A DNA stretch of 64,000 nt from positions 372,001 through 436,000 of the forward strand of contig FCOD02000001.1 of the NCBI GenBank assembly GCA_001544655.2. The letters run 5' to 3'. Position numbers and translations under genes: made by a program. The notes below the pieces were generated by a model that had not been told where the DNA came from, did not search any database, and saw nothing but the letters and a program-made list of their open reading frames with translations. Positions 1-64,000 of the stretch are shown here, piece by piece (positions within the stretch are counted from its first letter, which is position 1; the number at the start of each line of letters is the position of its first letter). This DNA is from Caballeronia turbans (lineage in GTDB: Bacteria; Pseudomonadota; Gammaproteobacteria; Burkholderiales; Burkholderiaceae).

Positions 1-213
1 GCGTCGGTGCTCGATCGCGAGGCGCTCGACTGGATCGCCGCCGCGCTGCAAGGGTCGGCCAGAGAGCATGGCTTCGGGAGCGATACCTGGACCAATGCCC
101 GTCTGCGCGAAGTGATCGAGCGGCGCTATGGCGTGCGCTACTCGCGCGTCTATATCTGGCAGATCGCCACCAATCTCGGGCTGGGGCACTTGTTGTCGAA
201 GTCGCGCCGATGA
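1..213 (+). CDS. Winged helix-turn-helix protein, 5' end outside the window
   Basis: The frame is open from base 1 to a TGA at 211-213, so this is probably the 3' end of a gene that begins upstream; a GTG at position 7 is the first start inside the window. The visible 70 residues resemble the winged helix-turn-helix found at the N-terminus of IS630-type transposases (LREVIERRYGVRYSRVYIWQ followed by LGL). No DDE catalytic domain follows before the stop, so it is either a stand-alone DNA-binding protein or a transposase remnant. The role is not known. Confidence 0.6.
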   Translation, partial: ASVLDREALDWIAAALQGSAREHGFGSDTWTNARLREVIERRYGVRYSRVYIWQIATNLGLGHLLSKSRR

Positions 214-267
214 GGGCGTCGTTTGTGACAGTGAATGAAGCGCTATCTGAAAACAAGGAGGCAACCC

Positions 268-873
268 ATGATTCGTTCGTCAACTCAATGGCCGCATCGC
301 TCCGTCACGCTTCTCGCGACCTGTGCGGCTCTCGCCTTCACGGCGATCGGCAATGCATCGGCTCAGGATGCGGCGTCGGCGCCGACCGCGCGCGGTGCGG
401 CAGCAATCGCGCAAGTGCAGGCACGCGTGGTCGGCATCGATCCCGTGACTAACAGCGTGTCGCTGCAGGGTCCGGCCGGCCGTGTCGTGGAAGTGGCGGT
501 GAATCCCGAGATCGGCAATGTCAAGAAGCTTCAGTTGGGCGATATCGTCAACATCGAATATCGCAGCGCACTGCTCGTGCGCGCGACGAAGATGAAGTCC
601 GACGGGATACGTCAGCGCATCGACACTGAAGCGGCGATCCCGGCGTCGGGCGGCGTGATGGCGCAGGCGCGCATCGTCGAGGTGATCGGGACGATCGAGC
701 GGGTCGATGCGAAGAACCGGCGCGTGACCTTGCGCGGGCCGAGCCGGACGGTGACGCTCGAAGTCGCGCCGGACGTGTCGCTTGCGGGGCTGAAGGCAGG
801 CGATACGGTCCACGCGCAGTTCGAATCGGCGACGGCGGTGCAGGTGCTGAGAGCCGGGCAGGCGATCAAATGA
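268..873 (+). CDS. Secreted protein with two similar beta-rich repeats, unknown function
   Basis: This 201-residue protein has an N-terminal signal peptide (basic start, hydrophobic stretch about 12-28, cleavage near ASA). The start at 268 is chosen because a strong ribosome site (AAGGAGG) lies 6 bases upstream; an in-frame ATG at 235 lacks one. The mature part holds two related segments, about 50-100 and 130-195. Each follows the plan 'V.G.I..VD..N..V.L.GP.R.V...V.P.....L..GD.V...F.SA..V', which suggests a duplicated small beta-barrel module. I do not recognise a named family. It stands alone and is followed by a shared terminator. Confidence 0.75.
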   Translation: MIRSSTQWPHRSVTLLATCAALAFTAIGNASAQDAASAPTARGAAAIAQVQARVVGIDPVTNSVSLQGPAGRVVEVAVNPEIGNVKKLQLGDIVNIEYRSALLVRATKMKSDGIRQRIDTEAAIPASGGVMAQARIVEVIGTIERVDAKNRRVTLRGPSRTVTLEVAPDVSLAGLKAGDTVHAQFESATAVQVLRAGQAIK

Positions 874-1055
874 CTGTGTGCGGTTGTCCCCGGTTTTCGA
901 AGCGGGGCAAATTCGAGGCGCGGGGTTGATGCACCACATCGCAAATCTATCCACAGTTTTTGTGGAGAGCCCTGTGGATAGCCCTGGGAGCATCGACCCA
1001 ACTCGCTGATCGAAAAGGCATTTGCGGCACGCATCGACAACACGGCACCCGCTGA

Positions 1056-1087
1056 AAAACGAAACGCCCCGAAGGGCGTTTCGTTTC
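1056..1087. terminator. Bidirectional intrinsic terminator
   Basis: A 13-bp perfect stem (AAACGAAACGCCC, loop CGAA, then its complement) is flanked by A-rich and T-rich sides, so it can work on both strands. It lies between the plus-strand gene ending at 873 and the rhamnose transport operon ending at 1115 on the minus strand. Confidence 0.85.
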
Positions 1088-1114
1088 TCTCAGGTCCGCA
1101 GCGACCCCGCGTCC

Positions 1115-2128
1115 TCAAAAATTGAAGTTATCGATATTCGCCGCATCGAACGTAGTCGGCGGCCCGAGGATCACTTCGCCGCTCTTGCCCACCGTCCGCT
1201 TGCCGAGCTTGCCGGCATCGAACGAATCGCCTTCCTTGCCGGTGATCGTCCCCGATGCGAGATTCGCCGCCGCGAATGCCGCGAGATAACCCAACTGGCC
1301 CGGATCCCACAACTGGAACGCCTTGACCGTGCCGTTCTTCACGAACGCGCGCATCTGATTGGGCGTGCCGAGCCCCGTCACGACGACCTTGCCCTTTGCC
1401 GGCGAACTCGAGATATAGCGCGCCGCCGCCGCGATCCCCACCGATGTCGGCGCGACGATGCCCTTCAGATTCGGATACGCCTGCAACAAGCCCTGCGTTT
1501 CGACGAACGACTTCTGATCGTCGTCGTTACCATAGGCGATCTTCACGAGCTTCATCTTCGAATATTCGGGCTTCTTGAGCTCCTCCTGCATCCATTTGAT
1601 CCAGGTGTTCTGATTCGTGGCGTTCGGCGTCGCCGAGAGAATCGCGAACTCGCCCTCGCCGCCGATCAGCTTCGACAGCAACTGAATCTGCCCGCGCCCG
1701 ATCGCTTCCGAATCGGCCTGATTCACGAAGACCTGCCGGCCATCGGGCGCAGTATCGGAATCGAACGTCACGACCTTGATGCCCTGCGACATCGCTTTCT
1801 TCAGATACGGCACGACCGCGTTCGCATCGTTTGCCGCGATCACGATCGCATTTTGCCGCTGCGTGATGAGCGTGTTGATATAGCTCACCTGCGATGAAGC
1901 GCCCGCATCCGACGGCCCGACCACCTTGCCCTCGCCCTTCATCTCCTTGATCGCGGCCATGCCGCCGTCGTCGGCGATCACTTCGTACGGATTGTTGATC
2001 TGCTTCGGCAAAAAGGCGATCTTCAAACCGCTCTTGATATCGGCGGCGCTCGCCGTCAGCGCGACGGTCGCGGCCAGCAAGGCCGCCGCCAGCGCCGGGC
2101 CGCGCGGGAATCGAATGGGCTTTTTCAT
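1115..2128 (-). CDS. rhaS: Rhamnose ABC transporter, periplasmic binding protein
   Basis: This 337-residue sugar-binding protein is of the ribose/xylose-binding type (Peripla_BP_4). A signal peptide spans residues 1-28 (MKKPIRF, then an Ala/Leu-rich core ending ASA). The mature chain starts with IKSGLKIAFLPKQINNPYE, typical of RhaS of rhizobial-type rhamnose importers. The start at 2128 is set by an AGGAG ribosome site. It is the last gene of the operon, 73 bp after rhaQ, and is followed by the terminator at 1056. It would capture L-rhamnose in the periplasm for the RhaP/RhaQ/RhaT importer. The sugar is assigned from the family match and from neighbouring rhamnose enzymes. Confidence 0.88.
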   Translation of the reverse strand: MKKPIRFPRGPALAAALLAATVALTASAADIKSGLKIAFLPKQINNPYEVIADDGGMAAIKEMKGEGKVVGPSDAGASSQVSYINTLITQRQNAIVIAANDANAVVPYLKKAMSQGIKVVTFDSDTAPDGRQVFVNQADSEAIGRGQIQLLSKLIGGEGEFAILSATPNATNQNTWIKWMQEELKKPEYSKMKLVKIAYGNDDDQKSFVETQGLLQAYPNLKGIVAPTSVGIAAAARYISSSPAKGKVVVTGLGTPNQMRAFVKNGTVKAFQLWDPGQLGYLAAFAAANLASGTITGKEGDSFDAGKLGKRTVGKSGEVILGPPTTFDAANIDNFNF

Positions 2129-2201
2129 GTCGTAAAGTCTCCTGTCATTGCGCATGACTGCGCTGGTTTGCAACGGATACCCGCAACGGACATCACACTG
2201 A

Positions 2202-3206
2202 TCAAAGCGCCTGCGCCATCAGACGCTTTTCGCGCGCGGCCCGCCAGCGCGCGACGAGATTCGGTATCAACACCGACGAGAGCAACAGCGCGCCCGTCAC
2301 GATCGTCAGCGTTTCGCTCGATACATCCGCGAGCGTCAGCGCATTGCGCAACACGCCGATGATCACGAGCGACAGCAGCACGCCGATCATCGAGCCGCGT
2401 CCGCCGAAAATGCTCACGCCGCCGAACAGCACCGCCGCGATCACGGAAAGCTCGAAGCCCTCGCCGTTGTCGCCGCGGGCGCTCGTGAAGCGCAACGTAT
2501 AGACGATGCCCGCGAGCGCCGCCATCGCGCCCGACATCATGAAGAGCCTGAGCTTCGTCTTCGCGACATCGATACCCGAGAACTGCGCGGCCGTCGGATT
2601 CGCGCCGATCGCAAATAGGCTCCGGCCGAAAGGTGTCGCCTGCAGCACTACCGTGAAGACGACTGCGCCCGCGATAACCAGGACAAACGGCATCGGCAGA
2701 AAGGTATTGCCGACCGTGTCGATACCGAACGCCGTGTACGACGCGGGAAAATCCGCGATGGCCTGATCGCCGAGCAGCACGTATGCGAGACCGCGAAACA
2801 ATGCGAGCGTGCCGATCGTCACAGCGAGCGACGGCAGACCGAAGCGCACGATCACGAGGCCGTTGAACAAGCCCGCGAGCGTGCCGAACATCAGCACGAG
2901 GACGATGACGAGCGGCATCGGCAAACCCATGTGCCATAGCACGCCCATGAGCGCGCTGGATGCGCCCAGCACCGACGCCACCGACAGATCGATTTCCGCC
3001 GCAACGATGATGAGCGTCATCGGCAGCGCGATCAGCGCGATCTCGGTGAAGTCCGCGAGCATGTTCGAGATATTCGCCCCGGACAAAAAGAGCGGCGACA
3101 GCACACGCCCCGCGACGAGCGAAACGACGAGCACGATCGCGAGCATCGCTTCCCATTGCAGGTGGCGGCGGCGCGTCGTGGACAGCGCGGAATCGGGTTT
3201 AGCCAT
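2202..3206 (-). CDS. rhaQ: Rhamnose ABC transporter permease
   Basis: This 334-residue inner-membrane permease belongs to the BPD_transp_2 (RbsC-like) family. It has about 8-10 hydrophobic segments and the family signature E(I)DLSVASVLGASS near residues 73-85. It overlaps rhaP by 8 bp, which suggests coupled translation. It pairs with RhaP as the second permease of a heterodimeric importer. Which permease is called P or Q rests on gene order only. Confidence 0.87.
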   Translation of the reverse strand: MAKPDSALSTTRRRHLQWEAMLAIVLVVSLVAGRVLSPLFLSGANISNMLADFTEIALIALPMTLIIVAAEIDLSVASVLGASSALMGVLWHMGLPMPLVIVLVLMFGTLAGLFNGLVIVRFGLPSLAVTIGTLALFRGLAYVLLGDQAIADFPASYTAFGIDTVGNTFLPMPFVLVIAGAVVFTVVLQATPFGRSLFAIGANPTAAQFSGIDVAKTKLRLFMMSGAMAALAGIVYTLRFTSARGDNGEGFELSVIAAVLFGGVSIFGGRGSMIGVLLSLVIIGVLRNALTLADVSSETLTIVTGALLLSSVLIPNLVARWRAAREKRLMAQAL

Positions 3207-4242
3207 GATCGCGTTTCCTCATCATGCGGCGCGCGACCGAGCGCGCGAGCAATGTATCGAGCGCGATCGCCGCAACGATCAGCGCGCCTTGAATCGCCTG
3301 CTGCCAGAACGGCGACACGCGCAACACCACCAGTGCGATATTGATGACGCCGAGCACGAGCGCGCCGAGCGTGGCGCCCGCGATCGTCCCGACGCCGCCC
3401 GTGATCGCGACGCTGCCCACCACGGCCGCCGCGACCACCTGCAGCTCGATGCCCTTCGCCGTGCTGGCATCGACGGTGCCGAAGCGCGCGAGCCACAGCA
3501 CGCCAGCGAGACCGGCAATGGCGCCGGAGAGCAGGAAGCCGATCATCACGCGCCGGTCCACGCGTATGCCCGCGAGCCGCGCGGCTTCGGGGTTCGAGCC
3601 GATCGCATAGTGCTCGCGCCCGCCGCGATATTGCTTCAGATACACCGACAACGCGATCAGCACGACCAGCGCGATCAGCACGAGATTCGGCACGCCGAAG
3701 AGCGCGCCTGTCGCGATGGACGCGAACGCATCGGGCAGGCTCGTCGCGTTGATCTGGCCGCCGTGGACCCACGCGTAATCCGCGCCGCGCACGATATAGA
3801 GCGTGGAAAGCGTCGCGACGAGCGATGGCACGCGTCCGAACGTGACGAGCGCGCCGTTGACCGCGCCGATCGCAAGCCCGATGCCGATGCCCGCGAGCAT
3901 CGCGACGATCACCGGCATGTGCGGGAACACCACGAAGAGGCTGCCGACCGCATAGGCCGACACGCCGACCACCGACGCAACGGACAGATCGATATGCCGC
4001 ATCAGCATCACGATCGTCATGCCTGCCGTAAGCAAGCCGATGATCGACACGTTGAGCAGCACGTCGCGCAGATTCTGCAGATTGAGGAAGTCGGGCTTGA
4101 CCGCGGCCGTCGCGCCGATCAATACGAGCAGCACGATGAAGAGCGTCAATTCGCGGCTCTTTGCGATCGAGACCGCGAGGCTTTCGCGCTTCGTGTCGGA
4201 CGGCGGCATCGCGGGTAGCGTCGGAGAGTGTCGTGTCATCAT
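3199..4242 (-). CDS. rhaP: Rhamnose ABC transporter permease
   Basis: This 347-residue BPD_transp_2 permease carries the sugar-permease signature [16 protein letters not shown] near residue 90 and multiple membrane helices. Its start at 4242 forms an ATGA overlap with the stop of the upstream ATPase gene, so the two are probably translationally coupled; a second ATG 3 bases later is equally possible. It forms the channel together with RhaQ. Confidence 0.87.
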
Positions 4243-5753
4243 GCTGCGCGTCCCAGAGAGTCCGGCGTGGCGCCAAGCGCTGCGCTCATCACGCGTTCTT
4301 CGTTCGCATCGGCGCGAGCAATATCCGCGCTGATGCGGCCTTCGTGCATCACGAGCACGCGATCGGCCATGCCGAGCACTTCAGGCAGTTCGCTCGATAT
4401 CATCAGCACGGCCATGCCCTCCTTCACGAGTTCCGCGAGCGTGCGATACACCTCCGCCTTCGCGCCCACGTCGATGCCGCGCGTCGGCTCGTCGATGATC
4501 AGCACCTTCGGGATCGTCGCGAGCCATTTGCCGAGCACGACTTTCTGCTGATTGCCGCCCGACAGCGTGCCGACGGGCGCTTCGAGATCGCTCGCCTTGA
4601 GACGAAGCCGCTTGCCCCAGTCCGCCGCGAGCGTCGATTCGCTCTTCGCCGTGATGAGTCCGTGACGCATCAGACGTCCGAGCACGGTAAGCGATGCGTT
4701 GCGCGCGATGCTCAGTTCCAGCGCGAGCCCTTGTGCGCGACGATCCTCCGGGACGAGCGCGAGTCCCGCGCGCACGGCCGTCGCCGGATGTCCCAGCGCG
4801 AGCTTTTTGCCCGCGATCTTCACTTCGCCGCCATCGACCGGATCGATGCCGAAGATCGCACGCGCGACTTCGCTGCGTCCCGCGCCGACGAGTCCCGCCA
4901 GCGCGACGATCTCGCCCGCGCGCACGTCGAAGGACACGTTCTTGAACACGCCTTCCCGCGTGAGATTGCGCACCGAGAGACGCACGTCGCCGGGCGCGAC
5001 ATCGGCTTTCGGATAGAACGTGTCGAGATCGCGGCCGACCATCCTGCTCACGATCGCATCGATGCTCATGTCCTGCGTGAGCGCGTCATGCACCTTCATG
5101 CCGTCGCGCATGATCGTCATGCGTTGCGTCAGCGCGAACACTTCATCGAGACGATGCGTGATGAAAAGAATCGCCACGTCGCGCTCGCGCAATGCGCGCA
5201 CGATCGCGAAAAGCCGTTCCACTTCGGGCAGCGAGAGCGCGGCGGTCGGCTCGTCCATGATGAGCACGTTCGCGTCGAGCGACAAAGCCTTCGCGATCTC
5301 GACGACCTGCTGGTCCGCGATCGACAACCCGCGCACGAGGCGTTGCGCGCGCAGATTCACGCCGAGCGACGACAGCAGCGCATCGACTTCGCGATGCATC
5401 TCGTCGTAGCGAATGCGCCCGAAGCGATCGCGCGGCTGCCTGCCCATGTAAATGTTCTCGGCGATCGAGAGGTCCGCGAAAAGCGTCGGCTCCTGATAGA
5501 TCACGGCGATGCCCGCATCGCGCGCCTCGGCCGGACTGGCGAAGCGGCGCGCGACGCCTTCGACGAGCAACTCGCCCGCATCGGGCTGATAGACGCCCGC
5601 GAGCAGCTTCACGAGCGTCGATTTTCCCGCGCCGTTCTCGCCGAGCAACGCGTGCACTTCGCCGGGAAAGAGTTGCAGGCTGCCGTCGCCGAGCGCGCGC
5701 ACCCGGCCGAACGACTTGCTCGCATGTCTCAGTTCAAGACGTGGCATCGTCAT
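4239..5753 (-). CDS. rhaT: Rhamnose ABC transporter ATPase (double nucleotide-binding domain)
   Basis: This 504-residue protein has two fused ABC domains, as is usual for sugar importers of the RbsA/XylG type. The first has a full Walker A (GENGAGKST, residues 38-46) and Walker [11 protein letters not shown]. The second has the customary degenerate Walker A ([10 protein letters not shown]), then signature LSGGNQQK and Walker [12 protein letters not shown]. The start at 5753 is preferred because GAGAGGTG lies just upstream; an upstream extension to 5858 would add an Arg-rich tail unlike the family. It powers import by RhaP/RhaQ. Confidence 0.88.
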
Positions 5754-5764
5754 GTGTTCACCTC

Positions 5765-6649
5765 TCAGATGCGATAAATGCGTTGCGCGTTGCCAACGAA
5801 GAGCGCCTGCTTTTCGCTGTCGCTCGCATCGCCGACGATGCGCGCATACGCGTTCCACAACGCCGTATACGTGCCGAACAACCGGTCCACCGGAAAGTTC
5901 GAGGCGAACATCGCGCGGTCACTGCCGAACGTGTCGATGGTTTCGTGCACGTAAGGACGCAGGCTCTCGATGGTCCAGTCATGATCGAACATCGCGAAGC
6001 CGCTCAGCTTCACCGCGACGTTCGGGCACGCAGCCAGCATGCGCATCCCTTCGCGCCACGCGCGATACCCCGGCGTCGAGTCGCGGTCCACGAACATGCC
6101 CGCATGATTGACGATGAATTGCGTGTCCGCATGCTCGCGCGCGAGTTGCGCGGCCTCTTCCATCTGCGATGGATAAAGCTGCAGGTCGAACGACATGCCG
6201 AAGCGCCTCAGCAACGCGAAGTGCCTGCGCCACTGCGGCTCGCGCATGTAATGACGCCCGACGTAGTCGTACAGCTTGTTGCGATGCACGTTGAGAATCT
6301 GGCGGATGCCGCGCGTATTGGCGAATGCCGCATGTGCTTCGAGCACTTGCTCGGCGTTCTCCGCCGACAAATCCGCGCCTGCGACGATGCCATTCGGCAT
6401 GCCGTCCTTGTCCGCTACCGATTGCAGCCAGCGCGTTTCCTCGACGGGATCGGCGGGATCGTGATTCGCATCGACGTGCACGAGCTTCAACACCTCGATG
6501 TCTTCCGCGTCGCGCAGCAGATCCGCCAGCAGATAGTCGTGCTGCAGATCGCGCGCATCGCCGACGAACGACGTCTGCGGATTCGCGAGCCAGGGGTAAT
6601 GATGCGTGGACAGATCCCACAGGTGAATATGCGGATCGACGACCTGCAT
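5765..6649 (-). CDS. Amidohydrolase, probable L-rhamnono-gamma-lactonase
   Basis: This 294-residue member of the amidohydrolase_2 (TIM-dependent hydrolase) family starts with the metal-site motif DPHIHLWD (residues 5-12). It continues with FIVNHAG near residue 180 and FASNFPVD near 265. Relatives hydrolyse sugar-acid lactones such as L-rhamnono- and L-fucono-lactone. Its position between rhaM and the rhamnose ABC genes, with a rhamnose dehydrogenase and rhamnonate dehydratase nearby, makes the step L-rhamnono-lactone to L-rhamnonate the best assignment. It is in the same operon as rhaM (31-bp gap) and rhaT (11-bp gap). Substrate specificity is inferred. Confidence 0.78.
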
Positions 6650-6680
6650 GGTTGCGCTCCTCGCGAAAGCGGCGAAGGTT

Positions 6681-6995
6681 TCAGGGAAGATGAAAGACGG
6701 GCACGAGCGGCACCGTCACGGGAGCGTTGTCCGCGTGCGTCTCCATCAACTCGGCCATGGTGTCCCACCACTTGCGCATGATGGGCAGCGTCGGCAATGC
6801 GTTCGTCGTATGCGTATCCGTGCGCTGATGAATGGCGAAGAGATGCCCGGTCGATTCGTCGAGAAAGATCCGGTAATCGCGGATGCCCGCCTCGCGCAGC
6901 GCATCGGCCAGTTCCGGCCAGATCTCGCGATGGCGCTTCTCGTATTCCTCGCGCATGCCCGGCTTCAAGGTCATGCGAAATGCCACTGTCTCCAT
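6681..6995 (-). CDS. rhaM: L-rhamnose mutarotase
   Basis: This 104-residue protein matches the RhaM/YiiL family: METVAFRMTLKPGMREEYEKRH at the start, then W.EL.DALREAGI.DY.IFLDE, the His-containing LFAIHQRTD segment and the end V.LVPVFHL. It interconverts alpha and beta L-rhamnopyranose in the cytoplasm. The start at 6995 has an AAGAAGG ribosome site; longer versions would run through the promoter region. It is the first gene of the six-gene transport/lactonase operon, whose candidate promoter is at 7053-7082. Confidence 0.9.
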   Translation of the reverse strand: METVAFRMTLKPGMREEYEKRHREIWPELADALREAGIRDYRIFLDESTGHLFAIHQRTDTHTTNALPTLPIMRKWWDTMAELMETHADNAPVTVPLVPVFHLP

Positions 6996-7052
6996 GGCGG
7001 CCCGCCTTCTTTTGATTGGTGAATCCCTGTGGTCGAGACTCGTTGTGCTGCG

Positions 7053-7082
7053 ACTATAATTCGCCGACCGATAACACGACAA
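7053..7082 (-). promoter_or_regulatory. Candidate promoter of the rhaM-rhaS operon
   Basis: On the minus strand, TTGTCG and TATAGT are separated by 18 bp, about 58 bp upstream of the rhaM start. The spacer contains the 8-mer that reads CGATAACA on the plus strand (7069-7076), which also occurs near the promoter of the other rhamnose operon (12325-12332). An AATCC-N7-GGATT inverted repeat at 7081-7097 overlaps the -35 side and could be a LysR-type site. Confidence 0.45.
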
Positions 7083-7158
7083 TCCGATTGCAGGATTGGC
7101 CGATCGCAAAAACGTATCGCTGCGCCGCATCTTCGCGCGGCTCAAAGCGGGCTGTCGA

Positions 7159-8115
7159 ATGATTCAGAACGTGTCCCAAAGTGTGTCGCCGAATGCGCTG
7201 GTCAATCGGCTGAAGTTCAAGCATCTCGCGCTGCTGGTCGCGCTCGACGACGCGCGCAATCTGCATCAGGCCGCCGAGACGATCAACGTCGCGCAGCCGA
7301 GCGCCAGCCGCATGCTTGCGGATATCGAGGAAGCATTCGGGTTTCTGCTCTTCGAGCGCAATGCGCGCGGCATGCAGCCGACGCCGCTCGGCACCGCCGC
7401 GCTCGCCTATGCGCGCCGCTCGCTGGCGGACCTGACCCGCTTCGCCGACGATCTCGACGCCAAGCGCCGTGGCGGTCACGGTCAGCTCACGGTCGGCGCG
7501 ATCATGGGCGCCGCGCCCGATGTGCTCGCGATGGCCGTCACCGAACTGAAGTCGGAGCGGCCGCTTCTGAACGTGCGCATCCTCGGTGAGACGAGCGATC
7601 AGGTCGTGCAATTGCTGCATCGCCGCGAAGTGGATCTCGCGCTCGGCCGTCTGACGACGCCTTTGCAGCACAACGATTTCGACTTCGAACCGCTCGCGCG
7701 CGAGGCGATGCGCCTCGTCGTGCGCGCGGGGCATCCGCTTGCCGGGAAGACCGGACTCGTACTCGCCGCACTCGTCGGCTGGCCGTGGATTTTGCAGCCG
7801 ATCACGAGTCCCGCGCGCGGCCTCTTCGAAGACGAACTCGCGCGCGCCGGGCTGTCGACGCCGGCCGACATCGTCGAATGCGCGTCCATCTTCGCCACGC
7901 TGCAATTGCTGCAAAACAGCGAAGCCGTCGCGATGCTGCCGGAATCCGTCGTGCGGGATTATTTGCGGGCGCAATTGCTGATCGAGTTGCCGATCGAGAT
8001 CGGCAAGAGCCTGTCTGGGTTCGGGCTGCTGCGACGCAAGTTCGAGACCTTGAGCGAGCCCGCCGAGTACTTCATCGCGCTGTTGCGCAAGTATTCGGCG
8101 GTGTCGCCTCACTGA
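7159..8115 (+). CDS. LysR-family regulator of the rhamnose genes (predicted)
   Basis: This 318-residue LysR-type regulator has an N-terminal winged helix-turn-helix (about 15-75, with LKFKHLALLVALDDARNLHQ and VAQPSASRMLADIEEAFG) and a periplasmic-binding-like effector domain (about 95-300). The start at 7159 gives the normal family length; the frame remains open to 7096. It is transcribed divergently from the rhaM operon and converges on the rhamnose dehydrogenase gene, overlapping its stop region by 7 bp. Control of both flanking operons, with a rhamnose-pathway metabolite as effector, is inferred from position. It also resembles GbpR/GalR-type sugar regulators of the LysR family. Confidence 0.85.
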   Translation: MIQNVSQSVSPNALVNRLKFKHLALLVALDDARNLHQAAETINVAQPSASRMLADIEEAFGFLLFERNARGMQPTPLGTAALAYARRSLADLTRFADDLDAKRRGGHGQLTVGAIMGAAPDVLAMAVTELKSERPLLNVRILGETSDQVVQLLHRREVDLALGRLTTPLQHNDFDFEPLAREAMRLVVRAGHPLAGKTGLVLAALVGWPWILQPITSPARGLFEDELARAGLSTPADIVECASIFATLQLLQNSEAVAMLPESVVRDYLRAQLLIELPIEIGKSLSGFGLLRRKFETLSEPAEYFIALLRKYSAVSPH

Positions 8116-8891
8116 AGATTGACGAACAGACCGCCATCCACGAGGAGGGACGCGCCAGTCACATAGCGCGCGCGGTCTGAGGCGAGGAAGACGACGCATT
8201 GCGCGACATCGTCGGGTTCGCCGAGGCGGCCTAACGGAATGCGCTTTTCCATATACGCGCGTTTGTCCCTATCCGAAAGGTCATCGGCGTTCAGGTCCGT
8301 CGCGATGGTGCCCGGCATCACCGAGTTGCAGCGGATGCCATACGGCCCGAGCGCGATCGCGCAGGATTGCATCAGCGAGTGAACACCCGCCTTGGTCGGT
8401 GTGTAGTGCGTCTGCATGCCGCCGCCGACGAGCGCGCTGATCGAACTCGTCGCAACGATGGCGCCGCCCGTGCCCTGCGTCTTCATCTGGTTCGCCGCGG
8501 CCTGGGTCACGTAGAACGCGCCGTTCAGGTTCACCGCGACGGTGGATTCGTAGACAGAAGCGGGCATGTCGAGAAACGCGTGGAACGGACAGATGCCGGC
8601 GTTGCTCGACAGCACGTCGACATGGCCGAAGGCATCGACCGTGCGGGCGATCAACTCGATGCCCGTATCCCGCTCGGCGACGTTGCCTTCGACGGCGATC
8701 GCGCGCCGCCCCAACGCCTCGATCTCGCGGACGATCGACTCCACCGCCGATGCCTTGCCGTAAGACCTGTCGTTGTCGCCCCAGTAGTTGATCGCGACAT
8801 CGGCGCCTTCGCGCGCGCTCGCGAGCGCGATCGCCCGGCCGATGCCGCGAGACCCGCCCGTCACCACGACGACCTTGTTTTCCAGCAGCAT
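8109..8891 (-). CDS. SDR dehydrogenase, probable L-rhamnose 1-dehydrogenase
   Basis: This 260-residue classical short-chain dehydrogenase has cofactor motif TGGSRGIG at 11-18, NAG at 97-99 and a catalytic triad consistent with S150, Y163 and K167. The insert INYWGDNDRSYGKAS after the second strand is characteristic of L-rhamnose 1-dehydrogenases of the Azotobacter/Sphingomonas type. It would oxidise L-rhamnose to L-rhamnono-1,4-lactone with NAD(P)+. It is the last gene of the 12228-8109 operon, 21 bp after the dehydratase. The family is clear; the substrate is inferred from the gene set. Confidence 0.82.
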   Translation of the reverse strand: MLLENKVVVVTGGSRGIGRAIALASAREGADVAINYWGDNDRSYGKASAVESIVREIEALGRRAIAVEGNVAERDTGIELIARTVDAFGHVDVLSSNAGICPFHAFLDMPASVYESTVAVNLNGAFYVTQAAANQMKTQGTGGAIVATSSISALVGGGMQTHYTPTKAGVHSLMQSCAIALGPYGIRCNSVMPGTIATDLNADDLSDRDKRAYMEKRIPLGRLGEPDDVAQCVVFLASDRARYVTGASLLVDGGLFVNLQ

Positions 8892-8912
8892 GAGAGGCCT
8901 CTTTCAGTGTGG

Positions 8913-10091
8913 TCAGTGCGTATAGGGTCTTTCGAGCTTGCATTCCGGATTCAGCCGCACGCCGAAGCCCGGCGTCTCCGGCACCTTCATGCGGCCGTTC
9001 ACCGGCACGGGTTCGTCGAGCAGCAAGGGTGTGAACATCGGCACGACCTGATCGGCTTTGGGCGCCATCATCAGGAACTCGGCGAACGGCGAGTTATGCC
9101 GCGTCACGACGAAGTGATAGCTGTACACCGACGAACCGTGGGGCACGACGAGCACGTTGTGCGCATCCGCAAGCGCCGAAATCTTGATGAGCTCGGTGAT
9201 GCCGCCGCACCAGCCGACATCCGGCTGAACCAGATCCGCGCAGCCCATCTCGAACAGCATGCGAAAGCCCCAGCGCGTCGCTTCGTGCTCGCCGGTCGTG
9301 ACCATCATGCCGCGCGGCACCGAACGGCGCAGTTCGGCATAGCCCCAGTAGTCGTCGGGCGGCAGCGCTTCCTCGATCCACTTCAGGCCGTGCTCGCGCG
9401 CCGCATTCGCGAGACGCTTCGCGTAGTTGAGGTCGAGGCTCATCCAGCAATCGAACATGAGCCAGAAATCGTCGCCGACTTTCGCGCGCATGTCCGCGAG
9501 CTTCGCGATATTTTTCGCGAGCCCTTCCTCGCCTTCCGCCGGGCCGTGCTGCAAGGGCATCTTGCCGCCGATGAAGCCCATCTGCCTGGCGAGATCGGGG
9601 CGCGCGCCGGTCGCGTAGAACTGCAGCTCGTCGCGCACCGGACCGCCGAGCAATTGAAACACCGGCTCCTTGCGCACTTTCGCGAGCAGATCCCACAGCG
9701 CGAGATCGACGCCCGAGATCGCGTTGAGCACGATGCCCTTGCGGCCGTAGTAGAGCGTCGCGTTGTACACCTGATCCCACATCTTTTCGATGTCGGTTAC
9801 GCGCTGCCCTTCGAGAAAGCGCGCCAGATGCTTCTCGACGATGAACGCGCCGATTTCGCCGCCCGTCGTCACCGCAAAGCCGACGGTGCCGTCGCTCGCC
9901 TCGATCTCGACGACGAGCGAGCCCAGCACGTTCAGCCCGAACGACTGACGGCTCTTGCGGTACTCGGGATAGCGGGCCATCGGCGTGGCGATGTGATCGT
10001 CGATCCAGTGATCGGCGCCCTGGTCGTGATAATCGGCACCGCCGCCGCGAACGGTGAAGGCGCGCACTTGGGCGATCGTGGGCATGGACAT
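8913..10091 (-). CDS. rhmD: L-rhamnonate dehydratase
   Basis: This 392-residue enolase-superfamily enzyme closely follows the RhmD plan. The N-terminus carries the family-specific segment [11 protein letters not shown] with its active-site His. Metal ligands appear as D214 (FDCW), E240 ([10 protein letters not shown]) and E268 (TTGEHE), with H318 ([12 protein letters not shown]) as the probable general base. It converts L-rhamnonate to 2-keto-3-deoxy-L-rhamnonate. It sits between the MFS permease gene (30-bp gap) and the rhamnose dehydrogenase gene. Confidence 0.92.
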
Positions 10092-10121
10092 GATGAGGCT
10101 CCGTACGTGTGGTTTCGTGGT

Positions 10122-11444
10122 TCAGGACGCGTTCGCGGCGTCGGCGATGTGCGCGTGTTCGATGCGCCCCGGCACGCGCACCAGCGCGACGATGATGAGC
10201 GCCGCGAGCACGCTCGCGCCCGCGAGCACCATGAGGCCGGCGCTCGTCGAATGGAACGCGGCTTCGGCGGCGGTGCGGGCCATCGGTGCGAAGAAGCCGC
10301 CGAGTCCGCCGAGCGAATTGATGAGTGCGATACCGGCCGCGGCGGCCGCGCCCGTGAGATAGCGCGTCGGAAAGGTCCAGAAGAGCGGCTGTGCGGCGAT
10401 GAAGCCGCTCGCCGCGCAGCACAGCGCGATGATCGAGACGACGGGCGAGGACGCAACGCCCGACACGCCGATCGCAATGCCCGACATCGCAAGCAGCGCC
10501 ACCGCGCACGGACGATGCCTTCCGGTGCGATCGGCGTAGCGCGGCACGATCCACGTGACGATCACGGCGGCGATCCACGGCAGCGCCGTCACGAGCCCGA
10601 CGCGAAAGCCCACCTTGGTGCCCAGCAGCGCCGACACCTGTTGCGGCAAATAGAAGACGACGCCATATACCGCAGCCTGAATCAGGAAATACACACAGCA
10701 CAGCACGAGCACGCGCGGATCGACGAGCGACGCGAGCACGCTGCGCGGACCGTGCGACGAGGCGATGCGCGCATCTTCGTCGAGGCGGCCGACGAGCAGC
10801 GCGCGCTGGTCCTGGGTGAGCCATCGGGCTTGCGCGGGATCGTCGTCGAGATACCAGAACGCGCATACGCCGACGATCGACGCAAGCAGCCCTTCGACGA
10901 GAAAGAGCCATTGCCAGCCCTTGAAACCGAACGCACCGTGCAGATCGAGCAGCAGGCCCGACAGCGGCGCGCCGAAGATGAACGCGAGCGGCGCGCCGAA
11001 ATAAAACACGCCGAGCGCACGCGCCCGCGACGATTGCGCAAACCAGCGCGTCAGGTAATAGACGATGCCCGGAAAGAAGCCCGCCTCCGCCACGCCGAGC
11101 AGAAAGCGCAAGGCGTAGAACGTGGTGGCGTCATGCGCGAAGGCCATCGCAGCCGAGACGAGGCCCCACGTCACCATGATGCGGCACATCCACAGCTTCG
11201 CGCCGACGCGATGCAACAGCAGATTGCTCGGCACCTCGAACATCGCGTAGCCGACGAAGAACACGCCCGCGCCGAACGCGAACGCGGCATTCGTCAAACC
11301 GGTGTCCTGCTGCAGCGCCTTTTGCGCGAAGCCGATGTTCGCGCGGTCCAGAAACGCGAGCACGTACATGAGGAGCAGAAACGGCAAGAGCCTGCGCATC
11401 ACGCGGGACGTGACGGCGCCTTCCGCTTGGGCGGAGTGATTCAT
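10122..11444 (-). CDS. MFS transporter, anion:cation symporter type (sugar-acid uptake)
   Basis: This 440-residue protein has about 12 membrane helices. Its N-terminal pattern RRLLPFLLLMYVLAFLDRAN and GVFFVGYAMFEVPSNLLLHR are hallmarks of the ACS/tartrate-phthalate permease family, which includes the RhmT rhamnonate transporters. Its place directly upstream of rhmD suggests uptake of L-rhamnonate or a related sugar acid, complementing the ABC importer for free rhamnose. The substrate is inferred. Confidence 0.82.
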   Translation of the reverse strand: MNHSAQAEGAVTSRVMRRLLPFLLLMYVLAFLDRANIGFAQKALQQDTGLTNAAFAFGAGVFFVGYAMFEVPSNLLLHRVGAKLWMCRIMVTWGLVSAAMAFAHDATTFYALRFLLGVAEAGFFPGIVYYLTRWFAQSSRARALGVFYFGAPLAFIFGAPLSGLLLDLHGAFGFKGWQWLFLVEGLLASIVGVCAFWYLDDDPAQARWLTQDQRALLVGRLDEDARIASSHGPRSVLASLVDPRVLVLCCVYFLIQAAVYGVVFYLPQQVSALLGTKVGFRVGLVTALPWIAAVIVTWIVPRYADRTGRHRPCAVALLAMSGIAIGVSGVASSPVVSIIALCCAASGFIAAQPLFWTFPTRYLTGAAAAAGIALINSLGGLGGFFAPMARTAAEAAFHSTSAGLMVLAGASVLAALIIVALVRVPGRIEHAHIADAANAS

Positions 11445-11466
11445 CGCGATTCTCCCGAAGACGCAA

Positions 11467-12228
11467 TCAGTACGTCGCGCGTCCGCCCGACAGGTCGAAC
11501 ACCGCGCCGGTGCTGAACGCGCAGTCCTCGGAGGAGAGCCAAAGAATCAGCGACGCGGCTTCCTGCGGCAACAGGAAGCGGTTCATCGGGATCTTGGAGA
11601 GCATGTAGTCGATGTGCTGCTGCGACATCGAATCGAAAATTTCGGTTTTGGCCGCGGCGGGCGTCACGGCGTTCACGAGGATGTTCTTCCCCGCCAGCTC
11701 CTTGCCGAGCGATTTCGTAAGGCCGATCAGCCCGGCCTTCGACGCGCTGTAGTGCGACGCATTCGGATTGCCTTCCTTACCGGCGATCGACGCGATATTG
11801 ACGATGCGCCCGTAGCCCGCTTTCAGCATGTGCGGCACGACGGCGCGACAGGTCAGATACGGGCCGATCAGATTGACGTCGATCACGCGGCGCCACACGT
11901 CGGGCGCGAGTTCCCAGGTCGTGCCGTTGCCGCCGGTGATGCCCGCATTGTTCACGAGCACGTCGATCCTGCCGTGCATGGCCAGCGTCTTGTTCGCGGC
12001 GGCGTCGACGGACGATTCGTCGGTCAGTTCGACGACGGCGTCGCTGACCTTGCGCTCCTTGTACTTCGCCGAGAGTTCCGCGCTCGTGCGCGCGAGGCGC
12101 TCGCCGTCGACGTCCCACAGCGACACATCGGCGCCCGATTCGAGCGCCCGCTCCGCCACCGCGAGGCCAATGCCCCGCGCCCCGCCGGTGATGATCACGA
12201 CGCGGTCGGCCAGGTCGATACGGTTCAT
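11467..12228 (-). CDS. SDR dehydrogenase, probable 2-keto-3-deoxy-L-rhamnonate 4-dehydrogenase
   Basis: This 253-residue short-chain dehydrogenase has TGGARGIG at 14-21, NNAG at 93-96, S147, Y160 and K164. The start at 12228 follows an AAAGGAG ribosome site; the frame continues upstream to 12561 but through the promoter. It is the first gene of the four-gene operon. In the diketo branch of the non-phosphorylating rhamnose route (LRA5 of Sphingomonas), such an enzyme oxidises 2-keto-3-deoxy-L-rhamnonate. No LRA6-type hydrolase or LRA4-type aldolase is visible in the window, so the end of the pathway must lie elsewhere. Another sugar-acid substrate is possible. Confidence 0.75.
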   Translation of the reverse strand: MNRIDLADRVVIITGGARGIGLAVAERALESGADVSLWDVDGERLARTSAELSAKYKERKVSDAVVELTDESSVDAAANKTLAMHGRIDVLVNNAGITGGNGTTWELAPDVWRRVIDVNLIGPYLTCRAVVPHMLKAGYGRIVNIASIAGKEGNPNASHYSASKAGLIGLTKSLGKELAGKNILVNAVTPAAAKTEIFDSMSQQHIDYMLSKIPMNRFLLPQEAASLILWLSSEDCAFSTGAVFDLSGGRATY

Positions 12229-12277
12229 GGTTCGTCTCCTTTCGTTGTTGTCGCTATGGTTGTCATGCCGTCGAGGC

Positions 12278-12306
12278 ACTATAGTCCCGCGCCAATAGCG
12301 CAACAA
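12278..12306 (-). promoter_or_regulatory. Candidate promoter of the four-gene rhamnose operon
   Basis: On the minus strand, TTGTTG and TATAGT are separated by 17 bp, about 50 bp upstream of the first start codon. An 8-mer CGATAACA (plus-strand reading, 12325-12332) lies about 20 bp upstream of the -35 and is shared with the other rhamnose promoter. Confidence 0.55.
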
Positions 12307-12344
12307 TTCGAAAGGGCGATCGTTCGATAACAAAAGCGGATCGC

Positions 12345-12530
12345 TTACCGCCGCAGCACGCCGGATGTCGTGTCGCGTTGCGAGCGGACGGTCTGCGCCG
12401 GGGGCACATGGCCGCGCGAAACAGGAAGCGAGTCTTTGAAATGTCTGTCCGCAAAAAGAGCGAATGCAAAAAGCGCCGCGACGCCAACCGGACAAATCAG
12501 AAAAGCAGCAATCAACACAATTAGCTCCAT
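12345..12530 (-). CDS. Possible small membrane protein
   Basis: A 61-residue reading frame starts with a clear membrane helix (MELIVLIAAFLICPVGVAAL, 1-20) and ends in a polar, basic tail. The hydrophobic start followed by a charged end looks like a genuine small membrane protein. However, the ribosome site is weak and the frame lies just upstream of the rhamnose operon promoter on the same strand. No family is recognised. Confidence 0.35.
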   Translation of the reverse strand: MELIVLIAAFLICPVGVAALFAFALFADRHFKDSLPVSRGHVPPAQTVRSQRDTTSGVLRR

Positions 12531-12730
12531 TCAACGATTCTTCGCAGTGTATCGCCGGCAAAGCCGCTAATTGTCGCGAAAATCGGCAATACTCCGTTCA
12601 ACAATCGCGAACTTTCATGCAGGATTTCGCCGATGGACACCGTTCGCACGCAGCGCGGGCAACACCGGGAACGATCGTTGCTAAAGCCCTCGACCGTCCA
12701 ATCGTGACGCTCATTCAACTCAAAAAAAGT

Positions 12731-13000
12731 ATGTTCACACCGAAAGCCTGCACTGCAACCTGCGTACTCGACGGAACGCCCGTCACACTCACCTACTTTC
12801 CCGACAGCACCCTTCTGCGCATCACCGATGTCAACGGCCACTGCGTGCGCGAAACGCGGTGGCCCGCGCCGTGGCGCACCTTGCTCGCGACGCTGCGTGA
12901 ATTCAGCGGACGGGACGCCCGAAATCAGCTTTCGACGCTGCTCGACGAGATCCCCGTCGCGCCCAAACCGGCGCACGAACGCGCATCGGCGCTGGCGTAA
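12731..13000 (+). CDS. Small hypothetical protein
   Basis: This frame encodes 89 residues if it starts at the ATG at 12731. The frame is open upstream to 12464, with another ATG at 12617. The product is soluble, with two-stranded beta character at the start (ATCVLDGTPVTLTYFPDSTLL) and a polar C-terminus. I recognise no domain. The lower-GC upstream stretch and lack of a clear ribosome site leave the start uncertain. Confidence 0.45.
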   Translation: MFTPKACTATCVLDGTPVTLTYFPDSTLLRITDVNGHCVRETRWPAPWRTLLATLREFSGRDARNQLSTLLDEIPVAPKPAHERASALA

Positions 13001-13172
13001 CGGAAGGACCGTTCGCGGCCCGGTGCGAGCGGGCCCGCGGCGAGCCTTCTGCCGACGCATTTTGAGTGCACGGACCCATGCCATTTACAATATCGAATCA
13101 CTGCGCATGGGCCGTCCGTTCCGCGCCGAACACGCCCCGTAGATTCCCACTCTCACGTATCCGACTGGCTGT

Positions 13173-14027
13173 ATGGTCACTGAAACGTCTTCTTCGGAAT
13201 CCCTCGCCGTCGCGGAGCGCGTGCGCGAGCTGATGGGCCGTCATGGCATCGGAAAGCGGCAGCAGACTGCCGAGCTGTGCCGCATTCTCGACCTGAGCTT
13301 TTCGCAGGGCCATCGCAAGCTGCGCGGCAACAGTCCGTGGACGCTCGCGCAGATTCGCCGCGTCGCCGATGCGTTCGACGAGCCCGCGCTCAAGCTCTTC
13401 GATTCGATCAATACGCGCCCCGACGAAACCGAGGGCACCGCGCACGACGCCGTCTTCAAGCTCGGTTCGGTGGAGATTCCTTGCATGGCGTGGGTCGGCA
13501 GTGCGCTGGAAGCAGGCAGCCGTCCGGATTTCATCGCGCAAAAGCTCAACAATCGCTGGATCGTCTCGAAGCATGAAGGCGTGCTGCTTCAGGAAGCCTG
13601 CGACGTTCACAAAATCGAGATCCAGCCGCGCCGGCCGGACACCGACAAGCCCATCATCGCCGTGGTGGACGACGACCACGCTTCCGCCGACAACCTGCAC
13701 GACTATCTCGAAGCCACCGGCTTCACGGCGATGGCCTTCTACGGCCTCGACGCCTTCCTCGAAGCACTGCAGACGCAGGTGTTCGATGCCGTGGTAATGG
13801 ACTGGCTGTTCGGCATGCATACGTCGGCGGACGCGATCCGCGCGGTGCGCGCGTCGGACAACCCGGACGCGCCGGTCTTCGTGCTCACGGGCGAGCTCAC
13901 AACGGGCAAGGCGAGCGAATCGGAGATCAGCCAGGTCATCCGCGACTACAACGTGACGTGTTTCGAGAAGCCCGCGCGCCTTGGCATTCTCGTCGCGGAC
14001 CTTTCCAAGCGCCTGATGCGCAGCTAG
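13173..14027 (+). CDS. BetR-type DNA-binding domain fused to a receiver domain
   Basis: This 284-residue regulator has an N-terminal helix-turn-helix of the BetR kind (about 10-75, LSFSQGHRKLRGNSPWTLAQ) and a linker. It ends in a full response-regulator receiver (160-280) with the acidic cluster D166-D168, acceptor D210, T239 and K266. The order is the reverse of most response regulators, with the DNA-binding part first. It ends 10 bp from the end of a hybrid histidine kinase gene on the other strand, so that kinase is a natural candidate partner. Target genes are not known. Confidence 0.82.
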   Translation: MVTETSSSESLAVAERVRELMGRHGIGKRQQTAELCRILDLSFSQGHRKLRGNSPWTLAQIRRVADAFDEPALKLFDSINTRPDETEGTAHDAVFKLGSVEIPCMAWVGSALEAGSRPDFIAQKLNNRWIVSKHEGVLLQEACDVHKIEIQPRRPDTDKPIIAVVDDDHASADNLHDYLEATGFTAMAFYGLDAFLEALQTQVFDAVVMDWLFGMHTSADAIRAVRASDNPDAPVFVLTGELTTGKASESEISQVIRDYNVTCFEKPARLGILVADLSKRLMRS

Positions 14028-14036
14028 CGGCGAACC

Positions 14037-15875
14037 CTACGCGACGCGCCTGCGCACGGTCACCGCGCGGTGCACCGCGCCCTTCAGCACCTCATAGCGC
14101 ACGGGCTTGAGCAAGTAGTCGAAGAACAGCACCGCCGCGCTCGGGTCCACCAGTTCCGGCGCGTAGGCGCTCACCGCGATGATCGGCACGCTCGCTCCCG
14201 GCGCACTGCGCGCGCGGTATTCGTTGGCGAACGAGTAGCCGTCCTTGCCGGGCATATGCAAGTCCGCGAGGATCACGTCGGCGTCGTTCTCGCGCAGCCA
14301 CGCGAGCGCGCTATCCACATCGGGCAAGGCGACTGCGGAATAACCCAGGTGCGTGAGCATCTCGAGCAGCGAGTCGCGGATCGACTCGTGGTCGTCGATC
14401 ACGAGCACACGCGATTTGCGCAACTCGGGCGCGTCGGCTTCCGGCTCGCCTCCGGGCAGCCGGTCCGCCGACACCGCCGGCAGGCTCACGCGAAACGCGG
14501 CGCCCTGTCCCACTTCGCTCGACACCTCGATCCTCCCGCCGAGCAGGTCGACGAGTCCGCGCACCACCGCGAGACCCATTCCGGCGCCGTCGAAACGCCG
14601 CGTGCTCGATGAATCGAGCTGCGTGAACTCCTGAAAAATAAGCGGCAACTGCTCGCGCGATATGCCGGGGCCCGTGTCGATCACCGAAATGTCGAGGCGC
14701 TCCTCCGTGCGCGCAAAATGCACGTCGATGGACCCGACTTCGGTGTATTTGATCGCGTTGGTCACGAGATTCGTCACGATCTGCCGCACGCGATGCGGGT
14801 CGGATTCGATTGGCCGGCGCTCGCCCGCGTAGTCGCCGCGCAATTCCAGCCCTTTCGCGGTCGCGGCGGGCGTGTTCGCATCGACGATCGAATCGAGCAG
14901 TTCCACCGGATCGAAGACCGTCATGCGCAATTCGAGCTTGCCTGCGCCGAGACGCGCGTAGTCGGTCAGATCGCGCATCTGCGCTTCGAGTTGGCGCGCC
15001 CCTGTTTCCAGGCGCTGCATGATTCTGCGGTCGGCATCGCCGCGCGCATTGAGCCCGAGCAATTCGACCGAAGATACGATCGCGTGCAGCGGCGTGCGCA
15101 ACTCGTGGCTGATCATGCCGAGGAACGTGTCCTTGGCGACGCCGGCCTCGCGCGCCGCGCGGGTCGCCTGATGCTCGGCCGCGAGCGCCGCGCGCTGCTG
15201 CTCGATGAGACGCGTGCGCCGATACCCGTTCATCAGCAGCAACGCCGTCGCCGCCGCCGACAGCAGACCCAAGAGGATGCCGCCGTAGATGAGATAGCGG
15301 CGCTTCGCCTCGAAGTCGCGCACGATCGCCTCGCGCTCGGCCACGTCCATGAGCCGCCGTCCGCTCGCCAGTTCCGCGACGGCCGGCGCGTTCTGACGCA
15401 GCACGCCGATCACGCGCAAGGTGTGCTGACGCTCGGCCTGTAGCCCTTCGACGTCCAGTTGGATCGAATCGAGCGCGGTCTGCAATTGCCGCTGGATTTC
15501 GCGCTGCCGGTTCAGCAGCGCTTCGTGTCCATCCGACAGTCCCGCCGATTCCGACACCTGTTTGAGCCGCGCGCGCAGCAGCCGATAGCTCGCGCGCACG
15601 GCGTTCGCATCCTCGTCGATGCCGTTGCGGTACAGCAATACATGATTCTCGAAGCGCTCATAGGCGAGCTGGAACTGCGCGGCGTCCCAGTACACGTCGT
15701 AGGGCACAACGAGCCTGTGCGTCTCGCGCGCGAGCAGGCCCGAATAGAGCATGTAGCCGACCGCGCCGATCGGCGGCGCGACCGCGAGCGCGATCAGCGC
15801 CGCATACCAGAGACGGCGGAACCACGGACGCGCGGCGGGCGCGCCCAGGGACGGTTCTGTGCCGGGAACGGCCAT
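14037..15875 (-). CDS. Hybrid sensor histidine kinase with C-terminal receiver
   Basis: This 612-residue protein has membrane segments at about 22-44 and 194-215 enclosing a helical periplasmic sensor region of about 150 residues. A coiled linker follows, then the phospho-acceptor region FLGMISHELRTPLH (H257) and an ATPase domain with N (LVTNAIKYTE), G1 (DTGPGIS) and G2 (GAGMGLAVV) boxes. A receiver at about 480-603 contains VIDDHESIRD and acceptor D in ILADLHMPGKDGY. Its start lies 3 bp after the stop of the NERD-helicase gene, so the two share an operon. It converges on the BetR-receiver gene. The signal is unknown. Confidence 0.87.
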   Translation of the reverse strand: MAVPGTEPSLGAPAARPWFRRLWYAALIALAVAPPIGAVGYMLYSGLLARETHRLVVPYDVYWDAAQFQLAYERFENHVLLYRNGIDEDANAVRASYRLLRARLKQVSESAGLSDGHEALLNRQREIQRQLQTALDSIQLDVEGLQAERQHTLRVIGVLRQNAPAVAELASGRRLMDVAEREAIVRDFEAKRRYLIYGGILLGLLSAAATALLLMNGYRRTRLIEQQRAALAAEHQATRAAREAGVAKDTFLGMISHELRTPLHAIVSSVELLGLNARGDADRRIMQRLETGARQLEAQMRDLTDYARLGAGKLELRMTVFDPVELLDSIVDANTPAATAKGLELRGDYAGERRPIESDPHRVRQIVTNLVTNAIKYTEVGSIDVHFARTEERLDISVIDTGPGISREQLPLIFQEFTQLDSSSTRRFDGAGMGLAVVRGLVDLLGGRIEVSSEVGQGAAFRVSLPAVSADRLPGGEPEADAPELRKSRVLVIDDHESIRDSLLEMLTHLGYSAVALPDVDSALAWLRENDADVILADLHMPGKDGYSFANEYRARSAPGASVPIIAVSAYAPELVDPSAAVLFFDYLLKPVRYEVLKGAVHRAVTVRRRVA

Positions 15876-15878
15876 GCG

Positions 15879-17516
15879 CTACTGCAGCGCGTCGATGGCC
15901 CGGGCCGCGCGTTCGGATGCGACCACGATCAGCTTCATCGTCGCGCGTGTCGCTCCGACGAAGATCTTGCGCGCGGCCTGCTCGTCGAGCGCCTCGAAAT
16001 CGACTTCCGTGAGGATCACGCACGGCGCGGATTGCCCCTTGAAGCGATAGATCGATTCCAGCAGCACATCGCCCTCGCGATACTCCGGGTTGCCGAACAG
16101 GTCATACGTGCCGGTGAACGCGCGCAGCCGGTGCGGGCCGAGCTGATCGACGGCGGTGAGCGCCGAGCCCTCGCGGCCCCGAAACGACAGCACCGCGATG
16201 TCCTGCTTGCGAAAGCCGAGCGAGAGCGCATGCGTGATCGCCCGCTTGGTCGCCTCGATGATTTCCTCGGGATGCCCGTCCTCGTAGGTCGATACGCTCA
16301 CGTCCGAGCCGTCGAAGGGACTGCCCGCGTCGAGCCGCACATCCGGCCCGACGATCTTGCGGATGAAGCCGAGCAGGTCGCGCGGACTGCGGTAGTTGGT
16401 GGTCTCGCGCAGGATGGTCCAGCCCGGCAGCGGCACCGGCTCGCGCAGATAGAGGTTCTGCATCGGATCTTCGAGCCACCACCACGCGCCGTCCGGATTG
16501 AGCAGGCGCTCGAGCGCTTCGACCCAGGCCGCCTGAAAGTCCTGGCCTTCATCGACGATCAGGACGTCCGTCTTCCACTGTTCAGGCACCGGCACGGCGG
16601 CGAAGCGTTCTTCGAGCGTCGCGAAAACGTTCGGCTGGCTGAAATCGGGCGGGCTGCCGGCGTCACGGGCGACGGCCGCGCTCAACTGATGGTAGTTCGC
16701 AATCTTCGCCTCTTTCGGCGCAATGGCGCGGATATGATCGGCGAGCGGCCGGTTGAAGCATACGTAGAGCACGCTCTTGCCTTGCGCGAGCGCGTCGCGC
16801 ATCACGCGCACGGCGAGCTGCGTCTTGCCCGCGCCGGCGGTCGCGATCACGCGCAGGCGAAATGGTTCGAATTCCAGCCGGCGCGCCCAGGTCGCGAGCC
16901 CGCCCGACAGCCGCGTGACGAGCGTGTTTGCCGCGCCGACGAGCGCATTGGTGTCGGGCGTGAGCGAGAGTTCATCGGCGAGAAAATGATGGATGCGCGC
17001 CGCCGATTCGAAGCGGGGCTCATCGGGCGGCAGAATGTCCAGCACGACGCGCGCAAGCTGCGACTTGCGGCTCGCATCGACGATGCGCGCGGGCGCGACG
17101 CCCGCAATCGCCGCGTTCTTCACGGTGTAGTCGGGGCAATACAGCAATTCCTCGATCCGGTACGTGCCCGCGCCGAACGCCGCGGTGAAGCGCCGGTGCA
17201 GGTTCTCCAGCGTGCGCGCGAGCTGAATGGCGACGTTGCGTTCCTTCTGCAGATAGACCTTCACGAGACCCTGCCCGGTTTCGCGCAGAAAGCCCGCCTT
17301 CTGTTCGATCATCAATACACGCCCCGACGGCGCAACGACGACGAAATCCGCTTCGCCAAACACGGAGAAGCCTTCGTTGACGCGCGTCCAGTGAACGCCG
17401 TGATACACCGTGTAGTCGTCGGGCAATTTTTCGAGCAGCGCGAGCGTTTCGAGCTCGCGCGCCGCCGCGCCGGTCGCTTCGAGATTCTTCCAGTCATCGG
17501 GAACGATTCGGGCCAT
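15879..17516 (-). CDS. NERD-domain protein with superfamily 1 helicase-type ATPase
   Basis: This 545-residue protein has an N-terminal nuclease-related (NERD) domain in which a PD-(D/E)xK-like set is visible: D57 in GEADFVVV, then E71 and K73 in MIEQKAG. A UvrD/DUF2075-like ATPase domain follows, with Walker A TAGAGKTQ (225-232), Walker B VLIVDEGQDF (318-327) and late motifs ETTNYRSP and VGATRA. Such proteins are thought to act on nucleic acids; some belong to defence or repair modules. Here it is operonic with a hybrid histidine kinase (3-bp gap), an unusual partner. The function is unknown. Confidence 0.82.
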   Translation of the reverse strand: MARIVPDDWKNLEATGAAARELETLALLEKLPDDYTVYHGVHWTRVNEGFSVFGEADFVVVAPSGRVLMIEQKAGFLRETGQGLVKVYLQKERNVAIQLARTLENLHRRFTAAFGAGTYRIEELLYCPDYTVKNAAIAGVAPARIVDASRKSQLARVVLDILPPDEPRFESAARIHHFLADELSLTPDTNALVGAANTLVTRLSGGLATWARRLEFEPFRLRVIATAGAGKTQLAVRVMRDALAQGKSVLYVCFNRPLADHIRAIAPKEAKIANYHQLSAAVARDAGSPPDFSQPNVFATLEERFAAVPVPEQWKTDVLIVDEGQDFQAAWVEALERLLNPDGAWWWLEDPMQNLYLREPVPLPGWTILRETTNYRSPRDLLGFIRKIVGPDVRLDAGSPFDGSDVSVSTYEDGHPEEIIEATKRAITHALSLGFRKQDIAVLSFRGREGSALTAVDQLGPHRLRAFTGTYDLFGNPEYREGDVLLESIYRFKGQSAPCVILTEVDFEALDEQAARKIFVGATRATMKLIVVASERAARAIDALQ

Positions 17517-17594
17517 GCGTCGCCTTTGGGCTGAGTGGTTGCGTGCGACTCATTGTACGCAACGCCTCTCGCATGCCGGCAGTCGGCCGAACGG

Positions 17595-18266
17595 CTAACT
17601 GGCGTAATCGTATCGGCCGCCTCGCGCGAGCGCGCGCTGGTATGCCGGCCGCGCGTGGATGCGTTCGAGAAACGCGCGGATATGCGGCATCGACTTCGCG
17701 CCGGCACGGGCACTGCCGGCTTCGAGCGGGAAGCTCATCTGCACGTCGGCGGCGGTGAATGTCTCGCCCGCGAACCACGGCGACTTCGCGAGCTGGGCGT
17801 CGATATAGCCGAAGTGCAAGCGCAGTTGCGGATCGATGAAACTGCTTTGCATCGTCTGCGCGATGCGCCGCGCGATCGGCTTCGCGAAAAACGGCATCTT
17901 CGCGCTCTCCAGCCGCCGCGCGACGAGTTTGAGCAAGAGCGGCGGCATTGCCGAGCCTTCCGCGTAATGCATCCAGTAGTTGTAGCGCACGCGTTCGGGC
18001 GACGTGCCGGGCGGCGGCGAGAAACGGCCCTCGCCGTAGCGGTCGACGAGATATTCGATGATCGCCCCCGATTCGGCGAGCGTCATGCCGTCGACGGTCA
18101 CGACCGGCGATTTGCCGAGCGGATGCACCGCGCGCAATTCGGGCGGCGCGAGCATCGTCCGCGGGTCGCGCTGATAGCGCTTCAGTTCATATTCGACGCC
18201 GAGTTCTTCCAGCATCCACAGCACGCGCTGCGAGCGGGAATTGTTGAGATGATGGACGGTCAGCAT
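17595..18266 (-). CDS. Glutathione S-transferase family protein
   Basis: This 223-residue protein has an N-terminal thioredoxin-like domain (MLTVHHLNNSRSQRVLWMLE, cis-Pro region KSPVV, ESGAIIEYL) and a C-terminal all-helical domain (WFAGETFTAADVQMSFPLE). The start at 18266 gives the usual family length and begins exactly at the conserved first strand. It probably conjugates or reduces small electrophiles using glutathione. It lies 78 bp upstream of the NERD gene on the same strand; co-transcription is possible. Confidence 0.85.
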   Translation of the reverse strand: MLTVHHLNNSRSQRVLWMLEELGVEYELKRYQRDPRTMLAPPELRAVHPLGKSPVVTVDGMTLAESGAIIEYLVDRYGEGRFSPPPGTSPERVRYNYWMHYAEGSAMPPLLLKLVARRLESAKMPFFAKPIARRIAQTMQSSFIDPQLRLHFGYIDAQLAKSPWFAGETFTAADVQMSFPLEAGSARAGAKSMPHIRAFLERIHARPAYQRALARGGRYDYAS

Positions 18267-18591
18267 GAGGTATTTGTTGGCTTTCGACCGGAGGCCTTGT
18301 CTGGCGGGAGTGTAGCGCGTCGGAAACCCGCGATCCTGATTTCCCAACAGGGCCATTCCTTATATTTCGCGATGCCGGTGCGCATAGCCGCATATCGACG
18401 GCGCGCCGAAATCGGCCTTACTCGCGGTCAAGCAGACGCGTAAAAACTGCCGAGTGCGTGTCTCATCTGCGCCACAAAACAACATTCTTCGACACCGAGA
18501 CCAATTGCTACGGCGCTGTTTTTTCACGGTTTTAAGTCGGTTCATATAAAATCCGTCCGACGAAAAATTACAAAAATTTGCCCGAGGAAAC
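18267..18591. other. Gene-free AT-richer stretch upstream of the acyltransferase
   Basis: No convincing gene was found in these 325 bp. The part from about 18470 to 18591 is clearly richer in A and T than the rest of the window and holds a candidate plus-strand promoter. Confidence 0.5.
18522..18550 (+). promoter_or_regulatory. Candidate promoter for the acyltransferase gene
   Basis: TTTCAC and TATAAA are separated by 17 bp, 41 bp upstream of the ATG at 18592. The -10 element is good; the -35 is weak. Confidence 0.35.
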
Positions 18592-19698
18592 ATGCTGAAG
18601 CCCCTTACGTCGCTCAGATTCATCGCAGCCGCAGCGGTAGTTTTTGCTCACTTCGGCTACCCGTACGAGACCGGCGGTTTGGCCGTAGGGTTCTTCTTCC
18701 TGCTCTCCGGCTTTATCCTCGCGCACAACTACGCCGACAAGTTCGAAAGCCTGACGGTCGGATCGGTCGCGAAATTGTGGGCGCTGCGCGTCGCCCGTAT
18801 CTGGCCGCTGCACCTGTTTATGTTCGCCGCGGTCGTGCCGCTGATCTGGATTCGTGGCACGCAATACACAGACTGGCAAACGCTGGCAAACGTGTTCCTG
18901 CTACACGCGTGGTATCCAGACGGCGCGAACATCTTCTCCTACAACGGCGTGTCGTGGTCGATCTCGGACGAGTTGTTCTTCTATATCTCGCTTCCGTTCC
19001 TGCTGTTCGCCTTCAACCGTTTCGGCGTGAGTCGCAGCGCGACGCGCGCGGCATTGGCGGGGATCGCGGCATTCGCCTGCCTGTTCCTGATCGCGCTGTT
19101 GCTGCGAACGAAGATGCAAGCGTTTTCGTTCGACTGGTGGCTCATGATGGTATCGCCCTACGTCCGGATATTTGATTTCATCATCGGTCTGAGCCTCGGG
19201 CTGTTGTTCAATCGCCTGCAAGGCATGGGCGATCGGTGGTTCGATGCCGCGCTGTTCACCGCGCTGGAAATCGCGTCGCTCTGGTTTCTCGTCGTGCTGT
19301 ACCGGTCTACGTGGCACAAGTGGCCGACGCTCGCGAACAGCGCCTACTATCAGCCGGCAATGGTCGCGATCATTTTCGTGTTCGCATTCCAGCGCGGGCT
19401 GCTGTCGAAGATGCTTTCGAACCGGCCGATGATGCATCTGGGCGAGATCAGTTTCGCGCTCTACATGGTGCATCAACCGATCATGTACTACGCTGATCAC
19501 TTCATCGGACCCACGATAATGATCGCCAAGGACATCAGCCACATATGGGGGCAGGTGCTGCTATCGGTGCTGATGCTCGCGATCGCGGATTGCGCCTATC
19601 GATATATCGAGGTTCCATCTAGGAACGCCGTGCGGGCACTGATATCAGAACGGCGCGCCTCGGCGCAAACATCTCCCGGAGCGACAATCCCCGGCTAG
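18592..19698 (+). CDS. Membrane acyltransferase (acyltransferase 3 / OafA-like)
   Basis: This 368-residue polytopic membrane protein belongs to the acyltransferase-3 family: LTSLRFIAAAAVVFAHFG with the conserved Arg and His near residues 9-20, VGFFFLLSGFIL, and R-ARIWPLHLF around 70. About 10 helices are visible. A GAGGAAAC ribosome site sets the start. Relatives O-acetylate exopolysaccharide, O-antigen or similar glycans at the inner membrane. It is followed 75 bp later by a methyltransferase, hinting at a small glycan-decorating pair. Base composition is less GC-rich than the flanks. Confidence 0.86.
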   Translation: MLKPLTSLRFIAAAAVVFAHFGYPYETGGLAVGFFFLLSGFILAHNYADKFESLTVGSVAKLWALRVARIWPLHLFMFAAVVPLIWIRGTQYTDWQTLANVFLLHAWYPDGANIFSYNGVSWSISDELFFYISLPFLLFAFNRFGVSRSATRAALAGIAAFACLFLIALLLRTKMQAFSFDWWLMMVSPYVRIFDFIIGLSLGLLFNRLQGMGDRWFDAALFTALEIASLWFLVVLYRSTWHKWPTLANSAYYQPAMVAIIFVFAFQRGLLSKMLSNRPMMHLGEISFALYMVHQPIMYYADHFIGPTIMIAKDISHIWGQVLLSVLMLAIADCAYRYIEVPSRNAVRALISERRASAQTSPGATIPG

Positions 19699-19773
19699 GT
19701 GACGGCCTTTACGCGGAGTGCAGCTAAACCTTCAGTTAGAATCGGATAGCCAAGTTGAAAGCCTGGGGCCCCA

Positions 19774-20658
19774 ATGAAAGGCATCAGAAAACAACACCCG
19801 CTTGATGATCAAACCGTCGAATCCATCCGCGAGCAGATGGAGGGGCCGATAGACGGAGCCCACAACATCAGTCTGCTCTCACCACTGAGCACCGTTCAGC
19901 GCGAATACTTCGCTATGAAGTCGAAGACGGTCGTTCTGTATATGGGCGATGAAGTCAGCTTATTGCTGGCCAGAGAAGAAGAAGCCGCGCTGCGTGCGAT
20001 GCCAAACGGTTACACGATCGAGCAACTGAACGGCCTGAACGTAGGTTGCGGCGCCAGGACGATTTCGCCATATTTGCTTCCGATCGATATTGCTCGTATG
20101 CCCCCATCGGATCAGGCAAGCGGTGCTCACCAGGCATCGACCGCCTCCGCTGTGTTGGCAATGCCCGATAATCTCCCGTTCAAACCGGATTCCGTCGATT
20201 TCATCGTCTCCCTCCACATGCTCGAACATGTGGCGAATCCGGAGGAAATCATCAGCTACTGGCTGAGCTTGGTTAAGCCAGGCGGCGGGGTCGGGGTCGT
20301 TGTTCCGGACTGGCGCTATACCTGGGACTCGCGCAACGATCACGCGCCATTGAGCCACAAGTGGAATCCGACACCCAGTCTGATCGAGGGTATGTACGAA
20401 AAGCACTGGAAAAGACTCGCGAAGCTCGAGCACATCGACACATACGCGATGAAAATGTCTTTCGACTTCGTTCTGCGCAAGCCGGGGGTTTTCGTACCTT
20501 TTCAACCACCATCACCGTCGACCGTTCGATCCGGTTACGAATTGAATCAGAGCGGCGCGTTCATATCTGATGCGTCCTACGGCACCGACGCGAATAGGAC
20601 GTCGATGCGCCGTTTGAAGAATTCAATCAAACGACGCATCAAGCAGCTTCTGATCTGA
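19774..20658 (+). CDS. SAM-dependent class I methyltransferase
   Basis: This 294-residue protein has the SAM-binding glycine motif GLNVGCG (87-93), an acidic end of strand 2 (PIDI), LPFKPDSVDFIVSLHMLEHV around 138-157 and LVKPGGGVGVVVPD. This Methyltransf_11-type layout is common in enzymes modifying sugars or lipids encoded in polysaccharide loci. The C-terminus is unusually basic (RRLKNSIKRRIKQ). No other glycan-assembly genes are present, so the acceptor is unknown. Codon use appears less GC-rich than the rest of the window, suggesting acquisition together with the acyltransferase. Confidence 0.8.
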   Translation: MKGIRKQHPLDDQTVESIREQMEGPIDGAHNISLLSPLSTVQREYFAMKSKTVVLYMGDEVSLLLAREEEAALRAMPNGYTIEQLNGLNVGCGARTISPYLLPIDIARMPPSDQASGAHQASTASAVLAMPDNLPFKPDSVDFIVSLHMLEHVANPEEIISYWLSLVKPGGGVGVVVPDWRYTWDSRNDHAPLSHKWNPTPSLIEGMYEKHWKRLAKLEHIDTYAMKMSFDFVLRKPGVFVPFQPPSPSTVRSGYELNQSGAFISDASYGTDANRTSMRRLKNSIKRRIKQLLI

Positions 20659-20972
20659 TACGGCGCGCGCGGACGAATCTTGCGGCGGCCATGGTACCGA
20701 CTGAGAAGGACGCCGCGCCGATAAGGTAGACAGTCGTCGTCGATCTTTTCTTAGGTATCAATTTCGCAGAAGCGAAGCCCACCAAGGGACACAAAAGCAT
20801 CTGGTCTTCGATGCACGGTCAGCATGCTTTGGCTCTTGCTCATGTCCGAGATGCCACCCGCGGTACGCCCCTTGCATGAGTGAACTTATGCGTGCTTCGG
20901 CGTCGAAAGGATAAGGCCCTTTCTTGAAGGACACGCAACGATTTCTAGCACACAACGAAAAAGGAGAAGTCG
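20659..20972. other. Gene-free stretch
   Basis: No gene, strong hairpin or clear promoter was recognised in these 314 bp. The last 15 bases carry the ribosome site (AAGGAGA) of the small membrane protein that follows. Confidence 0.5.
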
Positions 20973-21143
20973 ATGACGTTGATCATCTACCTGGTAGGCT
21001 GGCTGATTCTGATCGGAGGGGTATCGTGGGCGCTCGTCGCGATGCACGTCGCGCAGCATACGATCATGATCGTCGCCGTCATCATGCTGGGCATCGCCGT
21101 CATCACGGGCGCGACGCGGGCGCGCAACCGCGACCGGTCGTAA
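20973..21143 (+). CDS. Two-helix small membrane protein
   Basis: This 56-residue protein is preceded by a near-perfect ribosome site (AAAAGGAGAAGTCG directly before ATG). Two hydrophobic helices (about 2-22 and 29-47; start MTLIIYLVGWLILIGGVSWA) are followed by a short basic tail ending NRDRS. The strong ribosome site and clean two-helix pattern support a real gene. I recognise no family and no function can be assigned. Confidence 0.7.
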   Translation: MTLIIYLVGWLILIGGVSWALVAMHVAQHTIMIVAVIMLGIAVITGATRARNRDRS

Positions 21144-21150
21144 GAAACAC

Positions 21151-21173
21151 GGGCCGCCCGTCAGCGGCGGCCC
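21151..21173. terminator. Hairpin between convergent genes
   Basis: An 8-bp perfect GC stem (GGGCCGCC, loop of 7, then its complement) lies between the small membrane protein and the receiver gene. Only a short T-containing tract follows on the minus strand, so it is a weak intrinsic terminator at best. Confidence 0.5.
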
Positions 21174-21181
21174 CGAACGCC

Positions 21182-21592
21182 TCACATCACCACGCGCGCG
21201 CCAACTGCGTCCTGTATCAGCGCGACGAGTTCGTCGGGATGCACGGGTTTCGTCATGAAATGCTGGAAACCTTCGCCGATGCTTCGTAATCGGTATTCGT
21301 CGCCGCCGTGTCCCGTCAGCGCGATCGCCACGGACGGCGGCAGATTGCCGCGTATTTCGTGATCCCGCAAACGTTGGATGAGATAGAAACCGTCCATCTC
21401 GGGTAGATCGAGATCGCAGATCACCGCATCGGGAAGATGCTCGATCGCGGCTTGCGCGCCGTCTTCGGCGTCGGCCACCGCGACTACGTCCGCACCTTCT
21501 TCTTCCAGCAACATCTGCAGTGATGCCCTGCTCTCGGGATCGTCCTCGATGAGCACGATCCGCATATGCCCCAGTCTTGCCACTTCGTTCAT
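21182..21592 (-). CDS. Stand-alone response-regulator receiver protein
   Basis: This CheY-like protein has 136 residues and no output domain. It has the acidic pocket IEDD (15-18), acceptor D60 in VICDLDLPEMDG, the Thr motif ALTGHGG and Lys motif MTKPVH, all intact. It probably acts through protein contacts or phosphotransfer. No kinase gene is adjacent. The start at 21592 is favoured over the ATG at 21565 by length; the ribosome site is weak. Confidence 0.8.
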   Translation of the reverse strand: MNEVARLGHMRIVLIEDDPESRASLQMLLEEEGADVVAVADAEDGAQAAIEHLPDAVICDLDLPEMDGFYLIQRLRDHEIRGNLPPSVAIALTGHGGDEYRLRSIGEGFQHFMTKPVHPDELVALIQDAVGARVVM

Positions 21593-21947
21593 GATGTTCT
21601 TTTCTGCTGCCAAAAAACGGAATTCTCGCGACGGGTCTCCATCCTCTCGCCGCCGCGCACGCTGTTGCGCGCATTGATCGACACGAAAACGCGGCGGGAA
21701 TTCCGCACGCACCGTAATTTATGTCGCGTGTGCGCCGGTGCGGAACGCCTCGCGGTTTTTGAGCGGCGCCAACGCGAAGATTTTGCCCGGTCGCCGCGAG
21801 CCAGAGCGAGCAAAAAGCGGACCGCCTTGCATTCGCTGCCGGGAAACCCGCATGGGACGGGCATTCCGGCCGAGGCGCGCCGCACGAAACCGCAACCGGA
21901 ACGCACGACCGTGTATTTTTTGCGCGAGCCGTGCCCCTGTTTTCCCG
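21593..21947. other. Gene-free stretch
   Basis: No supported gene was found in these 355 bp. Open frames here are short, Arg-rich and on both strands, as expected by chance in GC-rich DNA. Confidence 0.5.
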
Positions 21948-22775
21948 TCAGACGTTTGCTTCTCGCGCGGAATCGGGGCGCGACGCCCCTGACATGCCCG
22001 CTTGCAACAGCGCCCGATATTCGCTCGGCGTGATGCCGACCGTCGCCTTGAACTGGCGCGTAAAGGCGCTGTGATCGGTGTAGCCGCATAGCGCGGCGAC
22101 ATCGGTGACTTTTCCGTTCGAGACGAGCAGCGCAGTGGCTGCGTCGAGGCGCGTCTTCAGCAACACCTGACGCGGCGTCAGATGAAAGACCTTGTGAAAA
22201 TACCGCTCCAGTTGCGCGATCGACATGTTCGCCATCTGCGCGAGCTGCCGCATATTGAGCGGCTGCACGTAGTTCTCCTGGATGTGCTGCACGACCGCCG
22301 CAAGCCGGCTGTAGGCGGGATGCGTGCCTTCGGCGGCCTGCAAGTCGCGCGATATTCCCGCGAGCCCGACGATATTGCCCTGCGTGTCATGGAGCGGCTG
22401 CTTGCACGTCATGCACCAGCCAGGCTCCCGCCCCGGATACAGATGCAATTCGAGCTGGTCGATCAACTGATGTCCCTGCGCGATGATCGCCTGATCCTGC
22501 GCCGTGTAGATGCGTCCGAAGCGCCGCGGGAACACGTCCTCCGCCGTCTTGCCGAGGAGCGCCGATTTGTCGTCCTTGTGGCCGCAGCGGCGCGCGAGCG
22601 TGCGATTGACCATCGCGTAGCGCGCCTCGCGATCTTTCACGAAGAACACGATGTCGGGCATCGCGTCGAACACCGGCGCGAGCAGCGCGAAATGCGCGAG
22701 CATGTCCGAGAGCGTCGACGCCGGAGGTTGCGCGATCGGCGCGGTGTTCGTCATGAGGCCTGTCGTGCTCGTCAT
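21948..22775 (-). CDS. AraC-family regulator with PAS sensor, likely for hydroxyproline use
   Basis: This 275-residue protein has a PAS fold (about 28-140: PDIVFFVKDREARYAMVNRT, YPGREPGWCMTCKQPLHDTQG) followed by a C-terminal AraC DNA-binding domain with two helix-turn-helix units (about 155-260: LNMRQLAQMANMSIAQLERY, VTDVAALCGYTDHSAFTRQF). It is 85 bp from the hydroxyproline dehydrogenase genes on the same strand and downstream of them. AraC-type regulators with a PAS/PAC input accompany such clusters in Pseudomonas and Burkholderia. Direct sensing of hydroxyproline or a metabolite is inferred. Confidence 0.85.
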   Translation of the reverse strand: MTSTTGLMTNTAPIAQPPASTLSDMLAHFALLAPVFDAMPDIVFFVKDREARYAMVNRTLARRCGHKDDKSALLGKTAEDVFPRRFGRIYTAQDQAIIAQGHQLIDQLELHLYPGREPGWCMTCKQPLHDTQGNIVGLAGISRDLQAAEGTHPAYSRLAAVVQHIQENYVQPLNMRQLAQMANMSIAQLERYFHKVFHLTPRQVLLKTRLDAATALLVSNGKVTDVAALCGYTDHSAFTRQFKATVGITPSEYRALLQAGMSGASRPDSAREANV

Positions 22776-22860
22776 GCGTAAGGAGGTCGGTTGCGTCCTG
22801 ATCGGTCAGGCAACCGATTATAGAAGCGCGCATGCGCGGACGAAATTCGCGCTGGCCCCA

Positions 22861-24132
22861 CTATGAAACGGGCGTTTCGGCGCTCTCGCGCGCGGCGATC
22901 AGCGTATCGATGCGAACCGGCGCGAATGGCGGGCGCGCCGCCGTACACGGCCATCCGAAATAGACAGCAGCCGCCTCGCCGCAAATGCGCCCCTGACACG
23001 GCCCCATGCCGCAACGTGTCTGCAGCTTCGCCTCGCGCCAGTTCGCGTGCGCGGCGACTTCGCCGATCGACACGTCCTCGCAGCGGCACAACACGGTGTC
23101 CGGCGACGGCATCGCGCGGGCGTCGGCGCCGAGTTCGAACGCGTGCGCCACGCGCCGGGCGAAGGCACGCCAGCGATCGCGCTCGCGCACGAGACGCGCA
23201 TCGGCGGCGATACCGAGCGCCGCGTGCGCCGCGAGCGCGCCTTCGACGCTCGCCAGTTCCATCCCGCCGATGCCCGTGCATTCGCCCGCCGCGAAGACGT
23301 CTTCCAGCGACGTGCGCTGCAAATCGTCGACGTGAATCGCGCCGTCGCGTTCGTCTGTCGAGCAGCCGAGCGCGAGCGCCAGCGTCACGTTCGGCACGAG
23401 GCCGTATCCGCACGCGACGCGATCCGCTACGAGCGTTTCTTCGCGCCCGCGCACGCGAATCGTGACCGCGTCCACGCGCGCGCTTCCATGCGCCCTCACG
23501 ACGACACCGCCTGGTCGATAGCACGCGACCCCGAGCCCGACGGCCTGAGCCAGCTTTGCCGGTGTCAGCGCAAGAGACGCGACAAAGCGCGCGACACGCG
23601 CCGGTGACGCCTGTTCGACCACCGCGACGACCTGCGCCCCGTGACGGCGCGCGGTATCGGCGGCGGCGAGCAGAAGCGGCCCGCTGCCCGCGACGACGAT
23701 GCGCTCGCCGCGCACCGGCATTCCACCCTTCACGAGCGCCTGCAGGCCGCCCGCGCCCGTCACGCCGGGCAGGGTCCAGCCGTCGAAGGGCAGCAGCCGC
23801 TCGCGCGCGCCCGTTGCGAGGATGAGCTTCGAATACGCGAGCACGAGCGGCGCGCCGTCGCGTTCGAGCAAGAGCCGTTTGCTGCCGGGCGCGGCGGCGA
23901 CCTTCGTCCCGTTCATGCCGACGAAGTTTTCAAGCGAGCGCGTTTCATCGAGCCACTGGCGAAGTTGCGCGGCGGGCGCGAGCGTCGGCCCTTGCCGCCA
24001 GATCTGACCGCCGGGGCGCGGATTGTCGTCGATGAGCGCGACGCGTGCGCCCGCTCGCGCCGCTATGCGCGCCGCCTTCAGACCCGCCGGCCCCGCGCCG
24101 ACGACCGCGATATCGACCTGTTCGACCTTCAT
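22861..24132 (-). CDS. D-hydroxyproline dehydrogenase, large FAD/NAD-type subunit with [2Fe-2S] domain
   Basis: This 423-residue flavoprotein of the opine/octopine oxidase A (HcnB-like) type has an N-terminal dinucleotide motif VVGAGPAGLKAA, a second nucleotide site VVAGSGPLLLAAA and FAAGECTGIGG. It has a C-terminal BFD-like iron-sulfur region with four cysteines (LCRCEDVS...TRCGMGPCQG). It starts in a 4-bp overlap with the small ferredoxin-like subunit. Together with the genes at 24129 and 24370 it would form the multi-subunit dehydrogenase oxidising cis-4-hydroxy-D-proline. The assignment is from family plus the adjacent epimerase. Confidence 0.84.
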   Translation of the reverse strand: MKVEQVDIAVVGAGPAGLKAARIAARAGARVALIDDNPRPGGQIWRQGPTLAPAAQLRQWLDETRSLENFVGMNGTKVAAAPGSKRLLLERDGAPLVLAYSKLILATGARERLLPFDGWTLPGVTGAGGLQALVKGGMPVRGERIVVAGSGPLLLAAADTARRHGAQVVAVVEQASPARVARFVASLALTPAKLAQAVGLGVACYRPGGVVVRAHGSARVDAVTIRVRGREETLVADRVACGYGLVPNVTLALALGCSTDERDGAIHVDDLQRTSLEDVFAAGECTGIGGMELASVEGALAAHAALGIAADARLVRERDRWRAFARRVAHAFELGADARAMPSPDTVLCRCEDVSIGEVAAHANWREAKLQTRCGMGPCQGRICGEAAAVYFGWPCTAARPPFAPVRIDTLIAARESAETPVS

Positions 24133-24377
24133 CGCATCGTCTCGATGGAAAGACCGTCACGACACAGCGTCTGACAGCCGAGCACATGCGCGCGGCCATC
24201 GACCGTCACGCGGCATTCGTGACACACGCCCATGCCGCATAGCGCGGCGCGCGGCTCGCCGGTGACGGAGCGCCGCGTGCCGCCGACGCCGCGCATGGCG
24301 ACGGCGGCCGCGACGGTCGTGAACGCGGGCACGGTGAGCGGCTCGCCGTCGATGACCACGCGCACGCGCTCATCCAT
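24129..24377 (-). CDS. D-hydroxyproline dehydrogenase, small [2Fe-2S] subunit
   Basis: This 82-residue ferredoxin-like protein (Fer2_4 type, as in sarcosine oxidase alpha N-terminus and HcnA) has the cluster motif CGMGVCHEC and a later C (LGCQ), giving four ligands. It overlaps the flanking genes by 4 and 8 bp, so subunits are translated together. It relays electrons between the two flavoprotein subunits. Confidence 0.86.
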   Translation of the reverse strand: MDERVRVVIDGEPLTVPAFTTVAAAVAMRGVGGTRRSVTGEPRAALCGMGVCHECRVTVDGRAHVLGCQTLCRDGLSIETMR

Positions 24378-25509
24378 CGGCGTGCTCCCGTGCGAATCGT
24401 TGCGGTGAGAAAGCGTGCATGTCGGGCATATCGAACGGAGCCGGCTCGCCGAGCATCTGCGCGGCGATGAGCTTTGCCGTACCGAGCGACGTCGTCACGC
24501 CGAGCCCTTCGTGACCCGCCGCGAGCCACAGCCGGTCGCCCGGGAAACGCGCGGGGCCGATCAGCGGCAGGCCGTCGGGCGTCGCGGCACGAAAACCGGT
24601 CCATGCGCGGATCGCGTTGAGCGCGCCGATGCCTGGCAGATAACGCGTCGCGCGCGCGAGCATGGCGCCGAGCACGTCGATCTCGACAGCCGGATCGCGC
24701 GTGCCGAACTGGCGCGACGAGCCGATCAGCACCTGCCCCGTCGGACGCGGCTGCGCATTGAACGCGACCGACGTGCCGCGCGCGTGATGCGCGCTCTTGA
24801 TGTAGCCGAGTTCCAGCACCTGATGATGGATCGTGCCGGGATAGCGATCGGTAACGAGCAAATGCCCTTTCTTCACTTCGAGCGGCACGTCCCCGATCAG
24901 ATCCGGCACCGCCAGCCCGTTTGCGATGACGACGTGGGAGGCCGTGCGCCGGTCGCCGTTCGCAAGCGTGACGACGGCATGCGCGTCGCCGGCGTCGACG
25001 GCACGAACCGCGCAGCCGGTCGATACACGGATGCGCGTCGAGCGCGTCAGAAGCCATTGCGCCGCGGCGGGCGCGTACACGATCGCGTCGTCGTCGATCA
25101 GCAATCCGCCTTGCATCGCGTGGCTCACCGCCGGCTCCGCCTCGCGCAGCGCGGCGCGATCGAGCATGTGCGCACGCACGCCCGCCGCCGCGAAGGCATC
25201 GCGCATCGAACGGGCGGCGTCGAGCTCTTCGTCGTCTTCGGCGATCCAGAGCGTGCCGCAACGCGAAAACGCCTCGCGCCCGCGCAGTTCGGCGCCCAGT
25301 GCGAGCCACAGTTCTCGCGAAGCACGTGCCAATGCGAGCTCGGCGTGCGAATCGTTCATCACGACGACGTGGCCCATGCCCGCCGCCGTCGCGCCGCCAC
25401 CGATGCCGCGCGCTTCCAGCACCTCGACCGTCATGCCGCGCAGCGCGAGCTCCGCCGCGCACGCCGCCCCGACGATTCCGCCGCCGACGACGATGACGTC
25501 CGCCTTCAT
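24370..25509 (-). CDS. D-hydroxyproline dehydrogenase, catalytic FAD subunit (DAO family)
   Basis: This 379-residue D-amino-acid-oxidase-like flavoprotein has the N-terminal Rossmann motif [18 protein letters not shown] (5-22) and a C-terminal FAD contact [16 protein letters not shown]. The start at 25509 makes an ATGA overlap with the stop of the epimerase gene; the frame upstream is only antisense to other coding. It is the likely site of D-hydroxyproline oxidation to 1-pyrroline-4-hydroxy-2-carboxylate. Confidence 0.86.
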
Positions 25510-26441
25510 GCGATGCCGAGCTTGAACGGATCGCGCTCGTCGAAGACGAGACGCCCTTCGCCCATGATGTGCGCGTAGCCGGTGATCGTCGGGACGAGCG
25601 CGTCGCCGTCGATTGCATAGCTGCCCTCGAACACGCTGCCGATAATGCTCTCCTGACGCCAGACTTCGCCCGGCGCGAGCGCGTCTTCCGCCGCGAGGCA
25701 CGCGAGCTTGGCGCTGGTGCCGGTGCCGCACGGCGAGCGATCGTAAGCGCTGCCCGGACACAGCACGAAATTGCGACTGTCCACGCCCGCGACGGGCGAA
25801 TCCGCGAAAAGCTCGATATGGTCGATGTACGCGCCATCCGCACCTGTGATGCCCTGCGCGTGCAGGGCATCGCGGATCGCATCGGTGAACGCGGTCAGCC
25901 CGGCGATGCGCGCGGGCTCGAGTTCGCGCCCGTGATCCGCGGCGAGAAAGAACCAGTTGCCGCCCCACGCGACATCGCCGGTGAGCGTGCCGTGGCCGGG
26001 CACATCGACCGTCACCGCGCGCCGATGCCGATACGCCGGCACGTTGCGCACGCTGACGCTGCCGTTCGCGTTGAGCGTGGCATCGACGGGACCGACGGGC
26101 GTATCGATCCGGTGCCGCCCCGCCGCTATCTTTCCCGCATGCGCGAGCGACGCGACGAGCCCGATCGTGCCGTGCCCGCACATGCCGAGATAGCCGACGT
26201 TGTTGAAGAAGATGACGCCCGCCGCGGCGGAAGGATCGTCGGGCTCGCACAGGAGCGCACCCACCATCACGTCCGAGCCGCGTGGTTCGGTGACGATGGC
26301 GCGCCGCCAGTCGTCGAAGCGCGTGCGGAACGCGTCGAGCCGTTGCGCGAGGGAGCCGCCGCCCAGATCCGGGCCGCCCGCGATCACGAGGCGCGTCGGC
26401 TCGCCGCCCGTATGCGAGTCGATGATGTCGATGGTTTTCAT
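25506..26441 (-). CDS. 4-hydroxyproline 2-epimerase
   Basis: This 311-residue proline-racemase-superfamily enzyme has both catalytic cysteines: C88 (GMCGHGTIG) and C238 ([10 protein letters not shown]). Two Cys at these positions mark racemase/epimerases rather than the Cys/Thr dehydratases. It converts trans-4-hydroxy-L-proline to cis-4-hydroxy-D-proline. It is the first gene of the four-gene minus-strand operon, which uses ATGA overlaps throughout. An AGGATAGGCGGC ribosome region precedes the ATG. Confidence 0.9.
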
Positions 26442-26665
26442 GCCGCCTATCCTAAAAACGCGCGCGACCGGCGTCTTGAAGCGGCTGGATCGTTTTCATG
26501 ACGATATCGGCACAGGCGGATACCGCGTCGGCACGCCCGCCGCGCCGCACTTTCGCAGCGAAACGGCTATGCCGAAATCGGCACGCGGCGCGCGCGAAAC
26601 ACGCAAGACGCCCGCTTTTTCGGTGCTTACACTGCGTACCGTTCAATCACTTTCGGAGCGCTGCC

Positions 26666-27571
26666 GTGACGCATATCTGGGAAGGCGTGATGCCCGCCGT
26701 GACCACCAAGTTCAACGCCGATTTCAGCATAGACCGCGCGTTGACCGCGAAAAATGTCGACGCGCAGATCGAAGCCGGCGTGGACGGCATCATCGTGTGC
26801 GGATCGCTCGGCGAAGCATCGACCTTATCGCTCGACGAAAAGCTCGACGTGCTCGACATCGCCGTGGACGCCGCGCGCGGCCGCGTGCCGGTGCTGCTGA
26901 CGATCGCGGAAAACAGCACGCTCGACGGCTGCCGCCAGGCCGAGCGCGCTGCGCGCCACGGCGCGGCCGGCTACATGGTGCTGCCGGGCTTGCGCTATCT
27001 GTCAGACCGGCGCGAGACGCTCAATCATTTCCGCATGGTCGCCGACGCGAGCCCGTTGCCGCTCATGGTCTACAACAATCCGCTCGCGTACGGTGTCGAT
27101 GTCACCCCGAAGATGTTCGCCGAGCTCGCCGAAGACAAAAAGTTTGCGGCGATCAAGGAATCGAGCGGCGACGTGCGCCGAATCACGGATCTCATCAACG
27201 AAACGGGTGATCGTTATGCGCTTTTCTGCGGCGTCGATAATCTCGCGATGGAAGCGATGCTGATGGGCGCGCACGGCTGGGTCGCAGGCCTCGTGTGCGC
27301 GTTCCCGCGCGAGACGGTGGCGATCTACAAGCTGATTCGCGCCGGACGGTTCGAGGAAGCGCGCGCGATCTATCGCTGGTTCGCGCCGCTGCTCGCGCTC
27401 GATGTATCGCACAAGCTCGTGCAGAACATCAAGCTGGCCGAGGCGATCGTCGGATTGGGCACGGAGCCGGTGCGCCCCCCGCGTCTGCCGCTCGCGGGCG
27501 AGGAGCGCAAGGAAATCGAGGCATTGATTCGGCGCGGCGTCGAGACGCGCCCCGCGCTGCCGGCAGTTTGA
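26666..27571 (+). CDS. DapA-family lyase, probable 1-pyrroline-4-hydroxy-2-carboxylate deaminase
   Basis: This 301-residue TIM-barrel protein of the dihydrodipicolinate synthase family has Schiff-base lysine K164 (AAIKESSG), Y136 (VYNNP) and the phosphate/carboxylate loop GSLGE. The start is taken as GTG at 26666, with GGAG 7 bases upstream; an ATG at 26690 is less likely. It is divergent from the epimerase operon. In this context it would deaminate the pyrroline product to 2-oxoglutarate semialdehyde. The dehydrogenase for that semialdehyde is not in the window. Confidence 0.84.
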   Translation: MTHIWEGVMPAVTTKFNADFSIDRALTAKNVDAQIEAGVDGIIVCGSLGEASTLSLDEKLDVLDIAVDAARGRVPVLLTIAENSTLDGCRQAERAARHGAAGYMVLPGLRYLSDRRETLNHFRMVADASPLPLMVYNNPLAYGVDVTPKMFAELAEDKKFAAIKESSGDVRRITDLINETGDRYALFCGVDNLAMEAMLMGAHGWVAGLVCAFPRETVAIYKLIRAGRFEEARAIYRWFAPLLALDVSHKLVQNIKLAEAIVGLGTEPVRPPRLPLAGEERKEIEALIRRGVETRPALPAV

Positions 27572-27585
27572 GGCGAAGCAAAAAC

Positions 27586-27618
27586 GAAAATGCCGTCCTC
27601 GCGACGGCATTATTTTTT
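27586..27618 (+). terminator. Intrinsic terminator
   Basis: A 9-bp stem (AATGCCGTC, loop CTCGC, complement) is followed by ATTTTTT, right after the deaminase gene. The A-rich 5' side means it may also stop transcription from the regulator ending at 27630. Confidence 0.88.
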
Positions 27619-27629
27619 GGACGGCGACT

Positions 27630-28373
27630 TCAGGCCGCGATCTGCGCAGCGGCGGGACCGACCAGGCCGCCGCGCGAATCTTCGCCTTCATCGTAGAGAT
27701 GCAGCAGGCGATAGCCGCTCTTGTACACCGGCTGCAAACGGAAGTTGTTGACCGGCTCGATTTCGAGCGCGAGGCGCAGGCGCGAAACGTGGCTGTCGAT
27801 GGTACGCGTGGTTTCGCGGAATTCGCGGCCCCAGACCATCGCGAAAATATGATCGCGCGACAGCACGCGGCCGATATTCGAGAAGAAAAGCTGCGCCAGG
27901 CGGAATTGCGTGCCGCTCAGTTGCACCGGCTTGCCGCGCACGGTCACGATTTGCTGGCGGGCGTCGAAGCGGTACGGGCCGACTTCGAGGCACGCGGTCG
28001 ATGTCGCGGGATACGCACGGCGCAACAGCGCTTCGACGCGCGCACCGAACTCGCCCGGCCGGATGGGATAAACGATGTAATCGTCCGCGCCTGCGGTCAG
28101 TGCGCAGACCACGTTGTGCTCGGCGCCGTCGGGCGTCGCGAACATGACCGGCACGCGCTCGCCGAAGCTCGAGCGCACGGATTTCAGCAGGTCGAGCCCG
28201 CAGAGGCCCGTGGAATTCCAGTCGAGAATCAGCAGATCGACCGTCGAGCGGGACAGCGCTTTCGACAGCACGAGGCCGTCGCCAAACGTCACGCACGTAT
28301 GGCCGAGTCGTTTGACGACATCGCTGATGAGATTTCGATAACTTGGGTCGGTTTGCAAAACGGCGACGCGCAT
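27630..28373 (-). CDS. OmpR-type response regulator with altered receiver
   Basis: This 247-residue protein has an N-terminal receiver (1-115) and a C-terminal winged helix (about 125-230: LTGTQFRLAQLFFSN-type region, VLSRDHIFAMVWG, TIDSHVSRLRLALE). The receiver keeps acceptor D51 and T80 but has only one acid at the metal site (T8-D9) and Tyr102 where the conserved Lys should be (DDYIVYPI). Signalling may therefore not depend on ordinary phosphorylation. No kinase gene is adjacent. Targets are unknown. Confidence 0.83.
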   Translation of the reverse strand: MRVAVLQTDPSYRNLISDVVKRLGHTCVTFGDGLVLSKALSRSTVDLLILDWNSTGLCGLDLLKSVRSSFGERVPVMFATPDGAEHNVVCALTAGADDYIVYPIRPGEFGARVEALLRRAYPATSTACLEVGPYRFDARQQIVTVRGKPVQLSGTQFRLAQLFFSNIGRVLSRDHIFAMVWGREFRETTRTIDSHVSRLRLALEIEPVNNFRLQPVYKSGYRLLHLYDEGEDSRGGLVGPAAAQIAA

Positions 28374-28902
28374 GGTGTCTTACCTGATGAGTCCAAGGGA
28401 CATGGGGCGGATGCCGTACTGCAGGCGACCGCCGGGCGTCTCGTCGCGGGATGAGACGGGGATAATCAAGCTGCGCATTCTGGGCAGCGGGACGACCCTT
28501 TCCCATCGGACTCATCCGAATTGTCAACGCATGTGACTGTGCAGCGTTTCGGTCGCCGTTCGTCTCGTGCGCGCAACCGTCTCGAAAATAGAACGGCTTT
28601 TCCCTTTTTCGCCGGCTTTCATCCTGTAACATGCCGCGTCTGGCTCAAAAGTTCCCGCTTCCGCCGTTTTACCGAGACGTCGCGTAGCAAGCTGCGCCGC
28701 GGCTGTCCGTCGCGTCGCGCAGCGCGGATGACGGGCGGCGGCTTTCGACTCCGCGCCCGCTGACGCCCGGCCCGGATCGTTGCCGTTCCGTGCCCCGGCC
28801 TTCGCTTCGCGTCCACCCGGCGCGTTTGTCACTCCCGCAGGGCGAAGCCTCGTCCTACCGCGCGTCATGCGTGGCTTTTTCACTCACGGGTCCCTTTTTC
28901 CG
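28374..28902. other. Gene-free stretch between regulator and MFS gene
   Basis: These 529 bp contain no reading frame I trust: the available frames are short and Arg/Pro-rich. The frame of the MFS gene is open upstream to 28780 but that extension is not membrane-like. It probably holds divergent promoters, which I could not identify with confidence. Confidence 0.45.
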
Positions 28903-30195
28903 ATGCAGGCAACACCTCTGTCCGACGCCCCTCGCGCGGCCGGCCGTGCGCTCACGCGCGGCGACTACAAGACGCTCACGCTGGCCGCGCTCGGCGGCGC
29001 GCTCGAGTTCTACGACTTCATCATTTTTGTGTTCTTCGCGCCGGTCATCGGCCAACTGTTCTTTCCGCCGTCGATTCCCGACTGGCTGCGTCAGTTGCAG
29101 ACTTTCGGCATCTTTGCGGCCGGTTATCTCGCGCGTCCGCTCGGCGGGATCGTCATGGCGCACTTCGGCGATCTGCTCGGCCGCAAGCGCATGTTCACGC
29201 TTTCCGTGCTGCTGATGTCCGTGCCGACGCTCCTGATGGGCCTGTTGCCGACGTACGCGTCGATCGGCCTGATGGCGCCCGTGCTGCTGCTCCTGTTTCG
29301 CGTGATGCAGGGCGCGGCGGTCGGCGGCGAAGTGCCGGGCGCGTGGGTGTTCGTCTCCGAGCACGTGCCGGGCCGCCATATCGGCTATGCGTGCGGCACG
29401 CTTACGGCCGGTCTGACGGCCGGGATCCTGCTCGGCTCGCTGATCGCCACGGCGATCAACAAGTCGTTCGCGCCTGCCGAAGTCGCCGATTTCGCATGGC
29501 GTCTGCCGTTCCTGCTCGGCGGCCTGTTCGGCCTGTGCTCCGTCTATCTGCGCCGCTGGCTGCATGAAACGCCGGTGTTCGCCGAGTTGCAGAAGCGCAA
29601 GTCGCTCGCGGCGGAGATTCCGCTCAAGGCGGTGCTGCGCGACCACGGCCGCGCGGTGATCGTTTCGATGCTGCTCACGTGGATGCTCTCGGCGGCGATC
29701 GTCGTCGTTATTTTGATGACGCCCACCTTGCTGCAGAAGCAATTCCACATCGCGCCGGCGACGGTGCTCGTCGCGAACTGCGCGGCGACGCTCTGCCTCA
29801 CGATCGGCTGCGTGATCGCGGGCGCGATCGCGGGCCGCATCGGCGCGGGCAAGACGATCTTCATCGGCGGCGTGGCGCTCGCGGTGTCGTACTGGCTGAT
29901 GTTCCGGCAGGTCGCCGTCGATGCCTCCGTGCTGCTGCCGTGGTACGCGCTCACGGGCTTTTTCGTCGGCGTGATCGGCGCGATTCCGTTCGTGATGGTG
30001 AAGGCCTTCCCGCCCGCCGTGCGCTTCTCGGGCATCTCGTTCTCGTACAACGTCGCGTACGCGGTGTTCGGCGGACTCACGCCGATCGTCGTCTCGCTGA
30101 TGATGAAATCGAGCCCGATGGCGCCCGCGCTCTACGTCGGCGCACTGTGCGCGCTCGGCGCGCTGACGACGCTCTTCTTCAAGGAAGCCCGCTGA
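28903..30195 (+). CDS. MFS transporter, metabolite:proton symporter (MHS) family
   Basis: This 430-residue protein has 12 predicted helices and the MHS hallmarks LGGALEFYDFIIFVFFAPVIG at helix 1 and HFGDLLGRKRMFTL between helices 2 and 3, then RVMQGAAVGGEVPGAWVFVSEH. Relatives import organic acids, shikimate or betaine-type solutes. The start at 28903 is chosen for the family-like N-terminus but lacks a clear ribosome site; 28867 is an alternative. It is a single-gene unit closed by the terminator at 30216. Confidence 0.84.
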   Translation: MQATPLSDAPRAAGRALTRGDYKTLTLAALGGALEFYDFIIFVFFAPVIGQLFFPPSIPDWLRQLQTFGIFAAGYLARPLGGIVMAHFGDLLGRKRMFTLSVLLMSVPTLLMGLLPTYASIGLMAPVLLLLFRVMQGAAVGGEVPGAWVFVSEHVPGRHIGYACGTLTAGLTAGILLGSLIATAINKSFAPAEVADFAWRLPFLLGGLFGLCSVYLRRWLHETPVFAELQKRKSLAAEIPLKAVLRDHGRAVIVSMLLTWMLSAAIVVVILMTPTLLQKQFHIAPATVLVANCAATLCLTIGCVIAGAIAGRIGAGKTIFIGGVALAVSYWLMFRQVAVDASVLLPWYALTGFFVGVIGAIPFVMVKAFPPAVRFSGISFSYNVAYAVFGGLTPIVVSLMMKSSPMAPALYVGALCALGALTTLFFKEAR

Positions 30196-30215
30196 TTCAG
30201 CGTTGACATCGCTGC

Positions 30216-30253
30216 AAAAAATGGCGCGCCGCTCTCCCGGCGCGCCATTTTCA
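30216..30253 (+). terminator. Intrinsic terminator
   Basis: A stem of about 11 bp (AATGGCGCGCC, 8-base loop, complement) is preceded by an A-run and followed by TTTTC, 20 bp after the MFS stop codon. Confidence 0.85.
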
Positions 30254-30317
30254 TTCGACTTTCACGTTTCAGGCGAGGCCGAAACATCGAACGCGCGACG
30301 CGCCTACGATAGACGGC

Positions 30318-31781
30318 ATGAACGCGAACCCTTCCTCATCCGGCACGCATCTGTCCGCGCGACAGATCCTCGTCGTCACGGCGACCAGCGTCGCCTTCGT
30401 CGTCTCTCAGCTCGATGTCTCGATCGTCAATGTCGCGCTCGCGAGCATCGGACACGATCTGCGCGCGAGTGTCGCGAGCCTGCAATGGACCGTCGACAGC
30501 TACGCGCTCGCCTTTGCCGCGCTCATGCTCTCCGCGGGCTCGCTCGGCGACCGCTTCGGCGCGCGGCGCATGTTCCTCGGCGGCCTCGCGCTCTTTGCGC
30601 TTGCGTCGCTCGCGTGCGCCTTTTCGCGCGATGCGACGGAGCTGATCGCCGCGCGCGCCCTGCAAGGCATCGGCGCGGCGGGCATGCTGCCGAACTCGCT
30701 CGCGCTCCTGAACGCGGCATGCGGCCATGACCGGCGCTTGCGCGCGCGTGCGGTCGGCTTGTGGACGGCGGCGGGCGCGGTGTCGATCGCGGCGGGCCCG
30801 ATCGTCGGCGGCGTGCTGATCGCGGCGTTCGGCTGGCGCAGCATCTTCTGGGTCAATCTGCCGATCTGCGCGGCGGGCATTGCGGCGACGCTCGCGTGGG
30901 TCGGGAAGACGCGCGCGAAAGATGCCTGGCATGCGCGCGGCGTCGATCTGCCCGGCCAGGCGCTCGCGATCGTCGCGCTTGCGGCGCTCGTCGGCGCGGT
31001 GATCGAACTGCGTCCGCTCGGCGCGGCGCATCCGCTCGTGACCGGCGGACTCGTGCTCGCCCTGGCGGCGGGCGGCGGGTTCATCGCGGTCGAACGCAGA
31101 AGCCGCGCGCCGATGCTGCCGCTCTCGCTCTTCGCCGAGCGCACGTTCAGCGCGGCCGTCGTCTTCGGTATCGGCGTGAATCTTACCTATTATGGAATGG
31201 TGTTCGTTTTGAGCCTGTACTTGCAGCGCGTGCTCGGGCACACGCCCTTGCAAACCGGTCTCGCGTTCCTACCGCTGACGGGCGGCTTCCTGATCTCGAA
31301 CCTGGCGAGCGGCCCCGTGGTCGCGCGCTTCGGCTCGCGCGGTCCGATGATCGGCGGCGCGCTTCTGGACGCCGCGGGCTTCGCCGCGCTCGCCTTCGTC
31401 GATGCGACGACGCCCACGGCCGCGCTCTTCGTGCCGTTCCTGCTGATTCCGTCCGGCATGGGCCTCGCGGTCCCGGCGATGACGACCGCGTTGCTCGGCA
31501 CCGTCGGCCACGAGCGCGCCGGCACGGCGTCGGCGGTCCTCAACACGGCGCGGCAGGCGGCGGGCTCGATCGGCGTCGCGGCGTTCGGCGCGCTCGCGGC
31601 GCACGGCGACGGCGCGGCGAACGCGCAACATATCGTCGATGCGGTGCGCTCGTCGGCGTGGATTTCCGTGGCGCTCCTGCTGGGCGCGGCGCTGATCGCG
31701 CGTCATGTGAACAATCCGGCGAGCGCGAAACGGGAAGCCGCGACACCCGCGTGCGGTGCGCTTCCCGAAGAGGCGGAATGA
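30318..31781 (+). CDS. MFS drug transporter, DHA2 (14-helix) family
   Basis: This 487-residue protein follows the EmrB/QacA plan: SQLDVSIVNVALASIG in helix 1, LQWTVDSYALAFAALMLSAG, GSLGDRFGARRMF and ALQGIGAAGMLPNSLALL (motif C region). Length and hydrophobic pattern fit 14 helices. It probably exports toxic organic compounds by proton antiport. No adaptor protein gene accompanies it. It is followed after 106 bp by a tiny acidic protein. Confidence 0.85.
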   Translation: MNANPSSSGTHLSARQILVVTATSVAFVVSQLDVSIVNVALASIGHDLRASVASLQWTVDSYALAFAALMLSAGSLGDRFGARRMFLGGLALFALASLACAFSRDATELIAARALQGIGAAGMLPNSLALLNAACGHDRRLRARAVGLWTAAGAVSIAAGPIVGGVLIAAFGWRSIFWVNLPICAAGIAATLAWVGKTRAKDAWHARGVDLPGQALAIVALAALVGAVIELRPLGAAHPLVTGGLVLALAAGGGFIAVERRSRAPMLPLSLFAERTFSAAVVFGIGVNLTYYGMVFVLSLYLQRVLGHTPLQTGLAFLPLTGGFLISNLASGPVVARFGSRGPMIGGALLDAAGFAALAFVDATTPTAALFVPFLLIPSGMGLAVPAMTTALLGTVGHERAGTASAVLNTARQAAGSIGVAAFGALAAHGDGAANAQHIVDAVRSSAWISVALLLGAALIARHVNNPASAKREAATPACGALPEEAE

Positions 31782-31887
31782 GGACGGGCGGCGGCAGGTA
31801 CGTCCGTTGCGAACTTCGGCCGAAGCACGCTGAAAAACCGAGAGCGCGCGCCGATCCATCACTCGAAGGAAGATTCAGGAGATCACC

Positions 31888-32055
31888 ATGTCGACGATGC
31901 CTCGCTCCCCCGAAGAGCCGCTCGAACCGGACCCGGACAAGCTGCTCGACCCGGACGCCCCGCCGAACCCCGACGACCCGGACATGCCCGATGGACCCGA
32001 TTCCGCCACGCCGATGGTGCCCGCCGATCCGAAGAACGGCGAGCCGCGCATGTGA
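31888..32055 (+). CDS. 55-residue Pro/Asp-rich acidic protein
   Basis: A start codon with AGGAGA 6 bases upstream begins a 55-residue frame in which 16 residues are Pro and 14 are Asp or Glu (for example PEEPLEPDPDKLLDPDAPPN). It has no hydrophobic segment and should be disordered. The good ribosome site and the strong terminator right after it support expression. The function is unknown; it could be a small stress or solubility-related protein, but nothing in the sequence decides this. Confidence 0.6.
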   Translation: MSTMPRSPEEPLEPDPDKLLDPDAPPNPDDPDMPDGPDSATPMVPADPKNGEPRM

Positions 32056-32085
32056 GCCGCTCAACAGCCAATGGGCGCGCACACG

Positions 32086-32128
32086 AAGCAATGCCCGCGC
32101 GGCCGCAAAAGCCGCGCGGGCATTCTTC
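32086..32128. terminator. Strong bidirectional terminator
   Basis: A 14-bp perfect stem (AATGCCCGCGCGGC, 7-base loop, complement) followed by TTCTT lies between the acidic protein and the convergent gene ending at 32148. Confidence 0.82.
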
Positions 32129-32147
32129 TGTGGACTGGGCTGAAACG

Positions 32148-32420
32148 CTACAGGCTCGTCGTCTGCACGGTGCCGGTTTCCAGCGCGCGCTCGATCAGCG
32201 CTTCCTGCTGCGCCTTGCGCACGGCATCGGCGACGAGCGTATCGGGCGCTTCGACTTCCGCCTTGATCGCGCCGATGATGCCTTCAGCTTCGACGATCAC
32301 GAGCGACTCCGCCGAATCCGCGCGGCTGATGATGACGCGCGCCGGTCCGCCGCCTTCCGCGATGCTCGCGCAGAACTGCATCTTTTGCCCGCCGATTACC
32401 TGCTCGAATGTTTGAATCAT
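32148..32420 (-). CDS. Small hypothetical protein
   Basis: This 90-residue soluble protein starts MIQTFEQVIGGQKMQFCASI. A beta-rich first half (VIISRADSAESLVIVEAEGI) is followed by a helix-rich end. A GGAAGGCAGCG ribosome region sits before the ATG at 32420. No domain was recognised. It is the gene downstream of the frameshifted regulator on the same strand. Confidence 0.6.
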   Translation of the reverse strand: MIQTFEQVIGGQKMQFCASIAEGGGPARVIISRADSAESLVIVEAEGIIGAIKAEVEAPDTLVADAVRKAQQEALIERALETGTVQTTSL

Positions 32421-32551
32421 CGCTGCCTTCCGCGTTGGTTGGACAAAAGCTGACACAGGCTGCGCACCGTGCGGCGCGCAGCCTGCCTTTTCATTGATCC
32501 GCGCACGTTCACTAGGTTCAATTCTGTAAGCATGCGGACGGCGGCGCAAGT

Positions 32552-33366
32552 TCAGCGTCTTGCATCATCGAGTTTTCGAAGGACGGCGGCGGTGGCGTCG
32601 TCGGCGGGAAAGAATGCCTCGATCGCCAACTCGGACAGCGTGATATCGACCGGCGTGCCGAAGACCGTCGTCGTGCTGAAGAACGACAGCACGCCGTATT
32701 GCGTACGCATGCGCAACGGCACGACGACCGGGTCGGTTTCCGCCCGCGCCGCGTGCCCGGCATGGGCAGGCGCGGGATACGCCTCGAGTTCCGCGAAGAG
32801 CGCGGCAAGCGTCGCATCGCCCGAGACGTCGATCTGCCGGCGCAACCGGGCGAGCAGATGCGCACGCCGTGCCAGTTGTCGATGACATCGGCAAGGCCTT
32901 GCGGATGCATCGACAGGCGAAGCACGTTCACCGGCGGCGCGAGCCGTTGCGCATGCGCCGATGCGACGAGCGGTGCGAAAGCCGCGTTGGCCGCGACCAT
33001 CGTCCAGTGACGATCGACGGCGAGCGCCGGATACGGCTCGTGCCCCTTCAACACGAGATCGACCGCGCGCCGCGCGGCGGCGAGTTGCGGATCGGCCAGC
33101 GCGCGCTCGCGATACAACGGCGCATAACCGGCCGCGACGAGCAGCGTGTTGCGCGCGCGCAGCGGCACGTCCAGTCGCTCGGCGAGGCGCATGAGCATTT
33201 CGCGGCTCGGCAGCGAGCGGCCCGATTCGACGAAGCTCAGATGGCGCGTGGACACATCGGCGACGCCCGCGAGATCGAGCTGGCTCATGCGTCGGCGCTG
33301 CCGCCATTCGCGCAACAGTGTGCCGACGCTCGATTGGACGTCGGCGCGTGCGAGGGTCGAGTTCAT
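32552..33366 (-). pseudogene. XRE/MmyB-type regulator broken by a frameshift
   Basis: The first frame from the ATG at 33366 encodes an XRE helix-turn-helix (about 12-70: WRQRRRMSQLDLAGVADVST, HLSFVESGRSLPSREMLMRL) and the start of an MmyB-like ligand domain up to VIDNWHGVR near 32880. There the frame changes. The expected continuation (AHLLARLRRQIDVSGD ... VVPLRMRTQYGVLSFF ... ELAIEAFFPADD) is found in the next frame, ending at 32552. The first frame instead continues as nonsense to 32518. One missing base (or 4), or 2 extra, in a GCGTGCGC run would explain it. This may be a real mutation or a sequencing error. Confidence 0.8.
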
Positions 33367-33452
33367 GTCGCCGATGTTAGACGAAGCGCGTGCATCGAAT
33401 CCATTACCTGCGGCGTAATCGCGATGTTCGGTTTCTGTCCGCAGACGAACGA

Positions 33453-33496
33453 GCGCAAGTTTTACTGCGCAAACATTTGCGCAGAAGAAATTGCGC
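33453..33496. promoter_or_regulatory. Symmetric four-half-site operator
   Basis: Four copies of GCGCAA or its complement are arranged with exact symmetry: GCGCAA, 8 bp, GCGCAA, 4 bp, TTGCGC, 8 bp, TTGCGC. The centre is a perfect 20-bp palindrome, CTGCGCAAACATTTGCGCAG (33465-33484). It lies between the XRE/MmyB regulator (start 33366, minus) and the motA sigma-28 promoter (33506-33532). The most likely use is autoregulation of the XRE gene by two cooperating dimers; effects on motAB are possible. Confidence 0.7.
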
Positions 33497-33505
33497 GCCT
33501 CCCCT

Positions 33506-33532
33506 TAATGTCTTGCTAATAAAAGCCGATAA
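33506..33532 (+). promoter_or_regulatory. Sigma-28 (FliA) promoter of motAB
   Basis: TAATGTCT, 11 bp, GCCGATAA: the -10 element is identical to the flagellar sigma-28 consensus, the spacer is exact and the -35 matches TAAAGTTT in 6 of 8 positions. It lies about 92 bp upstream of the motA start. Confidence 0.82.
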
Positions 33533-33623
33533 GCTCCTCAACAAGCGAACAATGCGTCGCGAGCCGTGCGCGCCTCGATCCGGGCACGCACGGCCCGCGG
33601 CGCCGGACATCTGCGGAGAAATC

Positions 33624-34496
33624 ATGTTTGTCATCATCGGATGGGTCCTGGTCATCGGCTCGGTGATCGGGAGTTTTATCGGCGTGGGCGGTCACCTCGC
33701 CGCCCTCGTGCAACCGTTCGAGCTGCTGTGTATTTTCGGCGCGGCCATCGGCGCGTTCGTCGTATCGAATCCGACGGCCACGCTCAAGAAGACCCTGCAA
33801 GCCATCCCGAAGGCCTTCAAGGGCGGCGGATACACCAAGGAGAAATACCTCGCCCTGATCGCGCTGCTTTACGAGCTGCTCCAAAAGGCGCGCAAGGAAG
33901 GAATGATGGCGCTCGAAGCCGATGTCGACGCGCCCGAGTCCAGCCCGCTCTTTCAGAAGTATGAGCACGTGATGGCCGATCATCATCTTCTCGACTTCAT
34001 CGTCGACTATCTGCGCATGATGTCGGCGGGCAACGTCAACGCGCTCGAAATGCAGGATCTGATGGACGAGGAGCTGGAAACGCATCACACGGAAAGCTCG
34101 GTCGCGGCCAATGCTATCCAGAAGATGGCGGACGGCCTGCCTGCGTTCGGCATCGTCGCGGCGGTGATGGGCGTCGTGCACACGATGGGCTCGGTCGGCG
34201 CCGCGCCCGCGGTGCTCGGCGAGATGATCGCGGGCGCGCTCGTCGGCACGTTCCTCGGCATTCTGCTGGCCTATGGCTTCATCGGCCCGCTCGCGGATCT
34301 GCTCAACGCCAAGGGCGCGGCTGAAGCGAAGCCGTTCCAGTGCGTGAAGTCCGTGCTGCTCGCATCGATGAACGGCTATGCGCCGACGATAGCTGTCGAG
34401 TTCGGCCGCAAGGTGCTCTTCACCGCCGACCGTCCGAGCTTCAAGGAACTCGACGACGCGGTGCGCGCAACCAAGATGCCGAAGTCGGCTTCGTAA
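33624..34496 (+). CDS. motA: Flagellar motor stator protein MotA
   Basis: This 290-residue inner-membrane protein begins MFVIIGWVLVIGSVIGSFIG. Membrane segments are visible near 2-20, 30-50, 170-190 and 200-220, with a large cytoplasmic loop containing the conserved charged region. The start at 33624 follows GGAG at 7-8 bases. With MotB it forms the proton-driven stator. It is the first gene of a two-gene operon from a sigma-28 promoter, apart from any chemotaxis or flagellar genes in this window. Confidence 0.92.
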   Translation: MFVIIGWVLVIGSVIGSFIGVGGHLAALVQPFELLCIFGAAIGAFVVSNPTATLKKTLQAIPKAFKGGGYTKEKYLALIALLYELLQKARKEGMMALEADVDAPESSPLFQKYEHVMADHHLLDFIVDYLRMMSAGNVNALEMQDLMDEELETHHTESSVAANAIQKMADGLPAFGIVAAVMGVVHTMGSVGAAPAVLGEMIAGALVGTFLGILLAYGFIGPLADLLNAKGAAEAKPFQCVKSVLLASMNGYAPTIAVEFGRKVLFTADRPSFKELDDAVRATKMPKSAS

Positions 34497-34514
34497 CGTC
34501 ACGGCATAGACATC

Positions 34515-35495
34515 ATGGCTGAGAAACCATCACGCGATCCGCTGCAATCGGTGCTCGCGCCTACCGTCGTCGTGAAGCGCAAGAAGAAGGCGCACGGCCA
34601 CGGGCATCATGGCGGCGCGTGGAAAATCGCCTACGCCGACTTCGTCACCGCGATGATGGCGTTCTTTCTGCTGATGTGGCTGCTCGGCTCGACCTCGAAG
34701 TACGACAAGGAAGGCATCGAGCAGTACTTCAATACGCCGCTCTCCGCGTTGTTCGGCAACGATGGCGGCGCCTCGGCGCATACGAGCGTCATCACGGGCG
34801 GCGGCAAGGATCTGTCGAGCTCGCGTCCGGGCGAAGGCAACAAGAGTCAGCCGCAGCCCGTGCCGCAATCGATCGCACGCGCGGCCGTCGCGAAGGACGA
34901 CCTGCAGAAGCTGCAGCAGCTCAAGCAGAAGCTGATGGCGCTCATCGAGCAGATGCCCGCGTTGCGCGCGTTCAAGGATCAGATTCGCATCGCCATCACG
35001 AGCGAGGGATTGCGCATCGAGATCGTCGATTCGCTCAAGCGGCCGATGTTCGCTTCCGGCAGCTCGAAGCTCGAAGGCTATGTGACGACGATTCTGACCA
35101 ACATCGGCGCGTCGCTGAATGATGTCGATAACCGCGTGTCGATCGCGGGGCATACGGATGCGGTCGCCTATTCGGGCGGTCAGGCCGGTTATTCGAACTG
35201 GGAGCTGTCGAGCGAGCGCGCCAATGCCGCAAGGCGCGCGCTCGTTGCGGGGGGCATGAAGGAAAGCAAGGTATTGCAGGTGCGCGGGCTGGCCGACGTG
35301 CTGCCGCTCAACAAGGATGTCGTCGATGAGCCTACGAATCGGCGCATCAGTATTCTCGTTCTGAACAAGGCGGCCGAGCAGGCGTTCTTCCGCGATGGCG
35401 GACGCACTACGGTGGATGAAACGCGCCCTGTCGATGCGGCGATTCCGGCGGCAGTGGCAGCGAGGTCGAATGCGCCGGCGGTGATCGTGAAATAA
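34515..35495 (+). CDS. motB: Flagellar motor stator protein MotB
   Basis: This 326-residue protein has a basic cytoplasmic start (VVKRKKKAHGHGHHGG), one membrane helix (about 42-60, AYADFVTAMMAFFLLMWL) with the proton-binding aspartate D42, and a periplasmic OmpA-like peptidoglycan-binding domain (about 165-300: FASGSSKLEG, IAGHTDA, NWELSSERANAARRAL, NRRISILV). It starts 18 bp after motA and is followed by a strong terminator. Confidence 0.93.
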   Translation: MAEKPSRDPLQSVLAPTVVVKRKKKAHGHGHHGGAWKIAYADFVTAMMAFFLLMWLLGSTSKYDKEGIEQYFNTPLSALFGNDGGASAHTSVITGGGKDLSSSRPGEGNKSQPQPVPQSIARAAVAKDDLQKLQQLKQKLMALIEQMPALRAFKDQIRIAITSEGLRIEIVDSLKRPMFASGSSKLEGYVTTILTNIGASLNDVDNRVSIAGHTDAVAYSGGQAGYSNWELSSERANAARRALVAGGMKESKVLQVRGLADVLPLNKDVVDEPTNRRISILVLNKAAEQAFFRDGGRTTVDETRPVDAAIPAAVAARSNAPAVIVK

Positions 35496-35505
35496 GGCTT
35501 CGGTC

Positions 35506-35542
35506 AAAGCGCCATGTACTCGACGAGTGCATGGCGCTTTTT
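35506..35542. terminator. Terminator shared by motB and mntH
   Basis: An 11-bp stem (AAAGCGCCATG and complement) encloses a second 5-bp stem (ACTCG/CGAGT), with A-rich and T-rich ends on either side. It sits in the 50-bp gap between the convergent motB and mntH. Confidence 0.87.
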
Positions 35543-35545
35543 CGT

Positions 35546-36877
35546 TCAGCCGATCCACTCCGCAGCCGTCTGCACGACCAGCCAGAGATTCGCCGCACTG
35601 ATCACGGCAAACAGCAGCCACGCGACGAGCTTCATATGCGGCTTGTTCGCGAACGTCCCCATCAGGCTTCGATCGCTCGTCATCCTGATGAGCGGATAGA
35701 GCGCGAACGGCAACTGCAGGCTGAGCACGACCTGACTCGCGACGAGCAGCTTCCCGACTGCCCCGTTGCCCATCACATAGACGCCGATCAACGCCGGCAC
35801 AAGTGCGAGCGCACGCGTGATGAACCTTCGCTGATAGCAAGGAATCTTCAGGCGCAGGAACCCTTCCATGATCACCTGCCCCGCGATGGTCCCGGTGAAC
35901 GTGGAGCTTTGTCCCGAAGCAAACAGCGTCACCGCGAAGAGAATCGCGGCAAGCCCCGTTCCGACGATCGGTGCGAGCAACTTGTACGCATCCTCGATTT
36001 CCGTGACTTGTGTATGCCCGGTCGCATGAAACGCCGATGCCGCGAGTATCAGGATCGCCGCATTGATGAGCAGCGCAAGCATGAGCGACACGATGGTGTC
36101 GAGCCGCGACAGCGTGATCGCCGAAGCAAGGCTCTTCGCATCGCGATTCACGACGCGCGTCTGCACGATCGACGAATGCAGATACAGGTTATGCGGCATC
36201 ACGGTCGCACCGAGAATCCCAATCGCGAGATAGAGCGGCTCGCGCTCGCTCAACGCGTGAATCGAAGGCACGAGCCCCGCAGCGACCGATGGCCAGTGCG
36301 GCTTGACGAGCACGAGCTCGACGACATAACCCACGCCGATCGTTGCAATGAGCCCGAGCATGATCGCTTCGAGATCGCGAAAGTTCTTGCCCTTCAGGCC
36401 GAGCACGATGAGCGTATCGAACGCGGTGAGCACCACGCCCCATATCAGCGAAACCCCGAACAGCAGATGAAACGCGAGCGCGCCGCCCAGCACCTCCGCG
36501 AGATCGCACGCGATGATCGACAACTCCGCCAGCATCCATTGCGCATTCGCGACTGGTTTCGCATAGCGCTCGCGTGACAACTGTGCAAGATCTTTTCCCG
36601 TGACGATGCCGAGCCGCATCGAGAGACATTGCAGCACCATCGCCGCGATGCTCGACAGCATGACCACGAAGAGCAGGCTATAGCCGTAACGCGATCCGGC
36701 TTCGATATCCGTCGCCCAGTTGCCCGGGTCCATATAGCCGATGGAGATGAGCAAGCCCGGCCCCGCGAATTGCAAGAGCTTCTTCCAGAGCGGCGCGCCC
36801 GGCGAAACGGCCACCGAGCCTTTGACTTCCGATGGACAAAACGGCGCGGTGGCGGTGGTCGGCAGATTGAAAGGCAA
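35546..36877 (-). CDS. mntH: NRAMP-family manganese/divalent metal transporter MntH
   Basis: This 443-residue protein has about 11 helices, the metal-site motif GYMDPGNWATDIEAG in helix 1 and MPHNLYLHSSIVQTR in helix 6. It imports Mn2+ (and Fe2+) with protons. The start is set at TTG 36877: it is 9 bases after AGGA and begins the segment PFNLPTTATAPFCPSEVKG, whereas no ATG exists upstream in frame before the helix core. It is a single gene. I saw no Mn riboswitch or clear MntR/Fur box upstream. Confidence 0.87.
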   Translation of the reverse strand: MPFNLPTTATAPFCPSEVKGSVAVSPGAPLWKKLLQFAGPGLLISIGYMDPGNWATDIEAGSRYGYSLLFVVMLSSIAAMVLQCLSMRLGIVTGKDLAQLSRERYAKPVANAQWMLAELSIIACDLAEVLGGALAFHLLFGVSLIWGVVLTAFDTLIVLGLKGKNFRDLEAIMLGLIATIGVGYVVELVLVKPHWPSVAAGLVPSIHALSEREPLYLAIGILGATVMPHNLYLHSSIVQTRVVNRDAKSLASAITLSRLDTIVSLMLALLINAAILILAASAFHATGHTQVTEIEDAYKLLAPIVGTGLAAILFAVTLFASGQSSTFTGTIAGQVIMEGFLRLKIPCYQRRFITRALALVPALIGVYVMGNGAVGKLLVASQVVLSLQLPFALYPLIRMTSDRSLMGTFANKPHMKLVAWLLFAVISAANLWLVVQTAAEWIG

Positions 36878-37171
36878 TTTATCGGTTCCTGATGCGATAT
36901 TGGGGACAACATCACGTACGCGGACAAGCTGCGAACGATGTGCTTCTAAGTGGCTTACAAACCGCCTCACGCGGGCGAGTCTATCATCGGCTGCACGCAA
37001 TCACAGACGTGTGCAGCGTGCGCTCCAATCTGACGAAAACGCCATTCGTTCGCCAGCATGTCGTCACCGTGACGCACATAGAATCCAGTGGTGGCTGTGG
37101 TAAGCGTGCCGACGCTGCACATCGCGCAACCGCACGCCGCGTTCATCCTTCACTCGCATGAGGAGTACGCC

Positions 37172-37453
37172 ATGAAACTGGTCACACGCATCGCCATCGT
37201 CGCGCTCGCTGCCGCACCGCTTGCCGCGCTCGCACAGTCCGACGGCCTGACACGCGCACAGGTCAAAGAGGATCTGCAACGCGTCGAGCAAGCCGGCTAT
37301 AACCCGTCCGAACGCGACGCCTTCTATCCGGCCGACATCCAGGCAGCGGAAGCGAAGGTCGGCTCGCTTGGCGCTTATGGCGCATCCACGGAGGGTAGCT
37401 CGTCTTCAGGACGCACGATGTCGACGACACCGCTCGGACAGACGCCGCAGTAA
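37172..37453 (+). CDS. DUF4148 secreted small protein
   Basis: This 93-residue protein has a signal peptide (MKLVTRIAIVALAAAPLAAL, cleavage after LAQ or ALA) and the DUF4148 signature LTRAQVKEDLQRVEQAGYNPS followed by YPADIQAAEAKV. This family is abundant in Burkholderiaceae and its function is unknown. GAGGAG precedes the ATG. Confidence 0.82.
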   Translation: MKLVTRIAIVALAAAPLAALAQSDGLTRAQVKEDLQRVEQAGYNPSERDAFYPADIQAAEAKVGSLGAYGASTEGSSSSGRTMSTTPLGQTPQ

Positions 37454-37777
37454 GCGGACGGTCATTCCCATCAAGAAGAGACACGCGCGGCTTCCATCGA
37501 CCGCGAATGATCCCGCGCCGTCTCGCTACGCGACATAGAGCGTTACCTGCGCTCAGCCCCCGCTATTCCCATCATTTTCAAGCAGGCGCCCGACCCTTCC
37601 GCGCGCTTTCGCAAGCTTGCTTTCAATTCGCCTAATCTGACAGACGCGCCATATTCAAGTCATATTGTCGTTGGCACCCGGCCACTACCATAGCGACACG
37701 CATGGCGAACCGCACGCCTCGCTCGCCGCACTTGCCTCTTTCGCAGCGCCCTTCCCCAGCATCTTCCGAACGACTCA
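37454..37777. other. Gene-free stretch upstream of the RND operon
   Basis: These 324 bp contain no supported gene. The part 37600-37700 is AT-richer and probably carries the efflux operon promoter and the site for its response regulator, but no convincing element stood out. Confidence 0.4.
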
Positions 37778-40700
37778 ATGTGGATAGTCAACGTTGCGCT
37801 TAAACGGCCCTACACGTTCATCGTGATGGCCATCATGATTCTGCTGGCGACGCCCTTCGTCCTCGTGACGACGCCGGTGGACGTGCTCCCCGAAATCGAT
37901 ATTCCCGTCGTCAGCATCATCTGGAACTACACGGGTCTGTCCTCCCAGGACATGGCCAATCGCATCGCGTCGGTCAACGAGCGCAGTCTCACGACCACCG
38001 TGAACAACATCGAGCATATCGAGTCGCAATCGCTGCCCGGCATCGCGATCATCAAGCTCTTTCTGCAACCGACGGCGAACATCCAGACCGCGATCGCCCA
38101 GACCGTCGCCGTCGAGCAGGCGCAATTGAAGCAGATGCCGCCGGGCGCGACGCCGCCGCTCGTCATCAGCTATTCGGCGTCGAGCATTCCGGTGATCCAG
38201 CTCGGCCTTTCCAGCCCGAAGCAGTCCGAGCAGGATCTGAACGACACCGCGCTCAATTTCCTGCGCCCGCAACTCGTGACGATTCCCGGCGCGGCCGTGC
38301 CTTATCCGTATGGCGGCAAGACGCGTCTCATCTCCGTCGATCTCGACACGCGCGCACTGCTCGCCAAGGGCCTGACGCCGACCGATGTCGTGCAGGCCGT
38401 CAACGCGCAGAATCTGATCCTGCCGACCGGCACCGCGAAGATCGGCCCGAGGGAATACACGATCAACATGAACGGTTCCCCCGCGACCGTCGCGGGCCTG
38501 AACGACATTCCCGTGCGCACCCTCAACGGCGCGACGACTTATCTGCGCGAAGTCGCGCACGTGCGCGACGGCTTCTCGCCGCAAACCAATATCGTGCGGC
38601 AGGACGGGCATCGCGGCGTGCTGATCTCGGTGCTGAAAAACGGCAACGCGTCGACGCTGTCCATCGTCAACACGCTGCAAGACCTCTTGCCGCAAGCGCG
38701 CGCATCGTTGCCGCCGGATCTGAAGATCAGCGCGCTCTTCGATCAGTCCGTATTCGTGAAGGCCGCCGTGCAGGGCGTGGTGCGCGAGGCGCTGATCGCC
38801 GCCGCGCTTACCGCCGCGATGATCCTGCTCTTTCTCGGCAACTGGCGCAGCACCTGCATCATCGCGATCTCGATCCCGCTCTCGATTCTTTCGTCGCTGA
38901 TCGTGCTGCATGCGCTCGGGCAGACCATCAACATCATGACGCTCGGCGGCCTCGCGCTCGCCGTCGGCATTCTCGTCGACGACGCGACGGTGACCATCGA
39001 GAACATCGAACGCCATCTGCATCTGGGCACGAATCTGCACGACGCGATTCTCGAAGGCGCGGGTGAAATCGCGGTGCCCGCGCTCGTTTCGACGCTGTGC
39101 ATCTGCATCGTGTTCGTGCCGATGTTCTTTCTCACCGGCGTCGCCAAGTTCCTGTTCGTGCCGCTCGCGGAAGCCGTCGTGTTCGCGATGATCGCGTCGT
39201 ACATCCTGTCGCGCACGCTGGTTCCGACGCTGGCAATGCTTTTGATGGGACACGCCCACGCGCCCGATGCGAAAGCGAAGCCGAATCTTTTCATGCGCAT
39301 GCATCGTCGTTTCGACCGCGGCTTCGAGCGCATGCGCGGCGCGTACATCGTCATTCTGTCGACGCTGCTCGTGAAAAGGCGCCTGTTCGCCACGCTCTTT
39401 CTCGGCTTTTGCCTGCTCTCGACGGCGCTCGTGTTCGTGCTCGGCGAGGACTTCTTCCCGAGCGTCGATGCGGGCGATATCCGCATGCACATGCGCGCGC
39501 CGACCGGCACGCGCATCGAGGAAACCGCGCGCCTCGCGGACGAAGTCGAAAAGGTCGTGCGCCAGATCGTGCCCCAGGACGAACTCGCCACGATACTCGA
39601 TAACCTCGGCCTGCCTTATAGCGGCATCAATCTCTCGTACAGCAATGCGGGAACCATCGGCACGCTCGACGGCGAAATCCAGGTCGCGCTCAATCCCGAT
39701 CACGCGCCGACGCAGAAATACATCGACCAACTGCGCGCGCTCCTGCCGCGCCGCTTTCCCGGCGTCGAGTTCTTCTTTCAGCCGGCGGACATCGTGACGC
39801 AGATCCTGAACTTCGGTCTGCCCGCCGCCATCGACGTGCAGATTCAAGGGCAGAACGCTCAAGCGAACTTCGAAGTCGCAAGCAAGCTGATGAAGCAGGT
39901 CCGCATGATTCCCGGCAATGTCGACACGCACATCCAGCAGAAGCTCGACGAACCCGCGATCAACCTGCAGATGGATCGCACGCGCCTGCAACAACTGAAT
40001 CTCTCCGCAAGCAACGTCGCGCAGAACGTGCTCGTCTCGCTGTCGGGAAGCTCGCAGACGGCGCCCGGCTTCTGGTTCAATCCACGCAATGGCGTCGAGT
40101 ACAACCTCGCGGTGCAGACGCCCCAGTATCAGGTCTCGTCGATCGACGAGCTGCTGCGCACGCCCGTGTCCGCATCGATCAACGGCCCGACGCAACTGCT
40201 CGGCAATCTCGTGCGCATCTCGCCGGAGAATCAGTTCGCGGTGGTCACGCACTACAACATCCGGCCCGTGATCGATCTCTTCGTGAGCGTCGAAGGGCGC
40301 GATCTCGGCGGCGTCGCGCGCCAGGTAAATTCTCTCGTCGATGAAGCGCGCAAGACGCTTCCGCGCGGCAGCCAGATCGTCGTGCGCGGCCAGGTCGAGA
40401 CGATGCGCACGTCGTTCTTCGGTCTCGGGCTGGGCGTCGCGATGGCGATCGTGCTCGTGTATCTGCTGATCGTCGTGAACTTCCAGTCGTGGATCGATCC
40501 GCTCATCATCGTGAGTGCGTTGCCCGCCGCGCTCGCGGGCATCGTCTGGATGCTCTTCCTCACCGGCACGCATCTGAGCGTGCCGGCGCTCACCGGCGCG
40601 ATCATGACGATGGGCGTCGCGACCGCGAACAGCATTCTGATGGTCTCGTTCGCGCGTCAGCGTCTGAACGCCGGCATGCCGGCGCTCACCGCCGCGCTGG

Positions 40701-40963
40701 AAGCGGGCGCGAGCCGCATACGCCCCGTGCTGATGACCGCCTTCGCGATGATCATCGGCATGATTCCGATGGCGCTCGGTCTCGGCGAAGGCGCGGAGCA
40801 GAACGCGCCGCTCGGCCGCGCCGTGATCGGCGGGCTGCTCTTCGCAACGGTTTCCACACTCTTTTTCGTGCCGCTCGTCTTCGCGGGCATCCATGCGCGC
40901 CTCGCGCGCCGCGCCGCGCGCAAGGGCCCCGGGCAGCATGAAGACGGCAGCGGCCAACACTGA
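37778..40963 (+). CDS. RND efflux pump inner-membrane transporter (AcrB/HAE1-like)
   Basis: This 1061-residue protein has the AcrB-like plan: a first helix after MWIVNVALKRPYTFIVMAI, a large periplasmic region, and a helix bundle with GILVDDATVTIENIERHL near 400, whose paired Asp residues carry protons. A second half follows with the same layout. It exports drugs or other toxic molecules in a tripartite pump. It is the first gene; the adaptor and outer-membrane channel follow, which differs from the common adaptor-first order. Confidence 0.9.
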   Translation: MWIVNVALKRPYTFIVMAIMILLATPFVLVTTPVDVLPEIDIPVVSIIWNYTGLSSQDMANRIASVNERSLTTTVNNIEHIESQSLPGIAIIKLFLQPTANIQTAIAQTVAVEQAQLKQMPPGATPPLVISYSASSIPVIQLGLSSPKQSEQDLNDTALNFLRPQLVTIPGAAVPYPYGGKTRLISVDLDTRALLAKGLTPTDVVQAVNAQNLILPTGTAKIGPREYTINMNGSPATVAGLNDIPVRTLNGATTYLREVAHVRDGFSPQTNIVRQDGHRGVLISVLKNGNASTLSIVNTLQDLLPQARASLPPDLKISALFDQSVFVKAAVQGVVREALIAAALTAAMILLFLGNWRSTCIIAISIPLSILSSLIVLHALGQTINIMTLGGLALAVGILVDDATVTIENIERHLHLGTNLHDAILEGAGEIAVPALVSTLCICIVFVPMFFLTGVAKFLFVPLAEAVVFAMIASYILSRTLVPTLAMLLMGHAHAPDAKAKPNLFMRMHRRFDRGFERMRGAYIVILSTLLVKRRLFATLFLGFCLLSTALVFVLGEDFFPSVDAGDIRMHMRAPTGTRIEETARLADEVEKVVRQIVPQDELATILDNLGLPYSGINLSYSNAGTIGTLDGEIQVALNPDHAPTQKYIDQLRALLPRRFPGVEFFFQPADIVTQILNFGLPAAIDVQIQGQNAQANFEVASKLMKQVRMIPGNVDTHIQQKLDEPAINLQMDRTRLQQLNLSASNVAQNVLVSLSGSSQTAPGFWFNPRNGVEYNLAVQTPQYQVSSIDELLRTPVSASINGPTQLLGNLVRISPENQFAVVTHYNIRPVIDLFVSVEGRDLGGVARQVNSLVDEARKTLPRGSQIVVRGQVETMRTSFFGLGLGVAMAIVLVYLLIVVNFQSWIDPLIIVSALPAALAGIVWMLFLTGTHLSVPALTGAIMTMGVATANSILMVSFARQRLNAGMPALTAALEAGASRIRPVLMTAFAMIIGMIPMALGLGEGAEQNAPLGRAVIGGLLFATVSTLFFVPLVFAGIHARLARRAARKGPGQHEDGSGQH

Positions 40964-40984
40964 CATCACAGCATCCCGACGAAC

Positions 40985-42226
40985 ATGACCGAAAAGAACC
41001 ACGCATCGCTTGCGATTCCCGCTCGCGACCCGAACGAAGGGCCCGCGCTGCCGCCGCGCCATGTCGAATGGAAGCGCGCGAAGATCGCGCTCGTCATCGT
41101 GCTCGCGTTGCTCGCGATCGGCGCGGCGCGCACCGTCGTCACCGATGTGCTGCACAGCCGCTCGATTGCCTCGCGCACGCAACAGAACGCACAGCAGTAT
41201 GTGAATGTCGTGTTGCCGACGCAAACCGACGGCGGCGGTGAAACGACCTTGCCCGGCACGCTGCGCGGCTTCGTGGAATCGCCGATCTACGCCCGCGCAA
41301 CAGGTTATCTGCTGCACTGGTATGTCGATATCGGCACGCGCGTGAAACAAGGCCAGTTGCTCGCCGATCTCGACACGCCCGAGATCGATCAGGAGCTGGC
41401 GCAAGCGGTCGCGCAACGCGATCAGACGGCATCGAGCCTCGGCCTCGCGAAGAGCTCGCTCGAACGCTGGCAGCAGTTGCGTCAGCGCGATGCAGTGTCT
41501 CAACAGGAACTCGACGAACGGCAAAGCACCTACAACCAGGACGTCGCCAACCTCGCCGCAGCGGATGCAAACGTGAAGCGCCTGCGTCAGCTCGAATCGT
41601 TCAAGCGCATCGTCGCGCCGTTCGCGGGCGTCGTCACGCAACGCAACGTCGATGTCGGTGATCTCATCGATGCGGGCAGCGGCACGAGCCGCGCGCTCTT
41701 CGCGCTCGCGCAGTCCGATCCGTTGCGCGTCTTCGTGCAGTTGCCGCAGGCGTATGCGCAGAATGTCTCGGTCGGACAGGACGTGACGGTCACGCAGGCG
41801 GAACTGCCCGGCCAGCAGTTTCACGGCAGGATCACGCACATCTCCGGCGCGATCGACGTGCCCACGCGCTCGCTGCAGATCGAAGTGACGCTGCCGAATC
41901 CCGATGGCCGTCTGCGTCCCGGCGCGTATGTGCAGGTCGCGCTGCCCGCGACCGCGCACGCGCGCCTGCTGGTGCCGGGCAATGCGCTGCTGTTTCGCTC
42001 GGAAGGCCCGCGCCTCGCGGTCGTCGATGCAAATGGGCACGTGCGTCTGCACAAGATCGTGATCGCACAGGATCTCGGGCAATCGCTCGAAATCGAGAGC
42101 GGCATCGAGGCGACGGACAAGGTCATCATCAACCCGAGCGATTCGGTCGCGGACGGCGATCATGTCGTGATCGCGCCGCAGCAGAAGCAACAGCAGCCCG
42201 CTTCGGGCAACAAGGCCGCATCATGA
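40985..42226 (+). CDS. RND efflux periplasmic adaptor protein
   Basis: This 413-residue membrane-fusion protein has an N-terminal membrane anchor (about 36-53: IALVIVLALLAIGAARTVV) and a biotinyl-lipoyl-like domain (RATGYLLHWYVDIGTRVKQGQLLADLDTPE). It also has an alpha-hairpin (about 125-200) and beta-barrel domains (APFAGVVTQRNVDVGDLIDA). It overlaps the outer-membrane factor gene by 4 bp and links the permease and channel. Confidence 0.88.
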   Translation: MTEKNHASLAIPARDPNEGPALPPRHVEWKRAKIALVIVLALLAIGAARTVVTDVLHSRSIASRTQQNAQQYVNVVLPTQTDGGGETTLPGTLRGFVESPIYARATGYLLHWYVDIGTRVKQGQLLADLDTPEIDQELAQAVAQRDQTASSLGLAKSSLERWQQLRQRDAVSQQELDERQSTYNQDVANLAAADANVKRLRQLESFKRIVAPFAGVVTQRNVDVGDLIDAGSGTSRALFALAQSDPLRVFVQLPQAYAQNVSVGQDVTVTQAELPGQQFHGRITHISGAIDVPTRSLQIEVTLPNPDGRLRPGAYVQVALPATAHARLLVPGNALLFRSEGPRLAVVDANGHVRLHKIVIAQDLGQSLEIESGIEATDKVIINPSDSVADGDHVVIAPQQKQQQPASGNKAAS

Positions 42227-43689
42227 AAGCCGCGCTGTGCATCACGCTCGTTTCGATGCTCGCCGCGTGCACCGTCGGGCCTGACTATCGCCGGCCGGTC
42301 GCCGACACGCCGCCGAGATGGAAGACGGATTCATACTGGCGCGTGGGCGAGCCCTCGCATGCGCCGCTCGCGCTCGACTGGTGGCAGGCATTCGACGACG
42401 TCACGTTGAACGGCCTCGAAACGCAGGCGCTCGCCCAAAACCAGACACTCGCCGCCGCGAGCGCGCACTACGCCCAGGCACGCGCGACGCTTGCGCAGAC
42501 GTCGGCGCTCGCGCTGCCCGAGATCGATCTCGGCGCGAACGCGTCGCGCTCGCGCATCTCGAGGAACCGGCCCGTCAACAACTACGCGACGCCGAACAGC
42601 TCCACCGTGCAAAACGATCTGAAGCTCGCGCCCTCGGTCGATTACGACATCGACCTCTTCGGCCGCATTCGGCGCGAGGTGGAAGGCGCCCGCGCGTCGG
42701 CGGACCAGTCGGGCGACGATCTCGCGAACGCGCGCCTCGTGCTGACCACCGACCTCGCCAGCGACTACTTCTCGATGCGCGAGCTCGACGCCGAAATCGA
42801 TGTGCTGAACCGCTCCGTCGATCTTCAGAAGAAAGCGCTCGACTACGTGCAAGCGCAACACGATCTGGGCGCAGTATCCGGCCTTGACGTCTTGCAGCAA
42901 CAGGCGCAGCTCGACCAGACGCGCGTGCAGGCGCAACTGCTTCTGAATCAGCGCGCGCAATTCGAGCATGCCATCGCCGCGCTCGTCGGCACGCCCGCGC
43001 CGCAGTTTTCGATCGCGCCCGCGCTGACCGAGCGGCCGCTTCCGCCCCTTCCGCTCGGCGTGCCGAGCGACGTGTTGCAGCGCAGGCCCGACGTCGCCTC
43101 CGCCGAACGCGCGATGGCTGCCGCCAATGCGCAGATCGGCGTCGCGAAGGCGGCGTTCTTCCCGAGCCTCACGTTGAACGGGACCATCGGCTGGGAAAGC
43201 ACGGCGCTCTCCAGCCTGATTTCCGCGCCGAGTCTTCTGTGGACCATCGGCACGATGGCGAGCCAGGTCGTCTTCGATGGCGGACGGCGCTCGGCCGCGG
43301 TCGACTTCGCGAACCAGGGCTATGTCGCGGCCGTCGCGAACTATCGGCAGACCGTGCTCGGCGCGTTTCAGCAAGTGCAGGATGGCATCGTCGGATTGTC
43401 GGTGCTGGACGGCGCGCAGAAGCAATCGCACGCGGCCGTCGTCGATGCGCAACGATTGCTGTCCCTCGCGAACGATCGCTATTCGGGCGGCCTCGTCGCT
43501 TATCTCGACGTGATCACCGCGCAGCAGCAATTGCTCACGAGCGAGCGTCAGGATGTGCAGATTCACGGGCAGCAGCGCACCGTGTCGGTGGCGCTCGTGA
43601 AGGCACTGGGCGGCGGGTGGAACGCGAATGACGCGGCGCACGAAGACGAGGACGTGGCAAGCGCCACGGACAAGACGCCCGCGCGCTGA
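42223..43689 (+). CDS. Outer-membrane efflux lipoprotein, NodT family
   Basis: This 488-residue protein has a lipobox signal (LVSMLAAC, lipidated C near 16, then TVGPDYRRP) and the two TolC-like repeats of outer-membrane factors (ALAQNQTLAAASAHYAQARA, VASAERAMAAANAQIGVAKA). It is the exit channel for the RND pump and the last structural gene of the operon. Confidence 0.9.
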   Translation: MKAALCITLVSMLAACTVGPDYRRPVADTPPRWKTDSYWRVGEPSHAPLALDWWQAFDDVTLNGLETQALAQNQTLAAASAHYAQARATLAQTSALALPEIDLGANASRSRISRNRPVNNYATPNSSTVQNDLKLAPSVDYDIDLFGRIRREVEGARASADQSGDDLANARLVLTTDLASDYFSMRELDAEIDVLNRSVDLQKKALDYVQAQHDLGAVSGLDVLQQQAQLDQTRVQAQLLLNQRAQFEHAIAALVGTPAPQFSIAPALTERPLPPLPLGVPSDVLQRRPDVASAERAMAAANAQIGVAKAAFFPSLTLNGTIGWESTALSSLISAPSLLWTIGTMASQVVFDGGRRSAAVDFANQGYVAAVANYRQTVLGAFQQVQDGIVGLSVLDGAQKQSHAAVVDAQRLLSLANDRYSGGLVAYLDVITAQQQLLTSERQDVQIHGQQRTVSVALVKALGGGWNANDAAHEDEDVASATDKTPAR

Positions 43690-43784
43690 TGCGAAGAAAA
43701 CGTAAGCAGGATGCCCGCGAGACTCGTATAGTAAGCAGTTGAACAACACGGTAAGCACACACTGAACGCGCACAGGTGCCAGGC

Positions 43785-44498
43785 ATGAAAGTCCTGATAG
43801 TCGAAGACGAACACAAAGTGGTGGATTACCTGCGCTCGGGGTTGACCGAGCAAGGCTGGGTCGTCGATATCGCAATGGATGGCGAGGAAGGCACGCATCT
43901 CGCCATCGAATACGACTACGACGTGATCGTGCTCGACGTGATGCTGCCAAGACGCGACGGCTTCGCGGTATTGAAAGCGCTGCGACTGCAGAAATCGACG
44001 CCGGTCATCATGCTCACCGCGCGCGATCACATCAACGATCGCGTGCGCGGGTTGCGTGAAGGCGCGGACGACTATCTGACGAAGCCGTTCTCGTTCCTCG
44101 AGCTCGTCGAACGTTTGCATGCGCTCGCACGCCGCACGCGCGCGCAGGAATCGACGCTCATTTCCGTCGGCGATCTGTATGTCGATCTGATCGGCCGCCG
44201 TGCGACACGCGATGGCGTGCGGCTCGATCTCACCGCAAAGGAGTTCCAGTTGCTCTCCGTGCTCGCACGCCGCCACGGCGACATTCTCTCGAAGACCGCG
44301 ATCACCGAGCTCGTCTGGGAAGTCGATTTCGAAAGCCACACGAACGTCGTCGAGACGGCGATCAAGCGGCTGCGCGCGAAACTCGACGGACCGTTCCGCA
44401 CGAAACTGCTGCATACCGTGCGAGGCATGGGCTACGTGCTCGAAGTGCGCGAAGCCCGCGACACGCGCGAAACAAGGGAAGACGCGAGACCATCATGA
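43785..44498 (+). CDS. OmpR-family response regulator (CusR/CopR-like)
   Basis: This 237-residue protein has a complete receiver (KVLIVEDEHKVVDYL, acceptor in VIVLDVMLPRRDGF, TAR, LTKPFSFLEL) and a winged-helix output (LDLTAKEFQLLSVLARRHGD, VVETAIKRLRAKLD). It resembles heavy-metal-type regulators. It lies 95 bp after the efflux operon and overlaps the kinase gene by 4 bp (ATGA). It probably controls the pump. The ATG at 43785 is preferred over GTG 43776. Confidence 0.87.
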   Translation: MKVLIVEDEHKVVDYLRSGLTEQGWVVDIAMDGEEGTHLAIEYDYDVIVLDVMLPRRDGFAVLKALRLQKSTPVIMLTARDHINDRVRGLREGADDYLTKPFSFLELVERLHALARRTRAQESTLISVGDLYVDLIGRRATRDGVRLDLTAKEFQLLSVLARRHGDILSKTAITELVWEVDFESHTNVVETAIKRLRAKLDGPFRTKLLHTVRGMGYVLEVREARDTRETREDARPS

Positions 44499-45970
44499 AT
44501 ACGCAGCGGGCATCGGCACCGGACGAACCACGCACGCAGCGCTCCATAGCGCGGCGCCTCGCCGTGATGTTCGCGCTCGTCGCGTTGTTCGTTTTTTCGC
44601 TCGTCGGCTCAGGGCTTTTCCTGGTGCTGCGCGTGCAACTGGAGCAGCATCTGCGCGACTCGCTCGACAATCGCGCGGAAGTTGCGCGGCTCATCGTCAC
44701 GCACGTATCGAACCCGGATAAATGGAAGATCGCGAAGGAGAAACTCGCCGACATCACGCCGCGCGATGGCTCCACGCTCTTCGCCGTCTCCAGCAACGAT
44801 CCGCGCTTCGAATACGGCTCGCCGCCCGCGGGCCACGTCATCAAACGTGTGATGGGCGGCTATGCGCGCTTCCGTCCCGAAGGCCGCGCCTACGACATGC
44901 TGATGACCACGCTGACGATTCCGCCCAACGCGGACAGGCCGCCCTTGCAACTCTTCGTCGCGATCGACTGTTCCCCCAACGTCCACACGATGCGCGCCTT
45001 CGGTCTCGCGCTCGCGGCGTTCATGGCGTTGTCGACCGTCGCGGTGCTGCTGTTGAGCTATTCGGTCGCGCGCCTCGGGCTCGCACCGCTTGCCCGCCTC
45101 ACACGCGACGCATCGAAGCTGAGCCCGAACAATCGCTCGCAACGCCTCAACACGCACGCGCTGCCGATGGAACTGGAGGATCTCGCGAAGTCCTTCAACG
45201 GCGCGCTGGAACGGCTCGATCACGCATACGGCCGGCTCGAATCCTTCAACGCGGATGTCGCGCACGAGCTGCGCACGCCGGTCACCATTCTCATCGGTCA
45301 GACCGAAGTGGCGCTGACGCGCGACCGCTCGATCGACGAGTTGCGTCACACGCTGCAATCGAATCTTGAAGAGTTCGAGCGCGTGCGCGCGATCATCAAC
45401 GACATGCTGTTCCTGGCGCGCGCCGATCAGGGCGAGCGCGCGACGGGCCTCGTCGAAGTGTCGCTTGCGGCCGAGGTCAACCGCACGCTCGAGTTTCTGG
45501 AAATTCCGCTGGAAGAAGCGCAGGTCCGCGCGGTCGCAACCGGCGATGCACGCGCTTTCGTCAACACGTCTCTGTTCGGACGCGCGCTGTCCAATCTCGT
45601 GATGAACGCGATCCAGCATTGCGCGCCGGGTGCGACCATTTCCGTCTCGATCACGCGCGAACATGGACGCATCCGCATCGCGGTGGCCAATCCGGGCGAG
45701 CTGATCCAGCCGCATGTCAAGGAGCATCTCTTCGACCGCTTCTACCGCGCGGAAAGCTCACGCACGAACAGCCGTGAAAATCACGGCCTCGGCCTCGCCA
45801 TCGTGAAGGCGGTGGCGGAAATGCATCGCGGCACGGTGTCGGCGACGAGCGAGCACGGCATCAACACGTTCTCGTTCTCGGTCGCGCGCTTCGGCAATGA
45901 AGCGCGTGCCGCGCAGGATCCGGGCTTGCCCGTGCCGCCGGTCGTCGAAGCCAAGTCGGCCACGACATGA
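44495..45970 (+). CDS. Sensor histidine kinase of the heavy-metal/CusS type
   Basis: This 491-residue kinase has two membrane segments (about 26-46 and 165-190) around a periplasmic sensor domain of about 120 residues. It has a HAMP region (RLGLAPLARLTRDASKL), the acceptor motif FNADVAHELRTPVT, an N box LVMNAIQHCA and a G2 box HGLGLAIVKAVAEMH. It is coupled to the regulator at 43785. The inducer is unknown; similarity to metal sensors does not prove a metal signal. Confidence 0.87.
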   Translation: MNTQRASAPDEPRTQRSIARRLAVMFALVALFVFSLVGSGLFLVLRVQLEQHLRDSLDNRAEVARLIVTHVSNPDKWKIAKEKLADITPRDGSTLFAVSSNDPRFEYGSPPAGHVIKRVMGGYARFRPEGRAYDMLMTTLTIPPNADRPPLQLFVAIDCSPNVHTMRAFGLALAAFMALSTVAVLLLSYSVARLGLAPLARLTRDASKLSPNNRSQRLNTHALPMELEDLAKSFNGALERLDHAYGRLESFNADVAHELRTPVTILIGQTEVALTRDRSIDELRHTLQSNLEEFERVRAIINDMLFLARADQGERATGLVEVSLAAEVNRTLEFLEIPLEEAQVRAVATGDARAFVNTSLFGRALSNLVMNAIQHCAPGATISVSITREHGRIRIAVANPGELIQPHVKEHLFDRFYRAESSRTNSRENHGLGLAIVKAVAEMHRGTVSATSEHGINTFSFSVARFGNEARAAQDPGLPVPPVVEAKSATT

Positions 45971-45980
45971 CGCGCGCGCG

Positions 45981-46601
45981 TCACTGACAGAAGTATTCGT
46001 CCGATGCGGCCACCGGCGCTTCAGCCGTCGCCGGCTTGAAATGACTGTACTTGCGGTACGTCTTGCCGTTCACCGTCACGGACTCGGCAGCTTCGGTCTC
46101 GCCCGAACTCGACGCGATCGCGCTGCTATGCGCCTCGACGTTGTTGTTGCTCCAGCTGCTCGCGCGCGCATACGATCCGCCCTTCGACGTATCGGTCTTG
46201 CCCTGTTCCGCGATCGTGTTCGTGACGGGATTGCCGAAACTCTTCGTATCGATCGACGATTTCGGAGGCTGGTAGCCCCACTTCGACGTGAGCGTGCTCA
46301 TGTCGATCTCCTGCGGCTTCCAGCCGACGATTTTCGCGCCGACCGAGAGCGGCGACAATTCCACCGCGACGATCTGCGTGCCGCGCCGCGCGACGAGCAG
46401 GCACTTTCCGCCCGAGCTCTGCAAGGGCACATAGCCGCTCGAAGGCAAGAGCGCGTGCGCATCGGGCATCGGCTGCACACCGACCGGATTCGCGGCCCAG
46501 ATCACGCCGGCGTTCGCATCGGCGTGCGCGCTCATCGGCATCATCCAGACTGCCGCACTCGCCGCGAGCGCGATGGCCGCCATTTTCGTGTGACTCTTCA
46601 T
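45981..46601 (-). CDS. Secreted protein of the Ser/Asn-rich cluster, unknown function
   Basis: This 206-residue protein has a signal peptide (1-27, ending MSAHA). The middle is folded-looking (GKCLLVARRGTQIVAVELSP, WKPQEIDMSTLTSKWGYQPP) and is followed by a Ser/Asn-rich stretch (YARASSWSNNNVEAHSSAIA) and a short end finishing DEYFCQ. Two cysteines in the mature chain could pair. It is the last of four same-strand genes for secreted low-complexity proteins. I recognise no family. Confidence 0.72.
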   Translation of the reverse strand: MKSHTKMAAIALAASAAVWMMPMSAHADANAGVIWAANPVGVQPMPDAHALLPSSGYVPLQSSGGKCLLVARRGTQIVAVELSPLSVGAKIVGWKPQEIDMSTLTSKWGYQPPKSSIDTKSFGNPVTNTIAEQGKTDTSKGGSYARASSWSNNNVEAHSSAIASSSGETEAAESVTVNGKTYRKYSHFKPATAEAPVAASDEYFCQ

Positions 46602-46671
46602 CGCATGCCTCAGCGGGAAAACGAGGGTTGACTCTCCGGGACCAGTCTTTCAGAGCCAACCCTTCAAAGGG

Positions 46672-46702
46672 AGAGACGGCCTGTTGTCACAGGCGCGTCT
46701 CT
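46672..46702. terminator. Long hairpin between two cluster genes
   Basis: A 7-bp stem (AGAGACG/CGTCTCT) continues into a 6-bp stem (GCCTGT/ACAGGC) with loop TGTC and one bulged G. It lies just downstream of the gene ending at 46745. There is no long T-run on the minus strand, so termination is probable but not certain. Confidence 0.5.
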
Positions 46703-46744
46703 TCTGTTTAACGGCGCCACTCCGCCATTGGACCTGGTGCTTCG

Positions 46745-47716
46745 TCACTTCACCAGCGAGACTTCGATCTTCTCGCCGATCGGCGCGCTCGCGACTTCGA
46801 CGCCGTTCGCGCCGTCAGTCTGATCGTACACGCGGGCCGCGACGGGCGTGGGCTGCGCGACCCGCTTCGCGGGCGCCGGCTGAGCCTGCTTCGCGTCGTC
46901 CTGCGTCTTCATGTTGACTTCCGGATTGTTCGCGGCGGTCACCGGCAAGCCGAGGCGCGCGCGGACCAGCGGGTCGCGATACTTTTCATCGTCCGACAGC
47001 ACGGCGTCAGCACCCGACTTCGCGAGCGGCGTGGTTGTGCCCGGGCACAGATGGCCCGTCGCTTCGACTGCGCGGCGGTTCGCGTCGCTCTGGCACAGGA
47101 GCGCCAGCGCGACATCGGTCAGGCCCATCGCGCGGAATTCGCGTGCATCGAGACGACGTACGCATGCCTGATCGACGAGGGTCGTGCCGCCGGTCGCGCC
47201 GAAGCCCGTGATCGACAGGCCGAAGCTGGCGGAGCCCATGCAGGTGTCGGAGAGCGTCGTCGTGAGCGCGGGCGCCGCGATCGACGGCGTCGTGCGCACC
47301 GAGTACGAGCTCTGGTTGTAATCGACCGTCGTGCGCGTGTCGAACGCGCTCGAACCGGGGCCGCTCGCCGCCTTGCCGGTCGCGTCGGTGCCGCTCGCAT
47401 CCGTGCCCGAATTCGTGAGCTGCGGCATCGACAGCGAGATGTTCACGTTCGACGAGCCGCCCTGTGCCGACGAACGGCCACCGCTGGCCGTCGCGACGCC
47501 GAGGCCGCCCACCGACGAGGAATTGGAACTGGTGTTGGCCGTCGAGTTCGCCGACGTGCCGATGTTGTTCAGGCTCGAACCGCCGCCCTGGCCGATACCC
47601 GTGGACGTCGAACCCGAAACCGAGCCGGACGAGGAATTGGCCGTGGTGTCGGCGTGGGCCAGTTGCGCGGCGCAAAACAGAACCGCGCATGCCAACTGCA
47701 AAGTGGTCTTGTTCAT
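46745..47716 (-). CDS. Secreted Ser/Gly/Asn-rich protein with a four-cysteine domain
   Basis: This 323-residue protein has a signal peptide (1-22, ending LAHA), then about 75 residues almost wholly Ser, Gly, Asn, Thr and Ala. A conserved-looking domain at about 155-226 has cysteines C159, C185, C208 and C224, and the pattern DTCMGS...DQACVRRLDAREFRAMG...LALLCQSD. The tail is polar. GGAG precedes the ATG at 47716. The four-cysteine region resembles proteins of unknown function seen near conjugation or surface-structure genes. A surface or matrix role is inferred from composition only. Confidence 0.75.
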   Translation of the reverse strand: MNKTTLQLACAVLFCAAQLAHADTTANSSSGSVSGSTSTGIGQGGGSSLNNIGTSANSTANTSSNSSSVGGLGVATASGGRSSAQGGSSNVNISLSMPQLTNSGTDASGTDATGKAASGPGSSAFDTRTTVDYNQSSYSVRTTPSIAAPALTTTLSDTCMGSASFGLSITGFGATGGTTLVDQACVRRLDAREFRAMGLTDVALALLCQSDANRRAVEATGHLCPGTTTPLAKSGADAVLSDDEKYRDPLVRARLGLPVTAANNPEVNMKTQDDAKQAQPAPAKRVAQPTPVAARVYDQTDGANGVEVASAPIGEKIEVSLVK

Positions 47717-47859
47717 TTGGTGCTCCGGAAGAAAGGGGACGCCACGGCGCATGACGGTCCCGGACGACTTAGAGTTTTTTTATAGGTTCGGCAAAGGCGG
47801 AGTCCCGCAAGCGCTCGCTCGTCATGACGCCGCCTCTGCCTTGGGGCGCTCAGGCCGGC

Positions 47860-48207
47860 TTAGCGCCAGCCGCCGCCCAGCTTGCTCCATGCGTTGGCCG
47901 CTGCGTCCGCGCCCGAGGTGCCGCCCGCTTGCGCGTTGCCGTGACCGAAACCGCCCACGTTCGACGTGTTGGTGTGGCTCGTCGTGGCGTTGGTCGCGTT
48001 GCCCGTCACGCCGAACGCGTTGCCGGCGATCGATTGCGCGTTGCCGTTGGCCGTGCCGTAGTTGCTGGCGGTGAAATGGCCGAAACCCGAGACCGACGCG
48101 GCCGTCGAGCCGCCCGAGGTCGAGGAGGAGCTGGAGTTCGTGGTCGTGGCCATTGCGGCGACGGAGACGAACGAGAGCAGTGCGGCAGCGATCAGAGTGC
48201 GTTTCAT
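47860..48207 (-). CDS. Small secreted Ser/Gly/Asn-rich protein, paralogue A
   Basis: This 115-residue protein has a signal peptide (1-20, ending AAMA), then a run TTTNSSSSSTSGGS. Gly/Asn/Thr-rich segments follow (VTGNATNATT, NTSNVGGFGHG), ending in the tail TSGADAAANAWSKLGGGWR. An AAGGAA ribosome site 8 bases upstream fixes the start at 48207. It is a tandem paralogue of the next gene, with the same 19-residue end. The repetitive, aromatic-poor, Asn/Gly-rich make-up is like extracellular matrix or amyloid-type proteins, but no known family was recognised. Confidence 0.75.
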   Translation of the reverse strand: MKRTLIAAALLSFVSVAAMATTTNSSSSSTSGGSTAASVSGFGHFTASNYGTANGNAQSIAGNAFGVTGNATNATTSHTNTSNVGGFGHGNAQAGGTSGADAAANAWSKLGGGWR

Positions 48208-48330
48208 GATTTGCATTCCTTATCGAACAAGTAAGATTGGATTTTGTTTTTTGTTCTTCGAACTACGGTCACGTCGGTTGCGGATAAGCGAACCCCGTTG
48301 CGGCGAAGTCCGCCCTCCGTCGCCGCGTGC

Positions 48331-48681
48331 TTAGCGCCAGCCGCCGCCCAGCTTGCTCCAGGCGTTCGCAGCAGCGTCGGCGCCCGAGGTGCCCGTTGCC
48401 GTCGAACCGCCGAAGCCCTTGCCGCCCACCGACGACGTGTTGATGTGGCCGGTCGTCGCGTTGGTCGTGTTGCCCGTCACGCCGAAGCCCTGGCCGGCCG
48501 TCGACGATGCGTGACCGTTGGCGATGCCGGCGTTGGTTGCGGTGAACGAGCCGTAGCCGAACACGGCTGCCGCGGTGTTGCCGCCCGAAGTCGAGCTCGA
48601 GCTGGACGAGGTGCCCGTGGCGAAAGCAGCGGCGGAAACGAGGGAGAGAACGGCTGCTGCTGCGATCAGTTTGCGTTGCAT
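48331..48681 (-). CDS. Small secreted Ser/Gly/Asn-rich protein, paralogue B
   Basis: This 116-residue protein has a signal peptide (1-21, ending AFA), TGTSSSSSSTSGGN, the shared core FGVTGNTTNATTGHINTSSVGG and the same 19-residue end as paralogue A. A TGGAG ribosome site precedes the ATG at 48681. The two genes are 123 bp apart and clearly arose by duplication. No further copy is visible in this window. Confidence 0.75.
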   Translation of the reverse strand: MQRKLIAAAAVLSLVSAAAFATGTSSSSSSTSGGNTAAAVFGYGSFTATNAGIANGHASSTAGQGFGVTGNTTNATTGHINTSSVGGKGFGGSTATGTSGADAAANAWSKLGGGWR

Positions 48682-48869
48682 GGTGAAGTCTCCAGGTGTA
48701 GGCGCACAGTCAATTCCAGCTACATCGACGCCGGTATGTAGCTGGCACAGCGAAATCATTTATTTAGCATTCCTATCTCCAAGGCCCGCTTCAACTCCAC
48801 GTCGATGAACCAGCGTGAAAATCAGCGAGCGTTGGGAAGCAGGGCGCGTTTTGGGCGCGGGCTAACCGG

Positions 48870-49031
48870 TCAGGAGCGGTGCAAGGTGCGAACGTTGCGG
48901 ACTTCGTTCAACTGAAGCCGCCGTTCGTGCAACAGGTCAACGTGTAGTTGTGACGGGCTCTTGGCTGCCGTCGAGCGGATCGTGGCGCGTAGGCCTTCCG
49001 CATGGTCTATTTGTTTTGCGTTCTTCTTCAT
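48870..49031 (-). CDS. Possible 53-residue basic protein
   Basis: The frame starting at the ATG at 49031 encodes a short, basic, helical-looking product (MKKNAKQIDHAEGLRATIRS ... LHERRLQLNEVRNVRTLHRS). GGGGA lies upstream. It has no recognised domain and could be chance. Confidence 0.3.
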   Translation of the reverse strand: MKKNAKQIDHAEGLRATIRSTAAKSPSQLHVDLLHERRLQLNEVRNVRTLHRS

Positions 49032-49183
49032 CGCAATCCCCGTATCACTTCTTGTGTTTGTCTGCAGGCTTTGGTCTTTCAATTGCCTGCGTTTTGATGT
49101 GACTGTACGGAAGATGAATCGGACGAAGCGTGGGCGAGCCAACATTACATTTCACGTCGTAACAATTCGTGAGAAATCTTGGT

Positions 49184-49266
49184 TGGCCACCGCTCATTCG
49201 GCGGGGCCACACCCCTGAAACGCCCTGTTTACGGGGGTCTCCAAAGGTTCACCCGCATAGTGGGAG
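49184..49266. other. Non-coding stretch with three consecutive hairpins
   Basis: Between the nitrate reductase stop and the small frame at 49031 there are stems at 49184-49209 (TGGCC, bulge, CCGC and complements), 49211-49238 (ACCCC/GGGGT with inner AAAC/GTTT) and 49239-49266 (CTCC/GGAG). Another stem, GACGCAG/CTGCGTC, lies at 49274-49299. This could be a structured RNA or simply a termination region; no known riboswitch core was recognised. Confidence 0.3.
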
Positions 49267-49326
49267 TGTTACCGACGCAGAAGGCGGGCGACCTGCGTCC
49301 GATTTTGAAAGGTGGACACGCGCAAC

Positions 49327-52068
49327 TCAGACCGCGCTCAGACGCGCCATCTCTGTCTCGACGATGAGTTTCTTCAACTCCGGCACACACGACCCGCAGT
49401 TGCCGCCGGCCTTCACGCAGGACGTGATCTGCGCGGCGGTTTTCAGTCCCTTGTCGCGGATCGCGTTGCAGATGGTATTGCGTCCGACGCCGAAGCACGA
49501 GCACACGGTCGGCCCCGTGTCCTCGCCCTTGACCGAAGGCTGGCCGAGCAGGAGGCTCGCGCGGTCGTCGTCGTCGAGCCGGTCCTTCTCGAAGAGCGTC
49601 GCGAGCCATTCCCGCGCGGGCAGATCGGGCCGTTCGGAGATGAACACGCAGCTCTCGATGCGCTCATCCACCACATGCGCCGCGCGATACACGCCCGCGC
49701 TCTTGTCCTCGTATTCGATCCAGTCCGCGTGTCGATCGTCGATATGAAAGAGCGCACGCGCCCAGTCGTGATGATCGCCATGCGATGCATCGAAGCGATT
49801 GCGGCCCGCCATCTCGTAGCGCACGTGTCGCGCGCCGTGCACGCGCGTCCAGTGCGTGACCATGTCGAGATCGGGCGCGGTGCGCGAGAGCGAAAAGCCG
49901 TGCCACGTGACGTGAAATTTCTCGATCGCGACAGGCGTGTGCTTGAATTCAGGCTCGCCCGAAACAGGATCGACGACGGGATTGACCACCGCGCCGACGC
50001 GCGCGTCCGAGGCGACCTGATCGTTCCAGTGAATCGGCACGAACACGCTGCCGCGCGGCATGCCGCCGCCGTGTTGCACGCGCGCGATCATCGAACCCCA
50101 ACGGCTCGACACGCGCGCAAGCTCGCCTTCGCGCACGCCGCATGCGAGCGCGTCTTGCGGATGCATGTCGATGAACGATTCGCTGATGTGTCCCGCGAGC
50201 TTCGCGGATCGGCCGGTGCGCGTCATCGTGTGCCATTGATCGCGCACGCGGCCGGTGTTGAGCACGAGCGGATAGTCTTCGTCGGGCGCGTTGACGGGAT
50301 GGCGCGGCGGCGTCGGGACGAAGCGCGCGCAACCGTCCGCGTGACTGAAGCGCTGATCTTCGAAGAGCCTCGTAACGCTGCCTTCTTCCACGGAGCGCAG
50401 CGGCCATTGCGTCGGCTGCAAGGCGTCGTATTGCGCGCGATCGAGGCCCGTCAAACCGCCGATGTCGAACGCGCGATGCACGCCCGTCGCCGCATCGTTG
50501 CGATATGCCGAGAGCCGCGCGTGCTCGTCGAAAATCTCATGCGGCCCCGCGAAGTCGAAGCCGTCGAAGCCCATGCGACGCGCGACGTCGCACATGATTC
50601 GCCAGTCCGCGCGCGCCTCGCCCGGCGCCGGAATGAACGCGCGTTGACGCGAGATGCGCCGCTCCGAGTTCGTCACGGTGCCGTCTTTCTCGCCCCAGCC
50701 GAGCGCGGGCAGCAGCACATCGGCGAACGCGTTGGTATCCGTCTTCTCGACGATGTCCGAGCTCACCACGAGCTCGCACTGTTCGAGTGCCCGCTTCACG
50801 CGATCGCCGTCGGGCAGGCTCACGACAGGATTGGTGCCCATCACCCATACCGCTTTCACGCGGCCGGCTTCGATTGCATCGAACAATTCGACGGCCTTCA
50901 ATCCGGCGCGCTCCGCGATCACAGGCGAATTCCAGAACGTCTGCACGATCTCGCCATGCAGCGGATCGCCGAACTCGAGGTGCGCGGCAAGCGTATTCGC
51001 GAGGCCGCCGACTTCGCGGCCGCCCATCGCGTTGGGCTGGCCGGTGAAAGAAAACGGCCCCATGCCCGGCTTGCCGATACGTCCCGTCGCCAGATGACAG
51101 TTGATGATGCCATTGACTTTATCCGTCCCCGCGCTCGACTGATTCACGCCCTGCGAATAGACCGTCACCACACGTTCCGTGCATGCGAACAGCCGATAAA
51201 ACGTCATCAGGTCGTGTTGGTCGAGCTTGCAGTCCTTCGCCGTTTGCGCGAGATCGGAAGGTCCAGCCGCGGCGAGCGCGGCATCGAAGCCGCGGGTATG
51301 CGCATCGACGAAGGTCGCATCCGTCGCGCCATGTTCCGCGAGGAATGCGAGCAGGCCGTTGAAGAGCGGAACGTCGCTGCCGGGCTTGAGCGGCAGGTGC
51401 AGATCGGCCATTTCGCACGTTGCGGTATGGCGCGGATCGATCACGACGATCTTCATCTCCGGCCGTTTCTCCTTCATCTTCACGATGCGCTGAAAGAGAA
51501 TCGGATGGCACCATGCCGTGTTCGAGCCGACCAGCACGACGAGGTCCGCGAGTTCGAGGTCCTCGTAGTTCAGGGGCACGAGGTCTTCGCCGAATGCACG
51601 CTTGTGCCCCGCTACCGACGACGACATGCACAGCCGCGAATTCGTGTCGATGTTCGCGCTGCCGATATAGCCCTTCATCAGCTTGTTGGCGACGTAGTAA
51701 TCCTCGGTGAGCAACTGGCCCGATACATAGAACGCGACCGCATCCGGACCATGCTGTTCGATGATGCGCGCAAAGCCGCTCGCAACCGTGCCGAGCGCGT
51801 CGTCCCACGACACCTCGGAGAGCGATCCGGTATGCCGGCCGCGCAGCTTCGGGCTGAGCAGGCGCCCTTCGAGTCCGATCGTGTCGCCGAGCGCCGAGCC
51901 CTTCACGCACAGACGGCCGAAGTTCGACGGATGCGCTTCGTCGCCCGCGATCGTTACTTCGGTCGCGCTCTTCGGCGACGCCTCCACACCGCAGCCGACG
52001 CCGCAATACGGGCACGTGGTTTTGACGGAGGCCGATTGAATCGGGATGATGGGCTTGGTCACGCTCAA
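49327..52068 (-). CDS. nasA: Assimilatory nitrate reductase, catalytic subunit
   Basis: This 913-residue molybdopterin enzyme has an N-terminal [4Fe-4S] motif TCPYCGVGCGVE ... GRLCVKG and a bis-MGD oxidoreductase body (SRLCMSSSVAGHKRAFGED, TGQPNAMGGREVGG, WGEKDGTVTNSERR). A C-terminal BFD-like [2Fe-2S] segment follows (CSCFGVGRNTIC ... GGNCGSCVPELK). It reduces nitrate to nitrite in the cytoplasm. It is the last gene of the five-gene operon, 12 bp after the flavoprotein gene that probably supplies electrons. Confidence 0.92.
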   Translation of the reverse strand: MSVTKPIIPIQSASVKTTCPYCGVGCGVEASPKSATEVTIAGDEAHPSNFGRLCVKGSALGDTIGLEGRLLSPKLRGRHTGSLSEVSWDDALGTVASGFARIIEQHGPDAVAFYVSGQLLTEDYYVANKLMKGYIGSANIDTNSRLCMSSSVAGHKRAFGEDLVPLNYEDLELADLVVLVGSNTAWCHPILFQRIVKMKEKRPEMKIVVIDPRHTATCEMADLHLPLKPGSDVPLFNGLLAFLAEHGATDATFVDAHTRGFDAALAAAGPSDLAQTAKDCKLDQHDLMTFYRLFACTERVVTVYSQGVNQSSAGTDKVNGIINCHLATGRIGKPGMGPFSFTGQPNAMGGREVGGLANTLAAHLEFGDPLHGEIVQTFWNSPVIAERAGLKAVELFDAIEAGRVKAVWVMGTNPVVSLPDGDRVKRALEQCELVVSSDIVEKTDTNAFADVLLPALGWGEKDGTVTNSERRISRQRAFIPAPGEARADWRIMCDVARRMGFDGFDFAGPHEIFDEHARLSAYRNDAATGVHRAFDIGGLTGLDRAQYDALQPTQWPLRSVEEGSVTRLFEDQRFSHADGCARFVPTPPRHPVNAPDEDYPLVLNTGRVRDQWHTMTRTGRSAKLAGHISESFIDMHPQDALACGVREGELARVSSRWGSMIARVQHGGGMPRGSVFVPIHWNDQVASDARVGAVVNPVVDPVSGEPEFKHTPVAIEKFHVTWHGFSLSRTAPDLDMVTHWTRVHGARHVRYEMAGRNRFDASHGDHHDWARALFHIDDRHADWIEYEDKSAGVYRAAHVVDERIESCVFISERPDLPAREWLATLFEKDRLDDDDRASLLLGQPSVKGEDTGPTVCSCFGVGRNTICNAIRDKGLKTAAQITSCVKAGGNCGSCVPELKKLIVETEMARLSAV

Positions 52069-52080
52069 GGTCTCTCCTGC

Positions 52081-53352
52081 TTATGCTGATGCGCCCGCTT
52101 CGCAAAGGGTCTTGCCGAAGAGAAGCCTGCCGCGCAGATGCGATACGTCCGTGCGGTTCTGAATCAGATCGAAGTACCAGCCGCCGTCCTTCACGTCGCC
52201 ATACAGCACCGCGCCGATCAGACGTCCCGCGTTCAACACGAGACGCTTGTAGACGCCGCGCCGGGGATCGCGCAGCACGAGATCCTCGCTGTCGTCGCCG
52301 CCGATGAAATCGCCGGCCGAGTACAGATCGACGCCCGTCACCTTCAGCTTGGTCGCGGTCGCGCGCTGCACATAGCGGCGATGCCCCGCGCCCGCGAGAT
52401 GCGCGCCCGCCACGCGCGCCTGATCCCAGATCGGCGCGACGAGACCGAAGGTCGCCGAGCGATGCTGCACGCATTCGCCCACTGCGTACACGCGCGGGTC
52501 GAAAGTCTGCAGCGTGTCGTCCACGACGATCGCACGCTCGCAATGCAGTCCGGCCTCTTGCGCGAGCGCGATGTTGGGCCGCACGCCTGCCGTCATCACG
52601 ACGAGGTCCGCGTCGATCTGCGTGCCGTCCGCGAAACGCACGGCGCGCACGCGGCTTTCACCGATGATTTCGGTGGTCTGAGCGGCCATCACGAAGCGCA
52701 GGCCTTTTGCTTCGAGAGAACGCCTGAGCAACGCGGACGCGCTTGCATCGAGCTGACGATCCATCAGGCTTTCGCCCGCATGCACGACCGTCACGGTCAT
52801 GCCTCGCCGTTGCAAACCGTTCGCCGCTTCGAGCCCGAGCAAGCCGCCGCCGATGACCACCGCATGACGATGATCGCGCGCCGCATCCAGCATCGTTTCG
52901 ACATCGTGTATGTCACGAAACGCGATCACGCCGGGAAGATCGCATCCGGGCACCGGAATGATGAAAGGCTTCGATCCGGTCGCAATCAGCAAGCGGTCGT
53001 AACGCGCCTCGACGCCCTTCTGCGAACGCACGATGCGCCGCGCCCGATCGATGCCGATGACCGCATCGCCCGCATGCAGCGTGATGCCGTTCGCGTCGTA
53101 CCACTCGCGCGTGTTGAGGATGATGTCATCGACAGTCTTTTCGCCCGCGAGCATCGGCGACAACAGAATGCGGTTGTAATTGCCGTACGGCTCGGCGCCG
53201 AACACGGTGATGTCGTACAGCCCGGGCGCGATCTTCAGCAGTTCCTCGACCGTGCGCATGCCCGCCATGCCGTTGCCGATGACGACGAGCCGCTGGCGCG
53301 ACGCGGTATCGCGCAACGACGCCATGCCCGCAACCGCATATTCGGTCTTCAT
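52081..53352 (-). CDS. NAD(P)H/FAD oxidoreductase, electron donor of the nitrate reductase (probable)
   Basis: This 423-residue protein resembles the FAD/NAD half of NirB: VVIGNGMAGMRTVEEL, YNRILLSPMLAGEKTVDDI, VVIGGGLLGLEAANGLQRRG and VYAVGECVQHRS. It lacks siroheme and BFD domains. Its start makes an ATGA overlap with nirD. Its position between nirD and nasA suggests the NADH-dependent flavoprotein partner (NasB/NasC-like) of NasA. This role is inferred. Confidence 0.84.
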   Translation of the reverse strand: MKTEYAVAGMASLRDTASRQRLVVIGNGMAGMRTVEELLKIAPGLYDITVFGAEPYGNYNRILLSPMLAGEKTVDDIILNTREWYDANGITLHAGDAVIGIDRARRIVRSQKGVEARYDRLLIATGSKPFIIPVPGCDLPGVIAFRDIHDVETMLDAARDHRHAVVIGGGLLGLEAANGLQRRGMTVTVVHAGESLMDRQLDASASALLRRSLEAKGLRFVMAAQTTEIIGESRVRAVRFADGTQIDADLVVMTAGVRPNIALAQEAGLHCERAIVVDDTLQTFDPRVYAVGECVQHRSATFGLVAPIWDQARVAGAHLAGAGHRRYVQRATATKLKVTGVDLYSAGDFIGGDDSEDLVLRDPRRGVYKRLVLNAGRLIGAVLYGDVKDGGWYFDLIQNRTDVSHLRGRLLFGKTLCEAGASA

Positions 53353-53693
53353 GCCGCGACCCACACCTTGCCGCCCGCGACCTTCACGCGATACGCGCTG
53401 ACCGATAGCTCCGGCGCTTCGAGGCATTCGCCGGTGCGCAGATCGAAGTGCTGCTTGTAGATCGGCGATGCGACGACGATGCGCTCGCCCAGACTCCCCA
53501 CGATGCCCCGCGACAGCACCGCGGCTTGCGAATGCGGATCGTAGTTGTCGATCGCGTAGACGGCCGCGTCCTCGCCCGCGAGATGGAACACCGCGACCTG
53601 CGTGCCCTTCACGAGCGCGCAGACGCCGGTATCCGGCACGATGTCGTCGAGTTCACACACGGCGGTCCAGTCCTGTTCGATACGGTCGTTCAT
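53349..53693 (-). CDS. nirD: Nitrite reductase small subunit
   Basis: This 114-residue Rieske-fold protein of the NirD type has WTAVCELDDIVPDTGVCALV, VYAIDNYDPHSQAAVLSRGI and a C-terminal HFDLRTGECLE. The Cys/His cluster ligands of true Rieske proteins are absent, as is normal for NirD. The start at 53693 has TGGAG at a good distance; an ATG 6 bases earlier is too close to it. Confidence 0.9.
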   Translation of the reverse strand: MNDRIEQDWTAVCELDDIVPDTGVCALVKGTQVAVFHLAGEDAAVYAIDNYDPHSQAAVLSRGIVGSLGERIVVASPIYKQHFDLRTGECLEAPELSVSAYRVKVAGGKVWVAA

Positions 53694-53710
53694 GATCATT
53701 TCTCCAGGGT

Positions 53711-56251
53711 TCAGGCGGTTTCGACTACGACAGCAATGTCAGCGAGCTTCGACTTGCGCTCTTCGAGCGTCGCGGGGCGAATCTGGCCGCGCTCTTCCAC
53801 GAAGGTCACGTTCGCATCGCCCTGTTCGCTGTTGACGAAGTGACGGAAGCGCTTACGTGTATGCGGGTCCGTGACGGCCTTCTTCCACTCGTCCTCGTAC
53901 GTATCGACGACGAGTTGCATCTCCGCTTCGAGTTCGGCGGCGATGGACAGCTTGTCGTTGATGACCACGTCGATCAGATAATCGAGGCCGCCTTCGAGGT
54001 TGTCGCGCCACACGCTCGTGCGCTGCAGGCGATCGGCCGTGCGCACGTAGAACATCAGGAGGCGGTCGATATAGCGTACGAGCGTGTCGTGATCGAGATC
54101 GGACGCAATGAGTTCGGCGTGGCGCGGCTTCATGCCGCCGTTGCCACAGACGTAGAGGTTCCAGCCCTTTTCCGTCGCGATGACGCCGACGTCCTTGCCT
54201 TGCGCCTCGGCGCATTCGCGCGTGCAGCCCGATACGCCGAACTTGATCTTGTGCGGCGTGCGCAGGCCCTTGTACCGGTTCTCCAGTTCGATCGCGAGAC
54301 CGACCGAATCGCCGACGCCATAGCGGCACCACGTCGAGCCGACGCACGACTTCACCGTGCGCAGCGCCTTGCCATAGGCATGACCCGATTCGAAGCCCGC
54401 CGCGATCAGCTCTTCCCAGATGAACGGCAACTGCTCGACACGCGCGCCGAACATGTCCACACGCTGGCCGCCGGTGATCTTCGTATAAAGGCCGTACTTC
54501 TTCGCGACCTGCCCGACCGCGATCAGGCCATCGGGCGTCACTTCGCCGCCCGGCATGCGGGGCACGACGCTATACGTGCCGTCGCGTTGAATATTCGCGA
54601 GGTAGTAATCGTTCGAGTCCTGCAGGCTCGCGTGCTCCTTCTTCAGCACGAACTCGTTCCAGCACGATGCGAGAATGCTCGCGACCGCCGGCTTGCAGAT
54701 ATCGCAGCCGCGCCCCTTGCCATGTTTCGCGAGCAGCGCGCCGAACGTGCGATGCCCTTCCACGCGCGCGATGTGATACAGCTCCTGACGCGAATACGGA
54801 AAGTGCTCGCAGAGATGATTGTTCACCGCGAGACCTTGCCGCTTCATCTCCGACTTCATTACCTGCGTGACGAGCGGCACGCAGCCGCCGCACGACGCGC
54901 CCGCCTTGCACGACGACTTGATCGCGCCGATGCTCGTCGCGCCGGCGCAGACCGCCGCGCAGATTTCCGCCTTGCTCACGTTGTTGCATGAACAGATCTG
55001 CGCGCCATCGGGCAATGCTTCGACGCCGAGCGCGGGCTTCGCCTTACCATCGCTTTGCGGGAGGATCAGGAACTCGGGCGCTTCGGGCAGCTCGATCTTG
55101 TTCAGCATCATCTGCAGGAGCGTGCCGTATTCGGCCGCATCGCCGACCATCACGCCGCCCAGAAGAAACTTGCCGCATTCGGACACGACGATCTTCTTGT
55201 AGACCTGCTTGCGCTCGTCGCTGTACTGATACGTGCGGCAGCCGGCCGTCTTGCCGTGCGCATCGCCGATGCTCGCCACATCCACGCCCATCAGCTTGAG
55301 CTTCGTGCTCATGTCCGCGCCCGCGAACGCCGCGTCCTCGCCGATGATCTGCTTCGCGACGATGCGCGCCATGTCGTACCCGGGCGCGACGAGGCCGAAC
55401 AACTGGCCTTTCCACAACGCGCATTCGCCGATGGCGAAGATATCGGCATCGCTCGTGCGGCAGGTGTCGTCGATCACGATGCCGCCACGCGGGCCGATCG
55501 TGAGACCCGCGGCGCGGGCGATGTCGTCACGCGGACGAATGCCCGCGGAGAACACGATCATGTCGGTGTCGAGATGCGTGTCATCGGCGAAATTCATGCG
55601 GTTCACCGCGCCTGCGCCATCGACGATCGCGAGCGTGTTCTTGCCCGTATGCACCGTGACGCCGAGCTCCTCGATCTTCGCGCGCAATACGCGACCGCCG
55701 CCATCGTCGACTTGCACCGCCATCAAACGCGGCGCGAACTCGATCACGTGCGTTTCGAGCCCCATGTCGCGCAGCGCCTTCGCTGCTTCGAGACCGAGCA
55801 GGCCGCCGCCGACCACCGTGCCCGTCTTCGAGCGCGCGCCGAACGACTGCATCGCTTCGAGGTCCTCGATCGTGCGATACACGAAGCAGCCGTCGCGGTC
55901 CTTGCCCTCGACCGGCGGCACGAACGGGTATGAGCCGGTCGCGAGCACGAGCTTGTCGTACGGCAGCACTTCGCCGGTCGAAGCCGTGACCGTGCGCGCC
56001 GCGCGATCGATGGCGACCGCGCGCGCGTTCAATTTCAGCGCATAGCCCGAACGCTCGAAAAAGCCCGCTTCGACGAGCGACAGATCAGCCGCGCTCCTGC
56101 CCGAGAAAAATTCGGTCAGATGCACGCGGTCATACGCGGCGCGCGGCTCTTCGCACAGCACCGTCACGTGCAGCGCGTCATTGCCGCTATCGGCGAGACA
56201 TTCGAGGAACTTGTGGCCGACCATGCCGTGGCCGATGACGACGATTTTCAT
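53711..56251 (-). CDS. nirB: Assimilatory NADH nitrite reductase large subunit
   Basis: This 846-residue protein has the usual NirB length. In order it has FAD and NAD domains (VVIGHGMVGHKFLE; GGGLLGLEAA), a BFD-like [2Fe-2S] segment (CSCNNVSKAEIC ... ASCGGC), a second similar segment (RGCDICKP) and the siroheme/[4Fe-4S] region with CVGSTWC and GVSGCTREC. It reduces nitrite to ammonium. The siroheme need is met by cobA, divergent from this operon. It starts 11 bp after the transporter gene. Confidence 0.93.
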   Translation of the reverse strand: MKIVVIGHGMVGHKFLECLADSGNDALHVTVLCEEPRAAYDRVHLTEFFSGRSAADLSLVEAGFFERSGYALKLNARAVAIDRAARTVTASTGEVLPYDKLVLATGSYPFVPPVEGKDRDGCFVYRTIEDLEAMQSFGARSKTGTVVGGGLLGLEAAKALRDMGLETHVIEFAPRLMAVQVDDGGGRVLRAKIEELGVTVHTGKNTLAIVDGAGAVNRMNFADDTHLDTDMIVFSAGIRPRDDIARAAGLTIGPRGGIVIDDTCRTSDADIFAIGECALWKGQLFGLVAPGYDMARIVAKQIIGEDAAFAGADMSTKLKLMGVDVASIGDAHGKTAGCRTYQYSDERKQVYKKIVVSECGKFLLGGVMVGDAAEYGTLLQMMLNKIELPEAPEFLILPQSDGKAKPALGVEALPDGAQICSCNNVSKAEICAAVCAGATSIGAIKSSCKAGASCGGCVPLVTQVMKSEMKRQGLAVNNHLCEHFPYSRQELYHIARVEGHRTFGALLAKHGKGRGCDICKPAVASILASCWNEFVLKKEHASLQDSNDYYLANIQRDGTYSVVPRMPGGEVTPDGLIAVGQVAKKYGLYTKITGGQRVDMFGARVEQLPFIWEELIAAGFESGHAYGKALRTVKSCVGSTWCRYGVGDSVGLAIELENRYKGLRTPHKIKFGVSGCTRECAEAQGKDVGVIATEKGWNLYVCGNGGMKPRHAELIASDLDHDTLVRYIDRLLMFYVRTADRLQRTSVWRDNLEGGLDYLIDVVINDKLSIAAELEAEMQLVVDTYEDEWKKAVTDPHTRKRFRHFVNSEQGDANVTFVEERGQIRPATLEERKSKLADIAVVVETA

Positions 56252-56262
56252 GACGGGCCCTC

Positions 56263-57588
56263 TCAGTTGGCAATGACGTTGTTGGCTGCGAGGGCGCTTT
56301 CGCGCAGTGCCGCTTCGCGTGCCTTGTGTTCGGGAGAGAAACGCACCGCGAGCGCGCACAACGCCGTGCCCGCGACGACCACGCCGAGCATCGAGAGCGT
56401 CGCCTGCGCGTTGCCGAGCCCCTTCATCAGGAAGCCCGCCGCGACGGCGCCGACGTTACCGCCCGCGCCGATGACGCCGGCCACGCCGCCGAGTGCCTTT
56501 CGGTCGATGAAGGGCACGAGCGCGTAAGTCGCACCGCACGCCATGTGCGTGAAGAGACCGAACGCGAGCATCGAAACGACCGCGAGCACGACGCTCGGCG
56601 CATGCGCGAATGCATAGAGACCGAGGCCTTCGCCCGCGATCAATGCGAAGAGCAGCGTCGCGCGGATATCGAGGCCTTTCTTTGCTGCGGCTTTATCGGA
56701 GAGCCAGCCGCCGAGCGCGCGGGCGAAGAGCGCGAGCAGGCCGAAGCTGCCCGCCGCCATGCCCGCCTGACCGAGCGTGAGATTGAAGCGATCGACGTAA
56801 TACACCGCCGCCATGTTGTGGATGAACACTTCCACGCCGAAGCACGCACCATAGGTCACGAACAACATCCACACGCGATAGTTCGAGCAGGCGGCGAGGA
56901 AGCTCTGCCAGCCGCCCTTCTTGCCGCCGTCGATGGCGATGCCCGCACGGCGCAGCGTCGCGAAATCGCCTTGCGGACAGTCCTGCGTGTAGCGCCAGTA
57001 GAAGAAGGCCATCACCGGCATCGCGATGCCCGGCACGATCAGCGCGACGCGCCATGCCGATGCTTCACCCGTACCGAGCGCGATAGCGGCCGCGACGAAG
57101 AGCGGAATGACCGCCTGTGCCGCGCCCGCACCCGCATTGCCCCAGCCTGCCGTGGTCGCGTTCGCGGTGCCGACGACGTTCGGCGCGAACATCACCGACG
57201 TGTGGTACTGCGTGATGACGAAGCTCGCGCCGATTGCGCCGATCGCAAGACGGCACCACAGGAAGCTGTCGTAGCCCGTGGACAGCGCCGCGCCGAGCAC
57301 CGGCACCGCACCCGCGAGCAGCAGCGCGCTATACACCTTGCGCGGCCCGAAGCGATCGCACATCGGCCCGACGACGAGGCGCACCAGAATCGTCACGGCC
57401 ACGGCCGCGATGTTGATGTTCGCGACCTGATCCGCCGTGAGGCCGTACTCGCGCTTGATGAGCGGCATCAGCGGCGCGCAGGCGAACCACGCGAAAAAGC
57501 ACACGAAGAAGGCCATCCACGTGAGATGGAAGGCGCGCATCGGCGCGCTGCGCATGCTGAAGAGATCGATCCGGGTGGCTTTGTCCAT
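56263..57588 (-). CDS. Nitrate/nitrite transporter (NarK/NasA type MFS)
   Basis: This 441-residue 12-helix protein has the nitrate-signature glycine-rich helices AGWGNAGAGAAQAV (helix 5) and GAGGNVGAVAAGF (helix 11) and RLVVGPMCDRFGPRKVY. It imports nitrate. The start at 57588 follows GCGGAAAGACG. It is the first gene of the nitrate operon and is preceded immediately by the leader terminator at 57600-57652, so its transcription should depend on read-through. Confidence 0.9.
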   Translation of the reverse strand: MDKATRIDLFSMRSAPMRAFHLTWMAFFVCFFAWFACAPLMPLIKREYGLTADQVANINIAAVAVTILVRLVVGPMCDRFGPRKVYSALLLAGAVPVLGAALSTGYDSFLWCRLAIGAIGASFVITQYHTSVMFAPNVVGTANATTAGWGNAGAGAAQAVIPLFVAAAIALGTGEASAWRVALIVPGIAMPVMAFFYWRYTQDCPQGDFATLRRAGIAIDGGKKGGWQSFLAACSNYRVWMLFVTYGACFGVEVFIHNMAAVYYVDRFNLTLGQAGMAAGSFGLLALFARALGGWLSDKAAAKKGLDIRATLLFALIAGEGLGLYAFAHAPSVVLAVVSMLAFGLFTHMACGATYALVPFIDRKALGGVAGVIGAGGNVGAVAAGFLMKGLGNAQATLSMLGVVVAGTALCALAVRFSPEHKAREAALRESALAANNVIAN

Positions 57589-57599
57589 CGTCTTTCCGC

Positions 57600-57652
57600 A
57601 AAAAAAGAAAGGCGTCCCGCGCATCGACCGGGAAGCCGATGCGGGGGACGCC
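57600..57652 (-). terminator. Leader terminator (attenuator) of the nitrate operon
   Basis: On the minus strand an 8-bp stem (GGCGTCCC/GGGACGCC), one C-C mismatch, a 7-bp stem (CGCATCG/CGATGCG) and a 10-base loop are followed by TTTCTTTTTTT. This is a strong intrinsic terminator only 12 bp before the transporter start codon, in front of all five genes. Its 5' arm overlaps the second ANTAR-type hairpin, so the two structures exclude each other. Confidence 0.9.
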
Positions 57653-57719
57653 GTTGTCCGATGCCCGCACGTTCTTCACCTGTCGGGCGCTGTATTCAGG
57701 ACGGATCGCCGTTGATCCG
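57646..57719 (-). promoter_or_regulatory. ANTAR-type two-hexaloop antiterminator RNA, nitrate operon
   Basis: In the minus-strand transcript, hairpin 1 (57719-57702) is CGGATC, loop AACGGC, GATCCG. Hairpin 2 (57659-57646) is GGAC, loop AACGGC, GTCC. Both loops have six bases with A first and G fourth, the mark of RNA sites bound by ANTAR proteins such as NasR, NasT and EutV. The linker is 42 bases. The 3' arm of hairpin 2 is part of the terminator's 5' arm, giving the mutually exclusive antiterminator/terminator arrangement. Confidence 0.85.
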
Positions 57720-57733
57720 ATGGCAAGACATAA

Positions 57734-57749
57734 GGCAAGGGCTATGCCA
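57734..57749 (-). promoter_or_regulatory. Sigma-54 promoter of the nitrate operon
   Basis: TGGCATAGCCCTTGCC on the minus strand matches the -24/-12 consensus TGGCAC-N5-TTGCA at all but two positions with exact spacing. It predicts a start near 57723, so hairpin 1 of the leader begins at about +5. Confidence 0.8.
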
Positions 57750-57849
57750 TGCGCGACGCATCGGCCGAAGAGGCTTGCTGCATACGGCTTTGCGCAACGC
57801 ATGCACTGCCGGGGCGCACGCGCTTCACGGCGCGTTTCGATGCAGGCGG

Positions 57850-57864
57850 GCACAGCGATGGTGC
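57850..57864. promoter_or_regulatory. Candidate NtrC-binding site 1
   Basis: GCACAGCGATGGTGC has the GCAC-N7-GTGC symmetry of NtrC boxes. It lies about 130 bp upstream of the predicted nitrate-operon start, a normal enhancer distance. Confidence 0.6.
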
Positions 57865-57870
57865 GACGCA

Positions 57871-57885
57871 GCACTGATGACGTGC
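57871..57885. promoter_or_regulatory. Candidate NtrC-binding site 2
   Basis: GCACTGATGACGTGC, again GCAC-N7-GTGC, is placed exactly 21 bp (two helical turns) from site 1, as expected for two dimers on one face of the DNA. Confidence 0.6.
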
Positions 57886-58001
57886 GAACGCGCGAACATC
57901 GACCTCGTTCTTCGCGCCGGATTTTGTACCAACCGGTTCGTCCGTTCAGTCACTGGAACGAAGCACATTCGCGCCGAAGCGGTGCCGCGTGTGTCGAGCG
58001 C

Positions 58002-58016
58002 GCACAAGCACAGTGC
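58002..58016. promoter_or_regulatory. Candidate NtrC-binding site 3
   Basis: GCACAAGCACAGTGC, a third GCAC-N7-GTGC, lies about 65 bp upstream of the predicted cobA start and could serve the plus-strand promoter. Confidence 0.55.
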
Positions 58017-58048
58017 GGCGAGCGCGACCCAGTCCTTGTTTCGCGCAA

Positions 58049-58064
58049 TGGCCCGCTTATTGCA
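58049..58064 (+). promoter_or_regulatory. Sigma-54 promoter of cobA-nasT-nasS
   Basis: TGGCCCGCTTATTGCA matches TGGCAC-N5-TTGCA with one mismatch and exact spacing. It predicts a start near 58075 and a 5' leader of about 155 bases before cobA. Confidence 0.78.
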
Positions 58065-58078
58065 TCGAGAAAACCACT

Positions 58079-58133
58079 GCGGGCAACGGCGCTCGCGGCA
58101 TCTCGAAGCAAAAGAGCAAGGACAAAGGCGTCC
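58079..58133 (+). promoter_or_regulatory. Second ANTAR-type two-hexaloop RNA, cobA leader
   Basis: Hairpin 1 (58079-58096) is GCGGGC, loop AACGGC, GCTCGC (one G-U pair). Hairpin 2 (58120-58133) is GGAC, loop AAAGGC, GTCC. Both hexaloops have A first and G fourth; loop 1 and the GGAC/GTCC stem are identical to those in the nitrate-operon leader. Hairpin 1 again begins at predicted +5. The linker is 23 bases. Confidence 0.75.
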
Positions 58134-58160
58134 CCATCGTGCAGCGACACGAGCGGACGC
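58128..58160 (+). terminator. Terminator-like stem overlapping the cobA antiterminator
   Basis: GCGTCC (58128-58133) pairs with GGACGC (58155-58160) around an inner stem TCGTG/CACGA (58137-58152). The 5' arm shares GTCC with hairpin 2. Only a poor T-tract (TATTGGCGTTT) follows, so intrinsic termination is less certain than in the nitrate operon. Confidence 0.5.
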
Positions 58161-58230
58161 TATTGGCGTTTGCCGCGCCGATGCGCCCCACATACGCACA
58201 TACGCACGTACGCAGAACAGGTAAGCAACG

Positions 58231-58998
58231 ATGAGCACCATCCAAGGCAAAGTCACTCTGTTAAGCGCAGGTCCCGGCGATCTCGACCTGCTGACCCTGC
58301 GCGCCGCGAAGGCGCTCGCCGCCGCCGACATCCTGCTCGTCGACGATCTGGCCAACGCGGACATCGTCACGCTCGCGCCGCATGCGCGCGTGATTCGCGT
58401 CGGCAAGCGCGGCGGCTGCAAGTCGACGCCGCAAGCGTTCATTCAGCGCCTCATGCAGCGCTATGCGAGGAAGGGATTGCATGTGGTGCGCGTGAAGGGC
58501 GGCGACGCTTTGCTCTTCGGCCGCGCCGGCGAGGAGATCGCGGCGCTGCGTGAAGCGCATATTCCGGTCGATATCGTCAACGGTGTGTCGTCGGGCTTCG
58601 CGGCGGCGGCGGGACTCGGCATCTCGCTCACGCATCGCGATCATTGCCAGGGCGTGACCTTCGTCACCGCGCACATGCAGGATCACAGTCAGCCGGATTG
58701 GGCCGCCCTCGCCGCCACCGGCACCACACTCGCGATCTATATGGGCATGAGCCGCATCGCGAGCATCACGGCATCGTTGATGGAAGCGCTTCCTTCGAAT
58801 ACGCCCGCGGCCGTCGTGCAGAACGCGGGATCGTCGAAGGAAAGGCGTCTCGTCACGACGCTCGGCCGTCTCGCAGAAGAAGTCTCGGCGGCCGGTCTCG
58901 GCAGTCCCGCGGTGATCCTCATCGGCGGTGCGATTGGAGAAGCGGCTGAATTCACGACGCACGCCGCGAGCGCGAACGGCCTGGCCCATGCAGCCTGA
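58231..58998 (+). CDS. cobA: Uroporphyrinogen-III C-methyltransferase
   Basis: This 255-residue single-domain SUMT has LLSAGPGDLDLLTLRAAKAL (11-30), VRVKGGDALLFGRAGEE near 86 and the SAM-site LTHRDHCQGVTFVTAH. It makes precorrin-2, the first committed step to siroheme, which the nitrite reductase NirB requires. The dehydrogenase/chelatase half of CysG is absent. It is divergent from the nitrate operon and first in a plus-strand run with nasT (63-bp gap) and nasS. Confidence 0.9.
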   Translation: MSTIQGKVTLLSAGPGDLDLLTLRAAKALAAADILLVDDLANADIVTLAPHARVIRVGKRGGCKSTPQAFIQRLMQRYARKGLHVVRVKGGDALLFGRAGEEIAALREAHIPVDIVNGVSSGFAAAAGLGISLTHRDHCQGVTFVTAHMQDHSQPDWAALAATGTTLAIYMGMSRIASITASLMEALPSNTPAAVVQNAGSSKERRLVTTLGRLAEEVSAAGLGSPAVILIGGAIGEAAEFTTHAASANGLAHAA

Positions 58999-59061
58999 AG
59001 CGGGTTCTCAAACGGCAGGCGGCGCGCTAAAGTCATATGAGCCGCTTTTGCCGTTCTTCGC

Positions 59062-59655
59062 ATGACCTCCTCCGCGTCCCGCATGCTTCGCGTTCTTCTC
59101 GTCACCGACACCGACAAGCCCATCGGCGATTTGCGCGAGCAACTCGCCCGCATGGGCTATGACATGCTCGCCGAAGTCGCCGCGCCGTCGGCCTTGCACA
59201 AGGCCGTCGAGAGTCAGAAGCCCGATGTCGTCATCATCGACACCGAATCGCCCTCGCGCGATACGCTCGAACAGCTCGCCGTGATGAACAAGGCCGCGCC
59301 GCGCCCCGTGCTGATGTTCAGCAACGACGCGGACCAGCAATTCATTCGTGCGGCGGTCGGCGCGGGCGTCACCGCGTATTCCGTCGAAGGGCTCGCGCCC
59401 GCGCGGCTCGCACCGATCATCGACGTCGCACTCGCGCGCTTCGCGCATGAAGCGCAATTGCGCCAGCGTCTCGCCAAAGTCGAGGATGAACTGGAGCAGC
59501 GCAAGGTCATCGACCGCGCGAAACGTCTGTTGATGGACAAGCGCGGCATGTCCGAACACGATGCCTATGCGGCACTTCGCAAGCGCGCGATGGATCAGGG
59601 CGTGAAGGTCGCGGAGATCGCGCGTCAACTGCTCGCGCTGTCCGACCTGTTCTAG
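59062..59655 (+). CDS. nasT: ANTAR-domain antiterminator NasT
   Basis: This 197-residue protein has a receiver-like N-terminus and a C-terminal three-helix ANTAR RNA-binding domain (about 140-193: LEQRKVIDRAKRLLMDKRGM, AYAALRKRAMDQGVKVAEIA). The receiver keeps D60 but has Glu in place of the conserved Lys region (AYSVEGL), in line with control by NasS binding rather than phosphorylation. It should bind the two hexaloop leaders at 57646-57719 and 58079-58133. A start at the ATG at 59083 is possible. Confidence 0.9.
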   Translation: MTSSASRMLRVLLVTDTDKPIGDLREQLARMGYDMLAEVAAPSALHKAVESQKPDVVIIDTESPSRDTLEQLAVMNKAAPRPVLMFSNDADQQFIRAAVGAGVTAYSVEGLAPARLAPIIDVALARFAHEAQLRQRLAKVEDELEQRKVIDRAKRLLMDKRGMSEHDAYAALRKRAMDQGVKVAEIARQLLALSDLF

Positions 59656-59669
59656 CGCCACCGACACCT

Positions 59670-60800
59670 ATGAACTCCCCCGACACGACTTCTCCCGCGC
59701 CCGAACGCACGCATCTGCGGCTCGGCTTCGTCGCCCTTTCCGATGCCGCGCCGCTCGCCGTCGCGGCATTGCGCGAACTCGGCGCGCGGCACGGCATCAA
59801 GATCGAGTTGTGCCGTCAGCCTTCGTGGGCCGCCGTGCGCGACAAGCTGCTATCCGGCGAAATCGACGCCGCACATGCGCTCTATGGACTCGTGTACGGC
59901 GTGCAACTGGGCATCGGCGGGCCGCGGGCGGACATGGCGGTGCTGATGGTCCTCAACCGCAACGGCCAGGCGATCACGCTGTCGCGTCCGCTCGCCGATG
60001 CGATCGAGCACGGCGCGAGCGTGAAGGACGCGCTGGCCTCGCTCGGGCGGCGGCCCGTCATCGCGCAGACGTTTCCGACCGGCACGCACGCGATGTGGCT
60101 TTACTACTGGCTCGCGGCGCACGGCGTGCATCCCTTGCGCGATGTCCAGAGCGTCGTGATTCCGCCGCCGCGCATGGCCGATGCGCTCGTCGAAGGCGCG
60201 CTCGACGGCTTCTGTGCGGGTGAGCCGTGGCACGCGGTGGCCGAGGCGCGCAATGCGGGCAAAACGGTCGCGTACACGAGCGAGATCTGGCCGGATCATC
60301 CGGAGAAGGTGCTCGCCTGCCGGCGCGATTTCGCGGCGCTCTACCCGGCGACGGCGCGCGCGCTCGTGCGCACGATGCTCGACGCCTGCGCATGGCTCGA
60401 TTCGAGCGACCATCGTAAGGAGATCGCGCAGGCGCTGGCGTCGGCTGAACTGCTCGGCGTGCCGCGCGCGCTGATCGAGCCGCGCCTCGTCGCCACGGAC
60501 GGCGGCGAGGCGCGCGCGCTGCCGGTGCGATTCTTCGATGGCGGCGCGGTCAACTATCCGCGCGTATCGGACGGGCTGTGGTTCATCACGCAGTATCGGC
60601 GCTGGGGCATGCTCGATGCCGATATCGACGACGCAGCCGTCGCGGCGAGCGTCAATCAGACCGCGCTTTATCGCGACGCGGCGCGGGCGTCGGGGATTGC
60701 GCTGCCCGAGGAGCGGCGCGCGGCCACCCTCTGCGATCGCCGGGTTTGGGACGGCGGCGACGCGGCGGGGTATCTCGCGGGGTTCGAAATGCGCGCGTGA
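59670..60800 (+). CDS. nasS: Cytoplasmic nitrate sensor NasS
   Basis: This 376-residue protein of the NrtA/CmpA nitrate-binding family lacks any signal peptide (starts MNSPDTTSPAPERTHLRLGF), which separates NasS from the periplasmic transport proteins. Family features include AHALYGLVYGVQLGIGGP, FPTGTHAMWLYYWLAAHG and DGFCAGEPW. In known systems NasS holds NasT inactive and releases it when nitrate binds. It is 14 bp after nasT. Confidence 0.9.
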   Translation: MNSPDTTSPAPERTHLRLGFVALSDAAPLAVAALRELGARHGIKIELCRQPSWAAVRDKLLSGEIDAAHALYGLVYGVQLGIGGPRADMAVLMVLNRNGQAITLSRPLADAIEHGASVKDALASLGRRPVIAQTFPTGTHAMWLYYWLAAHGVHPLRDVQSVVIPPPRMADALVEGALDGFCAGEPWHAVAEARNAGKTVAYTSEIWPDHPEKVLACRRDFAALYPATARALVRTMLDACAWLDSSDHRKEIAQALASAELLGVPRALIEPRLVATDGGEARALPVRFFDGGAVNYPRVSDGLWFITQYRRWGMLDADIDDAAVAASVNQTALYRDAARASGIALPEERRAATLCDRRVWDGGDAAGYLAGFEMRA

Positions 60801-60844
60801 AAAGCGCCTACCATGGAATTTCCAGCGCGCAACGGAGATCCGCC

Positions 60845-61330
60845 ATGGAACTGCTCGCCATTGCCATCGACAAGCCCGAGGACACCAACTTCATCCTCGG
60901 CCAGTCTCATTTCATCAAGACGGTCGAGGATCTGCACGAGGCGCTCGTCGGCGCGGTGCCGGGCATTCGCTTCGGGCTCGCGTTCTGCGAGGCGTCGGGC
61001 AAGCGGCTCGTGCGCACGTCGGGTACGGACGAAAAGCTCGTCGAGCTGGCCGCGCGCAATGCGCAGACCATCGGCGCGGGACACAGCTTCATCATCGTGC
61101 TCGGCGACGGCTTCTTTCCCGTCAACGTGCTCAATACGGTGAAGACCGTGCCGGAGGTCTGCCGCATCTTCTGCGCGACCGCCAATCCGACGCAGGTGCT
61201 CGTCGCTCAGACGGATCAGGGACGCGGAATCGTCGGCGTCGTGGATGGGCTGCCGCCCCTCGGCGTCGAGACGGCCGAAGACGTCCAGTGGCGCAAGGAC
61301 CTGCTGCGCAAGATCGGCTACAAGGCCTGA
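60845..61330 (+). CDS. Adenosine-specific kinase family protein
   Basis: This 161-residue protein matches the PF04008 (Adenosine_kin) family through most of its length: MELLAIAIDKPEDTNFILGQ, FIKTVEDLHEALVGAVPGIRFGLAFCEASG, GTDEKLVELAARNAQTIGAGHSFII and CRIFCATANPTQVLVAQT. The family was first characterised in archaea; its bacterial role is unclear. GGAG 7 bases upstream fixes the start. It lies 44 bp after nasS and might share its transcript without being part of nitrate use. Confidence 0.82.
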   Translation: MELLAIAIDKPEDTNFILGQSHFIKTVEDLHEALVGAVPGIRFGLAFCEASGKRLVRTSGTDEKLVELAARNAQTIGAGHSFIIVLGDGFFPVNVLNTVKTVPEVCRIFCATANPTQVLVAQTDQGRGIVGVVDGLPPLGVETAEDVQWRKDLLRKIGYKA

Positions 61331-61651
61331 ATCGCGCCCGAAACGCCCGAAACGCCGGAAACCCGCGCCGCGCCTTGACTTGACCGCGCAAATCGCGAGA
61401 ATGAGGCCCGCCGCCGCGCGCCTCGCCCGCGCTTTTTTCCGGCCGACGCGCGACATCATGGAAAATACCGGGATACGGTATAAACGCCGAAGCGCTTTTC
61501 ATGCTTTGCCGCGCTTTCGCGGACGACGCGGCCCGAGGGCCGCGCGCACCGGCAGCATCCCGGCATCACCCCCGCCGATACGGCACCGAACACCGGCCAC
61601 CCGCGCCGCCCGAGGATAGGGTCGTCCTCGCGCGGCCTACAGGAGCATCAC
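61331..61651. other. Gene-free stretch with a short tandem repeat
   Basis: These 321 bp hold no supported gene. Three 9-bp units CGCCCGAAA (the last imperfect) occur at 61335-61361. A weak promoter-like TTGACT at 61375 is the only regulatory hint. Confidence 0.4.
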
Positions 61652-62263
61652 ATGACCGACATGAATCCAGGCTTTTTCGGCAGGATAGGCATTGCCTTCG
61701 GCGCCTTCTTCGGCATTCTGGGCAATGCAGCGTTCGCGGGCCGCGTGCAGCGCCTGCGCGAAGCGCCCGAAGCGCCCGAAGCGCCCGATTTCGCAGCCGA
61801 AGCGCCCAGGCCCGCCGCCGCGCCCGTGGCCGCCGCGCCGGCGCCCGCACCCGCGCAGCCCGCGCCGTCCGTGCTGAAGGAAGCAAGCCCGGTCGCCGCG
61901 CTTCAGTTGCTCGGCCTTTTGCAACGCGATGCGCGTTTCATCGATTTCGTCGAAGAGGACATCGTCAATTACAGCGACGCCGATATCGGCGCGGCCGCCC
62001 GCCTCGTGCACGACGGCTGCCGCGCGGTGCTGCGCGAGCACTTCACGATCAAGCCCGTGCGCACCGAAGCCGAAGGCAGCCGCGTCACGCTGCAGGAAGG
62101 GTTCGATGCGGCCGCGGTGCGTCTGACCGGCAATGTCGTCGGCAAGGCGCCATTCAACGGCCAGGTGAGCCATCGCGGCTGGAAGGTCGAAGACACGCGC
62201 CTGCCGAAGCTCGCGCCCTCCCATGATGCAAGCATCGTCGCGCCGGCGGAGGTGGAACTGTGA
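61652..62263 (+). CDS. DUF2760 protein, partner of the Hsp70-like chaperone
   Basis: This 203-residue protein has a hydrophobic N-terminus (FFGRIGIAFGAFFGILGNAAF) and an Ala/Pro/Glu-rich linker (EAPEAPEAPD, then PAAAPVAAAPAPAPAQPAPS). The DUF2760 domain (about 78-195) contains LLQRDARFIDFVEEDIVNYSD, DADIGAAARLVHDGCR and WKVEDTRLPKL. Its stop overlaps the GTG start of the Hsp70-like gene, so the products are probably made together. This gene pair recurs in proteobacteria; the function is unknown. Confidence 0.85.
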   Translation: MTDMNPGFFGRIGIAFGAFFGILGNAAFAGRVQRLREAPEAPEAPDFAAEAPRPAAAPVAAAPAPAPAQPAPSVLKEASPVAALQLLGLLQRDARFIDFVEEDIVNYSDADIGAAARLVHDGCRAVLREHFTIKPVRTEAEGSRVTLQEGFDAAAVRLTGNVVGKAPFNGQVSHRGWKVEDTRLPKLAPSHDASIVAPAEVEL

Positions 62264-64000
62264 GCGATATCGACAGCAACGAGAATCAGGCGCGCTATTC
62301 GATCGGCGTCGATCTCGGCACGACGCATTGCGCGCTCTCCTATGTAGACATGAGCGCGAGCGACGGCGAGAAAACCGCGCAGGGCGTGCTGCCGATCTCG
62401 CAACTGACCGCGCCCGGCGCCGCCGAAGAGCGCGATCTGCTGCCCTCTTTCCTCTATCTGCCGCACGAAAACGAGCTCGCGCCCGGCGATCTCACGCTGC
62501 CGTGGACGCAGGAGCGCACGTTCATCGTCGGCGAACTGGCGAGGAGCCGCGGCGCGGGCACGCCGATCCGCCTCGTCTCCAGCGCGAAAAGCTGGCTGTG
62601 CCATCCGGGCGTCGATCGCCGCGCGGCTATCCTGCCGTCCGATGCACCCGAGGAAGTCGAGCGCGTATCGCCGATGGAAAGCTCGGTGCGCTATCTGACG
62701 CACTTGCGCGAGGCGTGGAATCACGCGCATCCGGACGCGCCGTTCGACCGGCAGGACGTCACCGTGACAATTCCCGCGTCCTTCGATCCCGCCGCCCGCG
62801 AACTCACCGCCGAAGCCGCCGCGGCCGCCGGCTATTCGCGCATGACGCTGCTCGAAGAGCCGCAAGCCGCGCTCTATAGCTGGATCCAGAAGTCGGCCGG
62901 CGGCTGGCGCAAGCAGGTCAAGGTGGGCGATGTGATTCTCGTCGTCGATGTCGGCGGCGGCACGACCGACCTCTCGCTGATCGCAGTCGTCGAGCGCGAA
63001 GGGAATCTCGAACTGCATCGCGTCGCGGTCGGCGAACATATCCTGCTCGGCGGCGACAACATGGACCTCGCGCTCGCGCACACGGTCGCGCGCAAGCTCG
63101 CAGCGCTCGGCACGCAGCCCGATCCGTGGCAGTTGCGCGCCCTCACCTACGCATGCCGCTCGGCGAAGGAAACGCTGCTTTCCGATCCGACGGTCGAAGC
63201 TGTGCCGCTCGTCGTGCCGAGCCGCGGCTCGAAGCTGATCGGCGGATCGCTGCGCACCGAACTCACGCGCGCGGAACTCACGCAGATCCTGCTCGAAGGC
63301 TTTTTCCCGCAAGTCGACGCATCCGCGCGGCCCGTGTCGCGCGCGCGCGTCGGTCTCACGCAACTCGGTCTGCCTTACGCGCAGGACGCCGCCGTCACGC
63401 GCCATCTCGCCGCGTTCCTCGGCCGTCAGGTCAACGCGCTGGCCGAAGTCGAAGGCCTCCGGCATCAGGCACCGCAAGGCGCGACGCTGCTGCATCCGAG
63501 CGTCGTGCTCTTCAACGGCGGCGTGTTCAAGTCGCCGCTGCTCGTCGAGCGCGTGATGACGACGCTCAATGCCTGGCTCGCCGCCGAAAGCGCGCCGCCC
63601 GCGCGTCTGCTCGAAGGCGCGGACCTCGATCTCGCGGTCGCGCGCGGCGCGGCCTATTACGGCTACGTGCGGCGCGGCAAGGGCGTGCGCATCCGTGGCG
63701 GCACGGCGCGCGCGTACTACGTCGCGGTCGAATCGGCGATGCCGGCCGTGCCCGGGCTGGAGCCGCCCGTGCAGGCGCTGTGTGTCGCGCCGTTCGGCAT
63801 GGAGGAAGGCACCGACGCCGAGTTGCCCGCGCAGGAGTTCGGGCTCGTCGTCGGAGAGCCGGTGCATTTCCGCTTTTTCGGCTCGTCGGTCCGCCGGCAG
63901 GATCAGGTCGGCACGCTGCTCGAATACTGGCAACCGGACGAGTTGCAGGAGCTCGAGGAGATCGAGGCGTCGTTGCCGCCCGAAGGCCGCACGCCCGGCG
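62260..64000 (+). CDS. Hsp70-family protein (DnaK/HscC-like), 3' end outside the window
   Basis: The frame starts at GTG 62260, overlapping the DUF2760 stop (GTGA), with GGCGGAGG upstream. It is open to the window edge, giving 580 residues so far. Actin-like ATPase motifs are present: SIGVDLGTTHCALSYVD (phosphate 1), VVDVGGGTTDLSLI (phosphate 2) and VVLFNGGVFKSPLLVERV (adenosine). It differs from DnaK in large insertions and probably has its own substrate-binding end. A specialised chaperone acting with the DUF2760 protein is inferred. Confidence 0.87.
   Translation, partial: MSDIDSNENQARYSIGVDLGTTHCALSYVDMSASDGEKTAQGVLPISQLTAPGAAEERDLLPSFLYLPHENELAPGDLTLPWTQERTFIVGELARSRGAGTPIRLVSSAKSWLCHPGVDRRAAILPSDAPEEVERVSPMESSVRYLTHLREAWNHAHPDAPFDRQDVTVTIPASFDPAARELTAEAAAAAGYSRMTLLEEPQAALYSWIQKSAGGWRKQVKVGDVILVVDVGGGTTDLSLIAVVEREGNLELHRVAVGEHILLGGDNMDLALAHTVARKLAALGTQPDPWQLRALTYACRSAKETLLSDPTVEAVPLVVPSRGSKLIGGSLRTELTRAELTQILLEGFFPQVDASARPVSRARVGLTQLGLPYAQDAAVTRHLAAFLGRQVNALAEVEGLRHQAPQGATLLHPSVVLFNGGVFKSPLLVERVMTTLNAWLAAESAPPARLLEGADLDLAVARGAAYYGYVRRGKGVRIRGGTARAYYVAVESAMPAVPGLEPPVQALCVAPFGMEEGTDAELPAQEFGLVVGEPVHFRFFGSSVRRQDQVGTLLEYWQPDELQELEEIEASLPPEGRTPG

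Follow-up and report, generated by a model that had tools for sequence, protein, structure and literature searches.

A candidate NasT-responsive antitermination leader at the nitrate assimilation locus of Caballeronia turbans, and a second leader ahead of cobA-nasT-nasS

The leader ahead of the nitrate/nitrite assimilation genes of Caballeronia turbans (leader 1) is very probably an ANTAR antitermination leader controlled by the NasS/NasT pair. We base this reading of a 64,000-nucleotide stretch of the genome (the window, whose first letter is position 1) on the anatomy and conservation of the leader, its covariation score, the co-occurrence of such leaders with NasT or NasR, and the RNA-contact residues kept in NasT; from these features, we infer promoter use, RNA binding, nitrate control and autoregulation. 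ANTAR proteins such as NasR, NasT and EutV bind paired hexaloop hairpins with A1 and G4 and prevent termination. An initial annotation of the window had claimed a leader read by NasT and made nitrate-dependent by NasS, and the evidence just named, together with the loop letters, supports that claim, with binding as a prediction. Absent from the annotation were a second leader (leader 2), which precedes cobA, nasT and nasS, and an NtrC-like site shared by the two.

The leaders lie in a divergent region between two sets of genes. Behind leader 1, all on the minus strand, follow a narK-family nitrate/nitrite MFS transporter gene (56263..57588; TIGR00886 at 289.4 bits against a cut-off of 311.7, PF07690 over cut-off), nirB for the nitrite reductase large subunit (53711..56251; TIGR02374 over cut-off), nirD for the small subunit (53349..53699; TIGR02378 over cut-off), a gene for a NirB-like FAD/NAD reductase (52081..53427; domain and family profiles) and a nasC-like gene for the catalytic subunit of assimilatory nitrate reductase (49327..52068; Pfam domains over cut-off, NF047855 at 453.9 bits and below cut-off). 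On the plus strand lie a cobA-type uroporphyrinogen-III C-methyltransferase gene for siroheme (58231..58998; TIGR01469 and NF004790 over cut-off), nasT, encoding a response regulator with an ANTAR domain (59062..59655; PF00072 and PF03861 over cut-off), and nasS, encoding an NrtA-like nitrate sensor (59670..60800; PF13379 over cut-off; best solved match NrtA, 2g29). A REC-ANTAR protein beside an NrtA-like sensor marks a NasS/NasT pair, and this is the arrangement found here; NasT is 99% identical to the NasT of Caballeronia sp. INDeC2.

Leader 1 can be read almost letter by letter. The initial annotation had described, with no strand given, a sigma-54-type promoter, an AACGGC-loop hairpin at predicted +5 and a second hairpin with the same hexaloop; all three are present on the minus strand, at 57749-57735, 57719-57702 and 57659-57646. 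The -24/-12 promoter TGGCATAGCCCTTGC (57735..57749; GG-N10-GC, read directly) carries TGGC and TTGC letters that are invariant across 35 aligned leaders, themselves selected by that pattern. It predicts a +1 at about 57723, so that hairpin 1 (P1), CGGATC[AACGGC]GATCCG at 57702..57719, begins at +5; this hairpin emerges from direct reading, a hairpin scan and covariation. A 42-nt linker with a possible extra stem-loop (57660..57701) leads to hairpin 2 (P2), GGAC[AACGGC]GTCC (57646..57659), which overlaps an intrinsic terminator with a U tract (57600..57652, stem 57652-57611), identified by folding and by the covariation score of its upper stem. The first base of the terminator's 5' arm, GGCGTCCC, is loop position 4 of hairpin 2. 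Leader 1 accordingly has two six-base-loop hairpins with A1 and G4, the second of them overlapping the 5' arm of an intrinsic terminator. In the minimum-energy fold, the stem consists of 8 bp, a 1x1 mismatch and 10 bp, and it is followed by TTTCTTTTTTT, which reaches 57600. The annotation was thus right about a strong terminator with a T-run whose 5' arm overlaps hairpin 2, just before the first start codon, and is corrected in two measures: the stem is 8+10 rather than 8+7, and 11 nt rather than 12 separate the terminator end from the narK ATG at 57588. A generic scan for terminators missed this one, the mismatch inside its stem being the probable reason. The 146-nt transcript folds more stably than all 200 of 200 dinucleotide shuffles (z -4.1). 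An RNA that ends ahead of the terminator's 3' arm forms hairpin 2 in its centroid fold, though not in its minimum-energy fold, and is no more stable than shuffles (z -0.2).

Do the stems covary among relatives, as the initial annotation had proposed to check? We aligned 35 leaders of the first kind (19 of which went into covariance model R1) and 22 of the second, all collected by hairpin pattern; the joint alignment of both was model-fitted, and a MAFFT version, which put hairpin 1 wrongly, was left unused. In leader 1, the antiterminator hairpins are paired in 99.7% of cells across 34 distinct sequences. Covariation scores can rise among related sequences without structure, and it is with this in mind that the values should be read: 0.151 for the leader 1 hairpins against 0.107 shuffled (reached by none of 500 shuffles), 0.210 against 0.144 for the upper stem of its terminator, 0.245 against 0.166 for the leader 2 hairpins, and 0.377 against 0.115 for both leaders jointly in the model-fitted alignment, the last three each above all 500 shuffles. 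In all four sets, the score also exceeds that of every slid version. The joint set, again as model-fitted, holds 90 cells changed on both sides against 27.9. In the compensatory-change check, hairpin 1 and the terminator exceed the controls by score; most of the simple counts do not exceed shuffles. The number of pairs changed on both sides was reached by 269 of 500 shuffles for the leader 1 hairpins, 482 for its terminator, 358 for the leader 2 hairpins and 464 for the joint set; for further pair types, the corresponding figures are 269, 422, 408 and 23. Since these pair-count controls do not rise above shuffles, we lowered our confidence in the ANTAR-leader explanation by a very small step. 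Hairpin 2 shows no variation in leader 1 and hardly any in leader 2, and hence gives no covariation evidence. In the 22 leader 2 sequences, hairpin 1 persists, with paired changes in places, and hairpin 2 has hardly altered; the terminator-like stem is paired in 242 of 242 cells and varies little (48 of 500 shuffles).

The loops themselves are more telling than the stems of hairpin 2. Among 125 leaders, A1, A2 and G4 of the hairpin 2 loop are invariant (125/125), while each of the four bases occurs at position 3. In the hairpin 1 region, the best hexaloop hairpin, chosen without regard to its letters, shows A1 and G4 in 108 of the 125. Both counts were made on matches to a model that itself prefers loops of this type. 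The table of 125 excludes 20 of the 72 matches of one search, which were duplicates, already listed or outside the compared group. Loop positions 1 and 2 of hairpin 2 lie outside the terminator stem. This bears on the proposal that no ANTAR protein reads leader 1, which would instead act as a simple attenuator or give rise to a P11-like small RNA. Rfam P11 (RF00625), an annotated Pseudomonas small RNA, does match leader 1 at 27.2 bits and leader 2 at 24.9, both far below its gathering threshold of 70, yet an attenuator or small RNA of this sort would be expected neither to keep A1 and A2 outside the terminator nor to be associated with NasT or NasR, and we consider it highly improbable. Reportedly, P11 was described as the nirBD leader by Romeo in 2012.

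Which protein would read the hairpins, if they are ANTAR targets as we propose? In an HMMER alignment, NasT keeps all eight RNA-contact residues of EutV as given in the accessible text of PMC8934654, one of them conservatively as Lys->Arg. EutV Arg142, Lys143, Lys149, Glu160, Tyr164, Arg168 and Met172 (numbering in the aligned chain runs two ahead of that used in the paper) correspond to NasT Arg147, Lys148, Lys154, Glu165, Tyr169, Arg173 and Met177, and EutV Lys147 to Arg152. The genome encodes two ANTAR proteins, NasT and an AmiR, the latter in an AmiC-AmiR pair elsewhere in the genome (G000:C28; L002 1078-1728, plus strand). The presence of this pair would allow AmiR, in place of NasT, to read the leaders or to compete for them; about 0.9 kb separates leader 2 from nasT, however, NasT presence tracks the leader across genomes, and NasR, another nitrate sensor, occurs in four of the nine leader genomes without NasT, all of which makes a role for AmiR scarcely credible.

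The tracking of leader and NasT was measured in 300 Burkholderiales genomes: 67 have a leader, 119 have NasT (E <=1e-15) and 58 have both. NasT is found in 58/67 leader genomes against 61/233 others (odds ratio 18, Fisher p 3e-19, with kinship ignored), and in 51 of the 58 genomes with both, a leader lies at most 10 kb from nasT. Conversely, 61 of the 119 genomes encode a NasT-like protein without a leader match, the filters of the leader search being the stricter. Nine leader genomes lack NasT; four of them have a NIT-ANTAR protein (NasR-type) and one has another receiver-ANTAR protein. The remaining four combine weak leader scores (21.4-24.6 bits) with the absence of any ANTAR match at E 0.001. 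At loci L199, L200, L201 and L202, the same kind of RNA element is paired with a NasR-type nitrate sensor. Within the sampled class, 15 of 369 genomes, this one included, have a leader match at E 0.001.

Both leaders stand out against their surroundings. The window holds only two pairs of AA[AC]G[AG]C-loop hairpins (stems >=4), both in this region; a single further AACGGC-loop hairpin, at 44089 on the minus strand with 5 bp in its stem, is probably due to chance. The covariance-model scan suggested in the initial annotation found both leaders and nothing else above noise: in the 7.35-Mb genome, model R2 reports two sites at 90.8 and 62.1 bits, the next being at 16.2. Because R2 was built from 66 rows that include both leaders, these scores are not independent; only the emptiness elsewhere is. 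Rfam narK RNA (RF03032) matches leader 2 at 37.1 bits and leader 1 at 21.9, both below its gathering threshold of 43.2. Its consensus contains a sigma-54-like GGCAC-N5-UUGCU, an AACGGC hairpin and the stretch CGAC[AAAGAC]GUCG, which from its letters could be a second hexaloop hairpin and which the Rfam structure line does not mark as paired. The RF00625 consensus in turn contains GGACAAAGGCGUCC within a terminator-like stem. This suggests that narK RNA and P11 are this same element of sigma-54 promoter plus ANTAR leader. We rejected a third candidate leader at G000:C72 (narK RNA, 26.7 bits): it lies antisense over the start of a FAD-enzyme-like open frame and is absent from the R2 list even at E up to 5.

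Leader 2 occupies 58049-58169 on the plus strand, ahead of cobA (58231), nasT (59062) and nasS (59670). Alignment delimits a sigma-54 promoter, TGGCCCGCTTATTGC (58049..58063), with a predicted +1 at about 58075; alignment and hairpin scan then give hairpin 1, CTGCGGGC[AACGGC]GCTCGCGG (58077..58098), and hairpin 2, GGAC[AAAGGC]GTCC (58120..58133). A terminator-like hairpin with a poor U tract follows (58128..58169, with the hairpin itself at 58128-58160). R1, built from leader 1 only, matches leader 2 at 24.8 bits (E 0.001, 81 sources searched). This match is independent evidence for placing the two leaders in one class of element. Among 80 loci fetched with NasT, leader 2 was found in 36 and leader 1 in 35; these searches ran R2 over the window and 39 of the loci, and R1 over the window and all 80. 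A scan of the 250 bp upstream of nasT found no TGGC-N7/8-TTGC in 36 of 37 Caballeronia-type loci, the exception being L025. With no sigma-54 site directly before nasT in these 36, expression of nasTS in Caballeronia-type loci most likely depends on leader 2, as judged from a sequence scan that covered sigma-54-like promoters only. Since leader 2 precedes cobA-nasT-nasS, NasT may antiterminate its own operon through it.

The two promoters appear to share an activator site. Between them lies a dyad, GGCACAGCGATGGTGCG (57849..57865), that resembles an NtrC site; its GCAC-N6-GGTGC core is 100 bp away from one -24 box and 184 bp away from the other. The fit to the NtrC consensus is incomplete, with only 9-11 of 13 positions matching, and when regions are taken singly, as many as 37% of shuffles fit equally well. 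Across regions, the signal is clearer: 48 of 55 divergent regions have the core at 80-105 bp from a -24 box, against 0.25% of shuffles with any core of this kind. Among the remaining seven regions, the core lies elsewhere in one and is missing in the scanned orientation from six, the best match in five of these being the reverse complement of the core. The genome encodes one ntrC and two rpoN over NCBIfam cut-offs, the latter at G000:C48 and G000:C53.

A different account of leader 2 has to be weighed: that it is a relic or serves as a promoter only, with cobA-nasT-nasS transcribed from the sigma-54/NtrC promoter and a terminator too weak to matter. The window's own tail, TATTGGCGT, fits this account, as does a hairpin of -16.3 kcal/mol against -34.2 in leader 1. 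In all 36 loci that have both leaders, with nasTS following leader 2, the leader 2 hairpin is less stable than that of leader 1, and in 35 of them leader 2 also has the lower-scoring U tract; among the 17 loci with cobA alone after leader 2, its hairpin is the weaker in 16 and its U tract the lower in 8. These pairs come from related species and are not independent trials, exclude L016 and L024, in which no arm was found, and compare the most stable arm, with one artefact (L161, -39.0). Individual losses point the same way. Caballeronia glathei (L025, 3866-4000) has lost leader 2 and cobA, with a sigma-54-like site surviving 134 bp upstream of nasT; in C. catudaia (L016, 3106-3187), hairpin 2 is damaged; the pattern recognised no terminator arm in L016 or L024; and a script search found no 4-bp hairpin 1 with A1/G4 in L014 and L015. 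Against decay stand the retention of hairpins 1 and 2 in the 22 aligned leaders, the complete pairing of the terminator-like stem and the better tails of other Caballeronia, TTTTTTCGT in L017 and GTTTTTTGT in L027. On balance, we find a relic rather unlikely. A leaky leader 2 terminator would let an autoregulatory loop start, and a decaying element would look alike. Two further observations concern single loci: in C. catudaia L016, narK lies outside the locus, about 12 kb away on the contig, and downstream of nasS in L027 (6189-6298, plus strand) there is a match to the Burkholderia sRNA Bp1_684 at 32.4 bits, below its gathering threshold of 44.

The wiring of nasTS varies across the family. 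The order leader 2-cobA-nasT-nasS is found in 36 Caballeronia-type loci, which are labelled Caballeronia or Burkholderia and include Burkholderia sp. lig30, and in G285 from another genus of the family; in L099, nasT and nasS follow cobA. A second group of 35 loci (34 Paraburkholderia and one Rudaea MAG) has nasTS without an adjoining cobA, and in 28 of these a sigma-54-like site lies 27-194 bp before nasT, commonly at about 50. R1 yields eight weak matches in Paraburkholderia-type loci (12.5-19.3 bits, most reaching barely beyond the promoter) and none higher. Degenerate ANTAR-like leaders stand directly before nasT-nasS at L173 (1148-1243, minus strand) and L184 (around 2080, minus strand) in one genome of the Paraburkholderia group. 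In two of the seven loci of this group that lack such a site, P. saeva and P. sartisoli, and in two Trinickia loci, nasTS ends a gene line begun at a sigma-54 site and a leader match (27.5-44.6 bits), which runs through an MFS transporter, a reductase, nasC, cobA in Trinickia, nasT and nasS. Three Pandoraea regions have a similar line with nasTS last and the reductase first; together, these nasTS-last regions are L221-L225, L182 and L183. In 18 table rows, a leader precedes cobA alone, divergent from the nirB leader; nasTS is on another contig in four of these genomes, and no nasT lies within the 2 kb fetched in the other fourteen.

How does this compare with known systems? NasT-dependent leaders are said to precede nirBD-PA1779-cobA in Pseudomonas aeruginosa and nasAB in Azotobacter vinelandii. 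With these and the Paracoccus system, the present locus has in common a NasS/NasT pair, leader hairpins and control of nitrate/nitrite assimilation; unlike all three, it has two leaders back to back around one NtrC-like site. The Klebsiella NasR/nasF leader shares the nitrate-responsive ANTAR antitermination proposed here, but there one protein both senses and binds RNA, whereas here NasS and NasT would split the work. According to the accessible parts of the papers, NasT of Paracoccus denitrificans binds the nasA leader RNA and nitrate dissociates NasS-NasT (PMC3795266), and a chromosomal hairpin I mutant loses growth on nitrate (PMC3795266, PMC5424462). Paracoccus nasTS forms a separate NtrC-dependent unit, and the accessible text of PMC5424462 mentions no NasT leader before it, whereas here leader 2 precedes cobA-nasT-nasS. 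In the literature searched, where most subscription papers and all supplements were out of reach, we found no earlier report of a NasT leader before nasTS. For Bradyrhizobium, the accessible text of PMC6759348 predicts a NasT-type hairpin before narK and describes increased narK in a nasT mutant during denitrifying growth, and what is accessible of a 2025 survey predicts sigma-54 promoters before the NasT gene group (PMC12316311).

The linkers depart from the best-studied relative. Accessible portions of PMC3369931 define ANTAR target RNAs with a variable linker and already name Burkholderia among the matches surveyed. The EutV-controlled eut leaders of Enterococcus faecalis share two A1/G4 hexaloop hairpins, the second overlapping an intrinsic terminator (PMC3369931, PMC8934654, both as accessible); the sensor is a kinase there and a nitrate-binding protein here. 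In these same texts, eut P1-P2 linkers measure 5-12 nt, a 14-nt linker sharply cut induction (PMC3369931) and 20 added nucleotides abolished antitermination in vitro (PMC8934654). Here, the linker has 42 nt in leader 1 and 21-23 nt in leader 2 (21 with the full 8-bp stem formed), outside EutV-type spacing, and relatives span 33-68 nt for leader 1 (63 of 64 rows) and 22-73 nt for the nasTS-type leader 2 (35 of 37), with the stem counted to at most 6 pairs. Leader 1 linkers are mildly structured (median z against shuffles -1.33, 23 of 60 below -1.64), and those of nasTS-type leader 2 show no excess structure (median -0.27, 4 of 34 below -1.64); neither supports a conserved bridging hairpin in the linker.

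Taken as a working model, the parts would operate as follows. Under nitrogen shortage, transcription would begin at about 57723 with sigma-54 RNA polymerase, whose activator is probably NtrC bound at 57849-57865. In the absence of nitrate, NasS would hold NasT, the terminator would form on the nascent RNA, and transcription would stop before narK. With nitrate or nitrite present, NasS would release NasT, which would then stabilise the A1/G4 hexaloop hairpins; because hairpin 2 and the 5' arm of the terminator overlap, the stabilised hairpin would bar the terminator and allow narK, nirB, nirD, the reductase and nasC to be made. Through leader 2, with the same parts in weaker form, NasT would probably raise its own synthesis along with that of the siroheme enzyme CobA. 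More tentatively, we propose that NasT in Caballeronia sits inside its own antitermination loop with the leader 2 terminator kept leaky as a starter, that the family holds both wired and unwired versions of nasTS, and that long linkers are tolerated, a combination that we regard as possible rather than probable.

Finally, we would like to consider what these leaders mean. With this locus, nitrate-responsive ANTAR control gains a probable example, down to its coordinates, in a genus of soil and plant-associated bacteria. The type of switch is already known; the added interest lies in the second leader, the likely nasTS feedback and the linker lengths. If leaders spaced so widely do respond to NasT, with P1-P2 linkers that exceed several-fold what EutV tolerates, NasT would need to bind its target in a different geometry; being long and variable, the linkers make the published EutV spacing rule directly testable. 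The family also offers natural comparisons between nasTS behind its own leader, nasTS ending a leader-controlled operon and nasTS behind a bare promoter. If our reading holds, leader 2 would turn simple induction into a feedback loop, giving positive feedback on nitrate induction and perhaps memory.
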